Source of the DNA: Nautilia profundicola AmH
GTDB lineage: Bacteria > Campylobacterota > Campylobacteria > Campylobacterales > Nautiliaceae
Assembly (NCBI RefSeq): GCF_000021725.1
Contig: NC_012115.1
Span: 1,193,408-1,257,407 of the forward strand
Length of the DNA: 64,000 nt
Direction of reading: 5' to 3'
Shown here one piece after another: positions 1-64,000 of this stretch (position 1 is the first letter of the stretch; the number at the start of each line of letters is the position of its first letter). Position numbers and translations under genes: made by a program. The notes under the pieces were generated by a model. The model was not told where the DNA came from, did no database searches, and worked only from the letters and a program-made list of their open reading frames with translations.

Positions 1-2
1 AA

Positions 3-1046
3 CACTCATCCGATAAAAAACTGAAAGTAATAAAAACCATTTACGCCGGTGACAAATATGAAGATTTTGAAATAAAAGAGGGGGAATGCGTCCGTATTAT
101 GACGGGTGCCAGGGTTCCAAACGGCCTTGATACTGTTATTCCAATCGAAAAGTGTGAAGAAGTAACCGATGAATATATAATGATTCCTGAGATTAAAAAA
201 GGAGCCAATGTAAGAATTAAGGGTGAAGAGATTGCAAAAGGAGATGTGTTAATTAAAAAAGGCGAAAGAATAACCCCTGAAATCATTGCAATGCTTGTAA
301 GCCAGGGAATCGTAAACGTTCCTGTATATACAAAGCTGAAAATCGCGGTGCTTTCAACCGGAAACGAACTTAAAGAGCCATGGGAGAGTGCCGACGAAGA
401 GGAAATATACAACGTCAACTCATATGCTATCGAAGCGCTGTTAAAAAAATTCGGCTTTAGTGCTGATATTATAGGTTTAATACCAGATTCACTTGAAAAA
501 ACCGTAGAATATATAAAAACTCTCAAAAACGAATACGACGTAATAATAACAAGCGGAGGTATAAGTTTCGGGGATGCGGACTTTTTGTTTGAAGCGTTTA
601 AACAAAACGGACTTAAGGAGTTTTTCCACGGAATCATGGTAAAACCGGGACGCCCGACAATGGCCGGGATTATGGGTGAGACATTCGTATTCGCAATGCC
701 CGGAAATCCTCTTAGCTCATACATAAACACATTCGCACTTGCCATACCTACGCTTAAAAAATTAAGTGGCGCGGATAAATACTACTTCCAAAGCATTACG
801 GCCGTAAATAAAAGTGACTTTAAAGTAAACGCAAAAAAAGACCATACAATATTAGGATATTACGAAAACGGAGAATGGGAGGTATATAACGGTTACAAAT
901 ACGGCTCAGGAATGCTTACTCCTTTAATTAAAAGCAACTCTTTAATGCTTTTAAACAAAGGAAAAGATCTAATAAAAAAAGGTGAAATTTTAAAAATAAT
1001 TCCATTTGATGCTGGTTTTGGTAAAAACAAATTTACTTTTAATTAA
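3..1046 (+). CDS. moeA: Molybdopterin molybdenumtransferase MoeA, 5' end cut by the window
   Basis: MoeA inserts molybdate (or tungstate) into adenylylated molybdopterin, the last step of molybdenum cofactor synthesis, in the cytoplasm. The reading frame is open from base 3, so the true start lies outside the window; an internal ATG at 99 is not the start, because the preceding residues continue the fold. Seen: the MTGARVPNG segment, the GGISFGDADF segment near base 555 (the MoCF-binding signature) and MPGNPLSSY near base 700, followed by the C-terminal MoeA domain IV. The product matches the need of the two formate dehydrogenases and the WtpABC-type transporter further along. Family assignment is firm. 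Whether it handles W or Mo cannot be read from the sequence. Confidence 0.93.
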   Translation, partial: HSSDKKLKVIKTIYAGDKYEDFEIKEGECVRIMTGARVPNGLDTVIPIEKCEEVTDEYIMIPEIKKGANVRIKGEEIAKGDVLIKKGERITPEIIAMLVSQGIVNVPVYTKLKIAVLSTGNELKEPWESADEEEIYNVNSYAIEALLKKFGFSADIIGLIPDSLEKTVEYIKTLKNEYDVIITSGGISFGDADFLFEAFKQNGLKEFFHGIMVKPGRPTMAGIMGETFVFAMPGNPLSSYINTFALAIPTLKKLSGADKYYFQSITAVNKSDFKVNAKKDHTILGYYENGEWEVYNGYKYGSGMLTPLIKSNSLMLLNKGKDLIKKGEILKIIPFDAGFGKNKFTFN

Positions 1047-1060
1047 ATTTGGAGTATAAT
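1032..1060 (+). promoter_or_regulatory. Candidate sigma70-type promoter for the first diguanylate cyclase
   Basis: TTTACT at 1032-1037 and TATAAT at 1055-1060 are separated by 17 bases, 36 bases upstream of the ATG at 1096. The -10 is perfect and the -35 matches four of six. The promoter overlaps the 3' end of moeA, which suggests the next gene is transcribed separately. Confidence 0.4.
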
Positions 1061-1095
1061 ATATTAAATATATATTAAAAAAAAGGTTAAGTTTT

Positions 1096-2484
1096 ATGAA
1101 AAAACTTCTAATTTTGTTGTGTGCATTGGTTTTATTTGCAAACGATGTAAATTTAACAAAAGAAGAAAAAAATTATATAAACTCTCATACTTTTAAATGT
1201 ATTATTTCTACATCATGGGCTCCTTTTAATACTATGATCAATGGAAAATTAGAAGGTATTTCGGTAGATTTTTGGAAACTCGTAAAAAAGAAACTTCATT
1301 TAAAATCTCATTGTATTATCGCACCATCATGGTCAACTGTATTAGATGCAATTAAACACAAAAGAGCAGATTTAACCATTGGAACGGATATAACATCTGA
1401 AAAGAAAAAATTCGCTATTTTTTCAAAGCCGTATGCAACTTTTCCTATAGCTATCGCAACCAAAAACGATGTGGGTTTTATAGGTTCTATGATATTTTTA
1501 CAAAATAAAAAAATAGCAGTAGGAAAAAACTACACTGCAGCACAATTATTAAAAAAATATTTTCCGAATTATAAAATCATAGAAGTTGAAAACACAAAAA
1601 AAGCGCTTGAATTAGTCAATAAAGGAGAAGCTTACGCAGCAATAGACATTATGCCCGTTTTAGTTTACAATATAAACAAATATGAATTTGCAAATTTGAA
1701 AATAGCGGGTAAAACACCTTGGAAATTTCAAATTAGATTTATGTTATCAAAAGATAACGAATTATTAGTTTCTGCGATAAACAAAGCAATCGACACCATA
1801 ACCGACAAACAAAAAAAAGAGATATATAAAAAATGGATTCATGTCACATATCAGCAAGGATATTCCCTTAAACAGGTTTTACTTATTGTTTTCGTTTCTT
1901 TTATTATTATTGTCGCATTGGTTTACTGGATAAGAATGTTAAAAAAAGAAATAAATAAAAGAAAAGAGATCGAAAAAGAACTTCAAAAATTATCAATTAT
2001 TGATTCTTTAACCGGGATATTCAATAGATATAAAATTGATACGGCTTTAAAACAGCAAATTTCTTATTCCAAACGTCATCATTTACCTCTGAGCGTTATT
2101 TTTTTCGATATTGATCATTTCAAAAAAATAAACGACACATACGGTCATAGAATTGGTGATAAAATATTAAAAGAAATTGCAGACATTATAAAACACTCTT
2201 TAAGAGAATACGATATTTTTGGAAGATGGGGAGGTGAAGAGTTTATTATTATTCTTCCTAACACCAACCTCCTTCAGGCTATCAAAGTAGCAAAAAAACT
2301 TAAATCGCTTATAGAAAATCACAGATTTAAATACATTGACGGATTAACCTGTAGTTTTGGTGTAACGGAACTTATGCCAGAGGATAATAGCGACTCCATT
2401 TTAATAAGGGTGGATTCATTCATGTATGAAGCTAAAAAAAGAGGAAGAAATCAAATTGTTTCCGATCTTAATTTTAAGTTTTAA
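1096..2484 (+). CDS. Diguanylate cyclase with periplasmic SBP_bac_3 sensor domain (copy 1)
   Basis: A 462-residue membrane sensor likely to make cyclic di-GMP in response to a small periplasmic ligand. Order of parts: a hydrophobic signal/anchor at residues 1-15; a family-3 solute-binding domain at about 34-250 (WAPFN, EGISVDFW, AAIDIMPVLVYN); a transmembrane helix at 258-279; a short coiled linker; then a GGDEF domain. The active-site motif is GGEEF at 379-383, with an RxxD (REYD, 370-373) inhibitory site five residues before it, so catalysis with product inhibition is expected. It is followed after about 60 bases by a close paralogue on the same strand. The family-3 fold usually binds amino acids, but the ligand cannot be deduced here. 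Confidence 0.88.
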   Translation: MKKLLILLCALVLFANDVNLTKEEKNYINSHTFKCIISTSWAPFNTMINGKLEGISVDFWKLVKKKLHLKSHCIIAPSWSTVLDAIKHKRADLTIGTDITSEKKKFAIFSKPYATFPIAIATKNDVGFIGSMIFLQNKKIAVGKNYTAAQLLKKYFPNYKIIEVENTKKALELVNKGEAYAAIDIMPVLVYNINKYEFANLKIAGKTPWKFQIRFMLSKDNELLVSAINKAIDTITDKQKKEIYKKWIHVTYQQGYSLKQVLLIVFVSFIIIVALVYWIRMLKKEINKRKEIEKELQKLSIIDSLTGIFNRYKIDTALKQQISYSKRHHLPLSVIFFDIDHFKKINDTYGHRIGDKILKEIADIIKHSLREYDIFGRWGGEEFIIILPNTNLLQAIKVAKKLKSLIENHRFKYIDGLTCSFGVTELMPEDNSDSILIRVDSFMYEAKKRGRNQIVSDLNFKF

Positions 2485-2547
2485 TATTCATTAAACGGTA
2501 AAATTTATATATACTTTCATATTTACAATGAAAAAGGGGTGGTTTAT

Positions 2548-3939
2548 ATGAAAGTTTTTTTTGCTCTGTTATTTAGTATTTATATTTTATCCGCAGATAC
2601 AAAAATTCATTTAACAAACTCGGAAAAAGAATTTATAAACACTCATACGATTAAATGCATTTTAACTCCCAACTGGGCTCCTTTTAATACTAAAATTAAC
2701 GGCCATATTGCCGGAATAGCCGTTGATTACTGGCAGTTAATAAAACAAAAACTGCATATAAAATCAAAATGTATCACTACCTCAGAATGGATAAATGTAT
2801 TAAATGCAATAAAAAACAAAAAAGCTGACATTACATTAGCCACAAGTGAAACAAAAGACAGAAAAAAATACGCAATCTTTTCAAAACCTTACGCTACATT
2901 CCCTATAGCTATTGCAACAAGAAACGATGTGGGATATATCGCTTCTATGAAATTTCTAAAACACAAAATCATAGTTGTCGGAAAAAATTACACCGCAGCA
3001 AAACTTTTAAAAGAAAGATACCCTAATTACAATATACTTGAAGTGAAAAACATCCAAACCGCACTCGATATGGTTAGCAGCGGTAAGGCATATGCGGCAA
3101 TAGACATCATGCCGGTATTAATATACAACATAAACAAATATGAATTTGCCAATCTCAAAATTTCCGGTAAAACCCCTCTTGAATTTAAAATGCAGTTTAT
3201 GATTAGAAACGATTATACACCTTTGGCAAGTGCCATTAATAAAGCAATTGACACCATCACACCTTATGACAAAGAAAAAATTTACGGTAAATGGATTTAT
3301 GTAAAATATCAAACAGGTTTTAGTGTAGAACAAGTTTTAACATGGGCGATAATAATAGGTATACTTATTACCATTTTGTTTGTTTACTGGATAATAAGAT
3401 TAAAAAAAGAAATAAAAAAAAGACATAAACTTGAAGAAGAACTCAAAAAAATATCTTTTTATGACTCTTTAACGGATATATACAACAGATATAAAATCGA
3501 CTTATCTTTAAAAAGCCAAATAGAGTTGGCTAAAAAATATAAAATACCTTTAAGTATAATATTTTTTGATATTGATGATTTTAAGAAAATAAATGACACA
3601 TATGGACATAAAGTCGGTGATGAAGTTCTGATAGAACTTTCCAAATTAATTAAAAGAAACATCAGACAAACTGATATATTCGGAAGATGGGGAGGTGAAG
3701 AGTTTATTATTATTCTTCCTAATACCGACCTTACAACCGCCACACACATTGCAAATAAATTAAAAAAAGCTATAGAAGAACATTCGTTTCCAATAATAAA
3801 ACATTTAACATGTAGTTTCGGAGTTACGGAGCTTAAAGACAATGATTCATTAAACACGCTTACGGTAAGGGCGGACTCGTTTCTTTATGAAGCTAAAAAC
3901 AAAGGTAAAAACAGAGTTATTTCAGATTTGAATGTATAA
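2548..3939 (+). CDS. Diguanylate cyclase with periplasmic SBP_bac_3 sensor domain (copy 2)
   Basis: Tandem paralogue of the preceding gene with the same architecture: signal anchor, family-3 binding domain, one transmembrane helix near 262-283, and a GGDEF domain with GGEEF preceded by an RQTD inhibitory site. I place the start at the ATG at 2548, which follows an AGGGG-rich ribosome site, rather than the in-frame GTG at 2539; the product is 463 residues. The two binding domains share long blocks (YATFPIAIAT, AAIDIMPVL, YNINKYEFANLKI), indicating a local duplication. The differences elsewhere in the binding domain suggest ligand specificity may have diverged. The 3' end overlaps the convergent response-regulator gene by 23 bases. 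Confidence 0.87.
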   Translation: MKVFFALLFSIYILSADTKIHLTNSEKEFINTHTIKCILTPNWAPFNTKINGHIAGIAVDYWQLIKQKLHIKSKCITTSEWINVLNAIKNKKADITLATSETKDRKKYAIFSKPYATFPIAIATRNDVGYIASMKFLKHKIIVVGKNYTAAKLLKERYPNYNILEVKNIQTALDMVSSGKAYAAIDIMPVLIYNINKYEFANLKISGKTPLEFKMQFMIRNDYTPLASAINKAIDTITPYDKEKIYGKWIYVKYQTGFSVEQVLTWAIIIGILITILFVYWIIRLKKEIKKRHKLEEELKKISFYDSLTDIYNRYKIDLSLKSQIELAKKYKIPLSIIFFDIDDFKKINDTYGHKVGDEVLIELSKLIKRNIRQTDIFGRWGGEEFIIILPNTDLTTATHIANKLKKAIEEHSFPIIKHLTCSFGVTELKDNDSLNTLTVRADSFLYEAKNKGKNRVISDLNV

Positions 3940-4598
3940 ACAATTCGTCCAATTTATTTACATTTATTTTATATTTTCTTTTAGGAAGTTTTTGTAAAAC
4001 CTCTTTATCCTGTAATTCTTTAAATAGTTTGATAAGAGTGGGTTTGCTTATATTAATTTCGTCCATAATATCATTATACGACAATGCAAAAGTAAACTCT
4101 TCGTCCATGTTTTTAACAATCATTTTAATAACCTCAAGCTGTTTACTTTCACAAATAACCGAAGCGATTTTAAATAAAAGAGTACTGTTTATAAGTTCTT
4201 TTTCCTGGTACTTAGGCAAAAGAATTTCGTATAAACTATCAAGAAGTTCTTTTATTTTGATAGGTTTTACAAGATAATTTACGGCTTTGAGTTTTATCGC
4301 ATCAAGAAGATAATCTGTCTCGGTATATGCAGTTGTAAGAATAAACGGAATTTCAATACCGTTTTGTTTTAAAAACGATATAAACTCAAGTCCGTTTTTA
4401 TCTCCTATTAAGATATCGCTAATAATCACATCAATATGTTTTTCTTTTAAAACTTTATATATATGCATCCGTAGTATTGTCAGTTGTATAAATATTTTTA
4501 ACGAAGTCCTCAAGAATTTCGCTTAAGTTCTTAAGAAGACTCGTATCATCTTCAATGTATAAAACATTAAACTCTTTTAAAATATCATAATTTTTCAT
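3917..4598 (-). pseudogene. Response regulator with C-terminal winged-helix-like region, frameshifted at a (TA)n tract
   Basis: Read from the ATG at 4598, the frame begins a typical receiver domain (VLYIEDD acidic pocket) but stops at a TAA at 4457-4455 after 47 residues. The adjacent frame continues the same receiver (DVIISDILIGDKNG with the phospho-acceptor Asp, then TTAY and LVKPI) and a helical C-terminal region resembling a helix-turn-helix (SYNDIMDEINISKPTLIKLF). The break falls exactly in a (TA)4T run at 4456-4464. One added TA unit or two removed would restore an open frame. The start overlaps the kinase gene by 14 bases, implying translational coupling and an authentic start. This could be a true mutation, a phase-variable switch or a sequencing error. 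Without the repair, only a truncated receiver is made. Confidence 0.8.
4456..4464. repeat. (TA)4T dinucleotide tract at the response-regulator frameshift
   Basis: Nine bases alternating T and A lie at the exact point where the response-regulator frame breaks. Frame is restored by five or by two TA units, so the tract is a candidate slippage site. Confidence 0.6.
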
Positions 4599-6075
4599 CT
4601 ACATCCTTTATCGGAAGCGTTATCTCAAACATTGCGCAATTATACATAATATCCGTTCCCATTTTATGTTTAATATTAAGAGCTTTAATTTTTCCTCCCA
4701 TATGTTCTTCAATAATCTGTTTGGCCATATAAAGTCCTATTCCACTACCTTTATCTTTTAACTTAGTTGTAAAATACGGTTCGAAAATTTTTTCCAAATA
4801 TTCCTCTTTTATTCCTCCCCCGTTATCTATTATACTGATAATTATACCCTTTTTTTCTTTTTTAACTACAATCAGTATTTTTTTATTTTCAATGCTGCTA
4901 TTCTTTAACGAATCGATTGCATTATTTAAAATATTCAGACAAACATGGGAAAGCTCATTTTTATACCCTAAAATTTTTACATCTTCTTTTATCTTAACAT
5001 CAATTTTTATATTAAATTTTTCAAGCATGTGAGAAATAAGCTGTTTAGAATGGCATATACATTTTTTAATACTTAAAGTTTTCTTTGTTTTGTCCGGCCT
5101 GAAAAAATTTTTAAAATCATCTATTGTTTTAGACATGTTATCTGCAAGTATAAGAGCCTCATCGGTTTTTTTGTCAATATATTCGGGAGTCAGCTTATTC
5201 ATTTCGTTTTTGAGTTTTATTGATTGCAGTATAAGAGAAATACTGCCAAGAGGCTGTCTCCACTGATGAGCAATATTTTGCAGCATTTCCCCCATGGCTG
5301 CAAGTTTACTCTGCTGAAACATGATTTTATCTTTACGTCGGTTTTCCTCAACCGCTTTTTTAATTCTTTTTTCAAGGTTTTTATTTATTTCTTCTAATTC
5401 TTTAGTTTTTTCCCTTACATTCTCTTCAAGTTCTATATGTACTTTTTTAAAGTTTTCAACAATTAAAATCATAAGTGTTATACTAAACACAAACACTACA
5501 ACAATACTCATTACAGAAGCTTTTATAACAAATGAAAACCTTTTATCGGTTTTATTTTTCTGCTCGATAGCTTTTTTAATATTTGAATTAATAATATCTG
5601 AAAGATAAATATTTATAGTATTAATATTGTTTTTTAATTCCTTAAAATCAACCTTGGAAGTTTTTAAAAACGTTTCAATCTGTTCATTTATACGTTTTTT
5701 TAATTTTAATATATTTTTTATTACCAAAGCTTCGAAGCCTTTTGTAGGCATTTGTTTATCCAAATAACATTTCCATTCTTTTTCAATTAATTCTTTTGCA
5801 AGAGATATAACCTCTTTTGCTTGTTTAAGATTTATTTCATTATTGTTGTATTGATTGATAGTTTCATAAACATTTATTTTATAAAGGTCTTTTATATTTT
5901 CAAGTTTTACGACAGGAACGGTTCTTTTTTGAAAAAGCGTATCGATATCGTTTTTAAAAGTAAATATGGAATATTGCGAAAGCACAATTATTGTTATCAT
6001 TGAAAAGAGTATTACAAAAATTAATAATTTTGTTTTTGCAAAAAACCCTAATTTATCTAAAAATTTAAAATTCAT
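4585..6075 (-). CDS. Membrane sensor histidine kinase
   Basis: A 496-residue inner-membrane kinase. Transmembrane helices at about 15-37 and 182-206 flank a helical periplasmic region of about 145 residues that looks like a four-helix-bundle (MCP-type) sensor. A coiled coil (215-255) leads to the dimerisation/phosphoacceptor segment with His270 in the AHQWRQPL H-box. The ATPase domain follows with an N-box (NILNNAID), a G1 box (DNGGGI) and a G2 box (GSGIGLY). The H-box form is common in campylobacterotal kinases. The gene overlaps the upstream binding protein by 4 bases and the downstream response regulator by 14 bases, so the three form one signalling operon. The binding protein probably presents the ligand to the periplasmic domain; this is inferred from order only. 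Confidence 0.9.
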   Translation of the reverse strand: MNFKFLDKLGFFAKTKLLIFVILFSMITIIVLSQYSIFTFKNDIDTLFQKRTVPVVKLENIKDLYKINVYETINQYNNNEINLKQAKEVISLAKELIEKEWKCYLDKQMPTKGFEALVIKNILKLKKRINEQIETFLKTSKVDFKELKNNINTINIYLSDIINSNIKKAIEQKNKTDKRFSFVIKASVMSIVVVFVFSITLMILIVENFKKVHIELEENVREKTKELEEINKNLEKRIKKAVEENRRKDKIMFQQSKLAAMGEMLQNIAHQWRQPLGSISLILQSIKLKNEMNKLTPEYIDKKTDEALILADNMSKTIDDFKNFFRPDKTKKTLSIKKCICHSKQLISHMLEKFNIKIDVKIKEDVKILGYKNELSHVCLNILNNAIDSLKNSSIENKKILIVVKKEKKGIIISIIDNGGGIKEEYLEKIFEPYFTTKLKDKGSGIGLYMAKQIIEEHMGGKIKALNIKHKMGTDIMYNCAMFEITLPIKDVDEKL

Positions 6076-7169
6076 CTCAACTCTTTAAACGAATGATTGT
6101 TGTATTCAAAAAGATACGTTTTATTTAAAAGCTGGTTATTTTTATATTTGATGCTTATTCCTTTTAAAAAATTTTTCGGTGTGTTTTTAATTATATTTAC
6201 TAAATGAGAAGGAGAATATGGAAAAGTTAATCTTTCAAAAGCCCTTAATAAAATTTTATTGGCCAAGTATGCTTCAAAAGCAAAAAAAGACGGCTGTTGA
6301 TTTGGAAAAAGTTTTTTCAAATCTTCTTTGAACAAAACCGCTTCTTTTATTGAAGGATCATTATAATATGGAACAACTTCTGAAAAAATTATATTATCTG
6401 TCTTTTTAAGAAGTTTAACCAAACTATCGGGATTAACAAATGATATCGTGCAAAAAACTGCATTAGGGTCAATTTTTCTGTATTTTTCTATAAACATTGC
6501 ACTTACTTTTGAAGTACTACCCATAATAATCGCCTGAGGTTTGTTATGTGAGATTTCGTTAAGTGCGGATGTAATAAAAAAAGTATTTCTTTTGTACGTT
6601 CCCACAGCTGATAAAGTTAGATTTTTATTTTTAAGTACTTCATACGTATGATAATAAATTTCATTACCGTATTCGTCATTTTGATAAAAAACAGCAATTT
6701 TGGTTATTTTACGTTTAATTAAATAATTGATTATTTTTTTTATTTCATCTTTGTATGACGCACGGAAATTAATAACATACTTGTTTCTTCTTAAGAATTC
6801 AGCTCCTGTAAACGGGGCATATAAAAAAATTGAATTATCATTCAAAAAAGGTAAAATTTCTTTTACCGTAGGTGTTCCGACTATACCGTATAATAAAAAA
6901 ACTCCTTTTTTATAAAGTGTTTTTATATTTTCTTTCGTAAGTTTAGGTTCATATTTATCATCTAAAAAAACATATTTTATTTTCTTTTCAAAGCCATCTC
7001 CATAAATTTTAAAACTGACTTCTGTTCCCAATTTTACGGAATTACCCATTTCATTCATTATACCTTTTAAAGGTAAAGAAGAACCTATTAAATATTCTTT
7101 TTTTGCATTGTTCAATATATAAACGATTAATACGAATATTAGAAGTAAAAAAGTTAATATTTTTTTCAC
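6072..7169 (-). CDS. Periplasmic ABC-type (branched-chain amino acid family) substrate-binding protein
   Basis: A type-1 periplasmic-binding fold (Peripla_BP_6/LivJ type): after an N-terminal hydrophobic anchor come GSSLPLKG, the KIKYVFLDDKYEP strand-turn and an inter-lobe FYQNDEYGNEIY segment. I favour the GTG at 7169, preceded by AAAGG, because it places the hydrophobic anchor at the N-terminus (365 residues); an ATG at 7226 would add 19 polar residues. No permease or ATPase gene is nearby. Instead the stop codon overlaps the start of a histidine kinase by 4 bases, so it more likely works as a ligand-presenting partner for signalling than in transport. Known precedents for a binding protein paired with a kinase are LuxP-LuxQ and TorT-TorS. 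The ligand is unknown. Confidence 0.8.
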   Translation of the reverse strand: MKKILTFLLLIFVLIVYILNNAKKEYLIGSSLPLKGIMNEMGNSVKLGTEVSFKIYGDGFEKKIKYVFLDDKYEPKLTKENIKTLYKKGVFLLYGIVGTPTVKEILPFLNDNSIFLYAPFTGAEFLRRNKYVINFRASYKDEIKKIINYLIKRKITKIAVFYQNDEYGNEIYYHTYEVLKNKNLTLSAVGTYKRNTFFITSALNEISHNKPQAIIMGSTSKVSAMFIEKYRKIDPNAVFCTISFVNPDSLVKLLKKTDNIIFSEVVPYYNDPSIKEAVLFKEDLKKLFPNQQPSFFAFEAYLANKILLRAFERLTFPYSPSHLVNIIKNTPKNFLKGISIKYKNNQLLNKTYLFEYNNHSFKELR

Positions 7170-7268
7170 ATTCAAACCTTTACTATCATTAAAACATATA
7201 ATTGTGCCATTATTGTGCCTATACACATATAATATTTTTACTATTTAAGCAATCATTAAGTTTAATAG

Positions 7269-7277
7269 TGTTATAAT
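7269..7277 (+). promoter_or_regulatory. Extended -10 promoter for the ferredoxin/chaperone genes
   Basis: TG at 7269-7270, one base, then TATAAT at 7272-7277 form an extended -10 element 27 bases before the ATG at 7304. No convincing -35 is visible, as expected for an extended -10 promoter. It lies in the divergent gap between the binding-protein gene and the ferredoxin gene. Confidence 0.45.
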
Positions 7278-7303
7278 GTTTTTATCAATTAAAAAGGCTC
7301 AAT

Positions 7304-8959
7304 ATGTACGACTATGTATATTATTCCAAAGATTTAGATTTTCCACTGCCGGAAAACATAACCCACCTTAGAGAAAAAACCTCAAAAGCTATTATATCCA
7401 ACTCCAGAGAAATTGAATGTGAAATCTATGCCCCTGAAATAAACTTTTATATAAACAATTCAAAAGACACTGTTTTAAATAAGATTAATGCTTTAGAAAA
7501 ACTATATGAAATAAGAAGTATCAAATTCGACAATGCAAAATATAACGAATACCAAAAAGAAATAGGTAATAAAGTGCTTATTATAGGCTCAAAAAATCAA
7601 GCCGAGCAGATAAATACCGAAAACTTTGAAGTTTATTACGCATTGCCGGAATGGATAGAAGATATTAAAGGCACAATCGGAAACCTTGAATTTAAAATAA
7701 ACAAAAACGGTGAAAATATTAATTTAACGGTTGATCAGGCTCTCTGGTTTAATGCTCCAGAAATTGCATATAAACAAAGAGGAATTATAGATCCTATCGA
7801 TATCGGAATTGAAAAAACCCACGAAATACTAAATAAAAGAGCAGGAATATACAACTACCGAAACTACATAACCTATGATATTAACCTGTGTCAGTACAAC
7901 GGACGGGTTTTAAAAGAAACCTGCGGCAACTGCGTAGATGTATGCCCTACCAATGCAATACTCAAAATCGATGAAGAAAAAAAATTGCTTTTTTCCCATA
8001 TAGACTGTGACGGATGCGGAGGATGTGTAAGCGTATGCCCAAGCGGCGCACTGGATTTCAGTGCAGTTCCAAGAGAGACATTTTACGAAATTGCGAAATT
8101 TTTTAAAGGACATATTCCTCTGATTATTCCAGAAAACTTAATAGAAGTCTTAGATATAGAATTAAAAGAACACGTACTTCCTCTGGCGGTTGAAGGAGCT
8201 AAATTTTTAGATGAAACGCATTTTTTAACTCTTTTTCAAGAGAGTGCTTCTCAGATTGTTTTTTATACCGACAGACTTTCAAAAGGAGAAAAAGAGGCAA
8301 TCAGACTCATAAATGAAATAAGTATAAGAAAATATAAAAAAGAAGCCGTTTTACTTGCCCAAAACATAAATGAGCTTAAAAAAGCCCTTGAAAAAGCACA
8401 GATTGTACCTGAAGCATCTTATACTACAAACACTCACAATCTTAAAAAAAGAGAAAACTTCGCAATAAGACTTTCTCATATAGTCGAAAATGATGATTTG
8501 GGAGTAATAGATTTAAGTGAAAACAAATACATCCATTACGGCAAAATAGAAATCGAAGAAGACAAATGCACCCTTTGTATGGGCTGTGTAAGTGTATGTA
8601 ACGCAGGAGCCCTTACCGCTCATCCTGAGGATAACTCACTTAAGTTTGATGCGGGAGTATGTACGGACTGCGGATACTGCGAAATAGCATGTCCCGAAAA
8701 ATGCATTAACGTAATCTACGACAGTCTCGAGCTAAACCCAGAGTATTTCGGACAGAAAACCATGGCAAAAGACGAACCGTTTCACTGCATAATGTGCGGC
8801 AAACCATTCGCTCCTAAAAAATCCATAGAAAAAATAGCATCAATCCTGCTTCCGATGTTTACGGATGAAACAAAAAGAAAATCAATCTACTGCTGTGAGG
8901 AGTGTAAAGCAAAACTCGTCTTTAATGACTACCTCGAAAGGAAATTAAATGCAAAATAG
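7304..8959 (+). CDS. Multi-cluster 4Fe-4S ferredoxin-type protein of the formate dehydrogenase locus
   Basis: A 551-residue cytoplasmic protein with two pairs of ferredoxin motifs. The first pair lies near residues 200-250 (CGNCVDVCP, CDGCGGCVSVCP). The second lies near 422-470 (CTLCMGCVSVC, CTDCGYCEIACP). Together they are enough for four [4Fe-4S] clusters. The extreme C-terminus has another set of paired cysteines (CIMCGKPF near 490 and YCCEEC near 530) that looks like a zinc-ribbon rather than a ferredoxin motif. The downstream chaperone gene overlaps it by 11 bases, and the formate dehydrogenase genes follow. Likely an electron carrier or maturation factor for the dehydrogenase; the role is inferred from context. 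There is no signal peptide. Confidence 0.8.
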   Translation: MYDYVYYSKDLDFPLPENITHLREKTSKAIISNSREIECEIYAPEINFYINNSKDTVLNKINALEKLYEIRSIKFDNAKYNEYQKEIGNKVLIIGSKNQAEQINTENFEVYYALPEWIEDIKGTIGNLEFKINKNGENINLTVDQALWFNAPEIAYKQRGIIDPIDIGIEKTHEILNKRAGIYNYRNYITYDINLCQYNGRVLKETCGNCVDVCPTNAILKIDEEKKLLFSHIDCDGCGGCVSVCPSGALDFSAVPRETFYEIAKFFKGHIPLIIPENLIEVLDIELKEHVLPLAVEGAKFLDETHFLTLFQESASQIVFYTDRLSKGEKEAIRLINEISIRKYKKEAVLLAQNINELKKALEKAQIVPEASYTTNTHNLKKRENFAIRLSHIVENDDLGVIDLSENKYIHYGKIEIEEDKCTLCMGCVSVCNAGALTAHPEDNSLKFDAGVCTDCGYCEIACPEKCINVIYDSLELNPEYFGQKTMAKDEPFHCIMCGKPFAPKKSIEKIASILLPMFTDETKRKSIYCCEECKAKLVFNDYLERKLNAK

Positions 8960-9686
8960 GGAAATTAACGAAGGAAGGGCTTTTTATTACGGTTTTTTTT
9001 CAAAACTTTTTACGTTTACTTATGATAAGGAGAGATTTGCGGGTGTAAAAGAAGCAGCTGAAATTTTACACAACTACGCACTTGAAGAAAATTCAAAAAA
9101 AGCGCTTGAACACTTCTTGCAAAATTATAACGAACAAAAACTTGCAGAAGAGTTTGACGAAATATTTTACGACCTCTCCCAAGACCCGGTCCCCACAACC
9201 GCTTCATTTTATGATGAAGAAATAGAAAACGGCAAAATGAAAGTAAAAATGGTGGATATTGTTCTCGGGTCAAAATTTAGAAAAAACGAAGAGTATAAAG
9301 ATAGTGAAGATGATATCGGTTTCATTTTTCCTTTTATGCAGTATCTAATTTTAGAAAAACTAAACGGCGATGAAAAATCAGAATGGCTTGAGGGTAAAAC
9401 GTTTGACGTACTCAATACCTTCATAGACGATTTTGCAGAAAACGTCTATATGCACCAAGCATCAAATCTTTATAAAGATATCGCCGTGGTTTTAAAAGCG
9501 TTTGTTGAGAGTGAGAGAATCTTCCTTGAAAAACCGAAACCGGTTATAGAAAAAATAAAAAAAGAAGTATGTGAAGTTTGCATTGCCGATGAAGAAGCCG
9601 CACTTAGAAAAAAACGTAAGAAAAAAGAGAGCGAAAACCTCGTATGTAACCTTGAAGAAGGCGGAGACGTTGAGGATGAAGTTTAA
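8949..9686 (+). CDS. TorD/DmsD-family chaperone for the molybdo/tungsto-enzyme
   Basis: A 245-residue all-helical cytoplasmic protein. It has the layout of TorD-like redox-enzyme maturation chaperones: a helical N-terminal domain, then a DPVPTTASFYDEE segment and aromatic-rich helices. Such proteins bind the twin-arginine signal of a partner oxidoreductase and hold it until its cofactor is inserted. The partner here is probably the Tat-tagged catalytic subunit starting at 10374. The gene overlaps the ferredoxin gene by 11 bases. The C-terminal 60 residues are a charged, cysteine-containing extension (CEVCIADEE, then a KKRKKKE stretch) not typical of TorD. Confidence 0.75.
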   Translation: MQNREINEGRAFYYGFFSKLFTFTYDKERFAGVKEAAEILHNYALEENSKKALEHFLQNYNEQKLAEEFDEIFYDLSQDPVPTTASFYDEEIENGKMKVKMVDIVLGSKFRKNEEYKDSEDDIGFIFPFMQYLILEKLNGDEKSEWLEGKTFDVLNTFIDDFAENVYMHQASNLYKDIAVVLKAFVESERIFLEKPKPVIEKIKKEVCEVCIADEEAALRKKRKKKESENLVCNLEEGGDVEDEV

Positions 9687-9740
9687 AAAAATGAAAAGTG
9701 AAAAGTGAAAAATGGACAATGGAAAATTAATAAATTATTC

Positions 9741-9848
9741 TCTGAAACATATTGCTTTAAGAAAACATCTGCAGCGTAACGGTCGAAATTTCTTTGAAAT
9801 TTCGGGTACCGTAGCGAAGCCGTTTGAAAAAAGCAATATGTTTTCAGA
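9741..9848. repeat. 108-base imperfect inverted repeat with a nested hairpin
   Basis: The arms TCTGAAACATATTGCTTT (9741-9758) and its near-complement at 9830-9848 differ by one extra A. Inside is a second, almost perfect hairpin with 9-bp arms CGAAATTTC/GAAATTTCG around TTT, flanked by ACGGT and ACCGT. It looks like a structured RNA or a small palindromic element. Confidence 0.6.
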
Positions 9849-10040
9849 ATCAGCAATTATGTTTTCTTTTGTTTTATAAAAAAAAGATATAACCGCAGAG
9901 CTTACCGAGCTTTGCCGTTATCTCTTACGAGATAAATCCGAACATTGTACTCCTAAAAGCACTTTTAGGAATCCGGCCTTGTGAATTCTAAAATTTATAA
10001 GGCCGGCTTTGCAGAATTTTAATTTTGCAGAGCAAAACCG

Positions 10041-10151
10041 GGTCCCGGAGAGTCTTTAGACTTTTTTGGGTATTAAAACAAGGTCCTCGAAAAATCGGTA
10101 GATTTTTTGGGGTATCAAAGTGGTCCCGCAAAATGAACATTTTGCGGGGTA
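10041..10151 (+). repeat. Three tandem GGTCC...GGGGTA hairpins, 40-41 base period
   Basis: Three units (10041-10073, 10082-10115, 10122-10151) each open with GGTCC and close with GGGTA. Their cores differ but remain self-complementary: AGTCT/AGACT, GAAAAATC/GATTTTTT and CGCAAAATG/CATTTTGCG. The unit at 9781-9808 (GGTCG...GGGTA) is a fourth, more distant member. Conserved ends with covarying stems imply selection on the folded form. Confidence 0.6.
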
Positions 10152-10171
10152 AATTTAAAAAAGGAGCAAAA

Positions 10172-10363
10172 ATGAAAAGAAGAAGTTTCCTTAAAGGGGC
10201 TCTTGGAATAGGAGCACTGAGTGTCGCTTCTTCAACACTGATCTTTGCCAAATCCGAACAACCGGAATATGACAACGGTGTAGTAATAGGACACTCACCT
10301 AAAAAAGAGATTCTTTACAAAAAAACCAAAAATTGGGAAATTTATTACAAAAATGCCATTTAA
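10172..10363 (+). CDS. Small twin-arginine signal protein of the formate dehydrogenase operon
   Basis: A 63-residue protein beginning MKRRSFLKGALGIGAL, a textbook Tat signal (RRSFLK plus a hydrophobic stretch), followed by a short polar tail. The start is fixed by the AAGGAG at 10161-10166. An in-frame upstream extension back to 10025 runs through the hairpin leader and has no ribosome site. The gene ends 10 bases before fdhA. Small Tat-tagged proteins directly ahead of the catalytic subunit are a known feature of campylobacterotal formate dehydrogenase operons. They are thought to be minor subunits or maturation factors; no catalytic motif is visible. Confidence 0.82.
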   Translation: MKRRSFLKGALGIGALSVASSTLIFAKSEQPEYDNGVVIGHSPKKEILYKKTKNWEIYYKNAI

Positions 10364-10373
10364 GGAGTAAAAA

Positions 10374-13199
10374 ATGAGCTCACTTGAAAAAATGAATCCG
10401 AAAGTGGGTAGAAGGGCCTTTTTGAAAATGGCGGCACTCTCAGGAGTAGCAGGTGCAACAATGCTAAGCGCGGCACCGGCTGTGAGAGACGCCACCGATG
10501 ACGAAATAAAAGACCCTTACCCAGGAAGTAAAAAAGTTAAAACAGTGTGCACTACCTGTTCGGTAGGCTGTGGAATTATAGCAGAAGTTCACAACGGCGT
10601 ATGGGTAAGACAGGAAGTTGCACAAGATCATCCTATCAGCCACGGAAGCCACTGCTGTAAAGGTATAGACTCAATAGATTACATAAGAACGGAAAAAAGG
10701 GTTAAACACCCTCTTAAAAAAGTTAACGGAAAATGGAAAAGAATAAGCTGGGATGAAGCAATTAACGAAATCAGCGAAAAAATGCTTCAGATAAGACGTG
10801 AAAACGGACCTGATGCTGCAATGTTTTTAGGAAGTGCTAAAATGAGCACAGAACAGGCATATTATTTCAGAAAATTTGCAGCAATGTGGGGTACTAACAA
10901 TATAGATCACCAAGCACGGATCTGACATAGCGCAACAGTCGCGGGGGTCGCGAATACATGGGGTTACGGCGCAATGACAAACCACCTTGGAGATATCCAA
11001 AACTCAAAAGCAATTATAATCTTCGGTGCAAATCCGGCGGTTAACCATCCTGTAGGATTTAAACATATCTTAAAAGCAAAAGAAAGAAACAACGCTTTAC
11101 TGATTGTAATAGATCCAAGATATACAAAAACAGCGGCAAAAGCTGATATTTACGCAAAAATAAGACCGGGAACCGATATTCCGTTTATGTACGGAATGCT
11201 GCATTTAATCTTCAAACACGGATGGCATGATCCCGATTACATCAAAAATAGAGTATTCGGAATGGATCATGTAATCGAAGAAGCCAAAAAATGGACTCCT
11301 GAAAAAGTCGAAGACGTAACAGGTGTACCTGCAAGTCTTGTATATAAAATTGCAAGAGCTTACGCTACAAGCAAACCGGGTACTCTTCTTTGGGCAATGG
11401 GACTAACTCAACATTCAATCGGTTCATCCAATACAAGAATGGCTCCTATACTTCAGTTGGCACTTGGAAATATGGGTAAATTCGGTGGAGGATGTAACAT
11501 CTTAAGAGGTCATGACAACGTTCAGGGTGCTACAGATATGTGCTGTCTGTCACATACACTGCCAGGATATTACGGTTTGAGCGAAGGCAGCTGGAAATAT
11601 TTTGCACATAACTGGGGAGTTGATTTTGACTGGCTTCAAAAAAGATTTGCAGCCAAAAAATGGATGCATACCAAAGGCTTTACACTTGCCAAATGGTGGC
11701 AGGGAGTACTGCAGGAAGAAAAAACCTATTCAGACGCACCGATTAGAGCGTTATGGGTTCAGGGTAACGGTATTACATCCATTTCCCAACAGGCAAAAGT
11801 ACAACAGGCACTTGATAAACTGGATCTTTTAGTAATTGCCGAACCGTTTGCAAACGAAGCTGCGGTAATTACAAACAAAAAAGACGGCGTATACATTCTT
11901 CCGACTGCAAGCCAGTTTGAATGCGAAGGAAGCGTTACGGCTACAAACAGAACGGCTCAGTGGAGAAGCAAAGTCGTGGATCCTTTATATGAAAGCAAAA
12001 CAGATGAAGAGATCATGTTTATCTTTGCCAAAAAATTCGGCTTTTACGATGAATTCGTAAGAGGTATGATGATGGGCGTCAAAAACGGAAAAGCCGTAAA
12101 AGTAAAAGACACTTTCAAATGGCCAGAAGACGCTACAAGTGAAATAGCAAGAATCATCAAAACAATAGGACTTACCGGATGGACACCTGAGAGACTTAAA
12201 AAACATCAGCAAAACTGGCATATGTTTGATGAGGTGACTCTTAAAGGTATAGGACCTATGAAAGGCGAATATTACGGACTTCCATGGCCATGCTGGACTG
12301 AAACCCACAGCGGAAGCCCGGTACTTTACAACATTGACATACCTGTAAACGAAGGCGGTATGGGATTTAGAGCAAGATTCGGTACCGAATACAAAGGTGA
12401 AAGTCTGCTTGCCGGTCCAAGAGCTACAATTAAAGGTGCTAAAGTAAGAGGCGGATATCCTGAACTTACAAAAGACAACATCGAAAAAGTTTTAGGAATT
12501 AAACTAAGCCCGAAAGAAAAAGAAATTATGGGTAAAAACTGGAAAGTGGATTTAAGCGGACTTATTGCAAAATATGCTCTTGAGGCGGGTGTGGCACCTT
12601 ACGGTAACGCAAAAGCCAGAGCATACGTATGGACATTCCCTGATAAAATTCCTCTTCACAGAGAACCGCTCCATACACCAAGATTCGATCTGGCTAAAAA
12701 ATATCCGACTTATCCTGACAAAAAAAATCAATACAGGGTTGATACAAAATTCGCATCAATCCAAAAAACAGACTGGTCAAAAGAATTCCCGATTATTCTC
12801 ACAACCGGACGTCTTGTTATGTACAGCGGTGCGGGAATAATTGAAAGAAACAGCAAATATCTTGCGGCTTTACAGCCTGAAATGTTTGCGGACATCAATC
12901 CTGAACTTGCTTACAAACACGGCATCAGTGACGGTGATATGATCTGGGTTCACGCACCTGAGGGTACGAAAATCAAAGTGAAAGCAAGATTTACCTATTC
13001 AGTGGCACCGGACAGAATATTCTTACCTTTCCATTATGCAGGATTTATGCAAGGAGAGGATTTAAGAGGAAATTATCCTGAAGGTCTTGTACCGTATGCT
13101 ACAGGCGAAGCGGCAAATACCGTTACAAACTACGGATACGATATCGTTACCCAGATTCCTGAAACAAAAGCGGGCTTAGTCCGTATTGAAAAAGCGTAA
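10374..13199 (+). CDS. fdhA: Selenocysteine formate dehydrogenase, catalytic alpha subunit (read through TGA at 10923)
   Basis: A molybdo/tungsto-bis(MGD) oxidoreductase that oxidises formate to CO2 on the periplasmic side of the membrane. The full frame is 941 residues. Parts: Tat signal RRAFLKMAALSG at the N-terminus; [4Fe-4S] motif CTTCSVGC plus a later Cys in SHCCKG; then DHQARI-Sec-HSATVAG, where residue 184 is encoded by TGA at 10923-10925 and the frame continues unbroken to 13199. The neighbouring HSATVAG is the conserved context of the catalytic Sec/Cys in this family, so the stop is recoded, not a mutation. A GC-rich hairpin just downstream is the likely SECIS. SelA, SelB and tRNA-Sec are all encoded in this window. 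An automatic annotation would split the gene in two. W versus Mo is not decidable from sequence. Confidence 0.95.
10923..10953 (+). promoter_or_regulatory. Selenocysteine UGA codon and bacterial SECIS-like hairpin
   Basis: The TGA at 10923-10925 is followed 13 bases later by a 5-bp stem, TCGCG (10939-10943) with CGCGA (10949-10953), closing a GGGGT loop. Bacterial SECIS elements are small hairpins within about 40 bases after the UGA with G and U in the apical loop that contact SelB; this one has both. The exact lower stem is not obvious by eye. Confidence 0.75.
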
Positions 13200-13209
13200 G
13201 GAGTAGAAA

Positions 13210-13806
13210 ATGTATGAATATGCAAGAATGAAATTTTACTGTGACGAAGACAGATGTATCGAGTGTAACGCCTGTACGGTAGCCTGTGCGGAAGCGCACG
13301 AGCTACCTGTGGGTATTCACAGAAGAAAAGTTATTACGCTTAACGAAGGAATCGAGGGTAAGGAATTTTCAACTTCAATCGCCTGTATGCACTGTACCGA
13401 TGCGCCTTGCGCTCAGGTATGTCCGGTTGACTGTTTTTATATTAGAGAAGACGGCATCGTACTTCACGACAAAGATAAATGTATCGGATGCGGATACTGC
13501 CTCTACGCCTGTCCTTTCGGAGCTCCTCAGTTCCCAAGAGACGGAGCGTTTGGAGTTAGGGGTGTTATGGATAAATGTACAATGTGTGCGGGAGGTCCGG
13601 CTCCAACAAATTCTATTGAAGAATTTGAACTTTACGGACAAAACAGAATCGCGGAAGGCAAAGTGCCTATGTGTGCAGCTGTTTGTTCCACCAACGCACT
13701 TATTGTAGGTGACGCCGATAGTGTAGCCGAAATCAAAAGAGCAAGAGACGCAGCCAAAGGTAAAGGCCCTATGACACCTTACGGTTGGGACGTAGCCTAC
13801 AAATAA
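13210..13806 (+). CDS. fdhB: Formate dehydrogenase iron-sulfur beta subunit
   Basis: A 198-residue electron-transfer subunit with four ferredoxin-like cysteine groups: CIECNACTVAC near 17-27, CMHCTDAPCAQVCP near 59-73, CIGCGYCLYACP near 93-104, and CTMC...CAAVC near 119-162. It would carry four [4Fe-4S] clusters and pass electrons from FdhA to the cytochrome b. It has no Tat signal of its own and is presumably exported in complex with FdhA, as known for this enzyme class. The start is 10 bases after fdhA behind an AAGGAG site. Confidence 0.93.
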   Translation: MYEYARMKFYCDEDRCIECNACTVACAEAHELPVGIHRRKVITLNEGIEGKEFSTSIACMHCTDAPCAQVCPVDCFYIREDGIVLHDKDKCIGCGYCLYACPFGAPQFPRDGAFGVRGVMDKCTMCAGGPAPTNSIEEFELYGQNRIAEGKVPMCAAVCSTNALIVGDADSVAEIKRARDAAKGKGPMTPYGWDVAYK

Positions 13807-13815
13807 GGATATGGT

Positions 13816-14742
13816 ATGAAAAAACTATTGCCTCTGATTGGCATATTTGCCTTTGCCGGAAACGTCCATTTAGCGGAGCCTAATCTGGCTCCCGTTAACA
13901 AAGGGAGTACTTTGATCTCACCTCAGATGATTGAAGCTATCCCGGCTTGGCGTAATTATGGAGAATTATTTTTATATCTCCAAACCCACTGGGTTAAATT
14001 ACTTTTTTTAATTATCCTGATTGCAGTACCAACCGTATTTTTACTGCATTATTTAATTATAGGACCTAAAAAATTCTCCCATGAAGGAAGAAAGTTTTTA
14101 GTTTTCCCAAGCTGGCAGAGGATTATTCACTGGATTGCCGCACTTGGGTTTGTTTTAATAATACCAACCGGAATAATGATTATTTACGCAAAACTCTTCG
14201 GCGGAGGCACTCCGGTAAGATTTGCAAGGTATCTGCATGATATCGGGGCGGTACTTTTCGGTATTGCCGTTATCCCAATGTTTTTAATGTGGCTAAAAGA
14301 GATGCTACCGAGACTTTGGGATATTAAATGGTTTATGATTTTAGGCGGATACTTAAGCAAAGAAAAAAAAGAAATCCCCGCCGCCAAATTCAACGCAGGA
14401 CAAAAAATGTGGTATTGGATTGCAACCCTTGGAGGTATTGTGATGATAATTACCGGTGCGATGATGTATTTTCAAGATTTCGACATAGCCCTCCTTAACA
14501 GCTTGAATTTATATCAGATCGATTTATTAAGACTTGCCGTAATTACTCATCTTTTTTTAGCGATGCTTATCGTCGCTTTTTTCTTAACACACGTTTATAT
14601 GAGTGTTTTTGCGATAAAAGGCTCGCTTGACAGTATGATTGACGGATGTAAAAGTGAAGACGAATTAAAATATCTTCATTCCGTTTTTTACAAAAAAATA
14701 ATTAAAGAAGGCAAAGACAAAGAACTTGCCGAAAAATGTTAA
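13816..14742 (+). CDS. fdhC: Formate dehydrogenase cytochrome b gamma subunit
   Basis: A 308-residue membrane subunit that anchors the dehydrogenase and delivers electrons to menaquinone through b-type haems. An N-terminal signal-like segment (1-20) precedes four main transmembrane helices: near 55-75 and 98-122, then in the central part and near 233-258. Histidines for haem binding lie in RIIHWIAALG, RYLHDIG, THLFLAM and LTHVYMS. It begins 9 bases after fdhB and is the last gene before a rho-independent terminator. Confidence 0.92.
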   Translation: MKKLLPLIGIFAFAGNVHLAEPNLAPVNKGSTLISPQMIEAIPAWRNYGELFLYLQTHWVKLLFLIILIAVPTVFLLHYLIIGPKKFSHEGRKFLVFPSWQRIIHWIAALGFVLIIPTGIMIIYAKLFGGGTPVRFARYLHDIGAVLFGIAVIPMFLMWLKEMLPRLWDIKWFMILGGYLSKEKKEIPAAKFNAGQKMWYWIATLGGIVMIITGAMMYFQDFDIALLNSLNLYQIDLLRLAVITHLFLAMLIVAFFLTHVYMSVFAIKGSLDSMIDGCKSEDELKYLHSVFYKKIIKEGKDKELAEKC

Positions 14743-14768
14743 AGGGAGTTTTATCTCCCTTTTATTTT
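14741..14768 (+). terminator. Rho-independent terminator of the fdh operon
   Basis: AAAGGGAG (14741-14748), loop TTTTAT, CTCCCTTT (14755-14762) and a T-rich tail. It directly follows the fdhC stop codon and separates the dehydrogenase genes from the transporter. Confidence 0.8.
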
Positions 14769-14783
14769 TAAAAATACTAAAAA

Positions 14784-14823
14784 TATGCAAAAAAAGCATA
14801 AAAAAATATGCAACTCATGCATA
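14784..14823 (+). promoter_or_regulatory. Twin 17-bp operator TATGC-N7-GCATA upstream of wtpA
   Basis: Two copies of the same dyad lie at 14784-14800 and 14807-14823, with centres 23 bases apart, ending 12 bases before the wtpA ATG. The spacers differ (AAAAAAA and AACTCAT) while the arms are identical, as expected for protein binding sites. A molybdate- or tungstate-responsive repressor is the natural candidate; no regulator gene is in the window. Confidence 0.6.
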
Positions 14824-14835
14824 AAAGGATAAAAA

Positions 14836-15768
14836 ATGAAAAAAACGCTTTTCTTATTAGGTTTAACTTTGTCTCTTTTTGCAGACAAAATAGTGGTTTT
14901 TCATGCAGGAAGCCTTAGTGTTCCTTTTTCGGAAATTGAAAAAAAATTCGAAGCCAAATACCCCCAGTTTGATGTAATAAGAGAAGCGGCTGGAAGTCGT
15001 GCGTGTGCGAGAAAAATAACTGATCTTCATAAAAAAGCCGATGTAATGGCAAGTGCGGATTATAAGGTAATTGATAATCTTTTAATTCCTAAGTACGCTG
15101 AATTTAACGCACTTTTCGCAACAAACGAAATGGTGATAGCTTTTACACCGCAGTCAAAATACGCCGAGAAAATAAATCAAAACAATTGGACTGACATACT
15201 TTTAAAACCGGGTGTGAAAGTCGGACACTCAAACCCTAACCTTGACCCCTGCGGATACAGAAGTATACTCGTAACAAAACTCGCCGGTATTTATTACAAA
15301 AAACCCGATTTTTACAATAAACTCTTAGGATATGGGGATTACTACAGCAGCGGTGAAGAAAACACAAAAAAAGTAATAGTAAGACCGAAAGAAACCGATC
15401 TTTTGGGACTTTTGGAAGCCGGTGCGTACGATTATCTTTTTATTTACAAATCCGTAGCCGAGCAGCACGGTCTCAAATACATAGAACTTCCCCCAGAGAT
15501 TAGCCTTAAAAGCAAAAAATACGCCGATTATTACAAACAGGTCAGTTTTAAAGTTACGGGCAAAAAACCTGGCAGCTTTATCGTAAAAAAAGGCGCCCCT
15601 ATGGTATACGGCATTACCGTTATTAAAAACGCACCTAATAAAAAAGGAGCCGAACTCTTTGTAAGCTTCGTACTTTCACCCGAAGGTCAGACAATTATGA
15701 AAAAAAACGGCCAGGGTGTAATTAATCCTCCCGTTATAAACGGAAAATGGACGGAAAATGCAAAATAA
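14836..15768 (+). CDS. wtpA: Tungstate/molybdate ABC transporter substrate-binding protein (WtpA type)
   Basis: A 310-residue periplasmic binding protein with a cleavable-looking signal (MKKTLFLLGLTLSLFA). It belongs to the ModA/WtpA family: VVFHAGSLS at the start of the mature protein, AAGSRACARKI, VGHSNPNLDPCGYRS and the C-terminal FVLSPEGQ block. The HAGSL and DPCGYR features are those of the WtpA (tungstate-preferring) branch rather than E. coli ModA. It supplies oxyanion for the formate dehydrogenase cofactor. The stop overlaps the ATPase gene by 11 bases. Confidence 0.85.
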   Translation: MKKTLFLLGLTLSLFADKIVVFHAGSLSVPFSEIEKKFEAKYPQFDVIREAAGSRACARKITDLHKKADVMASADYKVIDNLLIPKYAEFNALFATNEMVIAFTPQSKYAEKINQNNWTDILLKPGVKVGHSNPNLDPCGYRSILVTKLAGIYYKKPDFYNKLLGYGDYYSSGEENTKKVIVRPKETDLLGLLEAGAYDYLFIYKSVAEQHGLKYIELPPEISLKSKKYADYYKQVSFKVTGKKPGSFIVKKGAPMVYGITVIKNAPNKKGAELFVSFVLSPEGQTIMKKNGQGVINPPVINGKWTENAK

Positions 15769-16741
15769 ACTCCTTGAAATAAAAGATCTGTTTTTAAAAA
15801 AAGAAAAATTCAAACTCAACATCCTCTCTTTGGATGTAGATAAAAACGAATATTTTGTCCTGCTTGGAAAAACCGGAAGTGGCAAGACTCTTCTTCTTGA
15901 AAGTATAGCCGGATTTGAGACAATTGAAGGGGAAATCTATTTTGAAGGTAAAGAAATTACAAACCTGCCTCCTGAGAAGAGAAATTTCGGATTTTTATAT
16001 CAGGACTTTGCACTCTTTCCGCATTTAAACGCAGAACAAAATATCCGTTTTTCCGAAAAATACCACAAAAAAAACGAAGAGCTTTTTAATGATTTAGTAA
16101 AATTTTTACAGATTGAAAAAATCTTAAAAAGAAACATTCAGCATCTAAGCGGCGGTGAAAAACAAAGAATCGCCCTCGCACGGGCCGTTTATTCACAGCC
16201 AAAACTTTTACTTCTTGACGAGCCTCTAAGCGCGGTGGATCCTACTATGAGAAATGAGATTATGAAAAATCTAAAAGAACTGCCCGAAAGATACAACCTC
16301 TCGGTTATTCACGTTACGCACAACTTTAGAGAAGCATCATACCTTGCCGACAGACTCGGAATTATCCTAAAAGGCACCCTGCTGCAGAGCGGTGAAGCCA
16401 AAAGCGTGCTTAAAAACCCGAATTCCATTGAAGTGGCAAGATTTTTGGGCTTTAAAAACCTTTTTGAAATTTCACTTTTGGGATTTGAAAATTCGCATAA
16501 ATATTTCTCAATAGACCCGAATCAGATTACTATTACCAAAACCCCTCTGAAGAGTGATTACTGTTTTGAAGGGATTATTGATGAAATTATGGGAATAACG
16601 GATCATTATAAAATATTCGTAAACGTAAAAGAGTTTCAGTTTTTTATTAAAACACCAAAAAGAAGGTTTGAAGAACTTTCAATCAATAAAGGTGAAAAGA
16701 TCTACATATGTTTTAATAAAAAAGATGTAGTGTTTATATAG
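15758..16741 (+). CDS. wtpC: Tungstate/molybdate ABC transporter ATP-binding protein
   Basis: A 327-residue ABC ATPase with Walker A GKTGSGKT near 37-44, Q-loop YQDFALFPHL, signature LSGGEKQR near 131, Walker B LLLLDEPLS and H-loop VIHVTHN. A C-terminal region of about 90 residues follows and may be a divergent regulatory domain like those of ModC-type ATPases. It overlaps the binding-protein gene by 11 bases. It energises uptake through the permease encoded next. Confidence 0.87.
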   Translation: MQNKLLEIKDLFLKKEKFKLNILSLDVDKNEYFVLLGKTGSGKTLLLESIAGFETIEGEIYFEGKEITNLPPEKRNFGFLYQDFALFPHLNAEQNIRFSEKYHKKNEELFNDLVKFLQIEKILKRNIQHLSGGEKQRIALARAVYSQPKLLLLDEPLSAVDPTMRNEIMKNLKELPERYNLSVIHVTHNFREASYLADRLGIILKGTLLQSGEAKSVLKNPNSIEVARFLGFKNLFEISLLGFENSHKYFSIDPNQITITKTPLKSDYCFEGIIDEIMGITDHYKIFVNVKEFQFFIKTPKRRFEELSINKGEKIYICFNKKDVVFI

Positions 16742-16785
16742 GGATAATGAAAAATGGAAAATAAAAAATTTAAAAAAGGTTTGGC

Positions 16786-17544
16786 ATGAAAAGGATTTTC
16801 GTATTTTTAGCAGCGGTTATCGTACTTTTTTTAACCCTACCTTTATTAAAACTGATATTGGGAGTCGGATTTGATTCATATATGCAAACACTAAAAGATA
16901 CGGAAGTTATTAACTCTATTTTTCTTACTATGAAAGTTTCTTTTCTTGCCACGCTTTTCGTACTTTTTACAGGCCTTCCCCTTGCGTATCTAATAGCCAG
17001 GTATGAGTTTTTTGGAAAAAGCCTGCTTGAGAGTCTGATAGACATTCCCACCATGGTGCCTCACACGGCTGCCGGTATTGCGCTTCTGATGACATTCGGA
17101 AGCCAAAACATCCAGGGTTTTTTAGAATCGGTAGGACTCGGATTTATAGATTCGACTACGGGAATTATGGCTGCTATGATGTTCCTCTCAGCCCCTTATC
17201 TCATAAACTCCGCAAAAGAAGGCTTTAAAAACGTAGACGTTAAACTTGAAAACATTTCACGTTCTTTAGGTGCGAGTCAGTTTGAGACATTTATGAAAAT
17301 CGTAATCCCGAATGCAAAAAAAGACATAATAAATGGAATGCTGATGATGTGGGCAAGAGGACTTGGGGAATTCGGAGCCGTGGTAATTATAGCTTATCAT
17401 CCTATGATAGCGCCGGTACTTATTTATGACAGGTTTATAAATTTCGGGCTTAATTATTCGGCTCCTGTGGCGGCTTTGATGATAATATTTTCGGTTATAG
17501 TGTTTTTAAGTATCAGATGGCTTAACAACAGATGCAACAAATGA
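16786..17544 (+). CDS. wtpB: Tungstate/molybdate ABC transporter permease
   Basis: A 252-residue inner-membrane permease with six predicted hydrophobic segments and the binding-protein-dependent transport signature near residue 160-190 (SRSLGASQFETFMKIVIPNAKKDIING), shared with ModB/CysT/WtpB. The start follows an AAAGG site. Forty-four bases separate it from the ATPase gene; they contain a short ATGAAAAATGGAAAAT repeat. The 3' end overlaps the convergent mnmH gene by 39 bases. Confidence 0.87.
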   Translation: MKRIFVFLAAVIVLFLTLPLLKLILGVGFDSYMQTLKDTEVINSIFLTMKVSFLATLFVLFTGLPLAYLIARYEFFGKSLLESLIDIPTMVPHTAAGIALLMTFGSQNIQGFLESVGLGFIDSTTGIMAAMMFLSAPYLINSAKEGFKNVDVKLENISRSLGASQFETFMKIVIPNAKKDIINGMLMMWARGLGEFGAVVIIAYHPMIAPVLIYDRFINFGLNYSAPVAALMIIFSVIVFLSIRWLNNRCNK

Positions 17545-18507
17545 TTCTATTTCACGGGCGCATTTTTTCAAATCGTCGTTTTTAACTACAAAATCGGCTG
17601 GTTTTTTTCTGTATTTTTTATCATAATATTCCGTAAGCAGCATTTCGGCTACTTTTTGAATATCACCATTTAAAAAGTAACTTTTAAGTTCTTCATATAT
17701 TGTCGTTGAAATAAAAGGTTTTATTTTATCAAGCGTGTTTATAAACCCTGTATCGTCAATATCCCCGTAATAGTTTATTATTCTTTTGACCCTGTCGTTA
17801 AGATCCGCAGTTACTTCTATCTGTATGCCTTCTTGCATTCTTTTGTGAAGAAGTTTCGGGATATACAACGATCCTATTTTTGGGCTTTCCGCTTCTATAT
17901 ATATGGTTTTTTCCGGGTCGGTTTTAATTAAAATGTCCGCTACTTCGTTTTCAAACTGCTTTTGGCTTGGCTGTGCGCCTTTATATCCGAAATTACTGCC
18001 GAAATGGTTTGCAAGTTTTTCAAGATCTAAAGACGGGTGCAGATGTTCTAAAAGTTCACTTTTCCCACATCCGCTGTTTCCTCTTAAAACGGCAAACTTT
18101 TTATGTGGAAAGTTTTGAAGATAATCGACCACCCACTTTCTGTAAGCCTTATACCCGCCTTCGAGTTTATAAACCCTATAATCCAATTGTGAAAGAATCG
18201 TATATAAAGCCGTAGACCTTTTACCTCCCCTCGCACAGTACACAAGAATTCTGCTTCCTGGTTTGGCGTCAAAGCTTTTAAGCTGGGCGGATATATTCTC
18301 AAGCATAAAACTTACTGCTTCTTTTTTTGCATGAAATTTTGAATGGTTTGTATACAGATTTCCGATATAAGCGTGCTGTTCGTTGTTTAAAACATAAAAG
18401 TTCTCACTTCCTGGGATATGCGACTCTTCAAACTCCCTCGGACTTCTCGCATCAAGTACATAATCAAATTTTTGTTTTAAAAATTCCTCAAGAGTTATTA
18501 TCTGCAT
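17506..18507 (-). CDS. mnmH: tRNA 2-selenouridine synthase
   Basis: A 333-residue enzyme (MnmH/SelU/YbbB) that replaces the sulfur of wobble 2-thiouridine with selenium from selenophosphate in certain tRNAs. The N-terminal rhodanese domain (VLDARSPREFEESHIPGS) carries the catalytic Cys in YCARGGKRS near residue 100. A P-loop domain follows (LRGNSGCGKSELL near 150). It overlaps the upstream formate dehydrogenase gene by 20 bases and is the second selenium-using pathway in the window. It draws on the same selenophosphate as SelA; selD is not in the window. Confidence 0.92.
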   Translation of the reverse strand: MQIITLEEFLKQKFDYVLDARSPREFEESHIPGSENFYVLNNEQHAYIGNLYTNHSKFHAKKEAVSFMLENISAQLKSFDAKPGSRILVYCARGGKRSTALYTILSQLDYRVYKLEGGYKAYRKWVVDYLQNFPHKKFAVLRGNSGCGKSELLEHLHPSLDLEKLANHFGSNFGYKGAQPSQKQFENEVADILIKTDPEKTIYIEAESPKIGSLYIPKLLHKRMQEGIQIEVTADLNDRVKRIINYYGDIDDTGFINTLDKIKPFISTTIYEELKSYFLNGDIQKVAEMLLTEYYDKKYRKKPADFVVKNDDLKKCAREIESFVASVVKPSDT

Positions 18508-20539
18508 TTATTACCTCAACCTCCACACTTTTAAATCTCGCGGTTTTAACCTTATGGTCGTGTTCGTCACCGAAAAGCGCGTTTATGTTGCTCTTTGCAA
18601 AATGAAACGTCGTATATAGCGTAAAAGGTCTTACGGTTTTAGTAAATTTCACCTTTAAAACATTTGATTCCCCGTATTTTGAACGCAGTTTTACAAATTC
18701 GCTTATTTCATTTTTATGTATTTCGTTTACAAGTAAAATATCCTCACCGTATTTTTTGGTCAGTTTCCCACTCGGTTTTGTCTGCGCGGCATTGTTGTAC
18801 TGTGGAAGCTCACGCCCGGTGTTCAGGTACCATCTTCTTTTGTTTTCAAGCAGGTCTTTTACTTCTCCTCTTAAATGGTACGGATGATAATGAAAATGCC
18901 CTTTCCCGTCAGGTGTACTGAATGATTCGGTGTGAAGTACCGGAGAGTCGCTGCCGTCAACTCTCACCGGCCAGCAAAGAGATTTTTTTCTAAGTCTCTC
19001 ATATGTCGCACCTTTAAATCTCTCAACCTCTTTTTTGCAGCTTTCAAACACATCTTCACTTGTTTTAAATTCAAGCTCACTCCCGAGTCTTTTTGATATC
19101 TCAGCCAATATTTCCCAGTCATCAGGCATATCGCATTCCACCAAAGGAGTGCTTAAATGAAGTCTTCTTTCGGCGTTTACGTATACGCCTGTTTTTTCAT
19201 ATGCGCTTTTTACACCGAAAACTATATCCGCCTTTTCGGTTATTTCGTTTCTCATAACTTCCATAACCATTAAAAATTCAAGATTTTCAAACGCTTTTTT
19301 GATTTTATTTAGATTAGGATGTACATGAAGTATATCTTCACCCATATTGATAATCGCTTTTATTCTGCCGTCTATCAGATGATCCATCACATCGGGAGTC
19401 ATAAGCCCTATCTTCTCAGGAATAGTATAATCAGGCCCGTAGTAAGGAAGACACCCCACATCGCATGCACCCTGAACGTTGTTTTGGCCCCTAAGTGGCA
19501 GTACTCCGCATCCTTCGCCGAAATTACCGCTAAGCATCGCAAGATTGCTGATGGCGTTTACCGCTTCGGTACCGTCGATATGCTCGGTTACCCCGAGTCC
19601 CCAGGCGAAAATTGTTTTGTTTTTAGATATTAAATTTGCGATTTCTTCAATCTGCCCTCTAATATGCTCAAAGCCTCTGAGTTTTTCAAAATACTCTTTT
19701 GAATCGGGATGTTTTATTATGTTTTCTTTATACTCATCATATTTTACACATCTGCTTTCGATAAAATCTTTATTTATCAGATCTTTTTCAATCATTTCCC
19801 TTGCAATTGCGTTTAAAAACAATAAATTCGATTCAAACGGAAGTATTACACTGATATCCGCAAACTTCATAATAGGAATTTCACGCACGTCCGCTACGAT
19901 TACCTTAGCACCCCTTCTTTTGGCTTTAATTATTCTGCTTGCCACCATAGGATGCGCCTGAGTAGTGTTGGAACCGATTATAAATATAACGTCTGCTTTA
20001 AAAAGCTCGTCAAACTCCACACTGCTCGCACCCTCGCCTATACTCATCTTAAGTCCGGACAGACTCGGAGAGTGGCAGATCCTTGCGCAGTTGTCGACGT
20101 TTGGAGTTTTTAGAATATTTCTTGCAAAATGCTGGAAAAGCCACGCACTCTCTATGCTTGTCCTCGCACCTCCTATACAGGCGATGTGGTTCGGAGTATA
20201 TTCATTTAAAATCTCTTTTATTTTCCACGCCGCAAGATCAAGTGCGAGAGAATAAGGAGAGCGGTAAAACTTTTCGTCGTATTCGTACAGATTTGCAAGC
20301 CTGATTGAAAGCTCAAACGGGAATTTGTCTTTATTTTTTTCAATAAATTCATAACTTACAAGATGAGTGTCGATTCTTTCATTTAAAAAATCAAACCCGT
20401 ATTTTCCTTTTATACAAAGCTCTCCTCCGCTTGATTTTCCCTCTTTTACAGGCAAAATTTTTTCAATCTTGCCGTCGGTTACTTTGGCGTCTATCTCACA
20501 CCCTACTCCGCAGTACGTACATACGCTGGTTTTCTGCAT
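18488..20539 (-). CDS. Cytoplasmic formate dehydrogenase-type molybdopterin oxidoreductase, cysteine form
   Basis: A 683-residue bis(MGD) oxidoreductase resembling FdhF/NAD-linked formate dehydrogenase alpha chains. The first part has the [4Fe-4S] motif CTYCGVGC with a later Cys (GELCIKGK). The catalytic residue is Cys155 in NCARICHSPS (codon TGC at 20077-20075), where selenocysteine sits in fdhA. There is no Tat signal, so it should be cytoplasmic. I chose the ATG at 20539 behind GGAG; an in-frame TTG at 20554 is possible. No partner Fe-S or flavin subunit is adjacent. The downstream gene is mnmH (20-base overlap). It could also be an assimilatory nitrate-reductase-like enzyme, but the RICHSPS context favours formate dehydrogenase. 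Confidence 0.8.
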   Translation of the reverse strand: MQKTSVCTYCGVGCEIDAKVTDGKIEKILPVKEGKSSGGELCIKGKYGFDFLNERIDTHLVSYEFIEKNKDKFPFELSIRLANLYEYDEKFYRSPYSLALDLAAWKIKEILNEYTPNHIACIGGARTSIESAWLFQHFARNILKTPNVDNCARICHSPSLSGLKMSIGEGASSVEFDELFKADVIFIIGSNTTQAHPMVASRIIKAKRRGAKVIVADVREIPIMKFADISVILPFESNLLFLNAIAREMIEKDLINKDFIESRCVKYDEYKENIIKHPDSKEYFEKLRGFEHIRGQIEEIANLISKNKTIFAWGLGVTEHIDGTEAVNAISNLAMLSGNFGEGCGVLPLRGQNNVQGACDVGCLPYYGPDYTIPEKIGLMTPDVMDHLIDGRIKAIINMGEDILHVHPNLNKIKKAFENLEFLMVMEVMRNEITEKADIVFGVKSAYEKTGVYVNAERRLHLSTPLVECDMPDDWEILAEISKRLGSELEFKTSEDVFESCKKEVERFKGATYERLRKKSLCWPVRVDGSDSPVLHTESFSTPDGKGHFHYHPYHLRGEVKDLLENKRRWYLNTGRELPQYNNAAQTKPSGKLTKKYGEDILLVNEIHKNEISEFVKLRSKYGESNVLKVKFTKTVRPFTLYTTFHFAKSNINALFGDEHDHKVKTARFKSVEVEVINADNNS

Positions 20540-20574
20540 ATTTTCAAACTCCAAACATTTTTTCTTAATATATC

Positions 20575-21276
20575 TTATTTTGATACTTTTTGCAATAATT
20601 TGTCCTGAATTGAAAGAGGCAACAGGTTAAAGAGTTTAATTAAGTAATAAAACCTTTTAGGAAATGCATACTCTTTTTTATTGCTTTCTATCGCATACAT
20701 GATTCTGTCAACCCCGCTTTTTAAATCCATCAAAAACGGCATATAAAAATCATTCTTATCTGTCATATCAGTTTTAATAAAACCGGGCAGGATATTTATA
20801 ACCTTAATATCCGGTGCAAGCAGATTTCTTAGTGACTGAGCATATGAGTTAAGAGCCCTTTTGCTTGCACTGTATGGCATTGAACTCGGAGCCCCCACAA
20901 GTGATGCGAGAGACGAAATAAGTACGATTTTGCCTTTTTCCATTTTAGACACCACACCTTCAAGCATTGCGTGAATACTTAAAAAATTAACATCAAACGT
21001 CTTTTTAAAATCCTCAAACGGCGTAAATGAAGGCGAATGCGGCAGGGAAATTGCGGCATTTGCTATAACGATATCAAATTTAACGTCCAGATTTTTAAAA
21101 TACTCCCTCACACTCTGAATATCCGCAAGATCAAGACTTACGGGAATTATATTATCCATACCTTCTAACCCTTCAACATTCCTTGCAACTGCATATATTT
21201 TATTGATTCCGTTATCGAATCTATTAACAAGTTCTCTCCCTATTCCTCTGCTTGCCCCAGTAATAAGAATATTCAT
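20575..21276 (-). CDS. Short-chain dehydrogenase/reductase (SDR)
   Basis: A 233-residue Rossmann-fold oxidoreductase: the nucleotide-binding TGASRGIGREL is at the N-terminus, NAAIS at about 73, and the catalytic set is Ser in LISSLAS and YxxxK in YSASKRAL near 131-135. The family uses NAD(P)H on many alcohols, sugars and lipids; the substrate cannot be assigned. It lies 35 bases upstream of the formate dehydrogenase-type gene on the same strand and may be co-transcribed, although no functional link is evident. Confidence 0.87.
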   Translation of the reverse strand: MNILITGASRGIGRELVNRFDNGINKIYAVARNVEGLEGMDNIIPVSLDLADIQSVREYFKNLDVKFDIVIANAAISLPHSPSFTPFEDFKKTFDVNFLSIHAMLEGVVSKMEKGKIVLISSLASLVGAPSSMPYSASKRALNSYAQSLRNLLAPDIKVINILPGFIKTDMTDKNDFYMPFLMDLKSGVDRIMYAIESNKKEYAFPKRFYYLIKLFNLLPLSIQDKLLQKVSK

Positions 21277-21378
21277 ATATTTCCTTTAGTGTATTTGTTA
21301 TAAGTCTTTTATTTTTATATTAAACCCAATATATTAATAACTGCATCAATTTTAATATAATTATAAAAAAGGCATTCT

Positions 21379-22101
21379 ATGTTTATAATTTCTAAACTAT
21401 TTACCTATATTTTACTGCCGCCAGGAATTTTTGTAATTATACTTTTTTTAGCTGCAATTTTTGCAAAAAAGGCTAAAATTGTCTTTTTTTCTGCAGCAGT
21501 GTTACTATGGGCCATATCTACAAAATTCGTAGCAAACGCACTTTTATATCCGCTTGAACACGGCTATAAATCGGATACGATTACACCAAGTGCAGTAGTT
21601 GTTTTGGGAGGCGGCACCAATTCACGTGATGTTTTAAAAGCGATGCCTGATGCGTTTAAACGTGAGGTTTACGGACTTTTAATAGCAAAACAAGAAAGTC
21701 TGCCATATATATTTACAGGTGGCGGTATACAAAATATAAAAGAAGCCGAAAATATAAAAAAAGATATAGATATGATATTAAAAACATGTAATTGCGATAT
21801 TGAAACTTTCTATGAAAACCGTTCGTTAAATACGTTTCAAAACGCAAAATATACTGCGAAATTATTTGAAAAATTAAATCTTTCCAAAAAAATTTATTTG
21901 GTTACAAGCGCATATCACATGAAAAGAGCCATAATGATTTTTAATAATTTTGGATTCCAAATCATTCCGAAACCAGTTGGATTTTATTATGACAATGAAT
22001 ATACATTTTGGGATATTTTCCCAAATGCAGGAAATTTTTATCATTCATATAAGGCCATACACGAATATTTTGGTTTAATTAAAACATACTTAAGAATATG
22101 A
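21379..22101 (+). CDS. ElyC/SanA/YdcF (DUF218) family membrane protein
   Basis: A 240-residue protein with two N-terminal hydrophobic segments (about 5-30 and 32-55) followed by a DUF218 domain: VVVLGGGTNSRD, YIFTGGG, ENRSLNTFQNA and TSAYHMKRA. The family is linked to envelope and undecaprenyl-carrier metabolism in E. coli (ElyC). The membrane-anchored layout here fits the ElyC branch better than soluble YdcF. Its end overlaps the convergent GGDEF/EAL gene by 12 bases. Confidence 0.82.
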   Translation: MFIISKLFTYILLPPGIFVIILFLAAIFAKKAKIVFFSAAVLLWAISTKFVANALLYPLEHGYKSDTITPSAVVVLGGGTNSRDVLKAMPDAFKREVYGLLIAKQESLPYIFTGGGIQNIKEAENIKKDIDMILKTCNCDIETFYENRSLNTFQNAKYTAKLFEKLNLSKKIYLVTSAYHMKRAIMIFNNFGFQIIPKPVGFYYDNEYTFWDIFPNAGNFYHSYKAIHEYFGLIKTYLRI

Positions 22102-24048
22102 AAGTACAAATTTTTCAAATTCTTCTTTAGGAAGAGGTTTTGAAAAGAGATATCCCTGAAAATATTTACATCCCAAAGATTTTAGAATATTAAACTGCTC
22201 TTCGGTTTCCACACCTTCGGCTATAGTTTCCAAATGTAAGTTCTCCGCCATATTTAATATAGTTTGAACGTACACTTTACCCTCTTCACTATATATTTCA
22301 TCCACAAAAGATTTATCTATTTTTAACACGTCTATTTCAAATTCTCTTAAAAATGATAAGGATGAGTAACCCGTACCGAAATCATCAAGACTGATTCTAA
22401 TTCCGTAATCTCTTATCTCATTTATAATAGTTTTTGCTTTATCTTTTTCCTGAATGAAAACCGATTCCGTTATTTCCATTTCTATTAGATTTCTTTGCGA
22501 TTTTTTAAATATTTCTTTTAAATCGTTAACAAATTTTTCATTTCTAAATTGTACGGCAGAAACATTAAAAGAAATTTCAAGTTTTATACCTTTATTTAAC
22601 CATTCCTGCTGAACTTTGGCAACTTCTTCCATTATCCAATTTCCAAGTTGAATAATAAATCCGCTTTTTTCGGCAATAGGTATAAAATCCAATGGGGAAA
22701 TTATTTGACCGTCTCTTATCCATCTTATTAAAGCTTCACATCCTATTATATTTTTATTTTTATCAAATTTAGGTTGATAAAAGAGTTTGAACTCATTATT
22801 TACCAACGCTTGGTTCATAGTTGTTTTAATCTGTATTTCTTTATTGATTTTATTTTTCAGATTTTCATCAAAAATTACATATTTGTTTTTACCCATTTTT
22901 TTAGCTTCATAAAGTGCAATATCTGCAAACTTTAATAATTCTTCAACACTTTTTGCCGTTTTTGGAAATTCAGCCACACCTATACTTACCGTAGTCCCGA
23001 TGTTTTGATTATGTATAGTCCAAGTTCTATGTAAACTATTTAAAAGTAAGTCCAACCTCTCTTTTAAATCTTCTTCATTATTATATTCTTGAAATACCAG
23101 TACAAATTCGTCCCCTCCGATTCTTGCTACGATTTCATGATTTTTTACATGCTTTGATAAAATCGAAGATATTTCAATAATAATTTCATCTCCTACAGAA
23201 TGACCAAAAAAATCGTTTATATCTTTAAAATTATCGATATCTATAAAAACAACCGCAAACTTTTGATTTTCGCTAATTAATTTCACCAAATATTCGTTTA
23301 AAAATTTTCTGTTCTTAAGTCTTGTTAGTGAATCGGTTATAGAACTTATTTCTAATTTTTCAATATATTCTCTTATTGTTGCAAATGTTTGAGCAAGTGT
23401 TTCTTTAATATCATCAAATTCGTAAATAAAAAACTTTTTAGGTTTATTAATTTCCCTGTCGGCGTATTTTTTCAGTTTTACAAGAGGTTTAACTATAACT
23501 GCATTATAGATACTCTTCAGGAAAAAAAATACGAATATAATTGTAAATAGGAAAAGCAAAACATATTTTATTTTTAAATATGTAAAAATCTTTTTTAAAT
23601 AATCTTTATTCGGAAAAAGATAAAGCTTCATAGTTTTAAATCTATTTTTATCAAAATATTTTATATTTATTACATACGCATCCTTATTAAGAAGAGTCCG
23701 CAGGTCAATATTATTTAATTTAAATTGTATTTTTTGAGGTTGAGGAATTTTTAATTTCATATTCCCGCTTTTAAACAATACTTCATCATTAGATGTGGAA
23801 AGAATAAAGCCATCAAAAAAATCACTCGTACTTTTTCTGTCTAAAATCGGTTTAAGAATCATATAATCGGAATTATTATTCATAGCTTTGCTGAAACTGT
23901 AAGAAACACTATTTAATGTTTGAAAAATATCATCGGATATAATATTTACAAGTGTCTTTTTCTGTTGAAGGTATATAAAATAAAAAATACTTATAAACAC
24001 AATCACTATTAACATATTTATAAGCATTAAAAAATTTTTAATTTTCAT
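22090..24048 (-). CDS. Membrane GGDEF/EAL cyclic di-GMP protein
   Basis: A 652-residue bifunctional-type protein. Transmembrane helices near 7-27 and 162-182 enclose a periplasmic domain of about 130 residues. A linker is followed by a GGDEF domain (intact GGDEF at 311-315, no RxxD inhibitory site) and an EAL domain (EAL at 438-440, then DDFGTGYSSL and AEGVETEEQ). Both catalytic signatures are intact, so net activity cannot be predicted. The start overlaps the stop of the binding-lipoprotein gene by 4 bases (ATGA). The lipoprotein probably presents a ligand to the periplasmic domain, analogous in layout to other binding-protein/GGDEF-EAL pairs. Confidence 0.9.
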   Translation of the reverse strand: MKIKNFLMLINMLIVIVFISIFYFIYLQQKKTLVNIISDDIFQTLNSVSYSFSKAMNNNSDYMILKPILDRKSTSDFFDGFILSTSNDEVLFKSGNMKLKIPQPQKIQFKLNNIDLRTLLNKDAYVINIKYFDKNRFKTMKLYLFPNKDYLKKIFTYLKIKYVLLFLFTIIFVFFFLKSIYNAVIVKPLVKLKKYADREINKPKKFFIYEFDDIKETLAQTFATIREYIEKLEISSITDSLTRLKNRKFLNEYLVKLISENQKFAVVFIDIDNFKDINDFFGHSVGDEIIIEISSILSKHVKNHEIVARIGGDEFVLVFQEYNNEEDLKERLDLLLNSLHRTWTIHNQNIGTTVSIGVAEFPKTAKSVEELLKFADIALYEAKKMGKNKYVIFDENLKNKINKEIQIKTTMNQALVNNEFKLFYQPKFDKNKNIIGCEALIRWIRDGQIISPLDFIPIAEKSGFIIQLGNWIMEEVAKVQQEWLNKGIKLEISFNVSAVQFRNEKFVNDLKEIFKKSQRNLIEMEITESVFIQEKDKAKTIINEIRDYGIRISLDDFGTGYSSLSFLREFEIDVLKIDKSFVDEIYSEEGKVYVQTILNMAENLHLETIAEGVETEEQFNILKSLGCKYFQGYLFSKPLPKEEFEKFVLSYS

Positions 24049-24908
24049 TTAAGCTCTTTATATGGCAATTTGATTATTTTTAAAAGTTTCTTAATATTAT
24101 CATCAGGATTGACTATCCATTCGATATTATTCAAATCAGCTTCAAAATCAGCGTAAGTATATCCCGGCAGATAATCTTTAATAGTATTAAAAAATTCTTT
24201 TGGGTCTTTTTTAAGATGATTTAACGCTTCTAAAGTAAAACTTTTTAATTTTATAAATTGTTGTTTATGCTTTTGGATATTTTCAGCGTCACTGAAAAGA
24301 GCATCGATAACTATTAATGATTTGGAGTTTTTTGTCGATGCGATAATTTTAAAATTATGCTTTTTCAATTCCGCATCATATGGAGCGTACGTTACGATCA
24401 ACGTCGGAGAATGGTATTCTTTTTTTACTATTTGTCCTTGGTCTAAATTATGGATATTAAAAATATTCTTACTTAAATTATTCGATTTAATAAAATACTC
24501 AAACAATAAATAATTAACTGAATTCACTTCCATAAAAGCGTCGATTTTATTTTTATACTGATCTGTTTTATTAAAAGGAAAATTTATCATTATCATATCG
24601 GCACCATTTGATTTGTCAAACAGCATAATCGCATATACATCATTTCTGTTTAACAAAGAATATTCATACTGAGTAGCGGCAAACGCATCAATAAAATTAT
24701 TTCTATATAAATCTACACTTTCAGCTAATGAAACGGTGTTTATTAATTTTATATTTTCATTCTTTAGCCAGCCTTTTGCATCCGCATAAAATAACGGGGT
24801 ATACCCTATCCATGAATTTGCCGCTATTTTTAACTCTTTCTTTTCGCTGCATGATATAAAAAAAACGGCAATTAATATTAAAAACATATTTTTTATAAAT
24901 CTTTTCAT
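24045..24908 (-). CDS. Periplasmic substrate-binding lipoprotein, NMT1/ThiY-like
   Basis: A 287-residue type-2 binding protein with a lipoprotein signal (MKRFIKNMFLILIAVFFISC, Cys20). The mature part has KIAANSWIGYTPLFYADAKG, typical of the NMT1/SsuA group that binds thiamine precursors, sulfonates or nitrate. No permease or ATPase is nearby. The stop codon overlaps the GGDEF/EAL start by 4 bases. I infer a sensory rather than transport role. The ligand is not known. Confidence 0.8.
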   Translation of the reverse strand: MKRFIKNMFLILIAVFFISCSEKKELKIAANSWIGYTPLFYADAKGWLKNENIKLINTVSLAESVDLYRNNFIDAFAATQYEYSLLNRNDVYAIMLFDKSNGADMIMINFPFNKTDQYKNKIDAFMEVNSVNYLLFEYFIKSNNLSKNIFNIHNLDQGQIVKKEYHSPTLIVTYAPYDAELKKHNFKIIASTKNSKSLIVIDALFSDAENIQKHKQQFIKLKSFTLEALNHLKKDPKEFFNTIKDYLPGYTYADFEADLNNIEWIVNPDDNIKKLLKIIKLPYKELK

Positions 24909-24948
24909 TGCCTCCCCTTCTAATATATTTTTAATTATACATTAATTT

Positions 24949-25824
24949 TTATATTAAAAAAAATATCACACCCAAAAATAATAAAGAAGTAATAATTACA
25001 AGCATCGCAACTTTTCTTGGATAAAGATCAAAAAGTGCAGCCAAATTTACATTTGTCACGGCAAGAGGCGTTAAAATTTCAAGCATTACCGCTTTGAAAA
25101 AAAGTGGATTTAATCCGAAAAGCTTTAACACCAAAAACCCCACTGCAGGGAATACTGCAAATTTGTTAATTACCGTTATACTTGTGAGTTTCAAAGAAAC
25201 TTCTCTTGTTTTAATCTCCGCAACATAAATACCGAATATCAAAAGCTGAACCACAATTGAAGCAAAAGCTCCCATTTGGAGTATTTTCATAATATCTTTA
25301 TTAAATGTTACACCTGAAATATTAATTATCAGTGCAAGGATCCCGAACCACATAACGGGAATCTTTAGTATCTTTGCAAACGCTTCTTTAAAATCATACT
25401 TCCCGCTTGCAAAGAAAAATATACCGAAACTGTATATAAAAAATATATTCGCAAGGTTAACCATCGTAGCTATACTCGCCCCGATATCACCAAAAAGTGC
25501 ATATGAAAGAGGTATTCCCAAATTACCGGTATTTCCTATAAGCGGTGTAAGGGAAGCGATAATTTTTTCTTTTTTATCTTTAAGTAGTATAAATGTAAGG
25601 ATAAACGTAAAAATTAAACTCGCAAAAACCGCAGCAAGATACGCCACCGGAGAAATAATAAGATCAAAATTCAATGGTACGAGCATGATACCCCAGAGGG
25701 TAAGGAAAGGCTGTAGAAAATAAGTGGAAAGAATTACAAGTGTTTTGCCGTCTATTTCATTAAATTTCTTTTTAGACAAAAAGCCTAAAACAATAAAAAC
25801 ATAAATACCTATAACTGTAATCAA
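24949..25824 (-). CDS. AEC-family (auxin efflux carrier type) transporter
   Basis: A 291-residue membrane protein with about ten hydrophobic helices in two homologous halves, typical of AEC permeases (TPLIGNTGNLGIPLS near residue 95, the helix-break motif). Bacterial members export or take up small organic acids such as malate or malonate; the substrate is open. The start is a TTG at 25824, two bases after the stop of the glutamine-rich gene and with only a weak ribosome site, so translation is probably coupled. Confidence 0.82.
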   Translation of the reverse strand: MITVIGIYVFIVLGFLSKKKFNEIDGKTLVILSTYFLQPFLTLWGIMLVPLNFDLIISPVAYLAAVFASLIFTFILTFILLKDKKEKIIASLTPLIGNTGNLGIPLSYALFGDIGASIATMVNLANIFFIYSFGIFFFASGKYDFKEAFAKILKIPVMWFGILALIINISGVTFNKDIMKILQMGAFASIVVQLLIFGIYVAEIKTREVSLKLTSITVINKFAVFPAVGFLVLKLFGLNPLFFKAVMLEILTPLAVTNVNLAALFDLYPRKVAMLVIITSLLFLGVIFFLI

Positions 25825-25825
25825 A

Positions 25826-26125
25826 TTACGCCATTAAGTTTAAATTCGCCCCGATTCCCGTCGCCATTGCGGCTTGTTGTTGAATCTGTTTTTGATTTTG
25901 CTGCTGTTGCTGCTGCTGTTGCTGAAGTTCCGTTTGTCTGTTTTCCTGCAGTCTGTTTTGCAGTCTTTTTTGCTGCTGCATCTGCTCTTGCTGCGCCTGA
26001 TCGATTTGCTGCTGTTGCAACTGCTGACCCTTAGGACCACTCCCATCTTTTGGTCCTTGGGAGCTTCCTACAGGAATATGCTGAGCAGGATTTGTAAACA
26101 TGTTTCCTGTATTATTAATTGTCAT
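25826..26125 (-). CDS. Glutamine-rich small protein
   Basis: A 99-residue protein with 32 glutamines, including a run of nine at about 68-76. The codons are a mixture of CAG and CAA, which points to selection on the protein rather than simple triplet slippage. The N-terminus (MTINNTGNMFTNPAQ) and the C-terminus (MATGIGANLNLMA) are not repetitive. A GGAAAT ribosome site precedes the ATG. It is flanked by thrC and an AEC transporter. I do not recognise the family. No signal peptide or membrane segment is present, and the middle should form a helix or coiled coil. Confidence 0.65.
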   Translation of the reverse strand: MTINNTGNMFTNPAQHIPVGSSQGPKDGSGPKGQQLQQQQIDQAQQEQMQQQKRLQNRLQENRQTELQQQQQQQQQNQKQIQQQAAMATGIGANLNLMA

Positions 26126-26196
26126 TTCATTTCCTTTTTATAGAACTTCATCAATTATAACATATAGTATTTAATCAAATCTAAACCGGAAAAAAA

Positions 26197-27717
26197 TTAA
26201 TCTCTTTTTATAAACTCTATAATTTTTTCTTTTATTTCGTCTTTGTTGATAATTGTTTCGTTTATATCTTTTTCAAACAGCTCTCTTATACACTCAGGCG
26301 CTTTTACTTCATAATGCGTTTCGATATAAACAATTGCATCTTTGTCGCTTAATGTTTTTTCTTCAAGTTCGGCTATTTCACGATTAATATCTTCTTTTGT
26401 AAGCGCTTCATACACACTTGGTGCAAATTTAGTCCACTCGGCAGTAGAGTATGCAACCACTTTATTGTTAATTTCACCTTTTTCTTTAAGGTACTCATAC
26501 GCTTTAATTGCCGTAGCGGTATGAGCATCCATTATGTAATTGCCTTCTTTCGCATACTTGGCGATAATTTCTTCACACTCTCCGTCCGTTGCGAAATCCG
26601 CCAAGAAGTCTTTTTTTATTTTTTCGTGTTCTTCAGGTGTAAGCTCAAAATAACCGTTTTCTTCAAGTGAAGTCATAAGCTCTTTTGTTCTCTCTTCTCC
26701 AAACTTATCGAAAAGCACCCTTTCAACATTGCTTGATTTTAATATATCCATCGCAGGTGAAATAGTATGAATAAGACTTTTATCTCTTAAATCGTATTTA
26801 CCGTATTTAATAAACTCATATAAAATATTGTTTTTGTTTGAAGCGATTATTATTTTATCAATCGGAAGACCCATTTTTTTAGCGTAATATGCACCAAGGG
26901 CGTTTCCAAAGTTTCCGCTTGGGATAATTACGTCGATTTTATCCATCATATCGATTTCAGCGTTTTCCACAAGTTTTAAATAACTCCAGAAATGATAAAT
27001 AATCTGAAAAATAATTCTTCCGAAATTCACGCTGTTTGCGGCTGAAAGTTTGATATTGTTTTCTTTTAACGTGTTTCTGAAATCCTCGTCTTTTAAAAGA
27101 GCTTTAAGCGCAGTCTGTGCATCGTCAAAATTTCCGATGATTCCGAGTACTTTTTCATTTTCGGCGTCTGTTGTCACCATCTGAAGTTTTTGAACTTCAC
27201 TTGTGCCTTCATGAGGATAAATACAAACAACCTGAATGTTTTCTTTATTTTCAAACGTTTTAAGAGTTGCTGGTCCCGTATCTCCACTTGTAGCCGCCAA
27301 AATAAGATAGTTTTCACCTTTTTCCTGAGCAAGTGCCGAAAGGATTACACCAAAAGGCTGAAGCGCCATATCTTTAAACGCTCTCGTTGGACCGTGCCAA
27401 AGTTCGCCTACAAAAAGATCCTTATCGAGCTTAACTACAGGCACTACATCCGGATCGTCAAATTCTCTTAAATATGTATATAAAGCTTTTTCGATAAGTT
27501 CAGGGTCTATATCGATTTTAAAAAGTTTTAAAATTCCTCTTGCAAGGTGTCTGTATGTTTTTTCATCTTCCACATCATAATATCTGTTTAAAAATCTCTC
27601 ATCGATACTTGGGATTTTACTCGGAACGTAAAGTCCGCCGTTCGGTGCCGCAGGGTCAAGTATCACTTCACTAAAAGTTTTTTTCTCGTCTGTACCGCGA
27701 GTTCCAATGAATTTCAT
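26197..27717 (-). CDS. thrC: Threonine synthase
   Basis: A 506-residue PLP enzyme that converts O-phospho-L-homoserine to threonine. Seen: MKFIGTRG start, GPTRAFKDMALQ with the PLP lysine near residue 113, AATSGDTGPA (phosphate-binding) near 147, and IPSGNFGNALGAYYA. The length and order are those of the longer ThrC class. It heads a minus-strand run that includes the glutamine-rich gene, although 71 bases separate them. Confidence 0.93.
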   Translation of the reverse strand: MKFIGTRGTDEKKTFSEVILDPAAPNGGLYVPSKIPSIDERFLNRYYDVEDEKTYRHLARGILKLFKIDIDPELIEKALYTYLREFDDPDVVPVVKLDKDLFVGELWHGPTRAFKDMALQPFGVILSALAQEKGENYLILAATSGDTGPATLKTFENKENIQVVCIYPHEGTSEVQKLQMVTTDAENEKVLGIIGNFDDAQTALKALLKDEDFRNTLKENNIKLSAANSVNFGRIIFQIIYHFWSYLKLVENAEIDMMDKIDVIIPSGNFGNALGAYYAKKMGLPIDKIIIASNKNNILYEFIKYGKYDLRDKSLIHTISPAMDILKSSNVERVLFDKFGEERTKELMTSLEENGYFELTPEEHEKIKKDFLADFATDGECEEIIAKYAKEGNYIMDAHTATAIKAYEYLKEKGEINNKVVAYSTAEWTKFAPSVYEALTKEDINREIAELEEKTLSDKDAIVYIETHYEVKAPECIRELFEKDINETIINKDEIKEKIIEFIKRD

Positions 27718-27802
27718 TATAAAACCTTTTTTTAATGGAATTATACATTAATTCTTTAGATTGGTGAATGGCAGTGGTAAAGTAGACAACTTCACTTCTT
27801 CG

Positions 27803-27833
27803 CCACTTATCCACTTCACTACTTATCCACTTT
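27803..27833. repeat. Short direct repeats of CTTATCCACTT
   Basis: The sequence ACTTATCCACTT occurs twice (27805-27816, 27821-27832) inside a pyrimidine-rich stretch of TTCACTTCTT-like words between thrC and the YfdX gene. It resembles the other intergenic short repeats in the window. Confidence 0.5.
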
Positions 27834-27894
27834 AAAATTTTTTAAAATTAAAATTAAATTTTAATTAATTTTGAGCTAAAGTAGTTCATAATAC

Positions 27895-27924
27895 TTGACA
27901 TATATCGACTTAATTTATTATAAT
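27895..27924 (+). promoter_or_regulatory. Strong sigma70-type promoter of the YfdX gene
   Basis: Perfect TTGACA (27895-27900) and perfect TATAAT (27919-27924) with an 18-base spacer. An AAGGAGG ribosome site follows just before the ATG at 27955. High expression is expected. Confidence 0.8.
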
Positions 27925-27954
27925 ACTGCTACTAAAACATTTAAGGAGGGACAA

Positions 27955-28821
27955 ATGAAAAAATTACTCACATCAGTAGTGGTTGCCGGACTCTTGGTTA
28001 GCGGTTCTATGGCAGCTGATACTAAAACAAACAACGTTTCAAAAAACGCTGTTGTAAAAGCAGAGAAAAAAGCTGAAAGTACACAGCTTATCAAAGAAGC
28101 AATCAGAGCTATTCAATATACTCAGGATGCTTTAATTTATCTAAACAACAAAAAAAATGACAAAGCAAAAGAATCACTTAAAAAAGCTGTAGGTGAGCTT
28201 GCAGTTGTTTTAAATTCACCAAATGCACCGTATTTATTGCCGGTAGATGTACAAATTAATGCATATCAATTTGTTGGTGACGTTAAAAAAATTAAAGCAT
28301 TAACAACTGAAGCAAAAGATCTTTTAAAAGAAAACAAAATTCCTCAGGCAAGAGAAATTTTAAACACATTAAGAAGTGAAATTGTTATCAAAACTGTTAA
28401 CCTGCCTCTTGCAACTTATCCGGCAGCACTTAACCTTGCGATCAAATACATCAACGAAGGTAAAATCAAAGAAGCAAAAGACGTACTTGCAATGGCGCTT
28501 TCAACACTTGTAGAAGTTGATAACGTTATTCCGATTCCGTTGATCAAAGCTCAGGCACTTGTGGAAGAAGCAAGCAAAATCGTTGCAAAAGACAAAAAAC
28601 AAGCGCTTAGATATCTTGAAGAAGCAAAACATCAGTTAGTTATCGGAGAAGCTTTAGGTTACACAAGTACAAGCGACACAACATACAAAATGTTAAAAGA
28701 CGCAATCTCAAAACTTGAAAGCGAAATCAACAAAGGTCACAAAACAGGTTCAATCTTCAGTGACTTAATAGCTAAACTTAAAGAATTCAAAGAAAAAGCT
28801 ATCAGCGTTATTCACAAATAA
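27955..28821 (+). CDS. YfdX-family periplasmic protein, two repeats
   Basis: A 288-residue secreted protein: signal MKKLLTSVVVAGLLVSGSMAA, then two helical repeats of the YfdX type. The first is near residues 40-150 (QLIKEAIRAIQYTQDAL... LLPVDVQINAY), the second near 155-265 (PAALNLAIKYI... IPIPLIKAQALVEEA). E. coli YfdX is a stress-linked periplasmic protein of unclear function. The ATG at 27955 lies behind AAGGAGG; an upstream in-frame start at 27895 falls in the promoter. A strong promoter and terminator bracket it as a single-gene unit. Confidence 0.87.
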   Translation: MKKLLTSVVVAGLLVSGSMAADTKTNNVSKNAVVKAEKKAESTQLIKEAIRAIQYTQDALIYLNNKKNDKAKESLKKAVGELAVVLNSPNAPYLLPVDVQINAYQFVGDVKKIKALTTEAKDLLKENKIPQAREILNTLRSEIVIKTVNLPLATYPAALNLAIKYINEGKIKEAKDVLAMALSTLVEVDNVIPIPLIKAQALVEEASKIVAKDKKQALRYLEEAKHQLVIGEALGYTSTSDTTYKMLKDAISKLESEINKGHKTGSIFSDLIAKLKEFKEKAISVIHK

Positions 28822-28842
28822 AAGGGTTTTACCCTTTTATTC
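28818..28842 (+). terminator. Rho-independent terminator after the YfdX gene
   Basis: ATAAAAGGG (28818-28826), loop TTTTA and CCCTTTTAT (28832-28840) followed by T. It overlaps the stop codon. Confidence 0.75.
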
Positions 28843-28885
28843 AATTGAATCAAATAGTGCTTGTAGGATATTGTAAAATTTCATA

Positions 28886-28904
28886 TTTAGTGTCAGGCAC
28901 TAAA
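28886..28904. repeat. Intergenic palindrome, copy 1 (TTTAGTG-TCAGG-CACTAAA)
   Basis: A 7-bp perfect stem around a 5-base loop. It is a member of the GTG-YCTGR-CAC family found eight times in the window's intergenic regions, in form similar to the palindromes associated with REP-type (RAYT) transposases. Confidence 0.7.
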
Positions 28905-28974
28905 ATACAGGCTACTCTGACACACTTAATACACTCAGTCATATTAATGTGTAAAAACTGTTCCTCTTTGCTAT

Positions 28975-29268
28975 TTAGCCTTCAATAAATTTTATTATAA
29001 CATCTTCCACGCTCAAATCTCTATCAACTACCTTAAAAACGTTAAAATAACCGTCTTTTATATCTTTACCGCTAATTACGTTTTTAATCATTACCGCTTT
29101 TAAAAAATTAATCAAATCTTCAGGGTTTTTTGAATAAAAAGATGGTGACTTTCTTGATGCGTACTGTTTTGTTTTCGTATCGTAAATAATCAGATATTTG
29201 CATTCTTCAAAATCCGGGCAGTATTTGGAGGTTATAAATTCTCCTGAAGAAGGAACGGCAAGTTTCAT
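28975..29268 (-). CDS. NifX/NifB-like (dinitrogenase cofactor-type) small protein
   Basis: A 97-residue cytoplasmic protein starting MKLAVPSSGEFITSKY, which has the beta-strand-loop start of the NifB/NifX/NafY cofactor-carrier fold, followed by the YLIIYDTKTKQY strand pair. The ATG at 29268 is preceded by AAAAGG; an in-frame upstream start (29322) would overlap the selA leader. It is divergent from selA. Proteins of this fold bind metal-sulfur cofactors, but the length is near the minimum and the assignment is tentative. Confidence 0.55.
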   Translation of the reverse strand: MKLAVPSSGEFITSKYCPDFEECKYLIIYDTKTKQYASRKSPSFYSKNPEDLINFLKAVMIKNVISGKDIKDGYFNVFKVVDRDLSVEDVIIKFIEG

Positions 29269-29301
29269 TAAAAGACCTTTTTTGTTACAATAATACCAAA
29301 A

Positions 29302-29316
29302 AATGCCGGTGGCATT
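29302..29316 (+). promoter_or_regulatory. Hairpin in the selA leader, possible SelB-binding SECIS-like element
   Basis: AATGCC (29302-29307), loop GGT, GGCATT (29311-29316), ending 15 bases before the selA ATG. In E. coli a SECIS-like hairpin ahead of selA binds SelB and represses selAB. The small stem with G and U in the loop recalls that element. No experimental basis here. Confidence 0.4.
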
Positions 29317-29331
29317 ACACAAAGGTTAACA

Positions 29332-30678
29332 ATGAATCTTTTTAGACAAATCCCCAAAGTAGATAAAATTGAAAAAGCCCTCACACATATCCCCAAAAAA
29401 GTTCTAACTCCCATAATCCAAAAGACACTTAACGAAATAAGAGAAGGCATAAAAAACGGAAAAATCACACAAATAAATGAAGAAGATATTGTTAAAACGA
29501 TTGAAAAAAGATCTGAAGAAATACTTTCCCCTTCAATTGTAAACGTTATAAATGCTACGGGTATTACGGTTCATACGAATCTGGGCAGAAGCCTGATTGA
29601 TCCGGAAATTTTCGATTACGCAAAGAAACGTTCAACTCATTACTGCAACCTCGAATACGACCTTGAAAAAGGAAAACGGGGCGACAGATACCACCACAGC
29701 GCAAAAATATTAAGCCACCTGTTTGGAAGTGAAAGCGCTCTTATTGTAAACAATAACGCCGCAGCCGTGTTTTTGATACTAAACACATTCGCAAAAGATA
29801 AAGAAGCGATAGTCTCAAGAGGAGAACTTGTGGAAATCGGAGGCAGTTTCAGGGTACCTGAAGTCATGAAAGCCAGCGGTGCGAAACTTGTGGAAGTCGG
29901 AACCACAAACAAAACCAAAATCCAAGACTATGAAGACGCTATTACCGAAGATACCGCAATGCTTATGAAAGTACACAAATCCAACTACTCAATAGAAGGA
30001 TTCAGCGCCGAAGCGAGCCTTGAAGAAATTATAGAGCTTGCACACAAAAAAAATGTGCTTGATTATTACGATCTGGGAAGCGCATACATTCCTAAACTAC
30101 CTTACTCTCTTACGAACTACGAACCTCCTATAAGCGAAATTATGAAATTAAACCCGAGCTTAGTGAGTTTTAGCGGTGACAAACTTTTCGGAAGCGTTCA
30201 GGCCGGAATAATACTCGGCAAAAAAGATCTAATCGACAAACTCAAAAAAAATCAGATTTTAAGAATGTTCAGGGTTGATAAAATAACGCTATCACTCATC
30301 GAAGCCACAGCCCTTGCCTATATCAAAGAAGAGTATGACAAAATCCCGACTCTTAAATCGATTTTTCAGACAACCGAAGCACTTAAAGAAAAAGCAAAAA
30401 AACTTCTCTCACTCACACCAGGACTGAAAGCCGAAATAAAAGAATCACACACTTATGTCGGCGGCGGAACCATGCCGAACCGAAAAATTCCGACTGTTGT
30501 TGTGGAAATTAAAGGAAATGCCAAAAAATGGGAAGAAGATATGCGTAAACACCTGGTAATCGGAAGAATAGAAAACGAAAAATTCGTACTTGATATGAGA
30601 AGCGTCCAGGAAGACGAAATAGAAAAATTAGCCCAAATTATAAATTCAATTATTACATGCGAGGTGAAAGATGCGTAA
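29332..30678 (+). CDS. selA: L-seryl-tRNA(Sec) selenium transferase
   Basis: A 448-residue PLP enzyme that turns seryl-tRNA(Sec) into selenocysteinyl-tRNA(Sec) using selenophosphate. Seen: NATGITVHTNLGRSLI in the N-terminal part, NNNAAAVFL, EIGGSFRVPEVM and the PLP lysine in SFSGDKLFGSVQAGII near residue 285. It overlaps selB by 8 bases. Together with tRNA-Sec at 46084-46182 it provides the charged tRNA for the fdhA UGA. Confidence 0.96.
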   Translation: MNLFRQIPKVDKIEKALTHIPKKVLTPIIQKTLNEIREGIKNGKITQINEEDIVKTIEKRSEEILSPSIVNVINATGITVHTNLGRSLIDPEIFDYAKKRSTHYCNLEYDLEKGKRGDRYHHSAKILSHLFGSESALIVNNNAAAVFLILNTFAKDKEAIVSRGELVEIGGSFRVPEVMKASGAKLVEVGTTNKTKIQDYEDAITEDTAMLMKVHKSNYSIEGFSAEASLEEIIELAHKKNVLDYYDLGSAYIPKLPYSLTNYEPPISEIMKLNPSLVSFSGDKLFGSVQAGIILGKKDLIDKLKKNQILRMFRVDKITLSLIEATALAYIKEEYDKIPTLKSIFQTTEALKEKAKKLLSLTPGLKAEIKESHTYVGGGTMPNRKIPTVVVEIKGNAKKWEEDMRKHLVIGRIENEKFVLDMRSVQEDEIEKLAQIINSIITCEVKDA

Positions 30679-32500
30679 TATTATTATAGGTACAGCCGGT
30701 CACGTAGACCACGGTAAAACATCCCTTATTGAAGCTATGACGGGATACAACGGAGACGAGCTTAAAGAAGAAAAAGAAAGAGGGATTACGATTGATCTTA
30801 GCTTTACAAATATGAAAAAGGGCGATACCAACGTAGCGTTTATAGACGTCCCGGGGCACGAAAAACTTGTTAAAAACATGATCAGCGGAGCTTTCGGGTT
30901 TGACGCTTCGCTTTTTGCGATAGATGCGAATGAAGGCGTAATGCCGCAAACCGTAGAGCATCTGGAAGTATTAAACATTCTAAAAGTCAAAAACATTATC
31001 GTAGCACTTACCAAATGTGACCTGGCAGACCCTGAAACAATCGAAAAAAGAAAAAATGAAATCAGGGACTTGATAGCAAAATACAAAAACCTGCATCTTC
31101 TTGAAATTTTCGAAACGTCGATTTACGACAAACAAAGCATAGAAAAACTAAAAGACTATCTTTTCAACCTGCCGCCGAGAAACATTACCCATTCTAAATT
31201 TTTCAGATACTATATCGACAGGGTGTTTTCACTAAAAGGTATCGGTACGGTCGTTACGGGTACGGTTTTAAGCGGTAAGGTGAAACTAAAAGACAAAATT
31301 TACATCAACGAAACCAAAACCCTAACAACCGTTAAAAACCTGCAGGTCCACGGTGAAGATGTGGAAGTTGCGTATACCCACCAAAGAGTTGCTATAAATC
31401 TGAACATCAACCATAAAGAGCTCAAAAAAGGATACCTGCTCTCAACCAAAGGATACTTAAGAGGTTTCAAACTGATTGACGTATTTGTAAAGCCTGTAGA
31501 AGGAAAAGAGCTTTTCCATAATATGGAAGTTTTGTTCATAAGCGGTGCAAAAAGGATTCCCGGTAAACTTTTAATGTTTAATCCCGAAGACAAAAAAGGA
31601 TACGCAACCGTAAAACTTGAAGAAAAAGCGTTTTTGGTTTTTGAAGATCCGTTTGTAATCCTTCATAACGGACGTGTTATCGGAGGTGGAGAGGTATTAA
31701 ACCCTATAAGCGATCCTATTAAGAAAAAGAAAAAACTGGCCCTTTTAAAAGCGCTTAACAAAAAAGATTTTAAAACCGCATTTGAAATACTCGTTCAAAA
31801 CCACAAACGCGGATTCGGACTGCTTCAAAGCTATCAGAGATTCAACCTGACCCCTGCCGAAGCTCTTGAGATCGCAAAACAGCTTGATAACGTATTTATT
31901 GATGAGGAAAATTACAATATTTTCTCAATGGATGTTAAAAAAGAGATCGAAAAAGTAATAAAAGACACCTATGAAAAAAACAGATTCGCATTTCTCTCCC
32001 CTGCATCCCTTAAACTAAGACTCAAATGGGCAAGTAACGAACTTATACAAAGCGTGCTTGACGAGTTTGTAAAAGAAGGGTATCTGATAAAAGAAGACAA
32101 CATCTATAAAAGAAAAGACTTAGGAGAAGTGGACGTAACCAAATCGGTAGAACACAGACTCTATCAGCTTCTTGACAATTCGGGACTCACACCGGAAGCG
32201 CCGTACAATATATATGAAAAATTAAATATCGACAGAAAAGTCGGCGACAATGCTATGAAAAAACTCACAACATCCAAAAAAGTGGTAAGACTTGCGCATA
32301 ACCTTTTCGTAACGGATAAAAACATAAACATAGCCCTTAAAAAAATGAGGGAAATTATGGAAAAAGAAGGATATATTGATATTAAAAAATTCAAAGAGCA
32401 TATGCCTATGAGTAGGAAATACATAGTAGCGTACCTTGACTATTTGGACCAGCTCGGAGACGTGGAAAAAAGAGACAACAAACGATATCTTAAAAATTAA
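30671..32500 (+). CDS. selB: Selenocysteine-specific elongation factor
   Basis: A 609-residue GTPase that delivers Sec-tRNA to UGA codons marked by a SECIS hairpin. N-terminal G domain: GHVDHGKTSL, DVPGHEKLVKNM and TKCD, followed by EF-Tu-like domains 2 and 3. The C-terminal half (from about 400) holds the winged-helix repeats that bind mRNA hairpins. The start lies inside the end of selA behind GAGGTG, so the two are translationally coupled. Confidence 0.96.
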   Translation: MRNIIIGTAGHVDHGKTSLIEAMTGYNGDELKEEKERGITIDLSFTNMKKGDTNVAFIDVPGHEKLVKNMISGAFGFDASLFAIDANEGVMPQTVEHLEVLNILKVKNIIVALTKCDLADPETIEKRKNEIRDLIAKYKNLHLLEIFETSIYDKQSIEKLKDYLFNLPPRNITHSKFFRYYIDRVFSLKGIGTVVTGTVLSGKVKLKDKIYINETKTLTTVKNLQVHGEDVEVAYTHQRVAINLNINHKELKKGYLLSTKGYLRGFKLIDVFVKPVEGKELFHNMEVLFISGAKRIPGKLLMFNPEDKKGYATVKLEEKAFLVFEDPFVILHNGRVIGGGEVLNPISDPIKKKKKLALLKALNKKDFKTAFEILVQNHKRGFGLLQSYQRFNLTPAEALEIAKQLDNVFIDEENYNIFSMDVKKEIEKVIKDTYEKNRFAFLSPASLKLRLKWASNELIQSVLDEFVKEGYLIKEDNIYKRKDLGEVDVTKSVEHRLYQLLDNSGLTPEAPYNIYEKLNIDRKVGDNAMKKLTTSKKVVRLAHNLFVTDKNINIALKKMREIMEKEGYIDIKKFKEHMPMSRKYIVAYLDYLDQLGDVEKRDNKRYLKN

Positions 32501-32783
32501 GAATGGAGAATGAAGAATTGAGAATTACTATTAAAAATTCATTGTTAATTTTATAAATTTCAACTTCATTTTTTCTTTAAAATTTTTTATACCGACAAAA
32601 AACTACATTACATTTAGAAAATCAAAAAAATCCTACAATTATAGGGGTATTCTCTTTTTAATTCTCCATTTTCCATTCTCAATTCTCTATTCCTTAAAGG
32701 TTTCTTAATTTAAGGATAGTTTAAGAATAAATATGTAGAATTTCGAACTAATTTTTGAATAAACAATAATAAAAGGATAATGA
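32501..32783. other. Intergenic region with inverted ATGGAGAATG/CATTCTCCAT short repeats
   Basis: No gene seen. A GAATGGAGAATGAAGAATTG stretch (32500-32519) is mirrored by an ATTCTCCATTTTCCATTCTC stretch (32660-32679), so the two could pair over about 140 bases. The rest is AT-rich, and it holds the promoter of rpmE close to 32700-32760. Confidence 0.5.
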
Positions 32784-32984
32784 ATGAAAAAAGGTATCCA
32801 TCCTGAATACGTAAAATGCCAAGTTAAATGTACATGCGGACATGAATTTGAAATTTTATCAACTAAAGAAAGCTTAAGAGTTGAAGTTTGTGACAAATGT
32901 CACCCATTCTACACTGGACAAGAAAGAAACATCGACAGAGGTGGTAAAGTAGATAAATTTAAGAAAAAATACGGTCTTGCTTAA
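32784..32984 (+). CDS. rpmE: 50S ribosomal protein L31
   Basis: A 66-residue ribosomal protein of the zinc-binding (C+) class: CQVKCTC near 13-19 and CDKCH near 36-40 supply the cysteines. The start follows AAAAGGA. The next gene begins immediately after its stop codon. Confidence 0.96.
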
Positions 32985-33773
32985 TTGCTAAGTCTCGTTC
33001 CGACTCCCATTGGAAATCTTGAAGACATCTCACAAAGAGCCCTTGAGGCTCTTAAAAATTCTGAAATAATCTTCTGCGAAGACACAAGAGTAACCAAAAA
33101 ACTTCTAAATCTTTTAAACATCCCTTTAAATAAAGAATTTATATCAATGCATTCCCATAACGAAAACGATGTTATTTCCAAACTTAACCCTGAAATTTTG
33201 AAAACCAAAGAATGCGTATATGTAAGTGATGCCGGGATGCCTGGAATCAGTGATCCAGGAAGCAGACTCGTACAGTTTTGCCAACAAAACAATATACCTT
33301 ATACGGTAATTCCGGGAGCAAACGCTGCACTTACCGCATATGTAGCAAGCGGGTTTGAGGGCGAATTTTGTTTTTGGATGTTTTTGCCTCATAAAGGAAA
33401 AGAACGCCTTGATAAACTAAATGAAATAATAAATTCAGGTAAAATCGCAATCCTTTACGAATCACCTCACAGAATTGAAAAACTTATAAAAGAATTAAAA
33501 GAACTGATACCTGAGAGGGAAGTGTTTTTGGCAAAAGAACTTACAAAAATGCATGAAACCTATATAAAAGCCAAGGCGAAAGACCTGGTAGTTCCGAATA
33601 CAAAAGGCGAATGGGTTGTAATAATCGATAAGGGTCAAAAAAACAAAGAACTGAAGCTTACATATGATGATGTTTTAAACCTTCCTCTTCCTGATAAAGA
33701 AAAATCCAAAATGCTTGCTAAACTTTCAGACAAAAGTGCAAAAGAAATCTACAAAGAACTGCAACAAAAATAA
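32985..33773 (+). CDS. rsmI: 16S rRNA (cytidine-1402 2'-O) methyltransferase
   Basis: A 262-residue SAM-dependent methyltransferase of the tetrapyrrole-methylase fold. LSLVPTPIGNLEDI sits at the very N-terminus, then CEDTRVTKKLL, VSDAGMPGISDPG and VIPGANAAL. The start is a TTG directly abutting the rpmE stop (TAATTG), fixed because the conserved motif begins two residues later. Translation probably depends on reinitiation after rpmE. Confidence 0.94.
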   Translation: MLSLVPTPIGNLEDISQRALEALKNSEIIFCEDTRVTKKLLNLLNIPLNKEFISMHSHNENDVISKLNPEILKTKECVYVSDAGMPGISDPGSRLVQFCQQNNIPYTVIPGANAALTAYVASGFEGEFCFWMFLPHKGKERLDKLNEIINSGKIAILYESPHRIEKLIKELKELIPEREVFLAKELTKMHETYIKAKAKDLVVPNTKGEWVVIIDKGQKNKELKLTYDDVLNLPLPDKEKSKMLAKLSDKSAKEIYKELQQK

Positions 33774-33870
33774 TAATTCATTTTAATTAATTTAATGTAA
33801 CAATCACTCAATATTTTAATTTATACACAACAATATAATTTAATATTAATAAAATATTATTTTCAACATT

Positions 33871-33889
33871 TAGGTGACAGACACTTATT
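33871..33889. repeat. Intergenic palindrome, copy 2
   Basis: TAGGTGACAGACACTTATT: GTG-ACAGA-CAC core in the trpB upstream region. Same family as the copy at 28886. Confidence 0.65.
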
Positions 33890-33914
33890 ATTTTAATACA
33901 ACAACTCTTTTTTA

Positions 33915-33923
33915 TGCTAAAAT
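33915..33923 (+). promoter_or_regulatory. Extended -10 promoter for trpB
   Basis: TG at 33915-33916, one base, TAAAAT at 33918-33923, 27 bases ahead of the trpB ATG. Confidence 0.4.
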
Positions 33924-33949
33924 ATTTCAAAAGGTAAAAAGGAGAGAAA

Positions 33950-35161
33950 ATGAAAAAATCACACTTGCAAAAATTCCCGGACAGTGAAGGATTTTTCGGA
34001 AGATTCGGAGGTGCGTATATTCCCGATGTTTTAAAAGATGAATTCGAAAGAATTACAAAAGCGTATATGAAACTAAGACGCTCACACGATTTTTTGAGTG
34101 AGCTTAGAAGAATCAGAAAACACTACCAGGGGCGCCCTACCCCAGTATATCATGCCAAAAGACTCTCAGAAGCACTCGGAGGAGCTCAGATATACCTCAA
34201 AAGAGAAGATCTGAACCACATGGGTGCACACAAATTAAACCACTGTATGGCGGAAGCCCTGCTTGCTAAATATATGGGTAAAAAGAAACTAATAGCCGAA
34301 ACGGGAGCAGGACAGCACGGTGTGGCGCTTGCAACCGCAGCGGCATATTTCGGACTTGAGTGTGAAATACACATGGGGGAAGTGGATATTGCAAAAGAAC
34401 ACCCGAATGTTGTCAGAATGAAAATATTGGGAGCGGAGGTAATTCCTGCCACTCACGGACTGAAAACACTCAAAGAAGCTGTCGACAGCGCGTTTGAGAG
34501 TTATGTAAAACAGATAGATACTGCACTGTACGCAATCGGAAGCGTCGTGGGACCTCATCCGTTTCCTATGATGGTAAGGGATTTCCAAAGTGTAGTCGGA
34601 TTTGAAGCAAAAGAGCAGTTTATGGAAATGGTTGGATTCCTGCCTGATAACGTTGTGGCGTGTGTAGGAGGCGGAAGCAACGCCATGGGGATTTTCAGCG
34701 GCTTTATAGACGATGAAGTTGAGTTATACGCGGTTGAGCCTCTTGGAAAAGGCACCAAACTCGGAGAGCACGCCGCTACACTTATGTACGGTGATGAAGG
34801 TGTAATCCACGGATTTAATACTATTATGTTAAAAGATGAAAACGGAGAACCAGCACCGGTACATTCAATCGCAAGTGGACTTGACTACCCGGGAGTTGGA
34901 CCGGAACAAGCGTATCTTAAAGAAATCGGAAGATTAAACATCGCAGCAATTACAGACGAAGAAACGATTGACGCATTCTTTGCTTTAAGCCAATATGAGG
35001 GTATAATTCCGGCGCTTGAAAGCGCACACGCAGTAGCGTATGCCATGAAACTCGCAAAAGAAAAACCAAACGATACTATTTTGGTAAACCTCTCTGGAAG
35101 AGGAGACAAAGATATCGACTATGTAGTTGAAAACTACGGGGTTAGAGAAATTAAACTGTAA
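33950..35161 (+). CDS. trpB: Tryptophan synthase beta chain
   Basis: A 403-residue PLP enzyme that makes tryptophan from indole and serine. Seen: [12 protein letters not shown] start, the PLP lysine in [14 protein letters not shown] near residue 90, [12 protein letters not shown], and the glycine loop [10 protein letters not shown] near 236. It is the TrpB1 type that normally pairs with TrpA, yet neither trpA nor other trp genes flank it. It is followed after 9 bases by a MIP18-like gene, probably in one transcript. Confidence 0.94.
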
Positions 35162-35170
35162 GGAGATTAG

Positions 35171-35479
35171 ATGGACTTTTTTAAAATCATTCAGACGATC
35201 GAAAGCGTACAGCATCCCGCAATCGCAACAAGCCTTGTAAATTTAGGGATACTGCAGGATATCGACTTTGAAGACAATACCGTAAAAGCCACATTCGTAT
35301 GGCCTTTTGCAAACATTCCTATTAAAGATCAGCTCATTAATTCTGTAAAAGCACCGCTTGAAAACATGGGGCTGAATTTCGAATATGACGAAAGAATTAT
35401 GGACGAAGCCGAAAGAGAAAAATTTTTAGAACTTGAGAAAAAATACTGGAAAGGCGGTCCCGCTGCTTGCGGGGCTTAA
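35171..35479 (+). CDS. MIP18/DUF59-like small protein
   Basis: A 102-residue protein whose core (VQHPAIATSLVNLGILQDIDFEDNTVKATFVWPF) follows the pattern of the MIP18/DUF59 domain found in iron-sulfur carriers and at the N-terminus of Mrp. The conserved cysteine region (usually TPACPL) is replaced by FANIPI here. A cysteine near the C-terminus (PAACGA) might substitute. It is placed in the trpB transcript. The function is not certain. Confidence 0.6.
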   Translation: MDFFKIIQTIESVQHPAIATSLVNLGILQDIDFEDNTVKATFVWPFANIPIKDQLINSVKAPLENMGLNFEYDERIMDEAEREKFLELEKKYWKGGPAACGA

Positions 35480-35488
35480 GCCTTTTTT
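35451..35488 (+). terminator. Rho-independent terminator of the trpB operon
   Basis: Nested stems AAGGC/GCCTT outside and CCCGC-TGCTT-GCGGG (35459-35473) inside, followed by a T tract. It overlaps the end of the MIP18-like coding region. Confidence 0.7.
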
Positions 35489-35664
35489 CTTTATAAACTT
35501 TATCCTCAAAATATAACTTACTTCCCCGCCTACCTTAGTAACTCACATTAATATAATCAAAAGATCTAACACTCCACTAAAACAAAAGCACTATTCTTTA
35601 ACAACAGCTAAAATTTATAAATTATATTTAAAATAATAAAAAAGTTATCAGATATAATAGCCAC

Positions 35665-35681
35665 TTAGTGTCTGGCACCAA
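35665..35681. repeat. Intergenic palindrome, copy 3
   Basis: TTAGTGTCTGGCACCAA: GTG-TCTGG-CAC core. Same family as 28886. Confidence 0.65.
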
Positions 35682-35767
35682 ATCCGTAGATCTTTTTTAC
35701 CCTCATTTTCCATTTTCCACTGTAACATTATCCATTTTCCATTTTGCCTCCTCTCTTCCCTATCAAT

Positions 35768-35783
35768 TAGCGCCTGACACCAG
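35768..35783. repeat. Intergenic palindrome, copy 4 (degenerate left arm)
   Basis: TAGCGCCTGACACCAG: the left arm has GCG in place of GTG, the right arm CACC intact. Confidence 0.55.
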
Positions 35784-36023
35784 ATGGTTGATGGTTGATG
35801 TATTGTTGACGGCTTATTTATCAATATATAATACAATAACAAAATAATCAATTTGAATCTTCTTTGATGTCTATCACCATACAAATGTGGTTGACAATCA
35901 AATATTGCTCTTAAATTGTACAAATCGATTTTTTTATTATTCTTTATGTTTTATTTTCTGTTGCCGCATTTTCCATTGTATATTTTCACTTTTCACTGGT
36001 CATTGTTAACTTTTCATTAATTT

Positions 36024-36040
36024 TATGCCTGACACCTAAA
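36024..36040. repeat. Intergenic palindrome, copy 5 (degenerate left arm)
   Basis: TATGCCTGACACCTAAA: the left arm reads ATG, the right arm CACCTAA intact. Confidence 0.55.
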
Positions 36041-36125
36041 TTAATCAAACTTATAAATTAAAATATTTTAGTTTGAATACTTGAATAAAAGTTTTCGAAT
36101 AGAAATAAAAGTAAAAAGAAAAGCC

Positions 36126-37910
36126 TTAGTCGATTTTAAGGACGCTTAAAAATGCTTCCTGAGGAATGTTAACCTTTCCGATGGCTTTCATTCTTTTTTT
36201 ACCTTTTTTCTGCTTTTCAAGAAGTTTTCTTTTTCTGCTTATATCCCCGCCGTAACATTTTGCGGTTACGTCTTTTCTAAGCGCTTTTACCGTTTCACGC
36301 GCTATAATTTTATTTCCTATACTTGCCTGGATTGCGACTTCAAAAAGCTGTCTTGGGATAAGCTCTTTCATAACTTTTATAAGCTCACGCCCTCTTCTTT
36401 CGGCTTTATCCCTCGGTACAATTACGCTTAGAGCATCCACAGGCTCACCCGCAACCCTGATATCCATTTTTACAAGGTCACCCTCTCTGTATCCGATAGG
36501 CTCGTAATCAAAACTCGCATAACCTTTCGTAAGGGTTTTAAGTTTGTCATAAAAATCGGTAACTATTTCATTCAGAGGAATTTCATACTCAAGCAGCACC
36601 CTCTCAGGAGAGAGATAATCCATTTTTGTCTGAACACCTCTTTTTTCGTTTAAAAACTGGATTAAATTTCCTACAAATTCATTCGGTGTTAAGATTGTAG
36701 CTTTTACATAAGGCTCATAAATTTTATCTATTTTATTAGGCGGTGGAAGTTCAGAGGGGTTGCTGATTTCCATCTCTTCACCGTCTGTCAGTTTCACTTT
36801 GTACGTAACACTCGGAGCCGTTGCGATGAGTTCTATTCCGAATTCTCTTTCAAGCCTTTCTTTTACAACCTCCATATGAAGCATGCCCAAAAATCCTACC
36901 CTGAATCCGAATCCCAAAGCCTGTGATGTTTCAGGCTCAAATGTAATGGACGCGTCGTTTAGCTGCAGTTTTTCAAGCGCGTCTCTGAGGTCGTCGTATT
37001 TATCGGTGTCGATCGGATAGATTCCGGCAAATACGAAACTTTTAGCTTCTTCAAACTCATCAGCGGGTTCATTTGCGGGATTTTTGGCATCGGTAATCGT
37101 ATCACCCACCCTGATATCCGCAACATTTTTAAGTCCCATTACAACCACGCCGATTTCACCGGTTTTGATTTCGTCTGTTTTTAGTTTTTTGATAGGATGC
37201 GGGTAATAAAGATCTAAAACCTTGTGTTTTTTACCCGTACCCATGACAAGCACTTCCTGGTTTTTTTTGATACTTCCGTCAAACACCCTGACAAGACATA
37301 CCGCCCCAAGATAGTTATCAAACCAGCTGTCGTAAATAAGCGCTTTCGGCGGTGCTTCCGGATCACCGTCAGGCGCCGGAATTCTTTCAACGATTGCGTC
37401 AAGCAGCTCTTCAATCCCTATTCCGGTTTTCGCACTCACCAGGATTGCGTCGCTTGCGTCTATTCCTATAGTCTGTTCGATCTCTTCCGCAACCCTTTCA
37501 GGGTCGGCACTTGGAAGGTCGATTTTGTTAATAACAGGGATGATTTCAAGGTCGTTCTCAACAGCCATATAAACGTTTGCAAGTGTCTGAGCCTCAACCC
37601 CCTGGGTGGCGTCCACAACCAAAAGCGCACCCTCACTCGATTTTAGAGATTTACTTACCTCATAAGAAAAGTCAACATGCCCCGGTGTATCGATAAGGTT
37701 TAGGATATGCCCTTTATACTCAAGCCTAACGCTTTGAGCTTTGATGGTAATACCTCTTTCCTTTTCGATATCCATTGAATCAAGCAGCTGGTCTTCCTTT
37801 TCCCTCTCGCTTACACCGCCCGTAAATTCTATAAGTCTGTCCGCCAGAGTCGACTTCCCGTGGTCGATATGTGCGATTATAGAGAAGTTTCTGATTTTAT
37901 CCTGTTGCAT
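36126..37910 (-). CDS. lepA: Elongation factor 4 (LepA) GTPase
   Basis: A 594-residue translational GTPase that back-translocates or assists stalled ribosomes. Seen: [14 protein letters not shown] near 13-26, [20 protein letters not shown], and the LepA-specific C-terminal region ([20 protein letters not shown]). Full length for the family. It is transcribed toward the repeat-rich intergenic region. Confidence 0.96.
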
Positions 37911-37939
37911 TAAGCACCTTTTTTTAATGAAATTATACT

Positions 37940-38506
37940 TTATTTATTGATATTATTCTTAAGATATACGTTAATCTTTGCCAATAAATTCACACTTGTA
38001 CCGCCGGCACCGATTTTCCTGAGATCCCTGACATATTTATCCATCATCAAATATAAATTTTTTTTAACGGCTCTTAGATTTTTTATATTTTTAGATCTTT
38101 TTATTTTATCAGCCATTTTCAGTACTTTTGAAGATGCATAATAAAACTCGGCATTTGAAGCGCTTTTTTGAATTTCAGCAATCAGTTCACGGCTAAGATC
38201 AAGATAATAACTCCCCTTTTTATTTTTGAGGGAATTGTAAAAATTTTTATCGCTTATAACTGAATAGATCTTTTTAAGAAGATCCAGCGTATAAACTTTC
38301 ACTTCACCCTGTTCCGCGAGTGTAGAATAGTTAACAAAATCTTCGTTTGAAAGAAGTTTTTTAAGCATATACTGAAGCTGCAGCGTTTCTTTAACGGCAC
38401 ATGTGTAGTTGTAAAACTTTAGGGCCGAAGTTTTATTAAGCTCAAATTCTATATTTCCTCCAAATACCAGCACCGTAAAAACTAATGTTAAAAATATCTT
38501 TTTCAT
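37940..38506 (-). CDS. Secreted helical protein of unknown function
   Basis: A 188-residue protein with a signal peptide ([17 protein letters not shown]). It is otherwise predicted mostly helical and lysine-rich, with one cysteine near the mature N-terminus. I chose the ATG at 38506, preceded by AAAAGGCG, rather than an upstream in-frame start at 38554. It sits upstream of lepA on the same strand and is divergent from dnaE. I do not recognise the family. Confidence 0.65.
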
Positions 38507-38567
38507 ATTACGCCTTTTTGTCACATTATATAATAACTTTTGATAAAATTTCATAAAAAGGTTTGAC

Positions 38568-41500
38568 TTGACGCCGTTTCATATCCACAGTGATTATTCC
38601 CTTTTACACTCCACCATCCGTATAAAAGATCTAACCAAAAAAGCCAAAGAATACGGATTTAACGCGCTTGCAATAACAGAGCTTGACAATATGTTCAGTG
38701 CAATTGAATTCTACGAAAGCTGCCGCGCCAATGAAATAAAGCCGATAATCGGAAGCGATGTGAGCGTAATTAGAGATGGCAACATCCACAGGCTGATCCT
38801 TATCGCCAAAAACAAAACGGGATACGACAACCTTATGTATCTAAGCTCCATTTCATACCTTTACAACATGAGAGGCGACAAGCCCTACCTGCCTTTTGAA
38901 GAAATCGTAAAAAACAAAGAAGGTTTATGTTTTATACTCCCGATACTGGAGAGTGAAACGGGCTTTCATTTAAATATCTTCAACGAAAACAACATCCTAA
39001 AAGGCGCCGCAGGATATGAAAAGGCAAAAGAAATCCTTGAAATTTACAGGCAAAACCTAAACGAAGTATATCTTGAAATTACACGCGACAGTAAAGAAGA
39101 AAGGCTGATTGAAGACGATCTTATAAAACTCTCAAACGAAACCGGCACACCGCTCCTTGCATCATCAAACATATTCTTTTTAAACAAGCTCGATTACATC
39201 TACAAAGACGCGCTTGAATGTATAGAAAACAACAAACAGTTTGACGACCTGCACAGACGACCAAAAGTAAAAGAAAACTATTTCAGAAGCAAAGAAGAAT
39301 TTGAAGAAATTTTCAAAGACCTGCCGGAAGCTGTGGAAAACACAGATAAACTGGCCGAATCCATAAACCTTGAAATACCGCTTGGAAACCCGACTCCCCC
39401 TACGTTTAAATTTACAAAAGACTACGCCGCCGAAGAAGGGCTTGATATCGATAATGATGTTGAGTATTTTGAGTACAAATGTAAAGAGGGGCTTGAAGAG
39501 AGACTAAAACACATTCCCGAAAACCTGCATGAAGAGTACAGAAAAAGACTCGATTACGAAATAGACATTATCAAAAGAATGAAATTCCCGGGATATATGC
39601 TGATAGTCTGGGATTTCGTAAGAGAAGCCAAAAAACGTAAAATCCCGGTGGGTCCCGGAAGGGGAAGCGCCGCCGGTGCGCTTGTTGCATACAGCTTACA
39701 GATTACAAACATCGACCCGTTAAGATACGGGCTTTTATTTGAGAGGTTTTTGAATCCTGAGAGGGTGAGCATGCCCGATATCGATATGGACTTCTGTCAG
39801 GAAAGAAGGGGTGAGATTATCGAATACGTACGTGAAAAATACGGAAAGGTAAACGTCGCCCAGGTTATTACGTTCGGTTCACTGCTTGCAAAAGGTGTAC
39901 TAAGGGACGTGGCGAGAATTTTCGGAATAGACTATTCTGAAGCCGACAGATTTGTAAAACTAATCCCCGACCAGCTTGGAATCACGCTTGAAAAAGCGAA
40001 AGAACTTGAGCCTAAAATCGTGGAAATCACCGAAGAAGACCCTCTTTATAACCGGCTCTATTCTTTCGGTGAACACCTTGAAGGCCTTAAAAGAAACACA
40101 GGAATGCACGCGGCGGGTGTGGTGATAAGCGATGAAGAACTTTGGAAAAAATCCCCGCTTTACAGACAGGACGAGCATGACGATACGATTGTAACCCAGT
40201 ATTCCCTAAACTACCTCGAACCGGTTGATTTGATCAAATTCGACTTTTTGGGACTTAAAACTTTAACGGTAATAGACAGAGCCGTCAAAAATGTAAAATT
40301 TAATAAAAATGAAGATATAAACATAGATCTTTTGACTTTAGATGACCCGAAAGTGTTTGAGCTTATCCAGTCAGGTCACACGCTTGGGCTGTTCCAGATA
40401 GAGTCCGACGGTATGCAGGATCTTGCCAAAAGGCTAAAACCTACAAACTTTGAAGATATCATCGCTATGCTCGCCCTCTACCGTCCGGGACCGATGGACA
40501 GCGGAATGCTTGACGATTATATCGACAGGAAACATGGAAGAAAGCCTGTGAGTTATTTCTTTGACGAATTTGAAGAAGTATTAAAGCCAATCCTTGAGCC
40601 GACATACGGGGTTATCGTTTACCAGGAACAGGTAATGCAGATCGTTCAGGCTATTGGAGGATTCAGCCTCGGTGAATCGGATATTATAAGACGGGCTATG
40701 GGTAAAAAGAAATTCGATTTAATGAAAAAATACGCAGAAGAATTCGCCCAGAGAGCCCAGCAAAGAGGTTTTTCGTACGACAATGCAAAATCTCTTTTCG
40801 AATTAATTGAAAAATTCGCCGGATACGGGTTTAATAAATCCCACTCCGCAGCATACGCAATGATCACGTACCAGACGGCGTACCTCAAAACATACTACCC
40901 GACTGAATTTCTAAGTGCACTGTTAACTTACGAAGCGGAAAACACAGATAAAATAGCCAAATACATCGAAGAAGCAAAAGTACTCGGAATTGAAGTTTTG
41001 CCTCCTAACGTCAACAAATCAAACGCAGAATTTACTCCGATTGAGGATAAAATCCTGTTTGGTCTCAGTGCCATAAAAGGTGTGGGAAGCAAGGCTATTG
41101 AGAGTATTGTAGCCAATAGACCGTATGAGAGCCTTGAAGACTTCATACTTAAAGTCGATACAAGCAAAGTAAATAAAAAAGTGCTCGAGCAGCTGATAAA
41201 AGCCGGAGCGATGGATGATTTTGGACTTAGCAGAAAAGCGATGCTAAGTCGCGTTGAAGAGATACTCGAATTTAAAAAACGCGTAGAAGAGAAAAAAAAT
41301 GCCATAAACCACGAGCATTCTCTTTTTGCGGATATGGAAGAAAACGAAGAGATCGACGAACACCTCGATATTCCGAATACAGTGGAGTTTGATATCAAAA
41401 CCCTGCTTGAATATGAATATCAGACCCTCGGATTTTACGTATCCGCCCACCCGCTTGATCCGTATAAAGACAGGATGAAAGGCATTAATTACAACCTCTC

Positions 41501-41966
41501 AAGCGAGGTGGAGGAGATTATTTCCCAAGAAGCCCTGTTTGTCGGAAAAATAGACGCTATGAAAGTAAGGATTTCCAAAAAAGGAAACAAATTCGCAATT
41601 GCTACGCTTATGGACTTCCACGGTAAAATAGACGTTATGATATTCGAGCGTGATCTTGAAAAACTAAACGAATTCAACCTTGACGAACCTATTGCAATCA
41701 AGGCCCAGGTAGACAAAGTCGGTGAATTTTTAAGGGTTACGTGTAGGAAACTTATGACACTTGAAGAAGCCAAAGAAGAAAAAGGCGCCGTCAAAGACGA
41801 AATTACGGTTATTCAAAGACAAATAGGCGAAAACTACGAAGAAGATCTTTTAAAAATCCACTCCGAACTTACCAAAAACCCGGGTAATAAAAGAGCCGTT
41901 TTATTACTGACCACACCGTTTGGGTTCAGCCTCAGAATCAATACGAATATAAGAACTTCTCTTTAA
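38568..41966 (+). CDS. dnaE: DNA polymerase III alpha subunit
   Basis: The 1132-residue replicative polymerase. The start is a TTG at 38568 behind AAAAAGG, set by the conserved FHIHSDYSLLHS of the N-terminal PHP domain. The polymerase core shows GPGRGSAAGALVAY and the catalytic aspartates in MPDIDMDF near 400. C-terminal HhH and OB segments are present (GLSAIKGVG). The end overlaps the convergent DUF3137 gene by 4 bases. Confidence 0.96.
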   Translation: MTPFHIHSDYSLLHSTIRIKDLTKKAKEYGFNALAITELDNMFSAIEFYESCRANEIKPIIGSDVSVIRDGNIHRLILIAKNKTGYDNLMYLSSISYLYNMRGDKPYLPFEEIVKNKEGLCFILPILESETGFHLNIFNENNILKGAAGYEKAKEILEIYRQNLNEVYLEITRDSKEERLIEDDLIKLSNETGTPLLASSNIFFLNKLDYIYKDALECIENNKQFDDLHRRPKVKENYFRSKEEFEEIFKDLPEAVENTDKLAESINLEIPLGNPTPPTFKFTKDYAAEEGLDIDNDVEYFEYKCKEGLEERLKHIPENLHEEYRKRLDYEIDIIKRMKFPGYMLIVWDFVREAKKRKIPVGPGRGSAAGALVAYSLQITNIDPLRYGLLFERFLNPERVSMPDIDMDFCQERRGEIIEYVREKYGKVNVAQVITFGSLLAKGVLRDVARIFGIDYSEADRFVKLIPDQLGITLEKAKELEPKIVEITEEDPLYNRLYSFGEHLEGLKRNTGMHAAGVVISDEELWKKSPLYRQDEHDDTIVTQYSLNYLEPVDLIKFDFLGLKTLTVIDRAVKNVKFNKNEDINIDLLTLDDPKVFELIQSGHTLGLFQIESDGMQDLAKRLKPTNFEDIIAMLALYRPGPMDSGMLDDYIDRKHGRKPVSYFFDEFEEVLKPILEPTYGVIVYQEQVMQIVQAIGGFSLGESDIIRRAMGKKKFDLMKKYAEEFAQRAQQRGFSYDNAKSLFELIEKFAGYGFNKSHSAAYAMITYQTAYLKTYYPTEFLSALLTYEAENTDKIAKYIEEAKVLGIEVLPPNVNKSNAEFTPIEDKILFGLSAIKGVGSKAIESIVANRPYESLEDFILKVDTSKVNKKVLEQLIKAGAMDDFGLSRKAMLSRVEEILEFKKRVEEKKNAINHEHSLFADMEENEEIDEHLDIPNTVEFDIKTLLEYEYQTLGFYVSAHPLDPYKDRMKGINYNLSSEVEEIISQEALFVGKIDAMKVRISKKGNKFAIATLMDFHGKIDVMIFERDLEKLNEFNLDEPIAIKAQVDKVGEFLRVTCRKLMTLEEAKEEKGAVKDEITVIQRQIGENYEEDLLKIHSELTKNPGNKRAVLLLTTPFGFSLRINTNIRTSL

Positions 41967-42901
41967 TTTTTCCAAATTCTTCTCTCAAGTGAAAGCGTTT
42001 CGACAAGTGAGGAAATAAAATAAAAGTTTTCAATCATTTTTTCTACATATTCATAATCGGTTACGGATTTAAAAACAGGGGCTTGAAAGTTGTTGTTTCC
42101 GCTTACAGCCACAAACACCATATTGTTTTTAAAAGAAAGATACAGCGGTTTATTTATAGATCTTTTAAACTTAACTATTTTTTCCATAAGTGAAGTGCTG
42201 AGAACGTATCTTGCCAGTATCTGATCGTTTGAATATACCTTAAACTCTTTTTCAAATTCGGGACTGTCCATTTTGACAAATTCAAGCCCGTGGGAGTTTA
42301 GTTTTTGCAGAGTATTTGCAAACGGACCTAAAAGTTTTTCGCTGTAATCGGGATATACGAGCACCCTGCCTTTGAACGATTTGTTAAACTCACTCACAAA
42401 AAACGTTCCTTTGAAGATCGTATGCCAGTGGGTCCTGCCTTTTGAATCTGTGGTTTTATACTGAGTATGCAAGTCGGAAAACTCAAACGATATTCCGTTT
42501 AACTCCCCTTTTACATAATCTTCACCTTCGTATTTATCGTAAGTTGTTAAAAAAAGTCCGCTTAAATCATACTTAACGGGTTCGATTTTACCTTCTGGAT
42601 TATATGTAAACTTTTCTCCAAGCAGCGATATTAAGGATGCTACGACGTTTTGTTTGAACTCTTTTTGGTAATTTTTGGTAATAAAATAATAAAACACCGT
42701 ATAACCGCCCACAAATATGGCAAACAGCTGTAAAGCGCCAAAAAAATCAAGTTTCATGTAATAAGCCAAAAAACAAAAAGCCGCCAAAAAAGCCACACCC
42801 GCAATCTTTAGGACGGTCAAGAGGAATTTTCTTTTTTGCTCTAAAGCGTCAAGATAAGGGTTGTTGTAATATTCAAGTATGAGATCGGAGAGTTTTTTCA
42901 T
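41963..42901 (-). CDS. DUF3137-type membrane protein paired with LemA
   Basis: A 312-residue protein with two hydrophobic helices near residues 30-70 and a large soluble C-terminal part (YVKGELNGISFEFSDLHTQY, FKGTFFVSEFNKSFKGRVLVYP) typical of DUF3137. Such genes very often follow lemA, as here, where the start overlaps the lemA stop by 4 bases. The function is unknown; a role with LemA at the envelope is inferred from conserved pairing. Confidence 0.78.
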   Translation of the reverse strand: MKKLSDLILEYYNNPYLDALEQKRKFLLTVLKIAGVAFLAAFCFLAYYMKLDFFGALQLFAIFVGGYTVFYYFITKNYQKEFKQNVVASLISLLGEKFTYNPEGKIEPVKYDLSGLFLTTYDKYEGEDYVKGELNGISFEFSDLHTQYKTTDSKGRTHWHTIFKGTFFVSEFNKSFKGRVLVYPDYSEKLLGPFANTLQKLNSHGLEFVKMDSPEFEKEFKVYSNDQILARYVLSTSLMEKIVKFKRSINKPLYLSFKNNMVFVAVSGNNNFQAPVFKSVTDYEYVEKMIENFYFISSLVETLSLERRIWKN

Positions 42902-43458
42902 TGTTTAAACAAATCACCCACGTCTATATTTTCTCTTTCACTTTCGCTTATTTCAAAAACGTTTTTCCTTTGATAACCCATAAATTTAGCCATAAAGTTC
43001 GTAGGTATCATCTCAATTGCGTTATTGTAATCGGTTACGGCCTGGTTGTAAGCCCTTCTTGCTGCACTGATCTGCTCTTCTATTTCGGTAAGAGTCATTT
43101 GAAGATGCATAACATTTTCGTTTGCTTTCAGTTCCGGATAATTTTCGACATTAACCAAAATTTTTCCAAGAAGAGATGAAATCTGATTTTCATAGTTCAT
43201 TTTTTCATTTTCATCACTGCTTTTTTCCGCCCTGCTTCTCAGTTCCGTAATTTTTTCAAGAATATCCTTTTCGTGTTTCATATACGCTTTTACACTTTCT
43301 ACAAGGTTTGGAATCAGATCCCTTCTTTTTTTAAGCAGCACGTCAATAGTTCCGAAAATGTTTTCAACCTGGTTTTTTTTAGAAACCAGCGAATTGTACA
43401 TAAGTATCAAAACTAAAACTATAATTCCTGCTACAATATAACCTGTATAAGCCCCCAT
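42898..43458 (-). CDS. lemA: LemA family membrane protein
   Basis: A 186-residue protein with an N-terminal membrane anchor (residues 6-22) and a helical bundle containing the LemA signature (LLKKRRDLIPNLVESVKAYMKHE). It begins immediately after the stop of the PAS-GGDEF-EAL gene (TAAATG) with its ribosome site inside that gene. It overlaps the DUF3137 gene by 4 bases. The molecular role of the family is not established. Confidence 0.88.
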   Translation of the reverse strand: MGAYTGYIVAGIIVLVLILMYNSLVSKKNQVENIFGTIDVLLKKRRDLIPNLVESVKAYMKHEKDILEKITELRSRAEKSSDENEKMNYENQISSLLGKILVNVENYPELKANENVMHLQMTLTEIEEQISAARRAYNQAVTDYNNAIEMIPTNFMAKFMGYQRKNVFEISESERENIDVGDLFKQ

Positions 43459-45117
43459 TTATACTCCTTCTACTATATCCGGCATCGGTTTTGCTAAATA
43501 AAAGCCCTGAAAATAATCGATATCCAATTTTTTGATAATATCAAAAGTCTCTTTACAGCATACGAACTCCGCAACGGTATTCGCTCCGATTTTTTTGGCG
43601 AAATCTATAATCGTTTCTACCACTATGAGGTTTTTTTTATGTTTATATACTTCCTGAATTAAAGAACCGTCAATTTTTATACAATCAATATTTAGAGATA
43701 AAATATGTTTAAAGTTTGAATATCCACTCCCAAAATCATCAAGTAAAACCTTTGCACCGAGTTTTTTTACTTTATCGATAAAATTTTTAACTATGTCATA
43801 ATTTTCAATACCTTCGGTTTCAAGTATTTCAAAACCTATTTTTTTACCGGTATCGGTATTTTTTAATGTTTGTAGTATAAAATCCACAAGTTCGGGATCG
43901 TTTATATCATCTATCGAAATGTTTACATTAAATTCTTTGCCAGTTTTTGAAAATTTTTCACATGATTTTTTTATTACTTCTTTCGTAATCCTGGTATAAA
44001 GTTTAGTAGTTTTTGCAATTGGTAAAAACTCCCCCGGTAGTAATATTTTTCCGTTTTCATCTCTCATTCTTACCAAAACTTCATATTTTGAAATATTTTT
44101 ATTTCTATCAAAAATAGGCTGATAATGGCAAATAATGCCGTTGTTTTCCAAAGCTCTGTGAATAGCTACCGTCATTGCAAGATTTTTTTTGTATTTTTCC
44201 TCAATTTTTAATGATTCGTCATATATTTGAAACGGTATTTTTTTCATTTTGGCTTCTCTTACCGCCATATCAGCATGTGTCAAAAGCTTGTGACCGTTTA
44301 TTGCCGCACCTGCTCTGATATGAATATGAAACGGCTCGTTTTTAGCCAAAAATTCCATTTTTTCAATTTTTTCAATTATTTTTTTTATAAATTTTTCCAA
44401 ATTTTCATAAGTCATTTTTTCATTAAACAACACAGCGAATTCATCTCCTCCGATTCTATACGGATTAATATGTTCTTTTTTTAATTCCTCGGCAAATTTT
44501 ACAAGAAGTTTATCACCTATTTCAGAACCGAACAAGTCATTAATCTGACCGAATTTATCAATATTAAATATAACACAGGCATGAACATTCATATTATTCA
44601 TATCCGAAATCATTTTTTGTCTGTTCGGTAGGTTGGTTAATTTGTCATAATATGCGATTTTGTAAATTTCTTTTTCTTTTTCTTTCAGTTCACTCAAATC
44701 AATAACAGCTGAAATTCTAATTTTTTTATTATTGATCAATATATCTTTACCTCTTAACATTGCGGGAAACTTTGTTCCGTCTTTTCTGATCATCAAAGCT
44801 TCGTAAGGAGACTGATCTTTTATAACTATTCTGTTTTTAACGAGATCTCTTGATTCGGGAGCAACGAATTCAAAGGCAGGTTTGCCGATCATTTCTTTGG
44901 GCTTGTATCCAAAAATCTCACATGCGGGTTTATTGGCTCTTATACATTTTTTGTTTTCATCAAAAATTATCAACCCTTCAATAGTTGAATTGATAATCTT
45001 ATCAAGGAAATTAATAAGTTGCTCTTCACTATTAAATGAAGTGTTTAAATTATTAATAATTCCCGATTCAAACAATGACTCTAACATTTTGTTTAATCTG
45101 TATTCAAATTGTTCCAT
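43459..45117 (-). CDS. PAS-GGDEF-EAL cyclic di-GMP protein with variant EAL motif
   Basis: A 552-residue cytoplasmic protein with no membrane segment. A PAS domain lies at about 40-140 (LIIFDENKKCIRANKPACEIFGY). A GGDEF domain follows with an intact GGDEF at 223-227 but no RxxD site, then an EAL domain in which the signature reads EVL (346-348). Other EAL positions are kept in part (LLDDFGSGYSNF, KIDGSLI), while the usual AEGVET reads AEFVCC. Phosphodiesterase activity is doubtful, and the EAL part may only bind cyclic di-GMP. It is the first gene of an operon with lemA and the DUF3137 gene, an uncommon association. Confidence 0.88.
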   Translation of the reverse strand: MEQFEYRLNKMLESLFESGIINNLNTSFNSEEQLINFLDKIINSTIEGLIIFDENKKCIRANKPACEIFGYKPKEMIGKPAFEFVAPESRDLVKNRIVIKDQSPYEALMIRKDGTKFPAMLRGKDILINNKKIRISAVIDLSELKEKEKEIYKIAYYDKLTNLPNRQKMISDMNNMNVHACVIFNIDKFGQINDLFGSEIGDKLLVKFAEELKKEHINPYRIGGDEFAVLFNEKMTYENLEKFIKKIIEKIEKMEFLAKNEPFHIHIRAGAAINGHKLLTHADMAVREAKMKKIPFQIYDESLKIEEKYKKNLAMTVAIHRALENNGIICHYQPIFDRNKNISKYEVLVRMRDENGKILLPGEFLPIAKTTKLYTRITKEVIKKSCEKFSKTGKEFNVNISIDDINDPELVDFILQTLKNTDTGKKIGFEILETEGIENYDIVKNFIDKVKKLGAKVLLDDFGSGYSNFKHILSLNIDCIKIDGSLIQEVYKHKKNLIVVETIIDFAKKIGANTVAEFVCCKETFDIIKKLDIDYFQGFYLAKPMPDIVEGV

Positions 45118-45158
45118 AACCCGCCATTTTTAATCTTATATTAACATTATAGCATTTC

Positions 45159-45593
45159 TTACTTAATTAATTCTTTAATCTCTTCTTTGAAATTGCAAAG
45201 AAACTGAGGGAACTCTTCATCAACTTTACTTAAATCTACATATTTTTTAAAAAACGTATCAACATCCAAACCTGCTTGCATTCCGAGTGAATATCCTTTA
45301 AACATTTCTTTAAGCTTTGGTGAATCAACCATTTCAACCATGCTTTCGGCAAACCCGATTCCCTCTTCCAGCATTCCTTCTTTCCAAAAACCAATCATAT
45401 TGTCAAATAAAACAACCAATGCAAAAAGTTCATTTTCATCGTTTAAATTAAATTTCCCTCCTTCAGAGAGTTTTTGCTGATATAAATTAAACGCCTCTTC
45501 AAACGCTTTTTGAAAAAACTCCTCGGCTTTTTGAACATCTCCTTTAGTCAACGCACTTCTAAATTCGTAATAATTGTTTTTAATTTCCATCAT
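45159..45593 (-). CDS. Helical cytoplasmic protein of unknown function
   Basis: A 144-residue acidic, mostly helical protein without signal peptide or membrane segment. Two adjacent ATG codons (45593, 45590) follow AAAGGA. It resembles short helical hairpin proteins (AEEFFQKAFEEAFNLYQQ), but I recognise no family. It is divergent from the RRM gene. Confidence 0.65.
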   Translation of the reverse strand: MMEIKNNYYEFRSALTKGDVQKAEEFFQKAFEEAFNLYQQKLSEGGKFNLNDENELFALVVLFDNMIGFWKEGMLEEGIGFAESMVEMVDSPKLKEMFKGYSLGMQAGLDVDTFFKKYVDLSKVDEEFPQFLCNFKEEIKELIK

Positions 45594-45626
45594 ATTTCCT
45601 TTTTTTTTAGAAATTTTAACATTTAT

Positions 45627-45655
45627 TTGCTTTTTTCATATAATGGTGTTACAAT
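45627..45655 (+). promoter_or_regulatory. Sigma70-type promoter of the RRM protein gene
   Basis: TTGCTT (45627-45632) and TACAAT (45650-45655), 17 bases apart, 33 bases ahead of the ATG. Confidence 0.5.
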
Positions 45656-45688
45656 GTCGATGCAAAATTCACAATTAGGAAAGATCAC

Positions 45689-45943
45689 ATGAAAACAATT
45701 TACGTAGGAAACATTAACTATCAAGCAACTGAAGACGATTTAAGACCAGTATTCGCAGAGTATGGAGAAGTAATTTCAGTAAAAATTATAAACGATAGAG
45801 AAACAGGAAGAAGCAAAGGATTCGGTTTCGTTGAAATGGAAAGCGGTGCTGATACAGCAATCGAAGAATTAGACGGAAAAGATTTCCAAGGAAGAAGACT
45901 TAGAGTTAACGAAGCAAGACCAAGAGCTCCGAGAGGAGAATAA
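45689..45943 (+). CDS. RRM-type RNA-binding protein
   Basis: An 84-residue single RNA-recognition-motif protein. RNP2 (TIYVGNINY) is at the N-terminus and RNP1 (RSKGFGFVEM) near residue 45, followed by a short basic/proline tail (EARPRAPRGE). Small single-RRM proteins occur in cyanobacteria and Campylobacterota, where related ones are linked to cold response or RNA localisation. It has its own promoter. Confidence 0.92.
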   Translation: MKTIYVGNINYQATEDDLRPVFAEYGEVISVKIINDRETGRSKGFGFVEMESGADTAIEELDGKDFQGRRLRVNEARPRAPRGE

Positions 45944-45972
45944 TTTCTTCTTCTTTTTAATAATATATATTA

Positions 45973-45991
45973 TTTAGTGTCTGTCACTTAA
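45973..45991. repeat. Intergenic palindrome, copy 6
   Basis: TTTAGTGTCTGTCACTTAA: GTG-TCTGT-CAC core, on one side of tRNA-Sec. Confidence 0.65.
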
Positions 45992-46057
45992 ACACAATGT
46001 TATAGTAAGCATATCCTATGTATGTATAATAAAATTATTAATTATTATATTTAGCAA

Positions 46058-46075
46058 ATTGTGCCTGACACTATT
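46058..46075. repeat. Intergenic palindrome, copy 7
   Basis: ATTGTGCCTGACACTATT: GTG-CCTGA-CAC core, nine bases from the 3' end of tRNA-Sec. Confidence 0.6.
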
Positions 46076-46083
46076 ATAAAAAA

Positions 46084-46182
46084 TGGCGGAAGGGGGAAGG
46101 AATCGAACCTTCCGGGCAGACAGTCACCTGCCGCCCCACCGGGTTTGAAGCCCGGGGTGTCCACCAGGATCACATCCCCTCC
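46084..46182 (-). tRNA. selC: tRNA-Sec (anticodon TCA)
   Basis: A 99-base tRNA on the minus strand. Its 5' end GGAGGGGA pairs with CCCCTTCC next to the discriminator base and an encoded CCA at 46086-46084. The anticodon loop CTTCAAA gives anticodon TCA (46148-46146), which reads UGA. A long variable arm of paired GGCGGCAGGT.../...GTCTGCC type and a 5-bp T stem (GAAGG-TTCGATT-CCTTC) match selenocysteine tRNA architecture, with an 8+5 acceptor-T helix. It is the decoder for fdhA, served by SelA and SelB. Confidence 0.95.
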
Positions 46183-46311
46183 AAATAGGAATATAATAAT
46201 ATCATATTTTTAAAAAATAAAAAAATGAATAAACAATCATCTTCTAAAATAGTAACAAAAACTTATAACAAACACAAAATTTTTCTTATATTTACCTTTT
46301 TTGTGAACTCT

Positions 46312-46317
46312 TATAAT
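46312..46317 (+). promoter_or_regulatory. -10 element of the first secreted paralogue
   Basis: Perfect TATAAT 33 bases ahead of the ATG at 46351. No clear -35. Confidence 0.35.
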
Positions 46318-46350
46318 AAAATTTAATGAAATTAAAAAAAAGGAGCTTAA

Positions 46351-46695
46351 ATGAAATTTTCAAAAATCGCATTAGCGGCATTATTAGCAGGAGGATTATT
46401 CGTATCAACTGCATCAGCAGATTACAATAAAGGGTTTAAATATTACAACAAATACGTAAAGAAAAAATCTGGTATTAAATCAACACAACTAATTAAGATT
46501 TTAGGTGTAAAAAACGTTGATGAATTAAAAGAACTTTTTAAAGACAACGGTAAAGGCCTAATAGAAAAATTAAAAGCGGCTGGAAAAGATAAAGCAGCAA
46601 AAGCAATGGAAAAAGTTATAAAAAAAGGAAAATTAAAAGACGTAGAAGATTTTCTAATCGGAATTATGAACGGAAAAATCCCTGCAGGATGCTAA
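46351..46695 (+). CDS. Small secreted helical protein (paralogue A)
   Basis: A 114-residue protein: signal peptide to about residue 23 (ending TASA), mature part DYNKGFKYYNKYVKKKSG, with KILGV and the C-terminal NGKIPAGC. It shares most blocks with the convergent gene at 46790-47134, of the same length. There is no CxxCH haem motif. The single Cys at the C-terminus is absent in its paralogue. A strong AAAGGAG site and terminator bracket it. Not recognised as a named family; periplasmic location is expected. Confidence 0.72.
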   Translation: MKFSKIALAALLAGGLFVSTASADYNKGFKYYNKYVKKKSGIKSTQLIKILGVKNVDELKELFKDNGKGLIEKLKAAGKDKAAKAMEKVIKKGKLKDVEDFLIGIMNGKIPAGC

Positions 46696-46707
46696 TTCCT
46701 GCTTTTT
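46684..46707 (+). terminator. Rho-independent terminator of paralogue A
   Basis: GCAGGA (46684-46689), loop TGCTAAT, TCCTGC (46697-46702), then TTTTT. It overlaps the stop codon. Confidence 0.75.
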
Positions 46708-46722
46708 CCTTTATTTTGTGTA

Positions 46723-46739
46723 TCAGTGCCAGACACTGT
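46723..46739. repeat. Intergenic palindrome, copy 8
   Basis: TCAGTGCCAGACACTGT: CAGTG-CCAGA-CACTG, perfect 5-bp arms, between the two convergent paralogues. Confidence 0.65.
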
Positions 46740-46747
46740 TATTAATA

Positions 46748-46777
46748 ATAAAAAAACGTAAGGCACACCCTGTGCCC
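46748..46777 (-). terminator. Rho-independent terminator of paralogue B
   Basis: On the minus strand GGGCACA-GGG-TGTGCC is followed by a seven-base T tract; on the plus strand this is the A run at 46750-46756 and the stem at 46761-46777. Confidence 0.75.
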
Positions 46778-46789
46778 TCATTAGCGTTA

Positions 46790-47134
46790 TCAGCCAGCTG
46801 GAATTTTACCGTTAAGAATACCTACTAAGAAATCTTCTAAATCTTTAAGTTTATGTTTCTTAGCGATTTTCTCAACAGCTTTTGCAGCTTTTTTATGGCC
46901 GCTTTTTTCAAGTTTTTCAATAAGTGGTTTTGCATTATCTTTAAATAATGCTTCAAGTTGATCCGGTGTTTGAACTCCTAAAATTTTAGGGAATTCACTA
47001 CCTTTGATTCCTGATGCTTTTTTTACATATTTTTGATAATACTTGAACCCTTTGTTGTAGTCGGCCATTGCTACACTAGCGCTGACACTTGCAAGTAGCA
47101 AACCTGCTACAACCATTTTTGCAAAGCGTCTCAT
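46790..47134 (-). CDS. Small secreted helical protein (paralogue B)
   Basis: A 114-residue protein: signal to about residue 24 (VSASVAMA), then DYNKGFKYYQKYVKKASG, KILGV, and a C-terminal VGILNGKIPAG. I use the ATG at 47134 behind AAAGGAG rather than an in-frame 47176 start. It pairs block by block with paralogue A and points toward it, so the two genes form an inverted duplication. An 11-bp inverted repeat lies just upstream of the ribosome site. Confidence 0.72.
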   Translation of the reverse strand: MRRFAKMVVAGLLLASVSASVAMADYNKGFKYYQKYVKKASGIKGSEFPKILGVQTPDQLEALFKDNAKPLIEKLEKSGHKKAAKAVEKIAKKHKLKDLEDFLVGILNGKIPAG

Positions 47135-47155
47135 TTGCTCTCCTTTAATGAATAT

Positions 47156-47186
47156 AGGTTCATTTAAAATACACATAAATGAACCT
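47156..47186 (-). promoter_or_regulatory. 31-bp dyad in the leader of paralogue B
   Basis: Arms AGGTTCATTTA (47156-47166) and TAAATGAACCT (47176-47186) are perfectly complementary around a 9-base spacer. On the minus strand a TATAAT at 47200-47195 lies upstream, so the dyad would occupy the first 30 bases of the transcript: either an operator at the start site or a 5' stabilising stem-loop. Confidence 0.55.
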
Positions 47187-47290
47187 TCATTGCAATTATA
47201 AATCTCAAACCTTAAAGAAAACTTAATATAAGATTAAATTATAAAGTATTTTTAGTTTATTTAGCAGAGCAGTTCTGTCACATAATTATA

Positions 47291-47319
47291 TTGACATTAA
47301 AATTTTATTAAGTTAAAAT
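47291..47319 (+). promoter_or_regulatory. Sigma70-type promoter of thrS-infC
   Basis: Perfect TTGACA (47291-47296), 17-base spacer, TAAAAT (47314-47319). Confidence 0.6.
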
Positions 47320-47357
47320 TCAACTAAAAAAGGAGAATGCAATAAATAAGGAGACTC

Positions 47358-47438
47358 TTGAATAATATATATTCCCCATATCTACAAAACAAAAATCCTC
47401 ATTTACACAATTCTTCATTATATATAAAGGAATTTTAA
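47358..47438 (+). CDS. Possible 26-residue leader ORF overlapping the thrS start
   Basis: A TTG at 47358, four bases after an AAGGAG, opens a 26-codon frame. Its TAA overlaps the thrS ATG by one base (TAATG). The peptide is Asn/Tyr/Leu-rich and has no threonine, so a threonine attenuator is unlikely. It could couple ribosome flow into thrS, or be a chance frame in a leader. Low confidence. Confidence 0.3.
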   Translation: MNNIYSPYLQNKNPHLHNSSLYIKEF

Positions 47439-49273
47439 TGCAACAAGATGTTATTGCTTTAAAAATAGACGATAAAATTATTGATTTACAGACAGCGGAA
47501 GCTCAAGGTATTGAAGGTGGTGAACCGGTTTACTTTGATAATTCACCCGAAGCTCTTGAAGTTATAAGACATTCGGCTGCACATTTAATGGCTCAGGCTA
47601 TTAAAGAGCTGTATCCGGAAGCCAAATTTTATGTTGGTCCGACTATTGAAAACGGTTTTTATTACGATCTGAAAACCGAAACACCAATTACGGATAAAGA
47701 CCTGAAAAATATAGAAAAGAAAATGAAAGCCCTTGCCAAAAAGAAATTTGATATTACAAGATATGAAATTTCAATGGAAGAAGCAAGGGAAAAATTTAAA
47801 AACGACGAACTTAAACAAGCCGTACTTGATATGATTCCGGGTGATACCGTTTCGATTTACAAACAGGGAGATTTTGAAGATTTATGCCGCGGTCCTCATG
47901 TACCGAACACAAAATATCTTCATAACGTAAAACTTCAAAAAGTTGCAGGCGCATACTTAGGCGGCGATTCTAAAAACGAAATGCTAACCCGTGTTTACGG
48001 TACAGCATTCGCCACAAAAGAAGCACTACAGGAATATCTAAAAATGCTTGAAGAAGCGGCAAAAAGGGATCACAGAAAACTTGGAACCGAGCTTGAGCTT
48101 TGGATGTTTGACGAAGAAGTGGGAGCCGGTATGCCTATATGGCTTCCAAACGGTGCACTTCTTAGAGGAAACCTTGAAAAACTGCTCTATTCCGCACACA
48201 TCAGACGCGAATATCTGCCTGTAAGAGGTCCTGAACTTCTAAGAAGTCATATGTGGAAGATTTCTGGACACTACTATAACTACAAAGAAAACATGTACTT
48301 TACTGAAATAGAAAACGATGATCCGGAAAAACCTGCTGACGAATACGGTATTAAACCTATGAACTGTTTAGCCCACGTTAAAATTTTCGGACATAAGGTT
48401 AGAAGTTATAAAGAACTTCCTCTTAGACTTTTTGAATTCGGAACAGTCCACAGACATGAAAAAAGCGGCGTACTTCACGGACTGCTAAGAGTTAGGGAAT
48501 TTACTCAGGATGACGCACATATATTCTGTAGACCTGACCAGATTGAAGAGGAAGTTATTAAGGTACTTGAATTTGTTGATTCAATTATGGAGAGATTCGG
48601 ATTTAATTATGAAATGGAAATCTCCACAAGACCTGAAAAATCAATCGGAAGCGACGAAATATGGGAAAAAGCTACCGAATCGCTTAAAAAAGCCCTTAAT
48701 TCACTCAACAGAGAATACGGAATCGACGAAGGCGGTGGAGCGTTCTATGGTCCTAAAATCGATATCAAAATCACTGACGCGATAGGCAGAAAATGGCAGT
48801 GCGGAACTATTCAGGTGGACTTCAATCTTCCGGAAAGATTCGACATCACATACGTGGATGAAAATAACGAAAGAGTAAGACCTGTAATGATTCATAGAGC
48901 CATTATAGGAAGTTTTGAAAGATTCATAGCGATTCTTACAGAACATTACGCAGGTGAATTCCCGACATTCATAGCACCTATAAAAGCCATATTCGTACCT
49001 ATTGCGGAATCACACGTTGAATATGCCAAAAAGCTTCAAAAAGAGCTTCTTGAAGCCGATATTAATACTGAAATATTCGCAAGCAACGATTCGCTAAACA
49101 AAAGAATCAGAAATGCTGAAAAAAGAAGAGTCGGTTATGTTGTAATCATCGGTGATGAAGAGGTTGAAACCGGAACAGTTGCCATCAGAGACAGAAAAAA
49201 AAGAGAACAATACAAAATGACAAAAGGAGAATTTGTGGAAATGATCAAAAACTTAAGCGAGGTTAAACTATGA
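47438..49273 (+). CDS. thrS: Threonyl-tRNA synthetase
   Basis: A 611-residue class II synthetase. The editing/N2 domain has HSAAHLMAQA near 50, with later zinc-type GDFEDLCRGPH. The catalytic core has MNCLAHV, RLFEFGTVHRHEKSG and YGPKIDIKI, and the anticodon domain follows. The N-terminal TGS domain appears shortened compared with E. coli (about 640 residues), as usual in Campylobacterota. The stop overlaps infC by 4 bases. Confidence 0.96.
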   Translation: MQQDVIALKIDDKIIDLQTAEAQGIEGGEPVYFDNSPEALEVIRHSAAHLMAQAIKELYPEAKFYVGPTIENGFYYDLKTETPITDKDLKNIEKKMKALAKKKFDITRYEISMEEAREKFKNDELKQAVLDMIPGDTVSIYKQGDFEDLCRGPHVPNTKYLHNVKLQKVAGAYLGGDSKNEMLTRVYGTAFATKEALQEYLKMLEEAAKRDHRKLGTELELWMFDEEVGAGMPIWLPNGALLRGNLEKLLYSAHIRREYLPVRGPELLRSHMWKISGHYYNYKENMYFTEIENDDPEKPADEYGIKPMNCLAHVKIFGHKVRSYKELPLRLFEFGTVHRHEKSGVLHGLLRVREFTQDDAHIFCRPDQIEEEVIKVLEFVDSIMERFGFNYEMEISTRPEKSIGSDEIWEKATESLKKALNSLNREYGIDEGGGAFYGPKIDIKITDAIGRKWQCGTIQVDFNLPERFDITYVDENNERVRPVMIHRAIIGSFERFIAILTEHYAGEFPTFIAPIKAIFVPIAESHVEYAKKLQKELLEADINTEIFASNDSLNKRIRNAEKRRVGYVVIIGDEEVETGTVAIRDRKKREQYKMTKGEFVEMIKNLSEVKL

Positions 49274-49806
49274 GTAAAAAAGAAGAAAAAGTACTAATTA
49301 ACGAAGAAATTGTTGATTTAACAGACAGAGTAAGACTTGTTGACGGAGAAGGTGAACCTAAAATCGTTGACTCAAGTAAAGCTCTTGAAATTGCATATAA
49401 CAAAGGTCTTGACTTAGTTCTTGTTGCACCTAACGCAAACCCGCCTGTTGCAAAAGTAATGGATTACGGAAAATATAAATATGAACAGGAAAAAAAGAAA
49501 AAAGAAGCTAAGAAAAAACAAGTTAAAATTGAAGTTAAAGAAATAAAATTTACATCAAAAATACAGGAAAACGACATAAACTATAAAGTAAAACACATAA
49601 AAGAATTCCTTGAAAAAGGAAAACACGTTAAACTAAGGGTATTTTTAAGAGGAAGAGAACTTGCTACACCTGAGAAAGGCTTTGAAGTAATAAACAAAGT
49701 ATGGGATATGATAAGCGATGTTGCAGAAAAACAAAACGAACCTAAATTAGAAGGAAACTATATTAACCTTTTAGTTACTCCTATAAAGAAAAAAATAAAA
49801 AAATAA
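49270..49806 (+). CDS. infC: Translation initiation factor IF-3
   Basis: A 178-residue factor that keeps the 30S subunit free and proofreads start codons. N-domain (LINEEIVDLTDRVRLVD), lysine-rich linker near 75-90, C-domain (VKEIKFTSKIQENDINYKVKHIKEFLEKGKHVKL). The start is ATG overlapping the thrS stop by 4 bases, not the rare AUU used in E. coli for autoregulation. It is not followed by rpmI-rplT, as in other Campylobacterota. Confidence 0.95.
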   Translation: MSKKEEKVLINEEIVDLTDRVRLVDGEGEPKIVDSSKALEIAYNKGLDLVLVAPNANPPVAKVMDYGKYKYEQEKKKKEAKKKQVKIEVKEIKFTSKIQENDINYKVKHIKEFLEKGKHVKLRVFLRGRELATPEKGFEVINKVWDMISDVAEKQNEPKLEGNYINLLVTPIKKKIKK

Positions 49807-49892
49807 CACCTTCCTTCTATTTTTTAATATCTTTTTTCCTTTTTAAATATAAAATATGCTAATATATTGATTATTAAATAAAAAGGCGTTTA

Positions 49893-51128
49893 ATGCTACC
49901 GCATAATAAAAAACTATTAATATACATCGCCGTATTGTTTATAATCCTCTATTCAATAATAACTGTATCGTTTTATTATATTTTAAAAAATATTGCAATA
50001 AATCAAAATGAAAAAAAACTTCATAATATTTTATTATACGAACAAGCCCAGAAAAACTATATAGATAAATATCAAAAAAAATATATCTACTACTTACAAA
50101 GTAAAAACGCATTACCTAAAGATTTTTTCGACCCGGTATTAATGTCCGCTACTTTTATTACCAGACAGACATTAGAAGAATACAACAAATTAAGAAAACA
50201 AGAAAACCTACCTCTTATAAAATATAAGATAGCTTCAGACAACCCGAGAAACCCGATAAACAAAGCAGATGAATTTGAATTAAAGATATTAGACAAATTC
50301 AACAAAAAAGAAATAGATATTTTTTCTAAAAAAATGAAAATAAACGGTAAAGATTATATTTATTACGCTATTCCTGTAGTTCCGAACAATAAAACATGTA
50401 TGAAATGTCACAGCGATCCAAACCTTGCACCAAAAGATTTAATAAAAAAATATGGTGACAAAGCAGGATTTCATGAAAAAATTGGGCATATCAGGGCACT
50501 TTTGTCACTTACGCTGCCGTTAGAAGAAGAATATGCATTAATTAAAAAAATAAGTATGATTTTTAACATTATATTATTAGGACTGTTTATATTTACATAT
50601 ATAATCATCTATTTAATCATTCTAAAACTTGATAAAAAAGATAAACAGATTATAGAAAGCTCATATATTGATGAATTAACTCAAATATTTAACAGAAAAA
50701 AATTTAATACAGACATAAAAAACAACATCAAAAATTCAGATACGCAAACACCTTATCTTATGTTAATCGATATAGATCATTTTAAAAAAATTAACGACAC
50801 TCATGGACATCCGGTAGGAGATTATGTATTAGAACAATTAAGCAAACTTATTTCAGATAATATAAGAAGCAATGACAAGTTTTATAGAATAGGAGGAGAA
50901 GAGTTTGCAATTATTTCCAATCAGAAAAGTAATGAAGATGAAATGAAATTTGCTGAAAAAATTAAAAAAATAATTGAAAATTATAATTTCGAAAAAGCGG
51001 GAGACATTACTATAAGTATAGGATTTACGAAATACCAACCGAACGAATCGTATCATAAATGGTATAAAAGGGCTGATGAAGCATTATATGAAGCTAAAAA
51101 AACAAGAAATACAATTGTAGAGAAATAA
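49893..51128 (+). CDS. Diguanylate cyclase with periplasmic DUF3365-type haem c domain
   Basis: A 411-residue membrane sensor. TM1 lies at about 8-31 and TM2 at about 221-244. The periplasmic part (about 32-220) resembles the Tll0287/DUF3365 domain and contains a c-type haem motif CMKCH at 169-173, followed by SDPNLAP. The cytoplasmic GGDEF domain has GGEEF at 334-338 and an RSND inhibitory site at 325-328, so it should be active. A covalently bound haem implies sensing of redox state or a gas. The gene converges with fliY and ends one base from its end. Confidence 0.88.
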   Translation: MLPHNKKLLIYIAVLFIILYSIITVSFYYILKNIAINQNEKKLHNILLYEQAQKNYIDKYQKKYIYYLQSKNALPKDFFDPVLMSATFITRQTLEEYNKLRKQENLPLIKYKIASDNPRNPINKADEFELKILDKFNKKEIDIFSKKMKINGKDYIYYAIPVVPNNKTCMKCHSDPNLAPKDLIKKYGDKAGFHEKIGHIRALLSLTLPLEEEYALIKKISMIFNIILLGLFIFTYIIIYLIILKLDKKDKQIIESSYIDELTQIFNRKKFNTDIKNNIKNSDTQTPYLMLIDIDHFKKINDTHGHPVGDYVLEQLSKLISDNIRSNDKFYRIGGEEFAIISNQKSNEDEMKFAEKIKKIIENYNFEKAGDITISIGFTKYQPNESYHKWYKRADEALYEAKKTRNTIVEK

Positions 51129-51129
51129 A

Positions 51130-51942
51130 TTACTTCTTAAGTGAATTCAGTCTTTCTTCCCTGCTTCCAATAGATGTAATCTGAATACCGAAGTTTCCGT
51201 CGACTATTACAACCTCGCCCTCACCTATTTTTTTGTCTTCAATTAATATATCAAGCGGTTCTTTTGCAAGCTGATTAAGTTCTACAATACTTCCTATATC
51301 CATACCTATTACATCTTTTAAAAGCATTATTTTGCTGCCTATTCTGACTCTAAGCTGTAATTTAATATCAAGAAGCATTTCAAGATTTTTCATCTCACCT
51401 TTCAATTCTACAGCTTTTGAAGGTGTGCTGCTTCCTTCCGATTTTGTAGAAGGGTTTAAAATATCATAAACACTTTCATCAAAAACAACTTGGCAAACTT
51501 TAACAACATCATTTACTTTACATTCCATATTAATAGCATACGCATATTCGCTTATATCTTCTTCTTTATCAACCGCAAATACATTTGCAATTTCAAAATC
51601 AAGATTAGGCATGTTGTCCTGTGCGCCAAGTGTTGTTTTAAGAGCTCCGAAAACATTAGAAATAATTTCTTTTATAGCATCTAAATCGTCATCATTTAAC
51701 TCTGTTTTAGGTGTTCCTTCTCCTGCAAGCATTAAATCTCCAAGAGCCGTGGCAATTTCTGCCGGAATTAAAAACAGTATTTCACCTTTCGGTTTTACTC
51801 TTATAACAATTTTTGCATAAGGCGGTTTTGTAGGTCCGAGGTCTCTTGTTTCAGATAAAATTGATATTTCAGGAGCTATTCCTATCAAACCTTCAATAGT
51901 CGATTTTATTTCATTTATTAGTAACTCTTTAAACTCATTCAC
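51130..51942 (-). CDS. fliY: Flagellar motor switch protein FliY
   Basis: A 270-residue switch-complex protein. The N-terminal half has a CheC/FliY-like fold region (LNDDDLDAIKEIISNVFGALKTTL near 85-110). The C-terminal SpoA/FliN domain (LEMLLDIKLQLRVRIGSKIMLLKDV) starts near 190. It is longer than FliN, as for campylobacterotal FliY. It overlaps fliM by 8 bases and is the last gene of the operon. Confidence 0.92.
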   Translation of the reverse strand: MNEFKELLINEIKSTIEGLIGIAPEISILSETRDLGPTKPPYAKIVIRVKPKGEILFLIPAEIATALGDLMLAGEGTPKTELNDDDLDAIKEIISNVFGALKTTLGAQDNMPNLDFEIANVFAVDKEEDISEYAYAINMECKVNDVVKVCQVVFDESVYDILNPSTKSEGSSTPSKAVELKGEMKNLEMLLDIKLQLRVRIGSKIMLLKDVIGMDIGSIVELNQLAKEPLDILIEDKKIGEGEVVIVDGNFGIQITSIGSREERLNSLKK

Positions 51943-53005
51943 TTTCTTCTCCTGTTATTTGCTCAAGTCTTTCTTTACGTTTCTGCTCAAGTTTTTGCAA
52001 GATTTCTTTAATCTCATCATGCTCGGTTTTTAATATTTCTTTGATTTTTATACTTCTTCTGTATCTTCTTACACCGAATTCGGCTATAAATTTCTCTCTT
52101 CCGTCTACTTTTACAATTACTGTGTCATCCGCAGGACGATTAAGCTTAATTATATCACCAACTTCCAAATCGAGTACTTGTTTCATATTAAGTTCGGCAT
52201 ATCCCAAAACAGCTTCAAGCTCAATTTTAGCTCCTCTAAGAAGCGCTCTAAGCTCTTTATTCCTTGATTTTCTACCGCTTGTTTCATTAAGCATCAAATC
52301 TCTATTCGCAAGTCTCGGTAGTAATGATTCAATTGTAATAACAGGATAACATATATTCATCATACCGCTTGTCTGACCGATGATTATTTCCATAATCACC
52401 ATAATAACAATTTCGTTTTGCGCAACAATTTGTACAACATTAGGGCTTGATTCTTTTGCCTCTATTATAGGATATAAATCCATAATAGGAGACCATACCT
52501 CTTTCATATTTTGGGTTACGACTTTTAATATCTGATCAAGGAGATTCAGTTCTATATCGGTAAATTCCCTCGTAGTTTCAAAAGGAGCGCCGCTACCACC
52601 AAGTAATCTGTCTATCATAGGAAAAACAATAGAAGGATTTAGTTCTATTACACCTTTCCCATCAAGCGGTTTTAATGAAAAAACGTTAAATGACGTAGGA
52701 CTCGGCAGACTCATGAGAAATTCACCGTATGTCATCTGATCCACCGAATGCAGTTGTATTTCAACTATACTTCTCATTAATGAAGAAATATCGCTTGCAA
52801 GACTTCGTGCCATCTTATCATGAATTGCGCGAATTGAACGAAGCTGTTCTTTGCTTACCCTGTTCGGACGTTTAAAGTCGTAAAGAGTAATTTGTCTGTT
52901 ATCAAGTATATCGGATGCTTTGTCAAGCTCGTCCGGTGCTATATCTTCTTCTTCAACAACTTCAAGTAGCGCGTCGATTTCTTCTTGTGATAAAATATCA
53001 GCCAT
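51935..53005 (-). CDS. fliM: Flagellar motor switch protein FliM
   Basis: A 356-residue C-ring protein. The N-terminal LSQEEIDALL is the CheY-P binding segment. The middle domain has PLDGKGVIELNPSIVFPMIDRLLGG and the C-terminal SpoA domain has KQVLDLEVGDIIKLNRPAD. It overlaps fliA by 8 bases. Confidence 0.95.
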   Translation of the reverse strand: MADILSQEEIDALLEVVEEEDIAPDELDKASDILDNRQITLYDFKRPNRVSKEQLRSIRAIHDKMARSLASDISSLMRSIVEIQLHSVDQMTYGEFLMSLPSPTSFNVFSLKPLDGKGVIELNPSIVFPMIDRLLGGSGAPFETTREFTDIELNLLDQILKVVTQNMKEVWSPIMDLYPIIEAKESSPNVVQIVAQNEIVIMVIMEIIIGQTSGMMNICYPVITIESLLPRLANRDLMLNETSGRKSRNKELRALLRGAKIELEAVLGYAELNMKQVLDLEVGDIIKLNRPADDTVIVKVDGREKFIAEFGVRRYRRSIKIKEILKTEHDEIKEILQKLEQKRKERLEQITGEESE

Positions 53006-53687
53006 TTAGCTCTTTCCTTAATTTTTTAATTACATTTTTGTGGATTTGCGAAATCCTGCTTTCGGTTACACCTAAAATTTCACTTATTTCTTTTAATGAC
53101 AACTCTTCAAAATAGTATAACTGTATAATAAGCTGTTCTTTTTCGGTCATTGTTTTTAAAACTTTTTTTATTGTTTCTATAAGTTCTTCTTCTTCAATTT
53201 TCAGGCTTACATTATCAAAAAAATTCATCTGTTCTTCAATCGGCATAACATTGTATATTTCACTCGCATTTTTAGCACGTCTTACTTTTTCTACTTCTAT
53301 ACCTAATATATCGGCAATATATTCATCATCCGGTTCAATATCATGCTCAGCCTGATAACTTTCTACAATCTTTTCAATATCTTTTATGATTTTTCTATCG
53401 CTTCTACTAACAGTATCCAAGCTTCTAAGAAAGTCCAGCATACTGCCGTAAATTCTTTTTTGTGCATATCCCCAAAAATTATCATTCTGTTTAGGATCGT
53501 ACCTTCTTGCTAATTTTACAAGCTCTTCCAAGCCAATAGACACCAGGTCATTAAATTCCACGCTGCTTGGAAGCCTTTCTTTTAATCTTGCAGCCATTGC
53601 TTTTACAGCAGGCATATAATCAACGGCTAATTCGTCTCTGTAAGTTTTTAAATTTTCCTCATAAGGGTTACTCAATGTCTGTGTCAT
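52998..53687 (-). CDS. fliA: Flagellar sigma factor sigma-28
   Basis: A 229-residue RNA polymerase sigma factor for late flagellar genes. Region 2: YMPAVKAMAARLKERL... FNDLVSIGLEELVKLARRYDP. Region 4: LSLKEISEILGVTESRISQIHKNVIKKLR. It overlaps fliM by 8 bases and the upstream small membrane gene by 4 bases. Confidence 0.95.
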   Translation of the reverse strand: MTQTLSNPYEENLKTYRDELAVDYMPAVKAMAARLKERLPSSVEFNDLVSIGLEELVKLARRYDPKQNDNFWGYAQKRIYGSMLDFLRSLDTVSRSDRKIIKDIEKIVESYQAEHDIEPDDEYIADILGIEVEKVRRAKNASEIYNVMPIEEQMNFFDNVSLKIEEEELIETIKKVLKTMTEKEQLIIQLYYFEELSLKEISEILGVTESRISQIHKNVIKKLRKELNG

Positions 53688-54019
53688 GATTTATTCTTTA
53701 ATAGTTTTAGTTCTTCTTCTTCTACTTGTTTGATAAATTCATAACTCTCAAGTATAAAATCTTCTTTTTTCTCAAGTTCTTTAATTTGAATATCTAAAAT
53801 TTCATCAATCTCATGTTTGTTAAAATAGATAACTTTTTTGATATCTAAATATTTTATAAAGAATGTAACTGTCGCTAAACCTAATAAGTAAAAAATAGCT
53901 GTTATTAATATAGTGGCGTATAAAAATTCTTGAAAATCGAGACTATGCAGAATAGAAAATATTATACCTATAAAAAATCCGCAAGAAGCTAAAAAAAAGA
54001 TAAAATTTTCTCCTCTCAT
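53684..54019 (-). CDS. Small membrane protein between flhG and fliA
   Basis: A 111-residue protein with two transmembrane segments (about 6-24 and 33-55) and a charged helical C-terminal tail likely to form a coiled coil. It overlaps fliA by 4 bases and starts 9 bases after flhG. The same position is occupied by a small membrane protein in Campylobacter. The function is unknown; a role in flagellar placement is suggested by location only. Confidence 0.75.
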   Translation of the reverse strand: MRGENFIFFLASCGFFIGIIFSILHSLDFQEFLYATILITAIFYLLGLATVTFFIKYLDIKKVIYFNKHEIDEILDIQIKELEKKEDFILESYEFIKQVEEEELKLLKNKS

Positions 54020-54028
54020 TTTTCACCT

Positions 54029-54895
54029 TTAAAATCCTGAAAATATTTTTCTGAAAAAGCGTGTAATGCCTTTTTCTTCTTCCAGCACTTTTCGTTCCGA
54101 AATTTTTGCAAGTTTTCTTGCAACTTTAAAAATCTGTTCACTCGGAACGGAAACAGGATCTTCTTTTACAAATAAAACTCTTTTTATTGAGGAGTTTGTT
54201 ACAAGTTTATCTTTTTTCATGTATCCTATCATTTGAAGCCTGAATTTTTCACTCAAATTACTTTTTGCAACATTTTTTATCTTACTGAAAATATTTATTG
54301 CCTCTTTTTCGCTTGCCACTTCATTTAGAAGCATGAAAGCAAGTTCTTTTTTTTCACTTATTATTTTAATCATTGCATACGCATCCGTAATCGCAGCAGG
54401 TTCGGGAACGGTTACTACAATAATATCATCTGCTGCATCCAGCCACATTTGAACCTTTTTATCTATTCCCGCACCGGTATCTATAATAAAGAAATCATAA
54501 TCGTTTAAAAATTCAAGTTCATTGAAAAAGCGACTTAGACTAACCTCATCCGCAAAATCCATTATTTCGTCACCGCTTTTACCTGGGATTAATACAAAGT
54601 CTTTTTCAATTTCCACAATAATATCTTTTAAAGAACATTCATTCTTCAACACATTATAGATATTCTTTTTGGCATTTACTTTAAGGATAACATCCAAATT
54701 CGCAAGTCCTATATCTGCATCAAAAAGTGCTACTTTAAAGCCTAACTTATGCAATGCATAACCGAGATTTGCGGTAATAGTTGTTTTCCCTACACCGCCT
54801 TTCCCACTTGTAATTGCAATAAAACGTGTGTTTTTAGGGCGTTTTATATTATCAGTTTGTAAAAGTTCTTTTAATTTATCAGCTTGAGTTTTCAA
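54029..54895 (-). CDS. flhG: Flagellar number regulator ATPase FlhG
   Basis: A 288-residue MinD/ParA-like ATPase that limits flagellar number with FlhF. The N-terminal QADKLKELL resembles the DQAxxLR helix that stimulates FlhF. The deviant Walker A is SGKGGVGKTT near 30-39, and IIDTGAGI is the switch II region. It overlaps flhF by 4 bases. Confidence 0.93.
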   Translation of the reverse strand: MKTQADKLKELLQTDNIKRPKNTRFIAITSGKGGVGKTTITANLGYALHKLGFKVALFDADIGLANLDVILKVNAKKNIYNVLKNECSLKDIIVEIEKDFVLIPGKSGDEIMDFADEVSLSRFFNELEFLNDYDFFIIDTGAGIDKKVQMWLDAADDIIVVTVPEPAAITDAYAMIKIISEKKELAFMLLNEVASEKEAINIFSKIKNVAKSNLSEKFRLQMIGYMKKDKLVTNSSIKRVLFVKEDPVSVPSEQIFKVARKLAKISERKVLEEEKGITRFFRKIFSGF

Positions 54896-56142
54896 TTAAA
54901 CTCCTTATTTAATATACCTTTTAGTAAATAATCCGCCCCCGCTTCCATCAGATCATCAGGCACCTCCTGACCGATTGAAAAATAACTAACAGGTTTTTTT
55001 GTATCTAAAAGCAATGAAAATATATTACCATATGTTTTAGTTTCGTCAAGTTTTGTAAATACGAACGTATCTATCGGTAGTATTGAAAAGTTTTTATAAA
55101 TATCAACTAAATCTTCATATTTCGTAACCGCCGATAAAACCAGATTAATGTTTATTTCAGCAAATGTGTCTACTTTTAAAAAACTTTTTAATTTTTCTAT
55201 TTTTTCCTTATCGTGTTGGGAACTTCCTACTGTATCTATTAAAATATAGTCATTGTGTCTGAGGGAATTAAGAGCATCCTCAAAGTCGCTCGGATCAACC
55301 ACGGTTTCAATAGGAAGTCTCATCATTTTTGCATATGTCATTAACTGTTCCACCGCCCCTATTCTGTATGTATCAAGAGTAATTATCCCTACTTTATGTC
55401 TTTGTGAAAGTTTATATGCATATCTTGCAGCGAGTTTTGCAATTGTTGTCGTTTTACCCACCCCTGTAGGCCCAACAAACATCATAATTTTTTTGTGCGG
55501 AGGTCTGACTTCTCTTTCAACCCTCACTGGCACCATTTTTTTAAGGAGAGTATGAAAATATCTTTTTATTGTTTCTCTGTTTTTTCTCATTTTAAGAGGC
55601 ATATATTTAATTGTAAGCTTCATTATTTCATCAAGATGTTTCTCACTCATACCGCTTGCACGAGAAAGTGCATAAATTTCGCTAAATTCGGGAGGAAGTT
55701 CGAGTTCGTTTTTATTTACCATATCCCAAACCGTAGCCTGAAGGAATTTAAGTGTATCCGCAATTTGAGATATTTGATTTTTAAGGGCTATAATATCTTC
55801 ACTTTTTTGAGGTTCCAAAGGGTTGTTGTTTACGTTTGTCTGCTTTTGTACGCTGTTATAATTAAAAGACGGTTCGTCATTTGAAAGGGAGGATATTTCT
55901 TTTGCAGCAGAACTTAATTTTAACATAACTTCTTTTACATGATCTTCATCACTTGTGACTGACTTTCGAGGTTTAATATTTTCTTCTTCTATAGCTACAA
56001 CGATCTCATACAAACCTTGTGATGTTAGTGTCTTCTTTTTTATTTCTTTGCTTGAAACAATTACAACGTCATCACCTAATTCTTCTTTTACTTTATTTAA
56101 CGCTTCTGTATAAGTCGGTGCCGTAAAAGTTTTTAGTTTCAA
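54892..56142 (-). CDS. flhF: Flagellar biosynthesis SRP-type GTPase FlhF
   Basis: A 416-residue GTPase setting the polar position of the flagellum. The N-terminal basic domain (KLKTFTAPTYTEALNKVKEELG) is followed by a low-complexity linker (90-115), a helical N domain and the G domain: P-loop GPTGVGKTT at 224-232, then DTYRIGAVEQL and DTVGSSQHD. It is one base from folK and overlaps flhG by 4 bases. Confidence 0.93.
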   Translation of the reverse strand: MKLKTFTAPTYTEALNKVKEELGDDVVIVSSKEIKKKTLTSQGLYEIVVAIEEENIKPRKSVTSDEDHVKEVMLKLSSAAKEISSLSNDEPSFNYNSVQKQTNVNNNPLEPQKSEDIIALKNQISQIADTLKFLQATVWDMVNKNELELPPEFSEIYALSRASGMSEKHLDEIMKLTIKYMPLKMRKNRETIKRYFHTLLKKMVPVRVEREVRPPHKKIMMFVGPTGVGKTTTIAKLAARYAYKLSQRHKVGIITLDTYRIGAVEQLMTYAKMMRLPIETVVDPSDFEDALNSLRHNDYILIDTVGSSQHDKEKIEKLKSFLKVDTFAEININLVLSAVTKYEDLVDIYKNFSILPIDTFVFTKLDETKTYGNIFSLLLDTKKPVSYFSIGQEVPDDLMEAGADYLLKGILNKEFN

Positions 56143-56143
56143 T

Positions 56144-56629
56144 TTAATCCTTTAATGCAAGTGGTACCAAAACGGAATCTCTTTTTTTATAAAACGGATG
56201 CGGTATTTTTAGTTTTTCTGTGTTAATTCTAACATTATTATACAATATTATATCTAAATCTAACGTTCTTGGGGCATTTTTAAAACTTCTTTTTCTTCCG
56301 AATTTCTTTTCAGTGTAAAGCAAAAAATGTAACAGCTCGTATGGTGAATAATCAGTTTTTATAACAAATACGGAATTATAAAAATCCGGTTGGTCAAGAT
56401 AACCAAACGGAGGGTTTTTATAAATAATAGAAGTTTGCAAAACATCTATTTTAGGATGTTTTGATAAAAAATGATAAAGTTTTTTAAACCTTCTAATACA
56501 GTTGCCAAGATTACACCCCACACCGATAAGTGCTATATTTTTTTTACTGCTTTTTTTTATTTTGGCGGGAAAAAAGGTAGCAGTAATGATTTTATAAGAG
56601 TTTTTTACCGTTTTTGTTTCGTTTTTCAT
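56144..56629 (-). CDS. folK: 2-amino-4-hydroxy-6-hydroxymethyldihydropteridine pyrophosphokinase
   Basis: A 161-residue folate-pathway enzyme. Seen: the N-terminal GVGCNLGN loop, YKNPPFGYLDQPDFYNSV, and the RTLDLDIILY metal/ATP motif near 120-129 with IPHPF following. A 25-residue basic N-terminal extension precedes the usual start. The ATG overlaps the stop of the upstream 54-residue gene by one base (TAATG). Confidence 0.92.
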   Translation of the reverse strand: MKNETKTVKNSYKIITATFFPAKIKKSSKKNIALIGVGCNLGNCIRRFKKLYHFLSKHPKIDVLQTSIIYKNPPFGYLDQPDFYNSVFVIKTDYSPYELLHFLLYTEKKFGRKRSFKNAPRTLDLDIILYNNVRINTEKLKIPHPFYKKRDSVLVPLALKD

Positions 56630-56793
56630 TATTTCGGCATTCCCCTCCCGGCAATATATCCGTAAATCCTTCTTATTATTCTTTTAATAATAGGTGTAAA
56701 ATCACCTTTTTTTATAGCTCTTTTAATCGCATTTATATCACCTAAATATTTTGCCGTTCTATAAAGAATTGTTCTGATTTTCGAAATACTCAT
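56629..56793 (-). CDS. Small basic protein (54 residues) between pepQ-like gene and folK
   Basis: A 54-residue gene, easily missed: MSISKIRTILYRTAKYLGDI starts at 56793 behind GAGGAG, four bases overlapping the peptidase stop. The end overlaps folK by one base. It is very basic (pattern KRAIKKG, IKRIIRR) and ends GYIAGRGMPK. Similar short proteins with an ILGDINA-type segment and basic tail occur in Campylobacterota as hypothetical proteins. Both overlaps argue it is translated. Function unknown. Confidence 0.65.
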   Translation of the reverse strand: MSISKIRTILYRTAKYLGDINAIKRAIKKGDFTPIIKRIIRRIYGYIAGRGMPK

Positions 56794-57806
56794 AGCTCCT
56801 CACTTAATACTTTGATTTTTCCATCGTGTGTAATCATAACCATATCTTCAATTCTTACACCGAATTCATTAGGAATATATATTCCCGGCTCTATTGTAAA
56901 TACCATACCTTCTTGAATTTTAATTTTATTCTTAGAGTTCACATACGGCCACTCATGTATATCAAGGCCCACTCCGTGTCCTAATGAATGAACAAAATAT
57001 TTTCCGTAACCTTCCGAAGAAATAATATCCCTGGCTATTTTATCAAGCTCACATATTTCCATTCCGATTTTTATATTTTTAATGGCTTCAAGCTGAGCTT
57101 TTAATACGATATCATAAATTTTTTGAATTTTACTGTCTTTAAATTTTTGATATTTGCTCATACTGATTTTATCGTTAATCGCAATTGTTCTTGTTCTATC
57201 CGAACAATATCTTTTATATTTTATACCGGCATCTAACAATAAAAGATCATCTTTATTAAGTGTCTTATTACTTACTTTTGCATGAGGTTTTGCCGCATTT
57301 TCGTTTATTGCTACAATCGGTTCGAAACTCAAATCCCTTCTACCTCTTTTGGTTAGATGTTCTTTGAACCTGTAACTAAGTTCAAATTCGTCAATTCCTG
57401 TTTCAATTGAATCAGTAAAATTTTCAAAAGCTTTAGCACCCTCTTTTACCGCTGTTTTTATAATTTCAAGTTCGTTTTCGCTTTTAATCATACGTTTTTT
57501 ATGAGAGAAATATTTTTCATCTTTTATGTTAACTATTTTAGCTATTTGATTGTAAGAGTCATAGTCCCAATTTAAAGGGTCAAGCACTATTCTTTTAATT
57601 TTATGTTTTAAAATAAGCTCCCTTGCTTTTTTTATCAAATCTCTTGCTTCCACTACTTCGGCGTTTGCTTCTTCTTTTGCTTCAAGAGTATATCTTCCGT
57701 CGGTAATTATATATTTATAATCACCAAGTTTTAAGAAAAGGGCATTATCACTGCTCCATCCGCATTCATAGTATATTTCATTTTCTTTATTTAGTATGTA
57801 ATTCAT
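56790..57806 (-). CDS. M24-family aminopeptidase P-like protein (Xaa-Pro peptidase)
   Basis: A 338-residue metallopeptidase. The N-terminal creatinase-like domain (ALFLKLGDYKYIITDGRYTLEA) is short. The catalytic pita-bread domain carries DAGIKYKRYCSDRTRTI (two metal Asp positions), HSLGHGVGLDIHEWP (His) and FTIEPGIYIP (Glu). I use the second of two adjacent ATGs (57806), six bases after GGAG; the first is 57809. It follows aroQ by 48 bases. Probably a cytosolic proline-peptide hydrolase. Confidence 0.88.
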   Translation of the reverse strand: MNYILNKENEIYYECGWSSDNALFLKLGDYKYIITDGRYTLEAKEEANAEVVEARDLIKKARELILKHKIKRIVLDPLNWDYDSYNQIAKIVNIKDEKYFSHKKRMIKSENELEIIKTAVKEGAKAFENFTDSIETGIDEFELSYRFKEHLTKRGRRDLSFEPIVAINENAAKPHAKVSNKTLNKDDLLLLDAGIKYKRYCSDRTRTIAINDKISMSKYQKFKDSKIQKIYDIVLKAQLEAIKNIKIGMEICELDKIARDIISSEGYGKYFVHSLGHGVGLDIHEWPYVNSKNKIKIQEGMVFTIEPGIYIPNEFGVRIEDMVMITHDGKIKVLSEEL

Positions 57807-57854
57807 CATTTCTCCACGCACTAAGAGTTAAAAAGAGTAATAAACTCTTTTTAG

Positions 57855-58346
57855 TTATTGTTTGTTAGCCTGTGCCTGTGCTTTAGCTTGAGCTTCTTTT
57901 GCCATTTTAATTTCGTTAAGAATTTGAATCATTGCAATAAGACCCAAGTGATAACTAAACGGTCCGAATCCTGTAATTGTTCCTGCCACAATATCAGAAA
58001 TTAATGATTTATGTCTAAATTCTTCTCTTGCTGCAGTATTTGTCATATGTATTTCAATCGTAGGAAGGTTTACTGCTTTTATTGCATCTCTGATTGCTAC
58101 AGAATAATGAGTTAACGCAGCAGGATTTATAATAATTCCGTCAACATTTTCATTTAAACTTTCCTGAATGGCATCGACAATATCACCTTCGTGATTAGAT
58201 TGATAAAATTCGATTTCGAACCCGTTTTGCTTTGCAAAAGCTTCCATATTTTTATTAATATCTTCAAGTTTCATTGGACCGTATAAATTTACCTCTCTTA
58301 TTCCTAACATATTAAGATTTGGTCCGTGAATTACTTTTATTTTCAT
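57855..58346 (-). CDS. aroQ: 3-dehydroquinate dehydratase, type II
   Basis: A 163-residue shikimate-pathway enzyme. Seen: [14 protein letters not shown] with the flexible loop and catalytic Tyr (NLYGPM), [26 protein letters not shown] and [18 protein letters not shown]. The family ends near 145; here a 15-residue Ala/Gln/Lys tail follows ([14 protein letters not shown]). It is the first gene of the minus-strand operon running to fliY. Confidence 0.94.
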
Positions 58347-58381
58347 AAATTCTCCTTTTTTTATGTTATTTTACTATATTT

Positions 58382-58397
58382 TGGCACAACTTTTGCT
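58382..58397 (+). promoter_or_regulatory. Sigma-54-type promoter upstream of the amidohydrolase
   Basis: TGGCAC (58382-58387), five bases, TTGCT (58393-58397): GG and GC are separated by exactly 10 bases, a consensus -24/-12 element. The GC lies 24 bases before the start codon at 58421. In Campylobacterota sigma-54 drives middle flagellar genes; a housekeeping gene here would be unexpected. Confidence 0.6.
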
Positions 58398-58420
58398 ATA
58401 AAATATAAAAAGGACATGTT

Positions 58421-59635
58421 TTGATTAAATTAAAAGCCGATTATGTCTTAACTCTAAATGAAAAATATGAGATTATTAAAGACGGTGAAATTATTTTCGA
58501 TGATAAAATTATCGAAGTAGGCAAAGATTTAGATAACTCTCTTACTGAAATATATCTTGGTAAAAATTCAGTAATTATGCCGGCTTTAATTAATACGCAC
58601 ACTCATCTTGAATTTAGTTCAAACTATACTCATTTAGAATATGGCGATTTTATGAATTGGCTTAATTCGGTTTTAGAACATAGAGAAGATCTTTTTCATG
58701 GATGCAAAAGCGAATGTTATAAATCGGCAATAAAAGAAATGAAAAAAAGCGGAATATGTGCATTCGGACAAATAAGTTCAACAGGCAACGATTTAAAATA
58801 CTTAAAACACTCTCCTCTTAAAATTGTATATTTCAATGAAATAATCGGCTCAAACCCTGCTGCGGTAGATATGATATACCAAGACTTCCTTGCAAGAATA
58901 AGAGAATCCGAAGAAGTTCAAAACGAAAAATTCAAAATAGGACTCTCAATTCATTCACCATATTCAGTTCATCCTATACTTATGAAAAAGGTTATAGAAA
59001 TAGCAAAAAATAAAAACCTACCTATTCAAACGCATTTTATGGAAAGCAAAGCTGAGAGAAAATGGCTTGAAAACGGAGAAGGTGAATTTAAAATATTTTT
59101 TGAAAAACATTTTAAAAACGCTAAACCGTTAATCAATCCGATAGAATTTATTGAACAGTTCAAAGACACTAATACAACATTTATTCATTGTGTACATGCG
59201 AACGAAAATGAACTTAAACGTATTAGTGAGATAGGAGGGTATATTACACACTGCCCTATTTCCAACAGACTTTTAAACGTTGGCCTTCTAAATCTTGAAA
59301 GTGTTAAAAATTTTTCTATTCCGTATAATGTTGCAACGGATGGAAAAAGTTCTAATTATTCTTTGAATCTGTTTAAAGAAATCAGAGCCGCTCTTTTAAT
59401 GCATACCGACCTTCACCCTAAATATTTAGCAAAAGATCTTATTAAATCTGTAACAATTAATGCGGCAAAATCATTGGGATTGAATAATGGAAGTTTGGAA
59501 AAAGGCAAAGATGCGGATATTATAACGTTCAAATTACCTAATAAGGTCAAAAATTTAGAACTATTACCTTTACAGATAATTCTTCATACAAATAAAGTAG
59601 ATAATTTGTATATAAACGGAAAAGAAGTAAAATAG
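58421..59635 (+). CDS. Aminofutalosine deaminase-type amidohydrolase (MqnX-like)
   Basis: A 404-residue metal-dependent hydrolase. Metal-binding HxH at 60 and 62 (INTHTHLEFS), a later His in QTHFMESKAE, HCVHANENE, and Asp in ATDGKSSNYS. In Campylobacterota this family includes the 6-amino-6-deoxyfutalosine deaminase of the futalosine menaquinone route. The TTG start is set by AAAAAGGA seven bases upstream. Menaquinone is the expected electron acceptor of the formate dehydrogenase. Other amidohydrolase substrates cannot be excluded. Confidence 0.75.
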   Translation: MIKLKADYVLTLNEKYEIIKDGEIIFDDKIIEVGKDLDNSLTEIYLGKNSVIMPALINTHTHLEFSSNYTHLEYGDFMNWLNSVLEHREDLFHGCKSECYKSAIKEMKKSGICAFGQISSTGNDLKYLKHSPLKIVYFNEIIGSNPAAVDMIYQDFLARIRESEEVQNEKFKIGLSIHSPYSVHPILMKKVIEIAKNKNLPIQTHFMESKAERKWLENGEGEFKIFFEKHFKNAKPLINPIEFIEQFKDTNTTFIHCVHANENELKRISEIGGYITHCPISNRLLNVGLLNLESVKNFSIPYNVATDGKSSNYSLNLFKEIRAALLMHTDLHPKYLAKDLIKSVTINAAKSLGLNNGSLEKGKDADIITFKLPNKVKNLELLPLQIILHTNKVDNLYINGKEVK

Positions 59636-59639
59636 TTAA

Positions 59640-60269
59640 TTATTGTTTATTTGTTATATTAACTATTTCAACTCTTCTGTTTAATGCTCTATTTGTTTCA
59701 GTTGTATTAGGAACTAACGGATATTTTTCCCCGTAACCTTTTGCAACTATTCTGCTTGGGTCTATGCCGAATTTGTTTACCAAAATGTTTTTAACAGCTT
59801 CCGCTCTTTTTTGTGAAAGTTTTAAATTGTATTCATCACTTCCTATATTGTCTGTATGCCCCGCCACTTCAATTTTAAGGTTAGGATTATTTTTTAATAT
59901 TTCTGCAACTTTCTGTAATTCAGGATAATATATTTTTTTAACTACAGCTTTATTAAAATCGAAATTAAGTCTCAATGTTGTAATAATCGGACATCCGTTA
60001 TGATCTACCAACATATTTTCAGGAGTATTAGGACATTTGTCTATATTATCAGGTACACCGTCATTGTCGGAGTCTTTTATAGGTTCACACTTTACAACTT
60101 TAACTTCTTTAACTTCTACTTTTTTTACATCAGTAGTGTTGTTATTGTCCTGCCAGCCAATAACTTTTTTATTACCTGCCAAATCTACAACAGATGTAGC
60201 CATCGGTTTTTCGGCACAACCTACAATAAATAACCCAGTAATAGCAGTTGCAATAATAATTTTTTTCAT
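59640..60269 (-). CDS. OmpA-family peptidoglycan-binding lipoprotein
   Basis: A 209-residue outer-membrane-type protein. Lipobox with Cys18 (AITGLFIVGC), a coiled/variable part, a calcium-type thrombospondin repeat (DSDNDGVPDNIDKCPNTPEN near 82-101), and a C-terminal OmpA domain (FDFNKAVVKK, VAGHTDNIGSDEYN, LSQKRAEAVKNIL, NRALNRRVEI). It anchors the outer membrane to peptidoglycan. It begins 10 bases after ftsK on the same strand. Confidence 0.9.
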   Translation of the reverse strand: MKKIIIATAITGLFIVGCAEKPMATSVVDLAGNKKVIGWQDNNNTTDVKKVEVKEVKVVKCEPIKDSDNDGVPDNIDKCPNTPENMLVDHNGCPIITTLRLNFDFNKAVVKKIYYPELQKVAEILKNNPNLKIEVAGHTDNIGSDEYNLKLSQKRAEAVKNILVNKFGIDPSRIVAKGYGEKYPLVPNTTETNRALNRRVEIVNITNKQ

Positions 60270-60279
60270 TTTAATCCTT

Positions 60280-62460
60280 TCATATTAATATCTCTCTTTG
60301 TCCTTTTGCATTAGGAGAAGAGAGAATTCCCATTCTTTCCATCTGTTCAATAATATTAGCTGCTCTATTATACCCAATATTTAATCTTCTTTGAAGATAT
60401 GAAATACTTGTTCTTTTTTCTTTTAATATAATTTCTTTTGCTTCTTCAAACAATTCGTCCAAATCATCAATTTCTTCAAGCATTTCACTCTCTGCAATAG
60501 TATTGACTATTATTGTATCATAATCGGCATTTCTTTGAGATTTTAAATACTCTACGACTTTTTCTATTTCATCTTCACTGGTAAACGGCGCATGAAGCCT
60601 TATTAAGCCTGTGATTCCAGGAGGTGTGAAAAGCATATCTCCGCGCCCAAGCAAACTTTCCGCCCCAAATTGGTCAAGTATTACTTTTGAGTCTATTTTT
60701 TGACCAACTTTAAAACTTATACGGCTCGGTAAATTGGCTTTAATTAAACCTGTTACAACATCCACACTTGGTCTTTGAGTAGCGACTATCAGATGAATAC
60801 CGCTGGCCCTTGCCATCTGTGCAAGTCTTGCAATTGAGTATTCAACGTCTTTGCCACTTGTCATCATTAAATCCGCAAGCTCGTCTATTATAATTACAAT
60901 ATAAGGCATTTTTTCGTTTTCACTTACTTTTGCGTTGTATCCTTCAATATTTTTAACTCTTGCTTTTGACATAAGTTTATAACGTCTCTCCATCTCTTTT
61001 ACCATAGAATTAAGAGCCATGATTGCTTTTTTCGGTTCTGTAATTACAGGCGTCAACAGATGAGGAATATCGTTAAATATGGAAAACTCCAACATTTTAG
61101 GATCTATCATTAAAAATTTAAGCTCATCAGGTGAGTTTCTGTATAAAAGCGATAAAATCATGGCATTAATACCGACACTTTTACCGCTACCTGTAGTACC
61201 AGCTATCAGTAAATGAGGAAGCTTTTTAAGGTCGGTCACAAACGGAGCACCCACTATATCTTTCCCGAGTGCTATAGTTAAAGGTGATTTTGCTTTTTTG
61301 AAAATATCGCTTTCAAGTATTTCTCTTAGATATATCGTTTCAACTTTTTCATTAGGTATTTCTATTCCTACCACGTCTTTTCCTGGAATAGGAGCCTGAA
61401 TACGGATTGACTGTGCTTTAAGAGCCATTGCAAGGTCGTCTTGAAGCGAAAGTATTTTAGAAACTTTAATGTGCGGCAGAGGTTTAAATTCAAACGTTGT
61501 AACAACCGGCCCTACGTAATATCTGACTACATCGCCTTCGATTTTGAATTGTTTTAGTTTTTCTATAAGAATTTTTATTTTTTTATCGATTTCTGCTTCG
61601 TTAATCTCTTTTTTACCGGATTTCGGTTTGCTTAAAAAATCTAAAGGCGGGAATTTCCAATTTTTAGGTTTTTCTCTTTCACCAGTCTCTATTTCCGAAA
61701 GAAGCTTTTTAGTATCTTCCAATTCTTCAACATGTGTAACGTGATGTGTTTCGTTTTCATTTGTATTTTGTTTTAAATCTTCATTTTTTATAAATGCTTC
61801 TTCATTTTCGTCATTGTTTTTAATATCTTCTACTATATCTTCATTAGATGTCAAAATGTCTTTTTCAGAAATTATTTCATCATTAGCCGCTAATTTTTCT
61901 TTATTATCATTCACTTCTACTTTGTCTGTAATATCTTCATCCAATTCTATATTACTTACATCATTGTCAAATTCTAAAGACTCGTTATAATTTCTTTCAG
62001 ATACTTTGTTTTTTTCATTGTTTGATGTCTCTTTCTTATGAAACATATCCAAAATTCTATCTTCGAAAAGTAAAAAAACACTCCATAAAAACAAAACGAA
62101 AATAAGTAAACCTACTCCTGCTATACCAATGTAATTTTTCAATGTTTCCACAAATAAATTACCTATAACACCTTTATGAAACATCGCTGCCTGTAAAAAC
62201 AGCAAATCGAAAAATAAAAATACCCCGCCTAATACTTTCATTGAGATATCAGCATCAAATCTTTTTTTGTATCCTAAATATAATAATATTCCCAATAAAA
62301 TCGGAAACACGTAAGCTAAATAAGCAAAAAGCTTAAAATCCGCATTTCCCAAAAACTCTCCGACTTTACCAACAATAGAAGGTTGGGGTAAAATTGTGGC
62401 TATTAACAAATAAATAATTAATGCAAATAGAAAAATATAAATACTTTTACGCAAACTCAT
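60280..62460 (-). CDS. ftsK: DNA translocase FtsK
   Basis: A 726-residue septal DNA pump. Four N-terminal transmembrane helices (residues 7-137), an acidic Asn/Glu-rich linker (about 145-265), the motor with GTTGSGKSVGINAM near 418 and VIIIDELADLM, and a C-terminal gamma winged helix (SYLQRRLNIGYNRAANIIEQME) that reads polar DNA motifs. The length is typical of the shorter FtsK/SpoIIIE class. Confidence 0.95.
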   Translation of the reverse strand: MSLRKSIYIFLFALIIYLLIATILPQPSIVGKVGEFLGNADFKLFAYLAYVFPILLGILLYLGYKKRFDADISMKVLGGVFLFFDLLFLQAAMFHKGVIGNLFVETLKNYIGIAGVGLLIFVLFLWSVFLLFEDRILDMFHKKETSNNEKNKVSERNYNESLEFDNDVSNIELDEDITDKVEVNDNKEKLAANDEIISEKDILTSNEDIVEDIKNNDENEEAFIKNEDLKQNTNENETHHVTHVEELEDTKKLLSEIETGEREKPKNWKFPPLDFLSKPKSGKKEINEAEIDKKIKILIEKLKQFKIEGDVVRYYVGPVVTTFEFKPLPHIKVSKILSLQDDLAMALKAQSIRIQAPIPGKDVVGIEIPNEKVETIYLREILESDIFKKAKSPLTIALGKDIVGAPFVTDLKKLPHLLIAGTTGSGKSVGINAMILSLLYRNSPDELKFLMIDPKMLEFSIFNDIPHLLTPVITEPKKAIMALNSMVKEMERRYKLMSKARVKNIEGYNAKVSENEKMPYIVIIIDELADLMMTSGKDVEYSIARLAQMARASGIHLIVATQRPSVDVVTGLIKANLPSRISFKVGQKIDSKVILDQFGAESLLGRGDMLFTPPGITGLIRLHAPFTSEDEIEKVVEYLKSQRNADYDTIIVNTIAESEMLEEIDDLDELFEEAKEIILKEKRTSISYLQRRLNIGYNRAANIIEQMERMGILSSPNAKGQREILI

Positions 62461-62548
62461 ACCTTTTTTATGTAGAATTTTATCACAAATTAGGAATTGT
62501 TGCAGATGAAAGAGCCTTAAGGAGACTCAACCCTTCATCCACCCATCA

Positions 62549-64000
62549 TTATAAATAATTAAGAAGCGTTAAATTATTAACTTTAGCTATTGAAGCAAGC
62601 AGCGCCTGATATGATGTTTGTAATGAATTCAATCTCATTGTAGCCTCACCTAAATCCGTATCTATATTATCAGATTGTAATTGTTGAACGTTAAGTGTCA
62701 GCATATCCGTTCTTTCAATTGTTAATCCGAATTCATTACTTACCGCACCTATTTTGGCGTGTGAACGTCTTACGTGGTCTGTTAAATGATCAATCGCTTC
62801 TATCGCACCCTGTATTCCGAAGCTTCTCGGATTTTTTTCACTGTCTGGGTAATTGTTTCCGTTTTTTACTGCATCTATCGCTTTTTGTAATGTATCAAAA
62901 AAATCTACCTGTGGTTCATCTATTGTTACTGCATTATTCGCTTGAAAATATAATGAATTGTTGTCTGTATAAATGCTCAAATCTATATTTGTGGGATTAT
63001 TTGAATTGTCTTTTAAATAAAACTTTCCTTTGTCATCCATACCCGTAACAACTTGTTCTTTTGCAGCGTTTATTGCATTATTATAATCATCTGCAGTATT
63101 TGAGGCAGGTAGATTACCGCTTGTAAGCATAGAAACCACATCTCCGAGCTGTTTATATGTCATACCTTTTTGTAAAACTTCTTTTTGACAAACTTTACAT
63201 GTATCAGGGTCCATTTGTGTAGTAGTTGTAATAGTATCGTGTGCAGGGGTCAAACTCCCATCGGGTTCATAAATATCATATACTTCGTTAGAATCCCTAA
63301 CACCATCATTGTTAGTATCAATCCAAAAGTTACTCAAATGCCCATCAGCATCCGGAGTGTCCCGAAGAGTAATTACTGCAGTTTTAAGTTCACCGTTTTT
63401 ATCTCTAAATTTTATTTTTATTTCCTGTGGCATTTCATCTGTTCCCATTGTATCGGCAATAGAAGCATTGTCAGTTGCATATGTTTGAGCCAAAGGATTT
63501 TTTTCAACAATTTTCTGTCCGTCTTTATATGTGATTTTATAATCTTTTATAATTTGCGATACATTCGAATTAATTTCATTACCGTTTTTATCCATGTATA
63601 TTTTTTGAAAATTCGCAACATCTTTGCTTGCAAACACTTGAAGAGAATTATCACTTGAATCAAATGCGTTAATGTTTATTTTTAGATTTGAAGATTCTGT
63701 TGGATCTGAAATACTTTTATCATAAATAACCAGTTCACCGTTCTGTAAAGCCACATCAACATTTCCAAAATTATTTTTTATCTGATCTATTAAATCCTGC
63801 ATGTTTGTGGATGAATCAATATTTAAAGTAACATTTACACTGTTTCCCGATGTATCTGTTCCGGTTAATGTTAAATGATCTAAATCCTGAATAGTCCCAT
63901 CAATATCTCTTACTCCCTGTTCTCCCAACACATTAAACAATGTATCACTTGGTAAAGCATCTCTTTTTGTATCCAAAGTTTTAAATTTACTTCCGAATTT
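62549..64000 (-). CDS. flgL: Flagellar hook-associated protein FlgL-like (flagellin-fold), N-terminus outside the window
   Basis: The frame is open to the window end (…KFGSKFKTLDTKRD), so the gene continues beyond it; the in-frame TTG at 63976 is not the true start. The C-terminal 70 residues carry the flagellin-type helix (AKIGAVSNEFGLTIERTDMLTLNVQQLQ; LGEATMRLNSLQTSYQALLASIAKVNNLTLLNYL). The central part is long and variable with Asp/Asn-rich repeats. The layout fits the long campylobacterotal FlgL. ftsK follows 88 bases later. Confidence 0.85.
   Translation of the reverse strand, partial: KFGSKFKTLDTKRDALPSDTLFNVLGEQGVRDIDGTIQDLDHLTLTGTDTSGNSVNVTLNIDSSTNMQDLIDQIKNNFGNVDVALQNGELVIYDKSISDPTESSNLKININAFDSSDNSLQVFASKDVANFQKIYMDKNGNEINSNVSQIIKDYKITYKDGQKIVEKNPLAQTYATDNASIADTMGTDEMPQEIKIKFRDKNGELKTAVITLRDTPDADGHLSNFWIDTNNDGVRDSNEVYDIYEPDGSLTPAHDTITTTTQMDPDTCKVCQKEVLQKGMTYKQLGDVVSMLTSGNLPASNTADDYNNAINAAKEQVVTGMDDKGKFYLKDNSNNPTNIDLSIYTDNNSLYFQANNAVTIDEPQVDFFDTLQKAIDAVKNGNNYPDSEKNPRSFGIQGAIEAIDHLTDHVRRSHAKIGAVSNEFGLTIERTDMLTLNVQQLQSDNIDTDLGEATMRLNSLQTSYQALLASIAKVNNLTLLNYL

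Follow-up and report, generated by a model that had tools for sequence, protein, structure and literature searches.

In the E. coli selenoenzymes FdnG and FdhF, selenocysteine (Sec) stands at the position that corresponds to the in-frame UGA described here, and the loop of the SECIS hairpin starts with GG. The order fdhA-fdhB-fdhC is known for the Sec-containing FdhABC type of Campylobacterota, and the order in Nautilia profundicola AmH agrees with it. A 2015 study documented Sec formate dehydrogenases and SelD across Epsilonproteobacteria, together with a covarying apical hairpin that has an invariant loop G; Nautilia is not mentioned in its main text (PMC4607533). The 2009 genome paper of N. 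profundicola reports a selenocysteine tRNA as well as the genes for formate dehydrogenase, and states that the formate dehydrogenase makes growth on formate possible (PMC2628731). A Sec formate dehydrogenase in Nautilia is correct but ordinary, the selenoprotein family having already been documented in the class.

N. profundicola AmH is a vent bacterium of the Campylobacterota whose genome forms one contig of 1,676,444 bases. We analysed a stretch of 64,000 nucleotides of this contig (the window; NC_012115.1, positions 1,193,408 to 1,257,407, forward strand). Coordinates are those of the window unless stated otherwise.

Reading frame and identity of fdhA

The fdhA frame runs from 10374 to 13199 on the + strand and comprises 941 residues when TGA is decoded as U. 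Its sole interruption is the TGA at 10923–10925, which is codon 184 and is flanked by DHQARI and HSATVAG. In the table 11 ORF listing the gene appears as two ORFs, 10374–10925 (183 aa) and 10974–13199 (741 aa). Across the six frames of the window, fdhA is the only case in which a single TGA lies between two open stretches of more than 100 codons each. The significance of the gene is mainly one of annotation, as a gene caller that applies the standard code cuts it into two fragments.

The N-terminus carries a Tat (twin-arginine) signal with an RRAFLK motif, read in the sequence, and the Pfam domains PF00384 (molybdopterin oxidoreductase), PF04879 (Fe4S4) and PF01568 (dinucleotide-binding) all score above their cut-offs. 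The product matches the solved FdhA 9vap_A with 1038 bits over residues 11–941. Opposite the UGA this homologue has Cys, in the context ARICHS, as do gammaproteobacterial relatives. An earlier note on this DNA had described one frame broken only by the TGA at 10923, with the same flanks and at the catalytic Sec/Cys position, and had expected two fragments from standard gene callers; each of these points is borne out. It had also called for an alignment to related families, and homologues with Sec or Cys aligned at the UGA exist.

FdhA scores below the cut-offs of TIGR01553 (formate dehydrogenase-N alpha, the FdnG equivalog; 397.2 vs 814.2 bits) and of TIGR01591 (the Fdh-alpha equivalog; 510.9 vs 666.25 bits), and is therefore to be filed as the FdhABC (FDH3) type, not as FdnG. 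The features of the FDH3 type are present, namely an adjoining FDH3 beta subunit, a gamma subunit, and the catalytic-subunit domains with the Tat signal. Directly 3' of fdhA lie fdhB, for the FDH3-type beta (iron-sulfur) subunit (13210–13806, +; NF038355, 328.6 bits, cut-off 240), and fdhC, for the cytochrome b gamma subunit (13816–14742, +; TIGR01583, 203.7 bits, cut-off 115.85), both above curated cut-offs. Taken with the frame, the homologue match and the conservation described below, this identifies 10374–13199 as the gene for the catalytic subunit of an FdhABC-type formate dehydrogenase, predicted to be periplasmic and membrane-anchored and to have Sec as residue 184.

Just 5' of fdhA, a small Tat-signal protein (10172–10363, +; start chosen within the ORF 10025–10363) is called FdhX-like from its position and signal only. 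Further 5', a neighbourhood search returned a TorD/NarJ-like chaperone (Nitrate_red_del; 8949–9686, +), likely a dedicated maturation factor, preceded by a multi-4Fe-4S protein (7304–8959, +). On the 3' side of the fdh genes, the tungstate-binding protein WtpA (14836–15768, +; 406 bits, cut-off 355) is followed by a WtpC-like ABC transporter ATPase (15758–16741, +; below the WtpC cut-off) and an ABC transporter permease found by domain search (16786–17544, +). This tungstate-type transporter suggests that the FdhA cofactor may contain tungsten. The fdhD gene is located just outside the window. A second formate-dehydrogenase-like molybdopterin protein (18488–20554, −) has Cys (TGC) at the aligned position and reaches 537 bits against TIGR01591, under the cut-off.

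Selenocysteine machinery

The earlier note had placed SelA, SelB and tRNA-Sec in the same window, and all three were located there: selA (29332–30678, +; TIGR00474, 529.6 bits, cut-off 267.9), selB (30671–32500, +; TIGR00475, 331.9 bits, cut-off 242.25) and selC, the tRNA-Sec gene (46088–46182, −; RF01852, 67 bits, gathering 47). With selD, which lies some 5 kb ahead of the window (1187315–1188235, −, contig coordinates), the genome holds selA, selB, selC and selD. This selD encodes a second selenoprotein, with an in-frame TGA at the usual place (AAGUAGKL).

A different decoding, in which the UGA would be read as Trp or Cys, either by a near-cognate tRNA or under an altered genetic code, has nothing specific in its favour and appears extremely unlikely. 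tRNA-Sec, SelA, SelB and SelD are all present, and the hairpin 3' of the codon matches the known SelB-binding type. In addition, apart from fdhA the window has no long frame interrupted by a single TGA, which argues that UGA is no general sense codon here.

Conservation of the codon and of the hairpin

Among 200 genomes drawn from the class, at least 126 have TGA at the position of fdhA codon 184. SelB scores above its cut-off in 124 of the 126 genomes with a TGA fdhA; in one of the remaining two (G184) it is marginally under the cut-off. The other (G035; L026 and L096) has a UGA fdhA and no SelB match at E 1e-50, perhaps because the assembly has a gap or selB is broken there. In the relatives that were fetched, the catalytic codon is TGA, TGT or TGC and never TAA or TAG. 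TGA is found in the genus neighbour of N. profundicola, in campylobacterotal relatives and in most desulfobacterial ones, and Cys copies occur in Shewanella, Ferrimonas, Paraferrimonas, Aliivibrio and Electrothrix. Genuine extra Cys paralogues are present in three class genomes (G030, G166 and G186). Partial matches without a stop were considered as Cys or truncated copies and rejected, as the three that were fetched are full-length TGA genes and their appearance is a match-end artefact. A plasmid search returned only distant formate dehydrogenase matches.

Upstream and downstream of the TGA alike, synonymous changes strongly predominate in comparisons with relatives within the family. Against one such relative (L007), there are 7 amino-acid and 44 synonymous differences upstream, and 55 and 202 downstream. 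This predominance indicates that what follows the TGA is translated and under selection within the same protein.

Two observations concern the wider distribution of the gene. A contig filed as Crocinitomix sp. (DQTE01000133.1) encodes an FdhA 90% identical to that of Nautilia, with the same hairpin, and is probably a mis-binned Nautiliaceae contig. Isolates of Desulforhopalus and Desulfofustis carry FdhA at 66–68% identity, with UGA and hairpin; these copies are nearer to Nautilia FdhA than some Campylobacterota copies are, which suggests transfer between Campylobacterota and the desulfobacterial group.

The apical SECIS hairpin lies at 10939–10953 (+), its stem beginning 14 bases past the TGA, with arms at 10939–10943 (TCGCG) and 10949–10953 (CGCGA) and the loop GGGGT (GGGGU in RNA) at 10944–10948. 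With the U of UGA as 1, positions 17–21 pair with 31–27. Single-sequence folding gave an energy for this region no better than shuffles (z −0.40, 0.56 and −0.31); as a test of the hairpin it is uninformative, and energy alone would give no support. We therefore turn to comparative evidence. The protein sequence VAGVAN largely dictates the bases at positions 17, 19, 20, 28, 29 and 31, which leaves 18–30 and 21–27 as the only freely variable pairs.

In 34 distinct Sec sequences, pair 18–30 is Watson-Crick in all 34 and pair 21–27 in 33, whereas in 25 distinct Cys sequences each free pair is Watson-Crick in 24%. Both pairs are Watson-Crick together in 33/34 Sec vs 2/25 Cys sequences (Fisher p 5e-13), and for either pair none of 2000 permutations reaches the observed value, although the sequences share ancestry and both statistics overstate their independence. 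Within the Sec sequences the free pairs alternate between C-G, G-C, A-T and T-A, that is, they show compensatory changes. These comparisons provide strong evidence of selection acting on the hairpin RNA. The hairpin described in the earlier note, with its GGGGT loop and 14-base distance, is thus found at these coordinates; that note had also proposed a search for a SECIS fold, and here the energy is unexceptional but the stem pairs covary in TGA copies.

Codons that the genes nearby seldom use, among them GTC (0.09) and GGG (0.11), make up the stem, and a search of the genome for further copies of the exact hairpin, allowing up to 3 mismatches, found none besides that of fdhA. Electrothrix gigas has a Cys copy, at 67% identity, that retains both free pairs; it may have changed from Sec to Cys recently, leaving a fossil SECIS. 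The contrast in stem pairing between Sec and Cys copies cleanly illustrates SECIS selection inside a coding sequence, a phenomenon already described.

The reading of the TGA as a true stop or sequencing error, leaving a pseudogene or two separate proteins, accords with the two ORFs of the table 11 listing, yet it is refuted by conservation and retains hardly any probability, given that at least 126 genomes, and the genus neighbour, share this TGA at the equivalent codon, that purifying selection acts on both sides, and that the hairpin covaries only where the codon is TGA.

Decoding of the UGA and comparison with known systems

The alignment with Cys, the conservation of the codon, the covarying hairpin and the complete machinery all support the interpretation offered in the earlier note, that the UGA at 10923–10925 of this formate dehydrogenase gene is decoded as Sec. 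Neither of the two outcomes that the note had named as counting against its reading was observed. We are highly confident in this reading, in which SelB and the hairpin at 10939–10953 would direct the decoding in the gene for the catalytic subunit of a periplasmic FdhABC enzyme, and the protein almost certainly contains Sec. From established knowledge, SelB with Sec-tRNA-Sec would bind the hairpin, and the SelB-bound ribosome would insert selenocysteine at the UGA. In the folded FdhA, Sec184 would ligate a Mo- or W-bis-pterin cofactor. The folded protein would then be exported by Tat, and FdhA would hand electrons from formate to the quinone pool by way of FdhB and the cytochrome b FdhC.

Compared with the E. 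coli selenoenzymes FdnG and FdhF, Nautilia FdhA scores below the cut-offs of both family models (397 vs 814 bits for TIGR01553, 511 vs 666 bits for TIGR01591). The Cys FdhA proteins of Shewanella, Ferrimonas and Aliivibrio, and 9vap_A, share full-length homology and the active-site motif with it; their genomic copies, at about 50% identity, have TGT at the catalytic codon and do not conserve the hairpin pairing. With the Sec FdhABC of Campylobacterota (for example Campylobacter, Sulfurospirillum and Helicobacter) it shares the Tat signal, the codon at which UGA stands and the distance from UGA to the hairpin, at 52–93% identity.

Within this group, the Nautiliaceae hairpin has G21-C27 and the loop GGGGU, whereas other Campylobacterota have C21-G27 and GGUGU. 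The GGGGU loop with the G-C closing pair occurs in six distinct Sec sequences, all from Nautiliaceae or one near-identical contig; the remaining Sec relatives have GGUGU or GGUGC. It is improbable that this variant, with its flipped pair, its GGGGU and a loop lacking the U seen in almost every Sec relative, mirrors a co-adapted change in recognition by Nautiliaceae SelB. The published bacterial SECIS model requires a G as the first or second base of the loop (PMC13188914), and the Nautilia hairpin keeps it. The flipped closing pair and the GGGGU loop are the only local detail, inside the known bacterial model.
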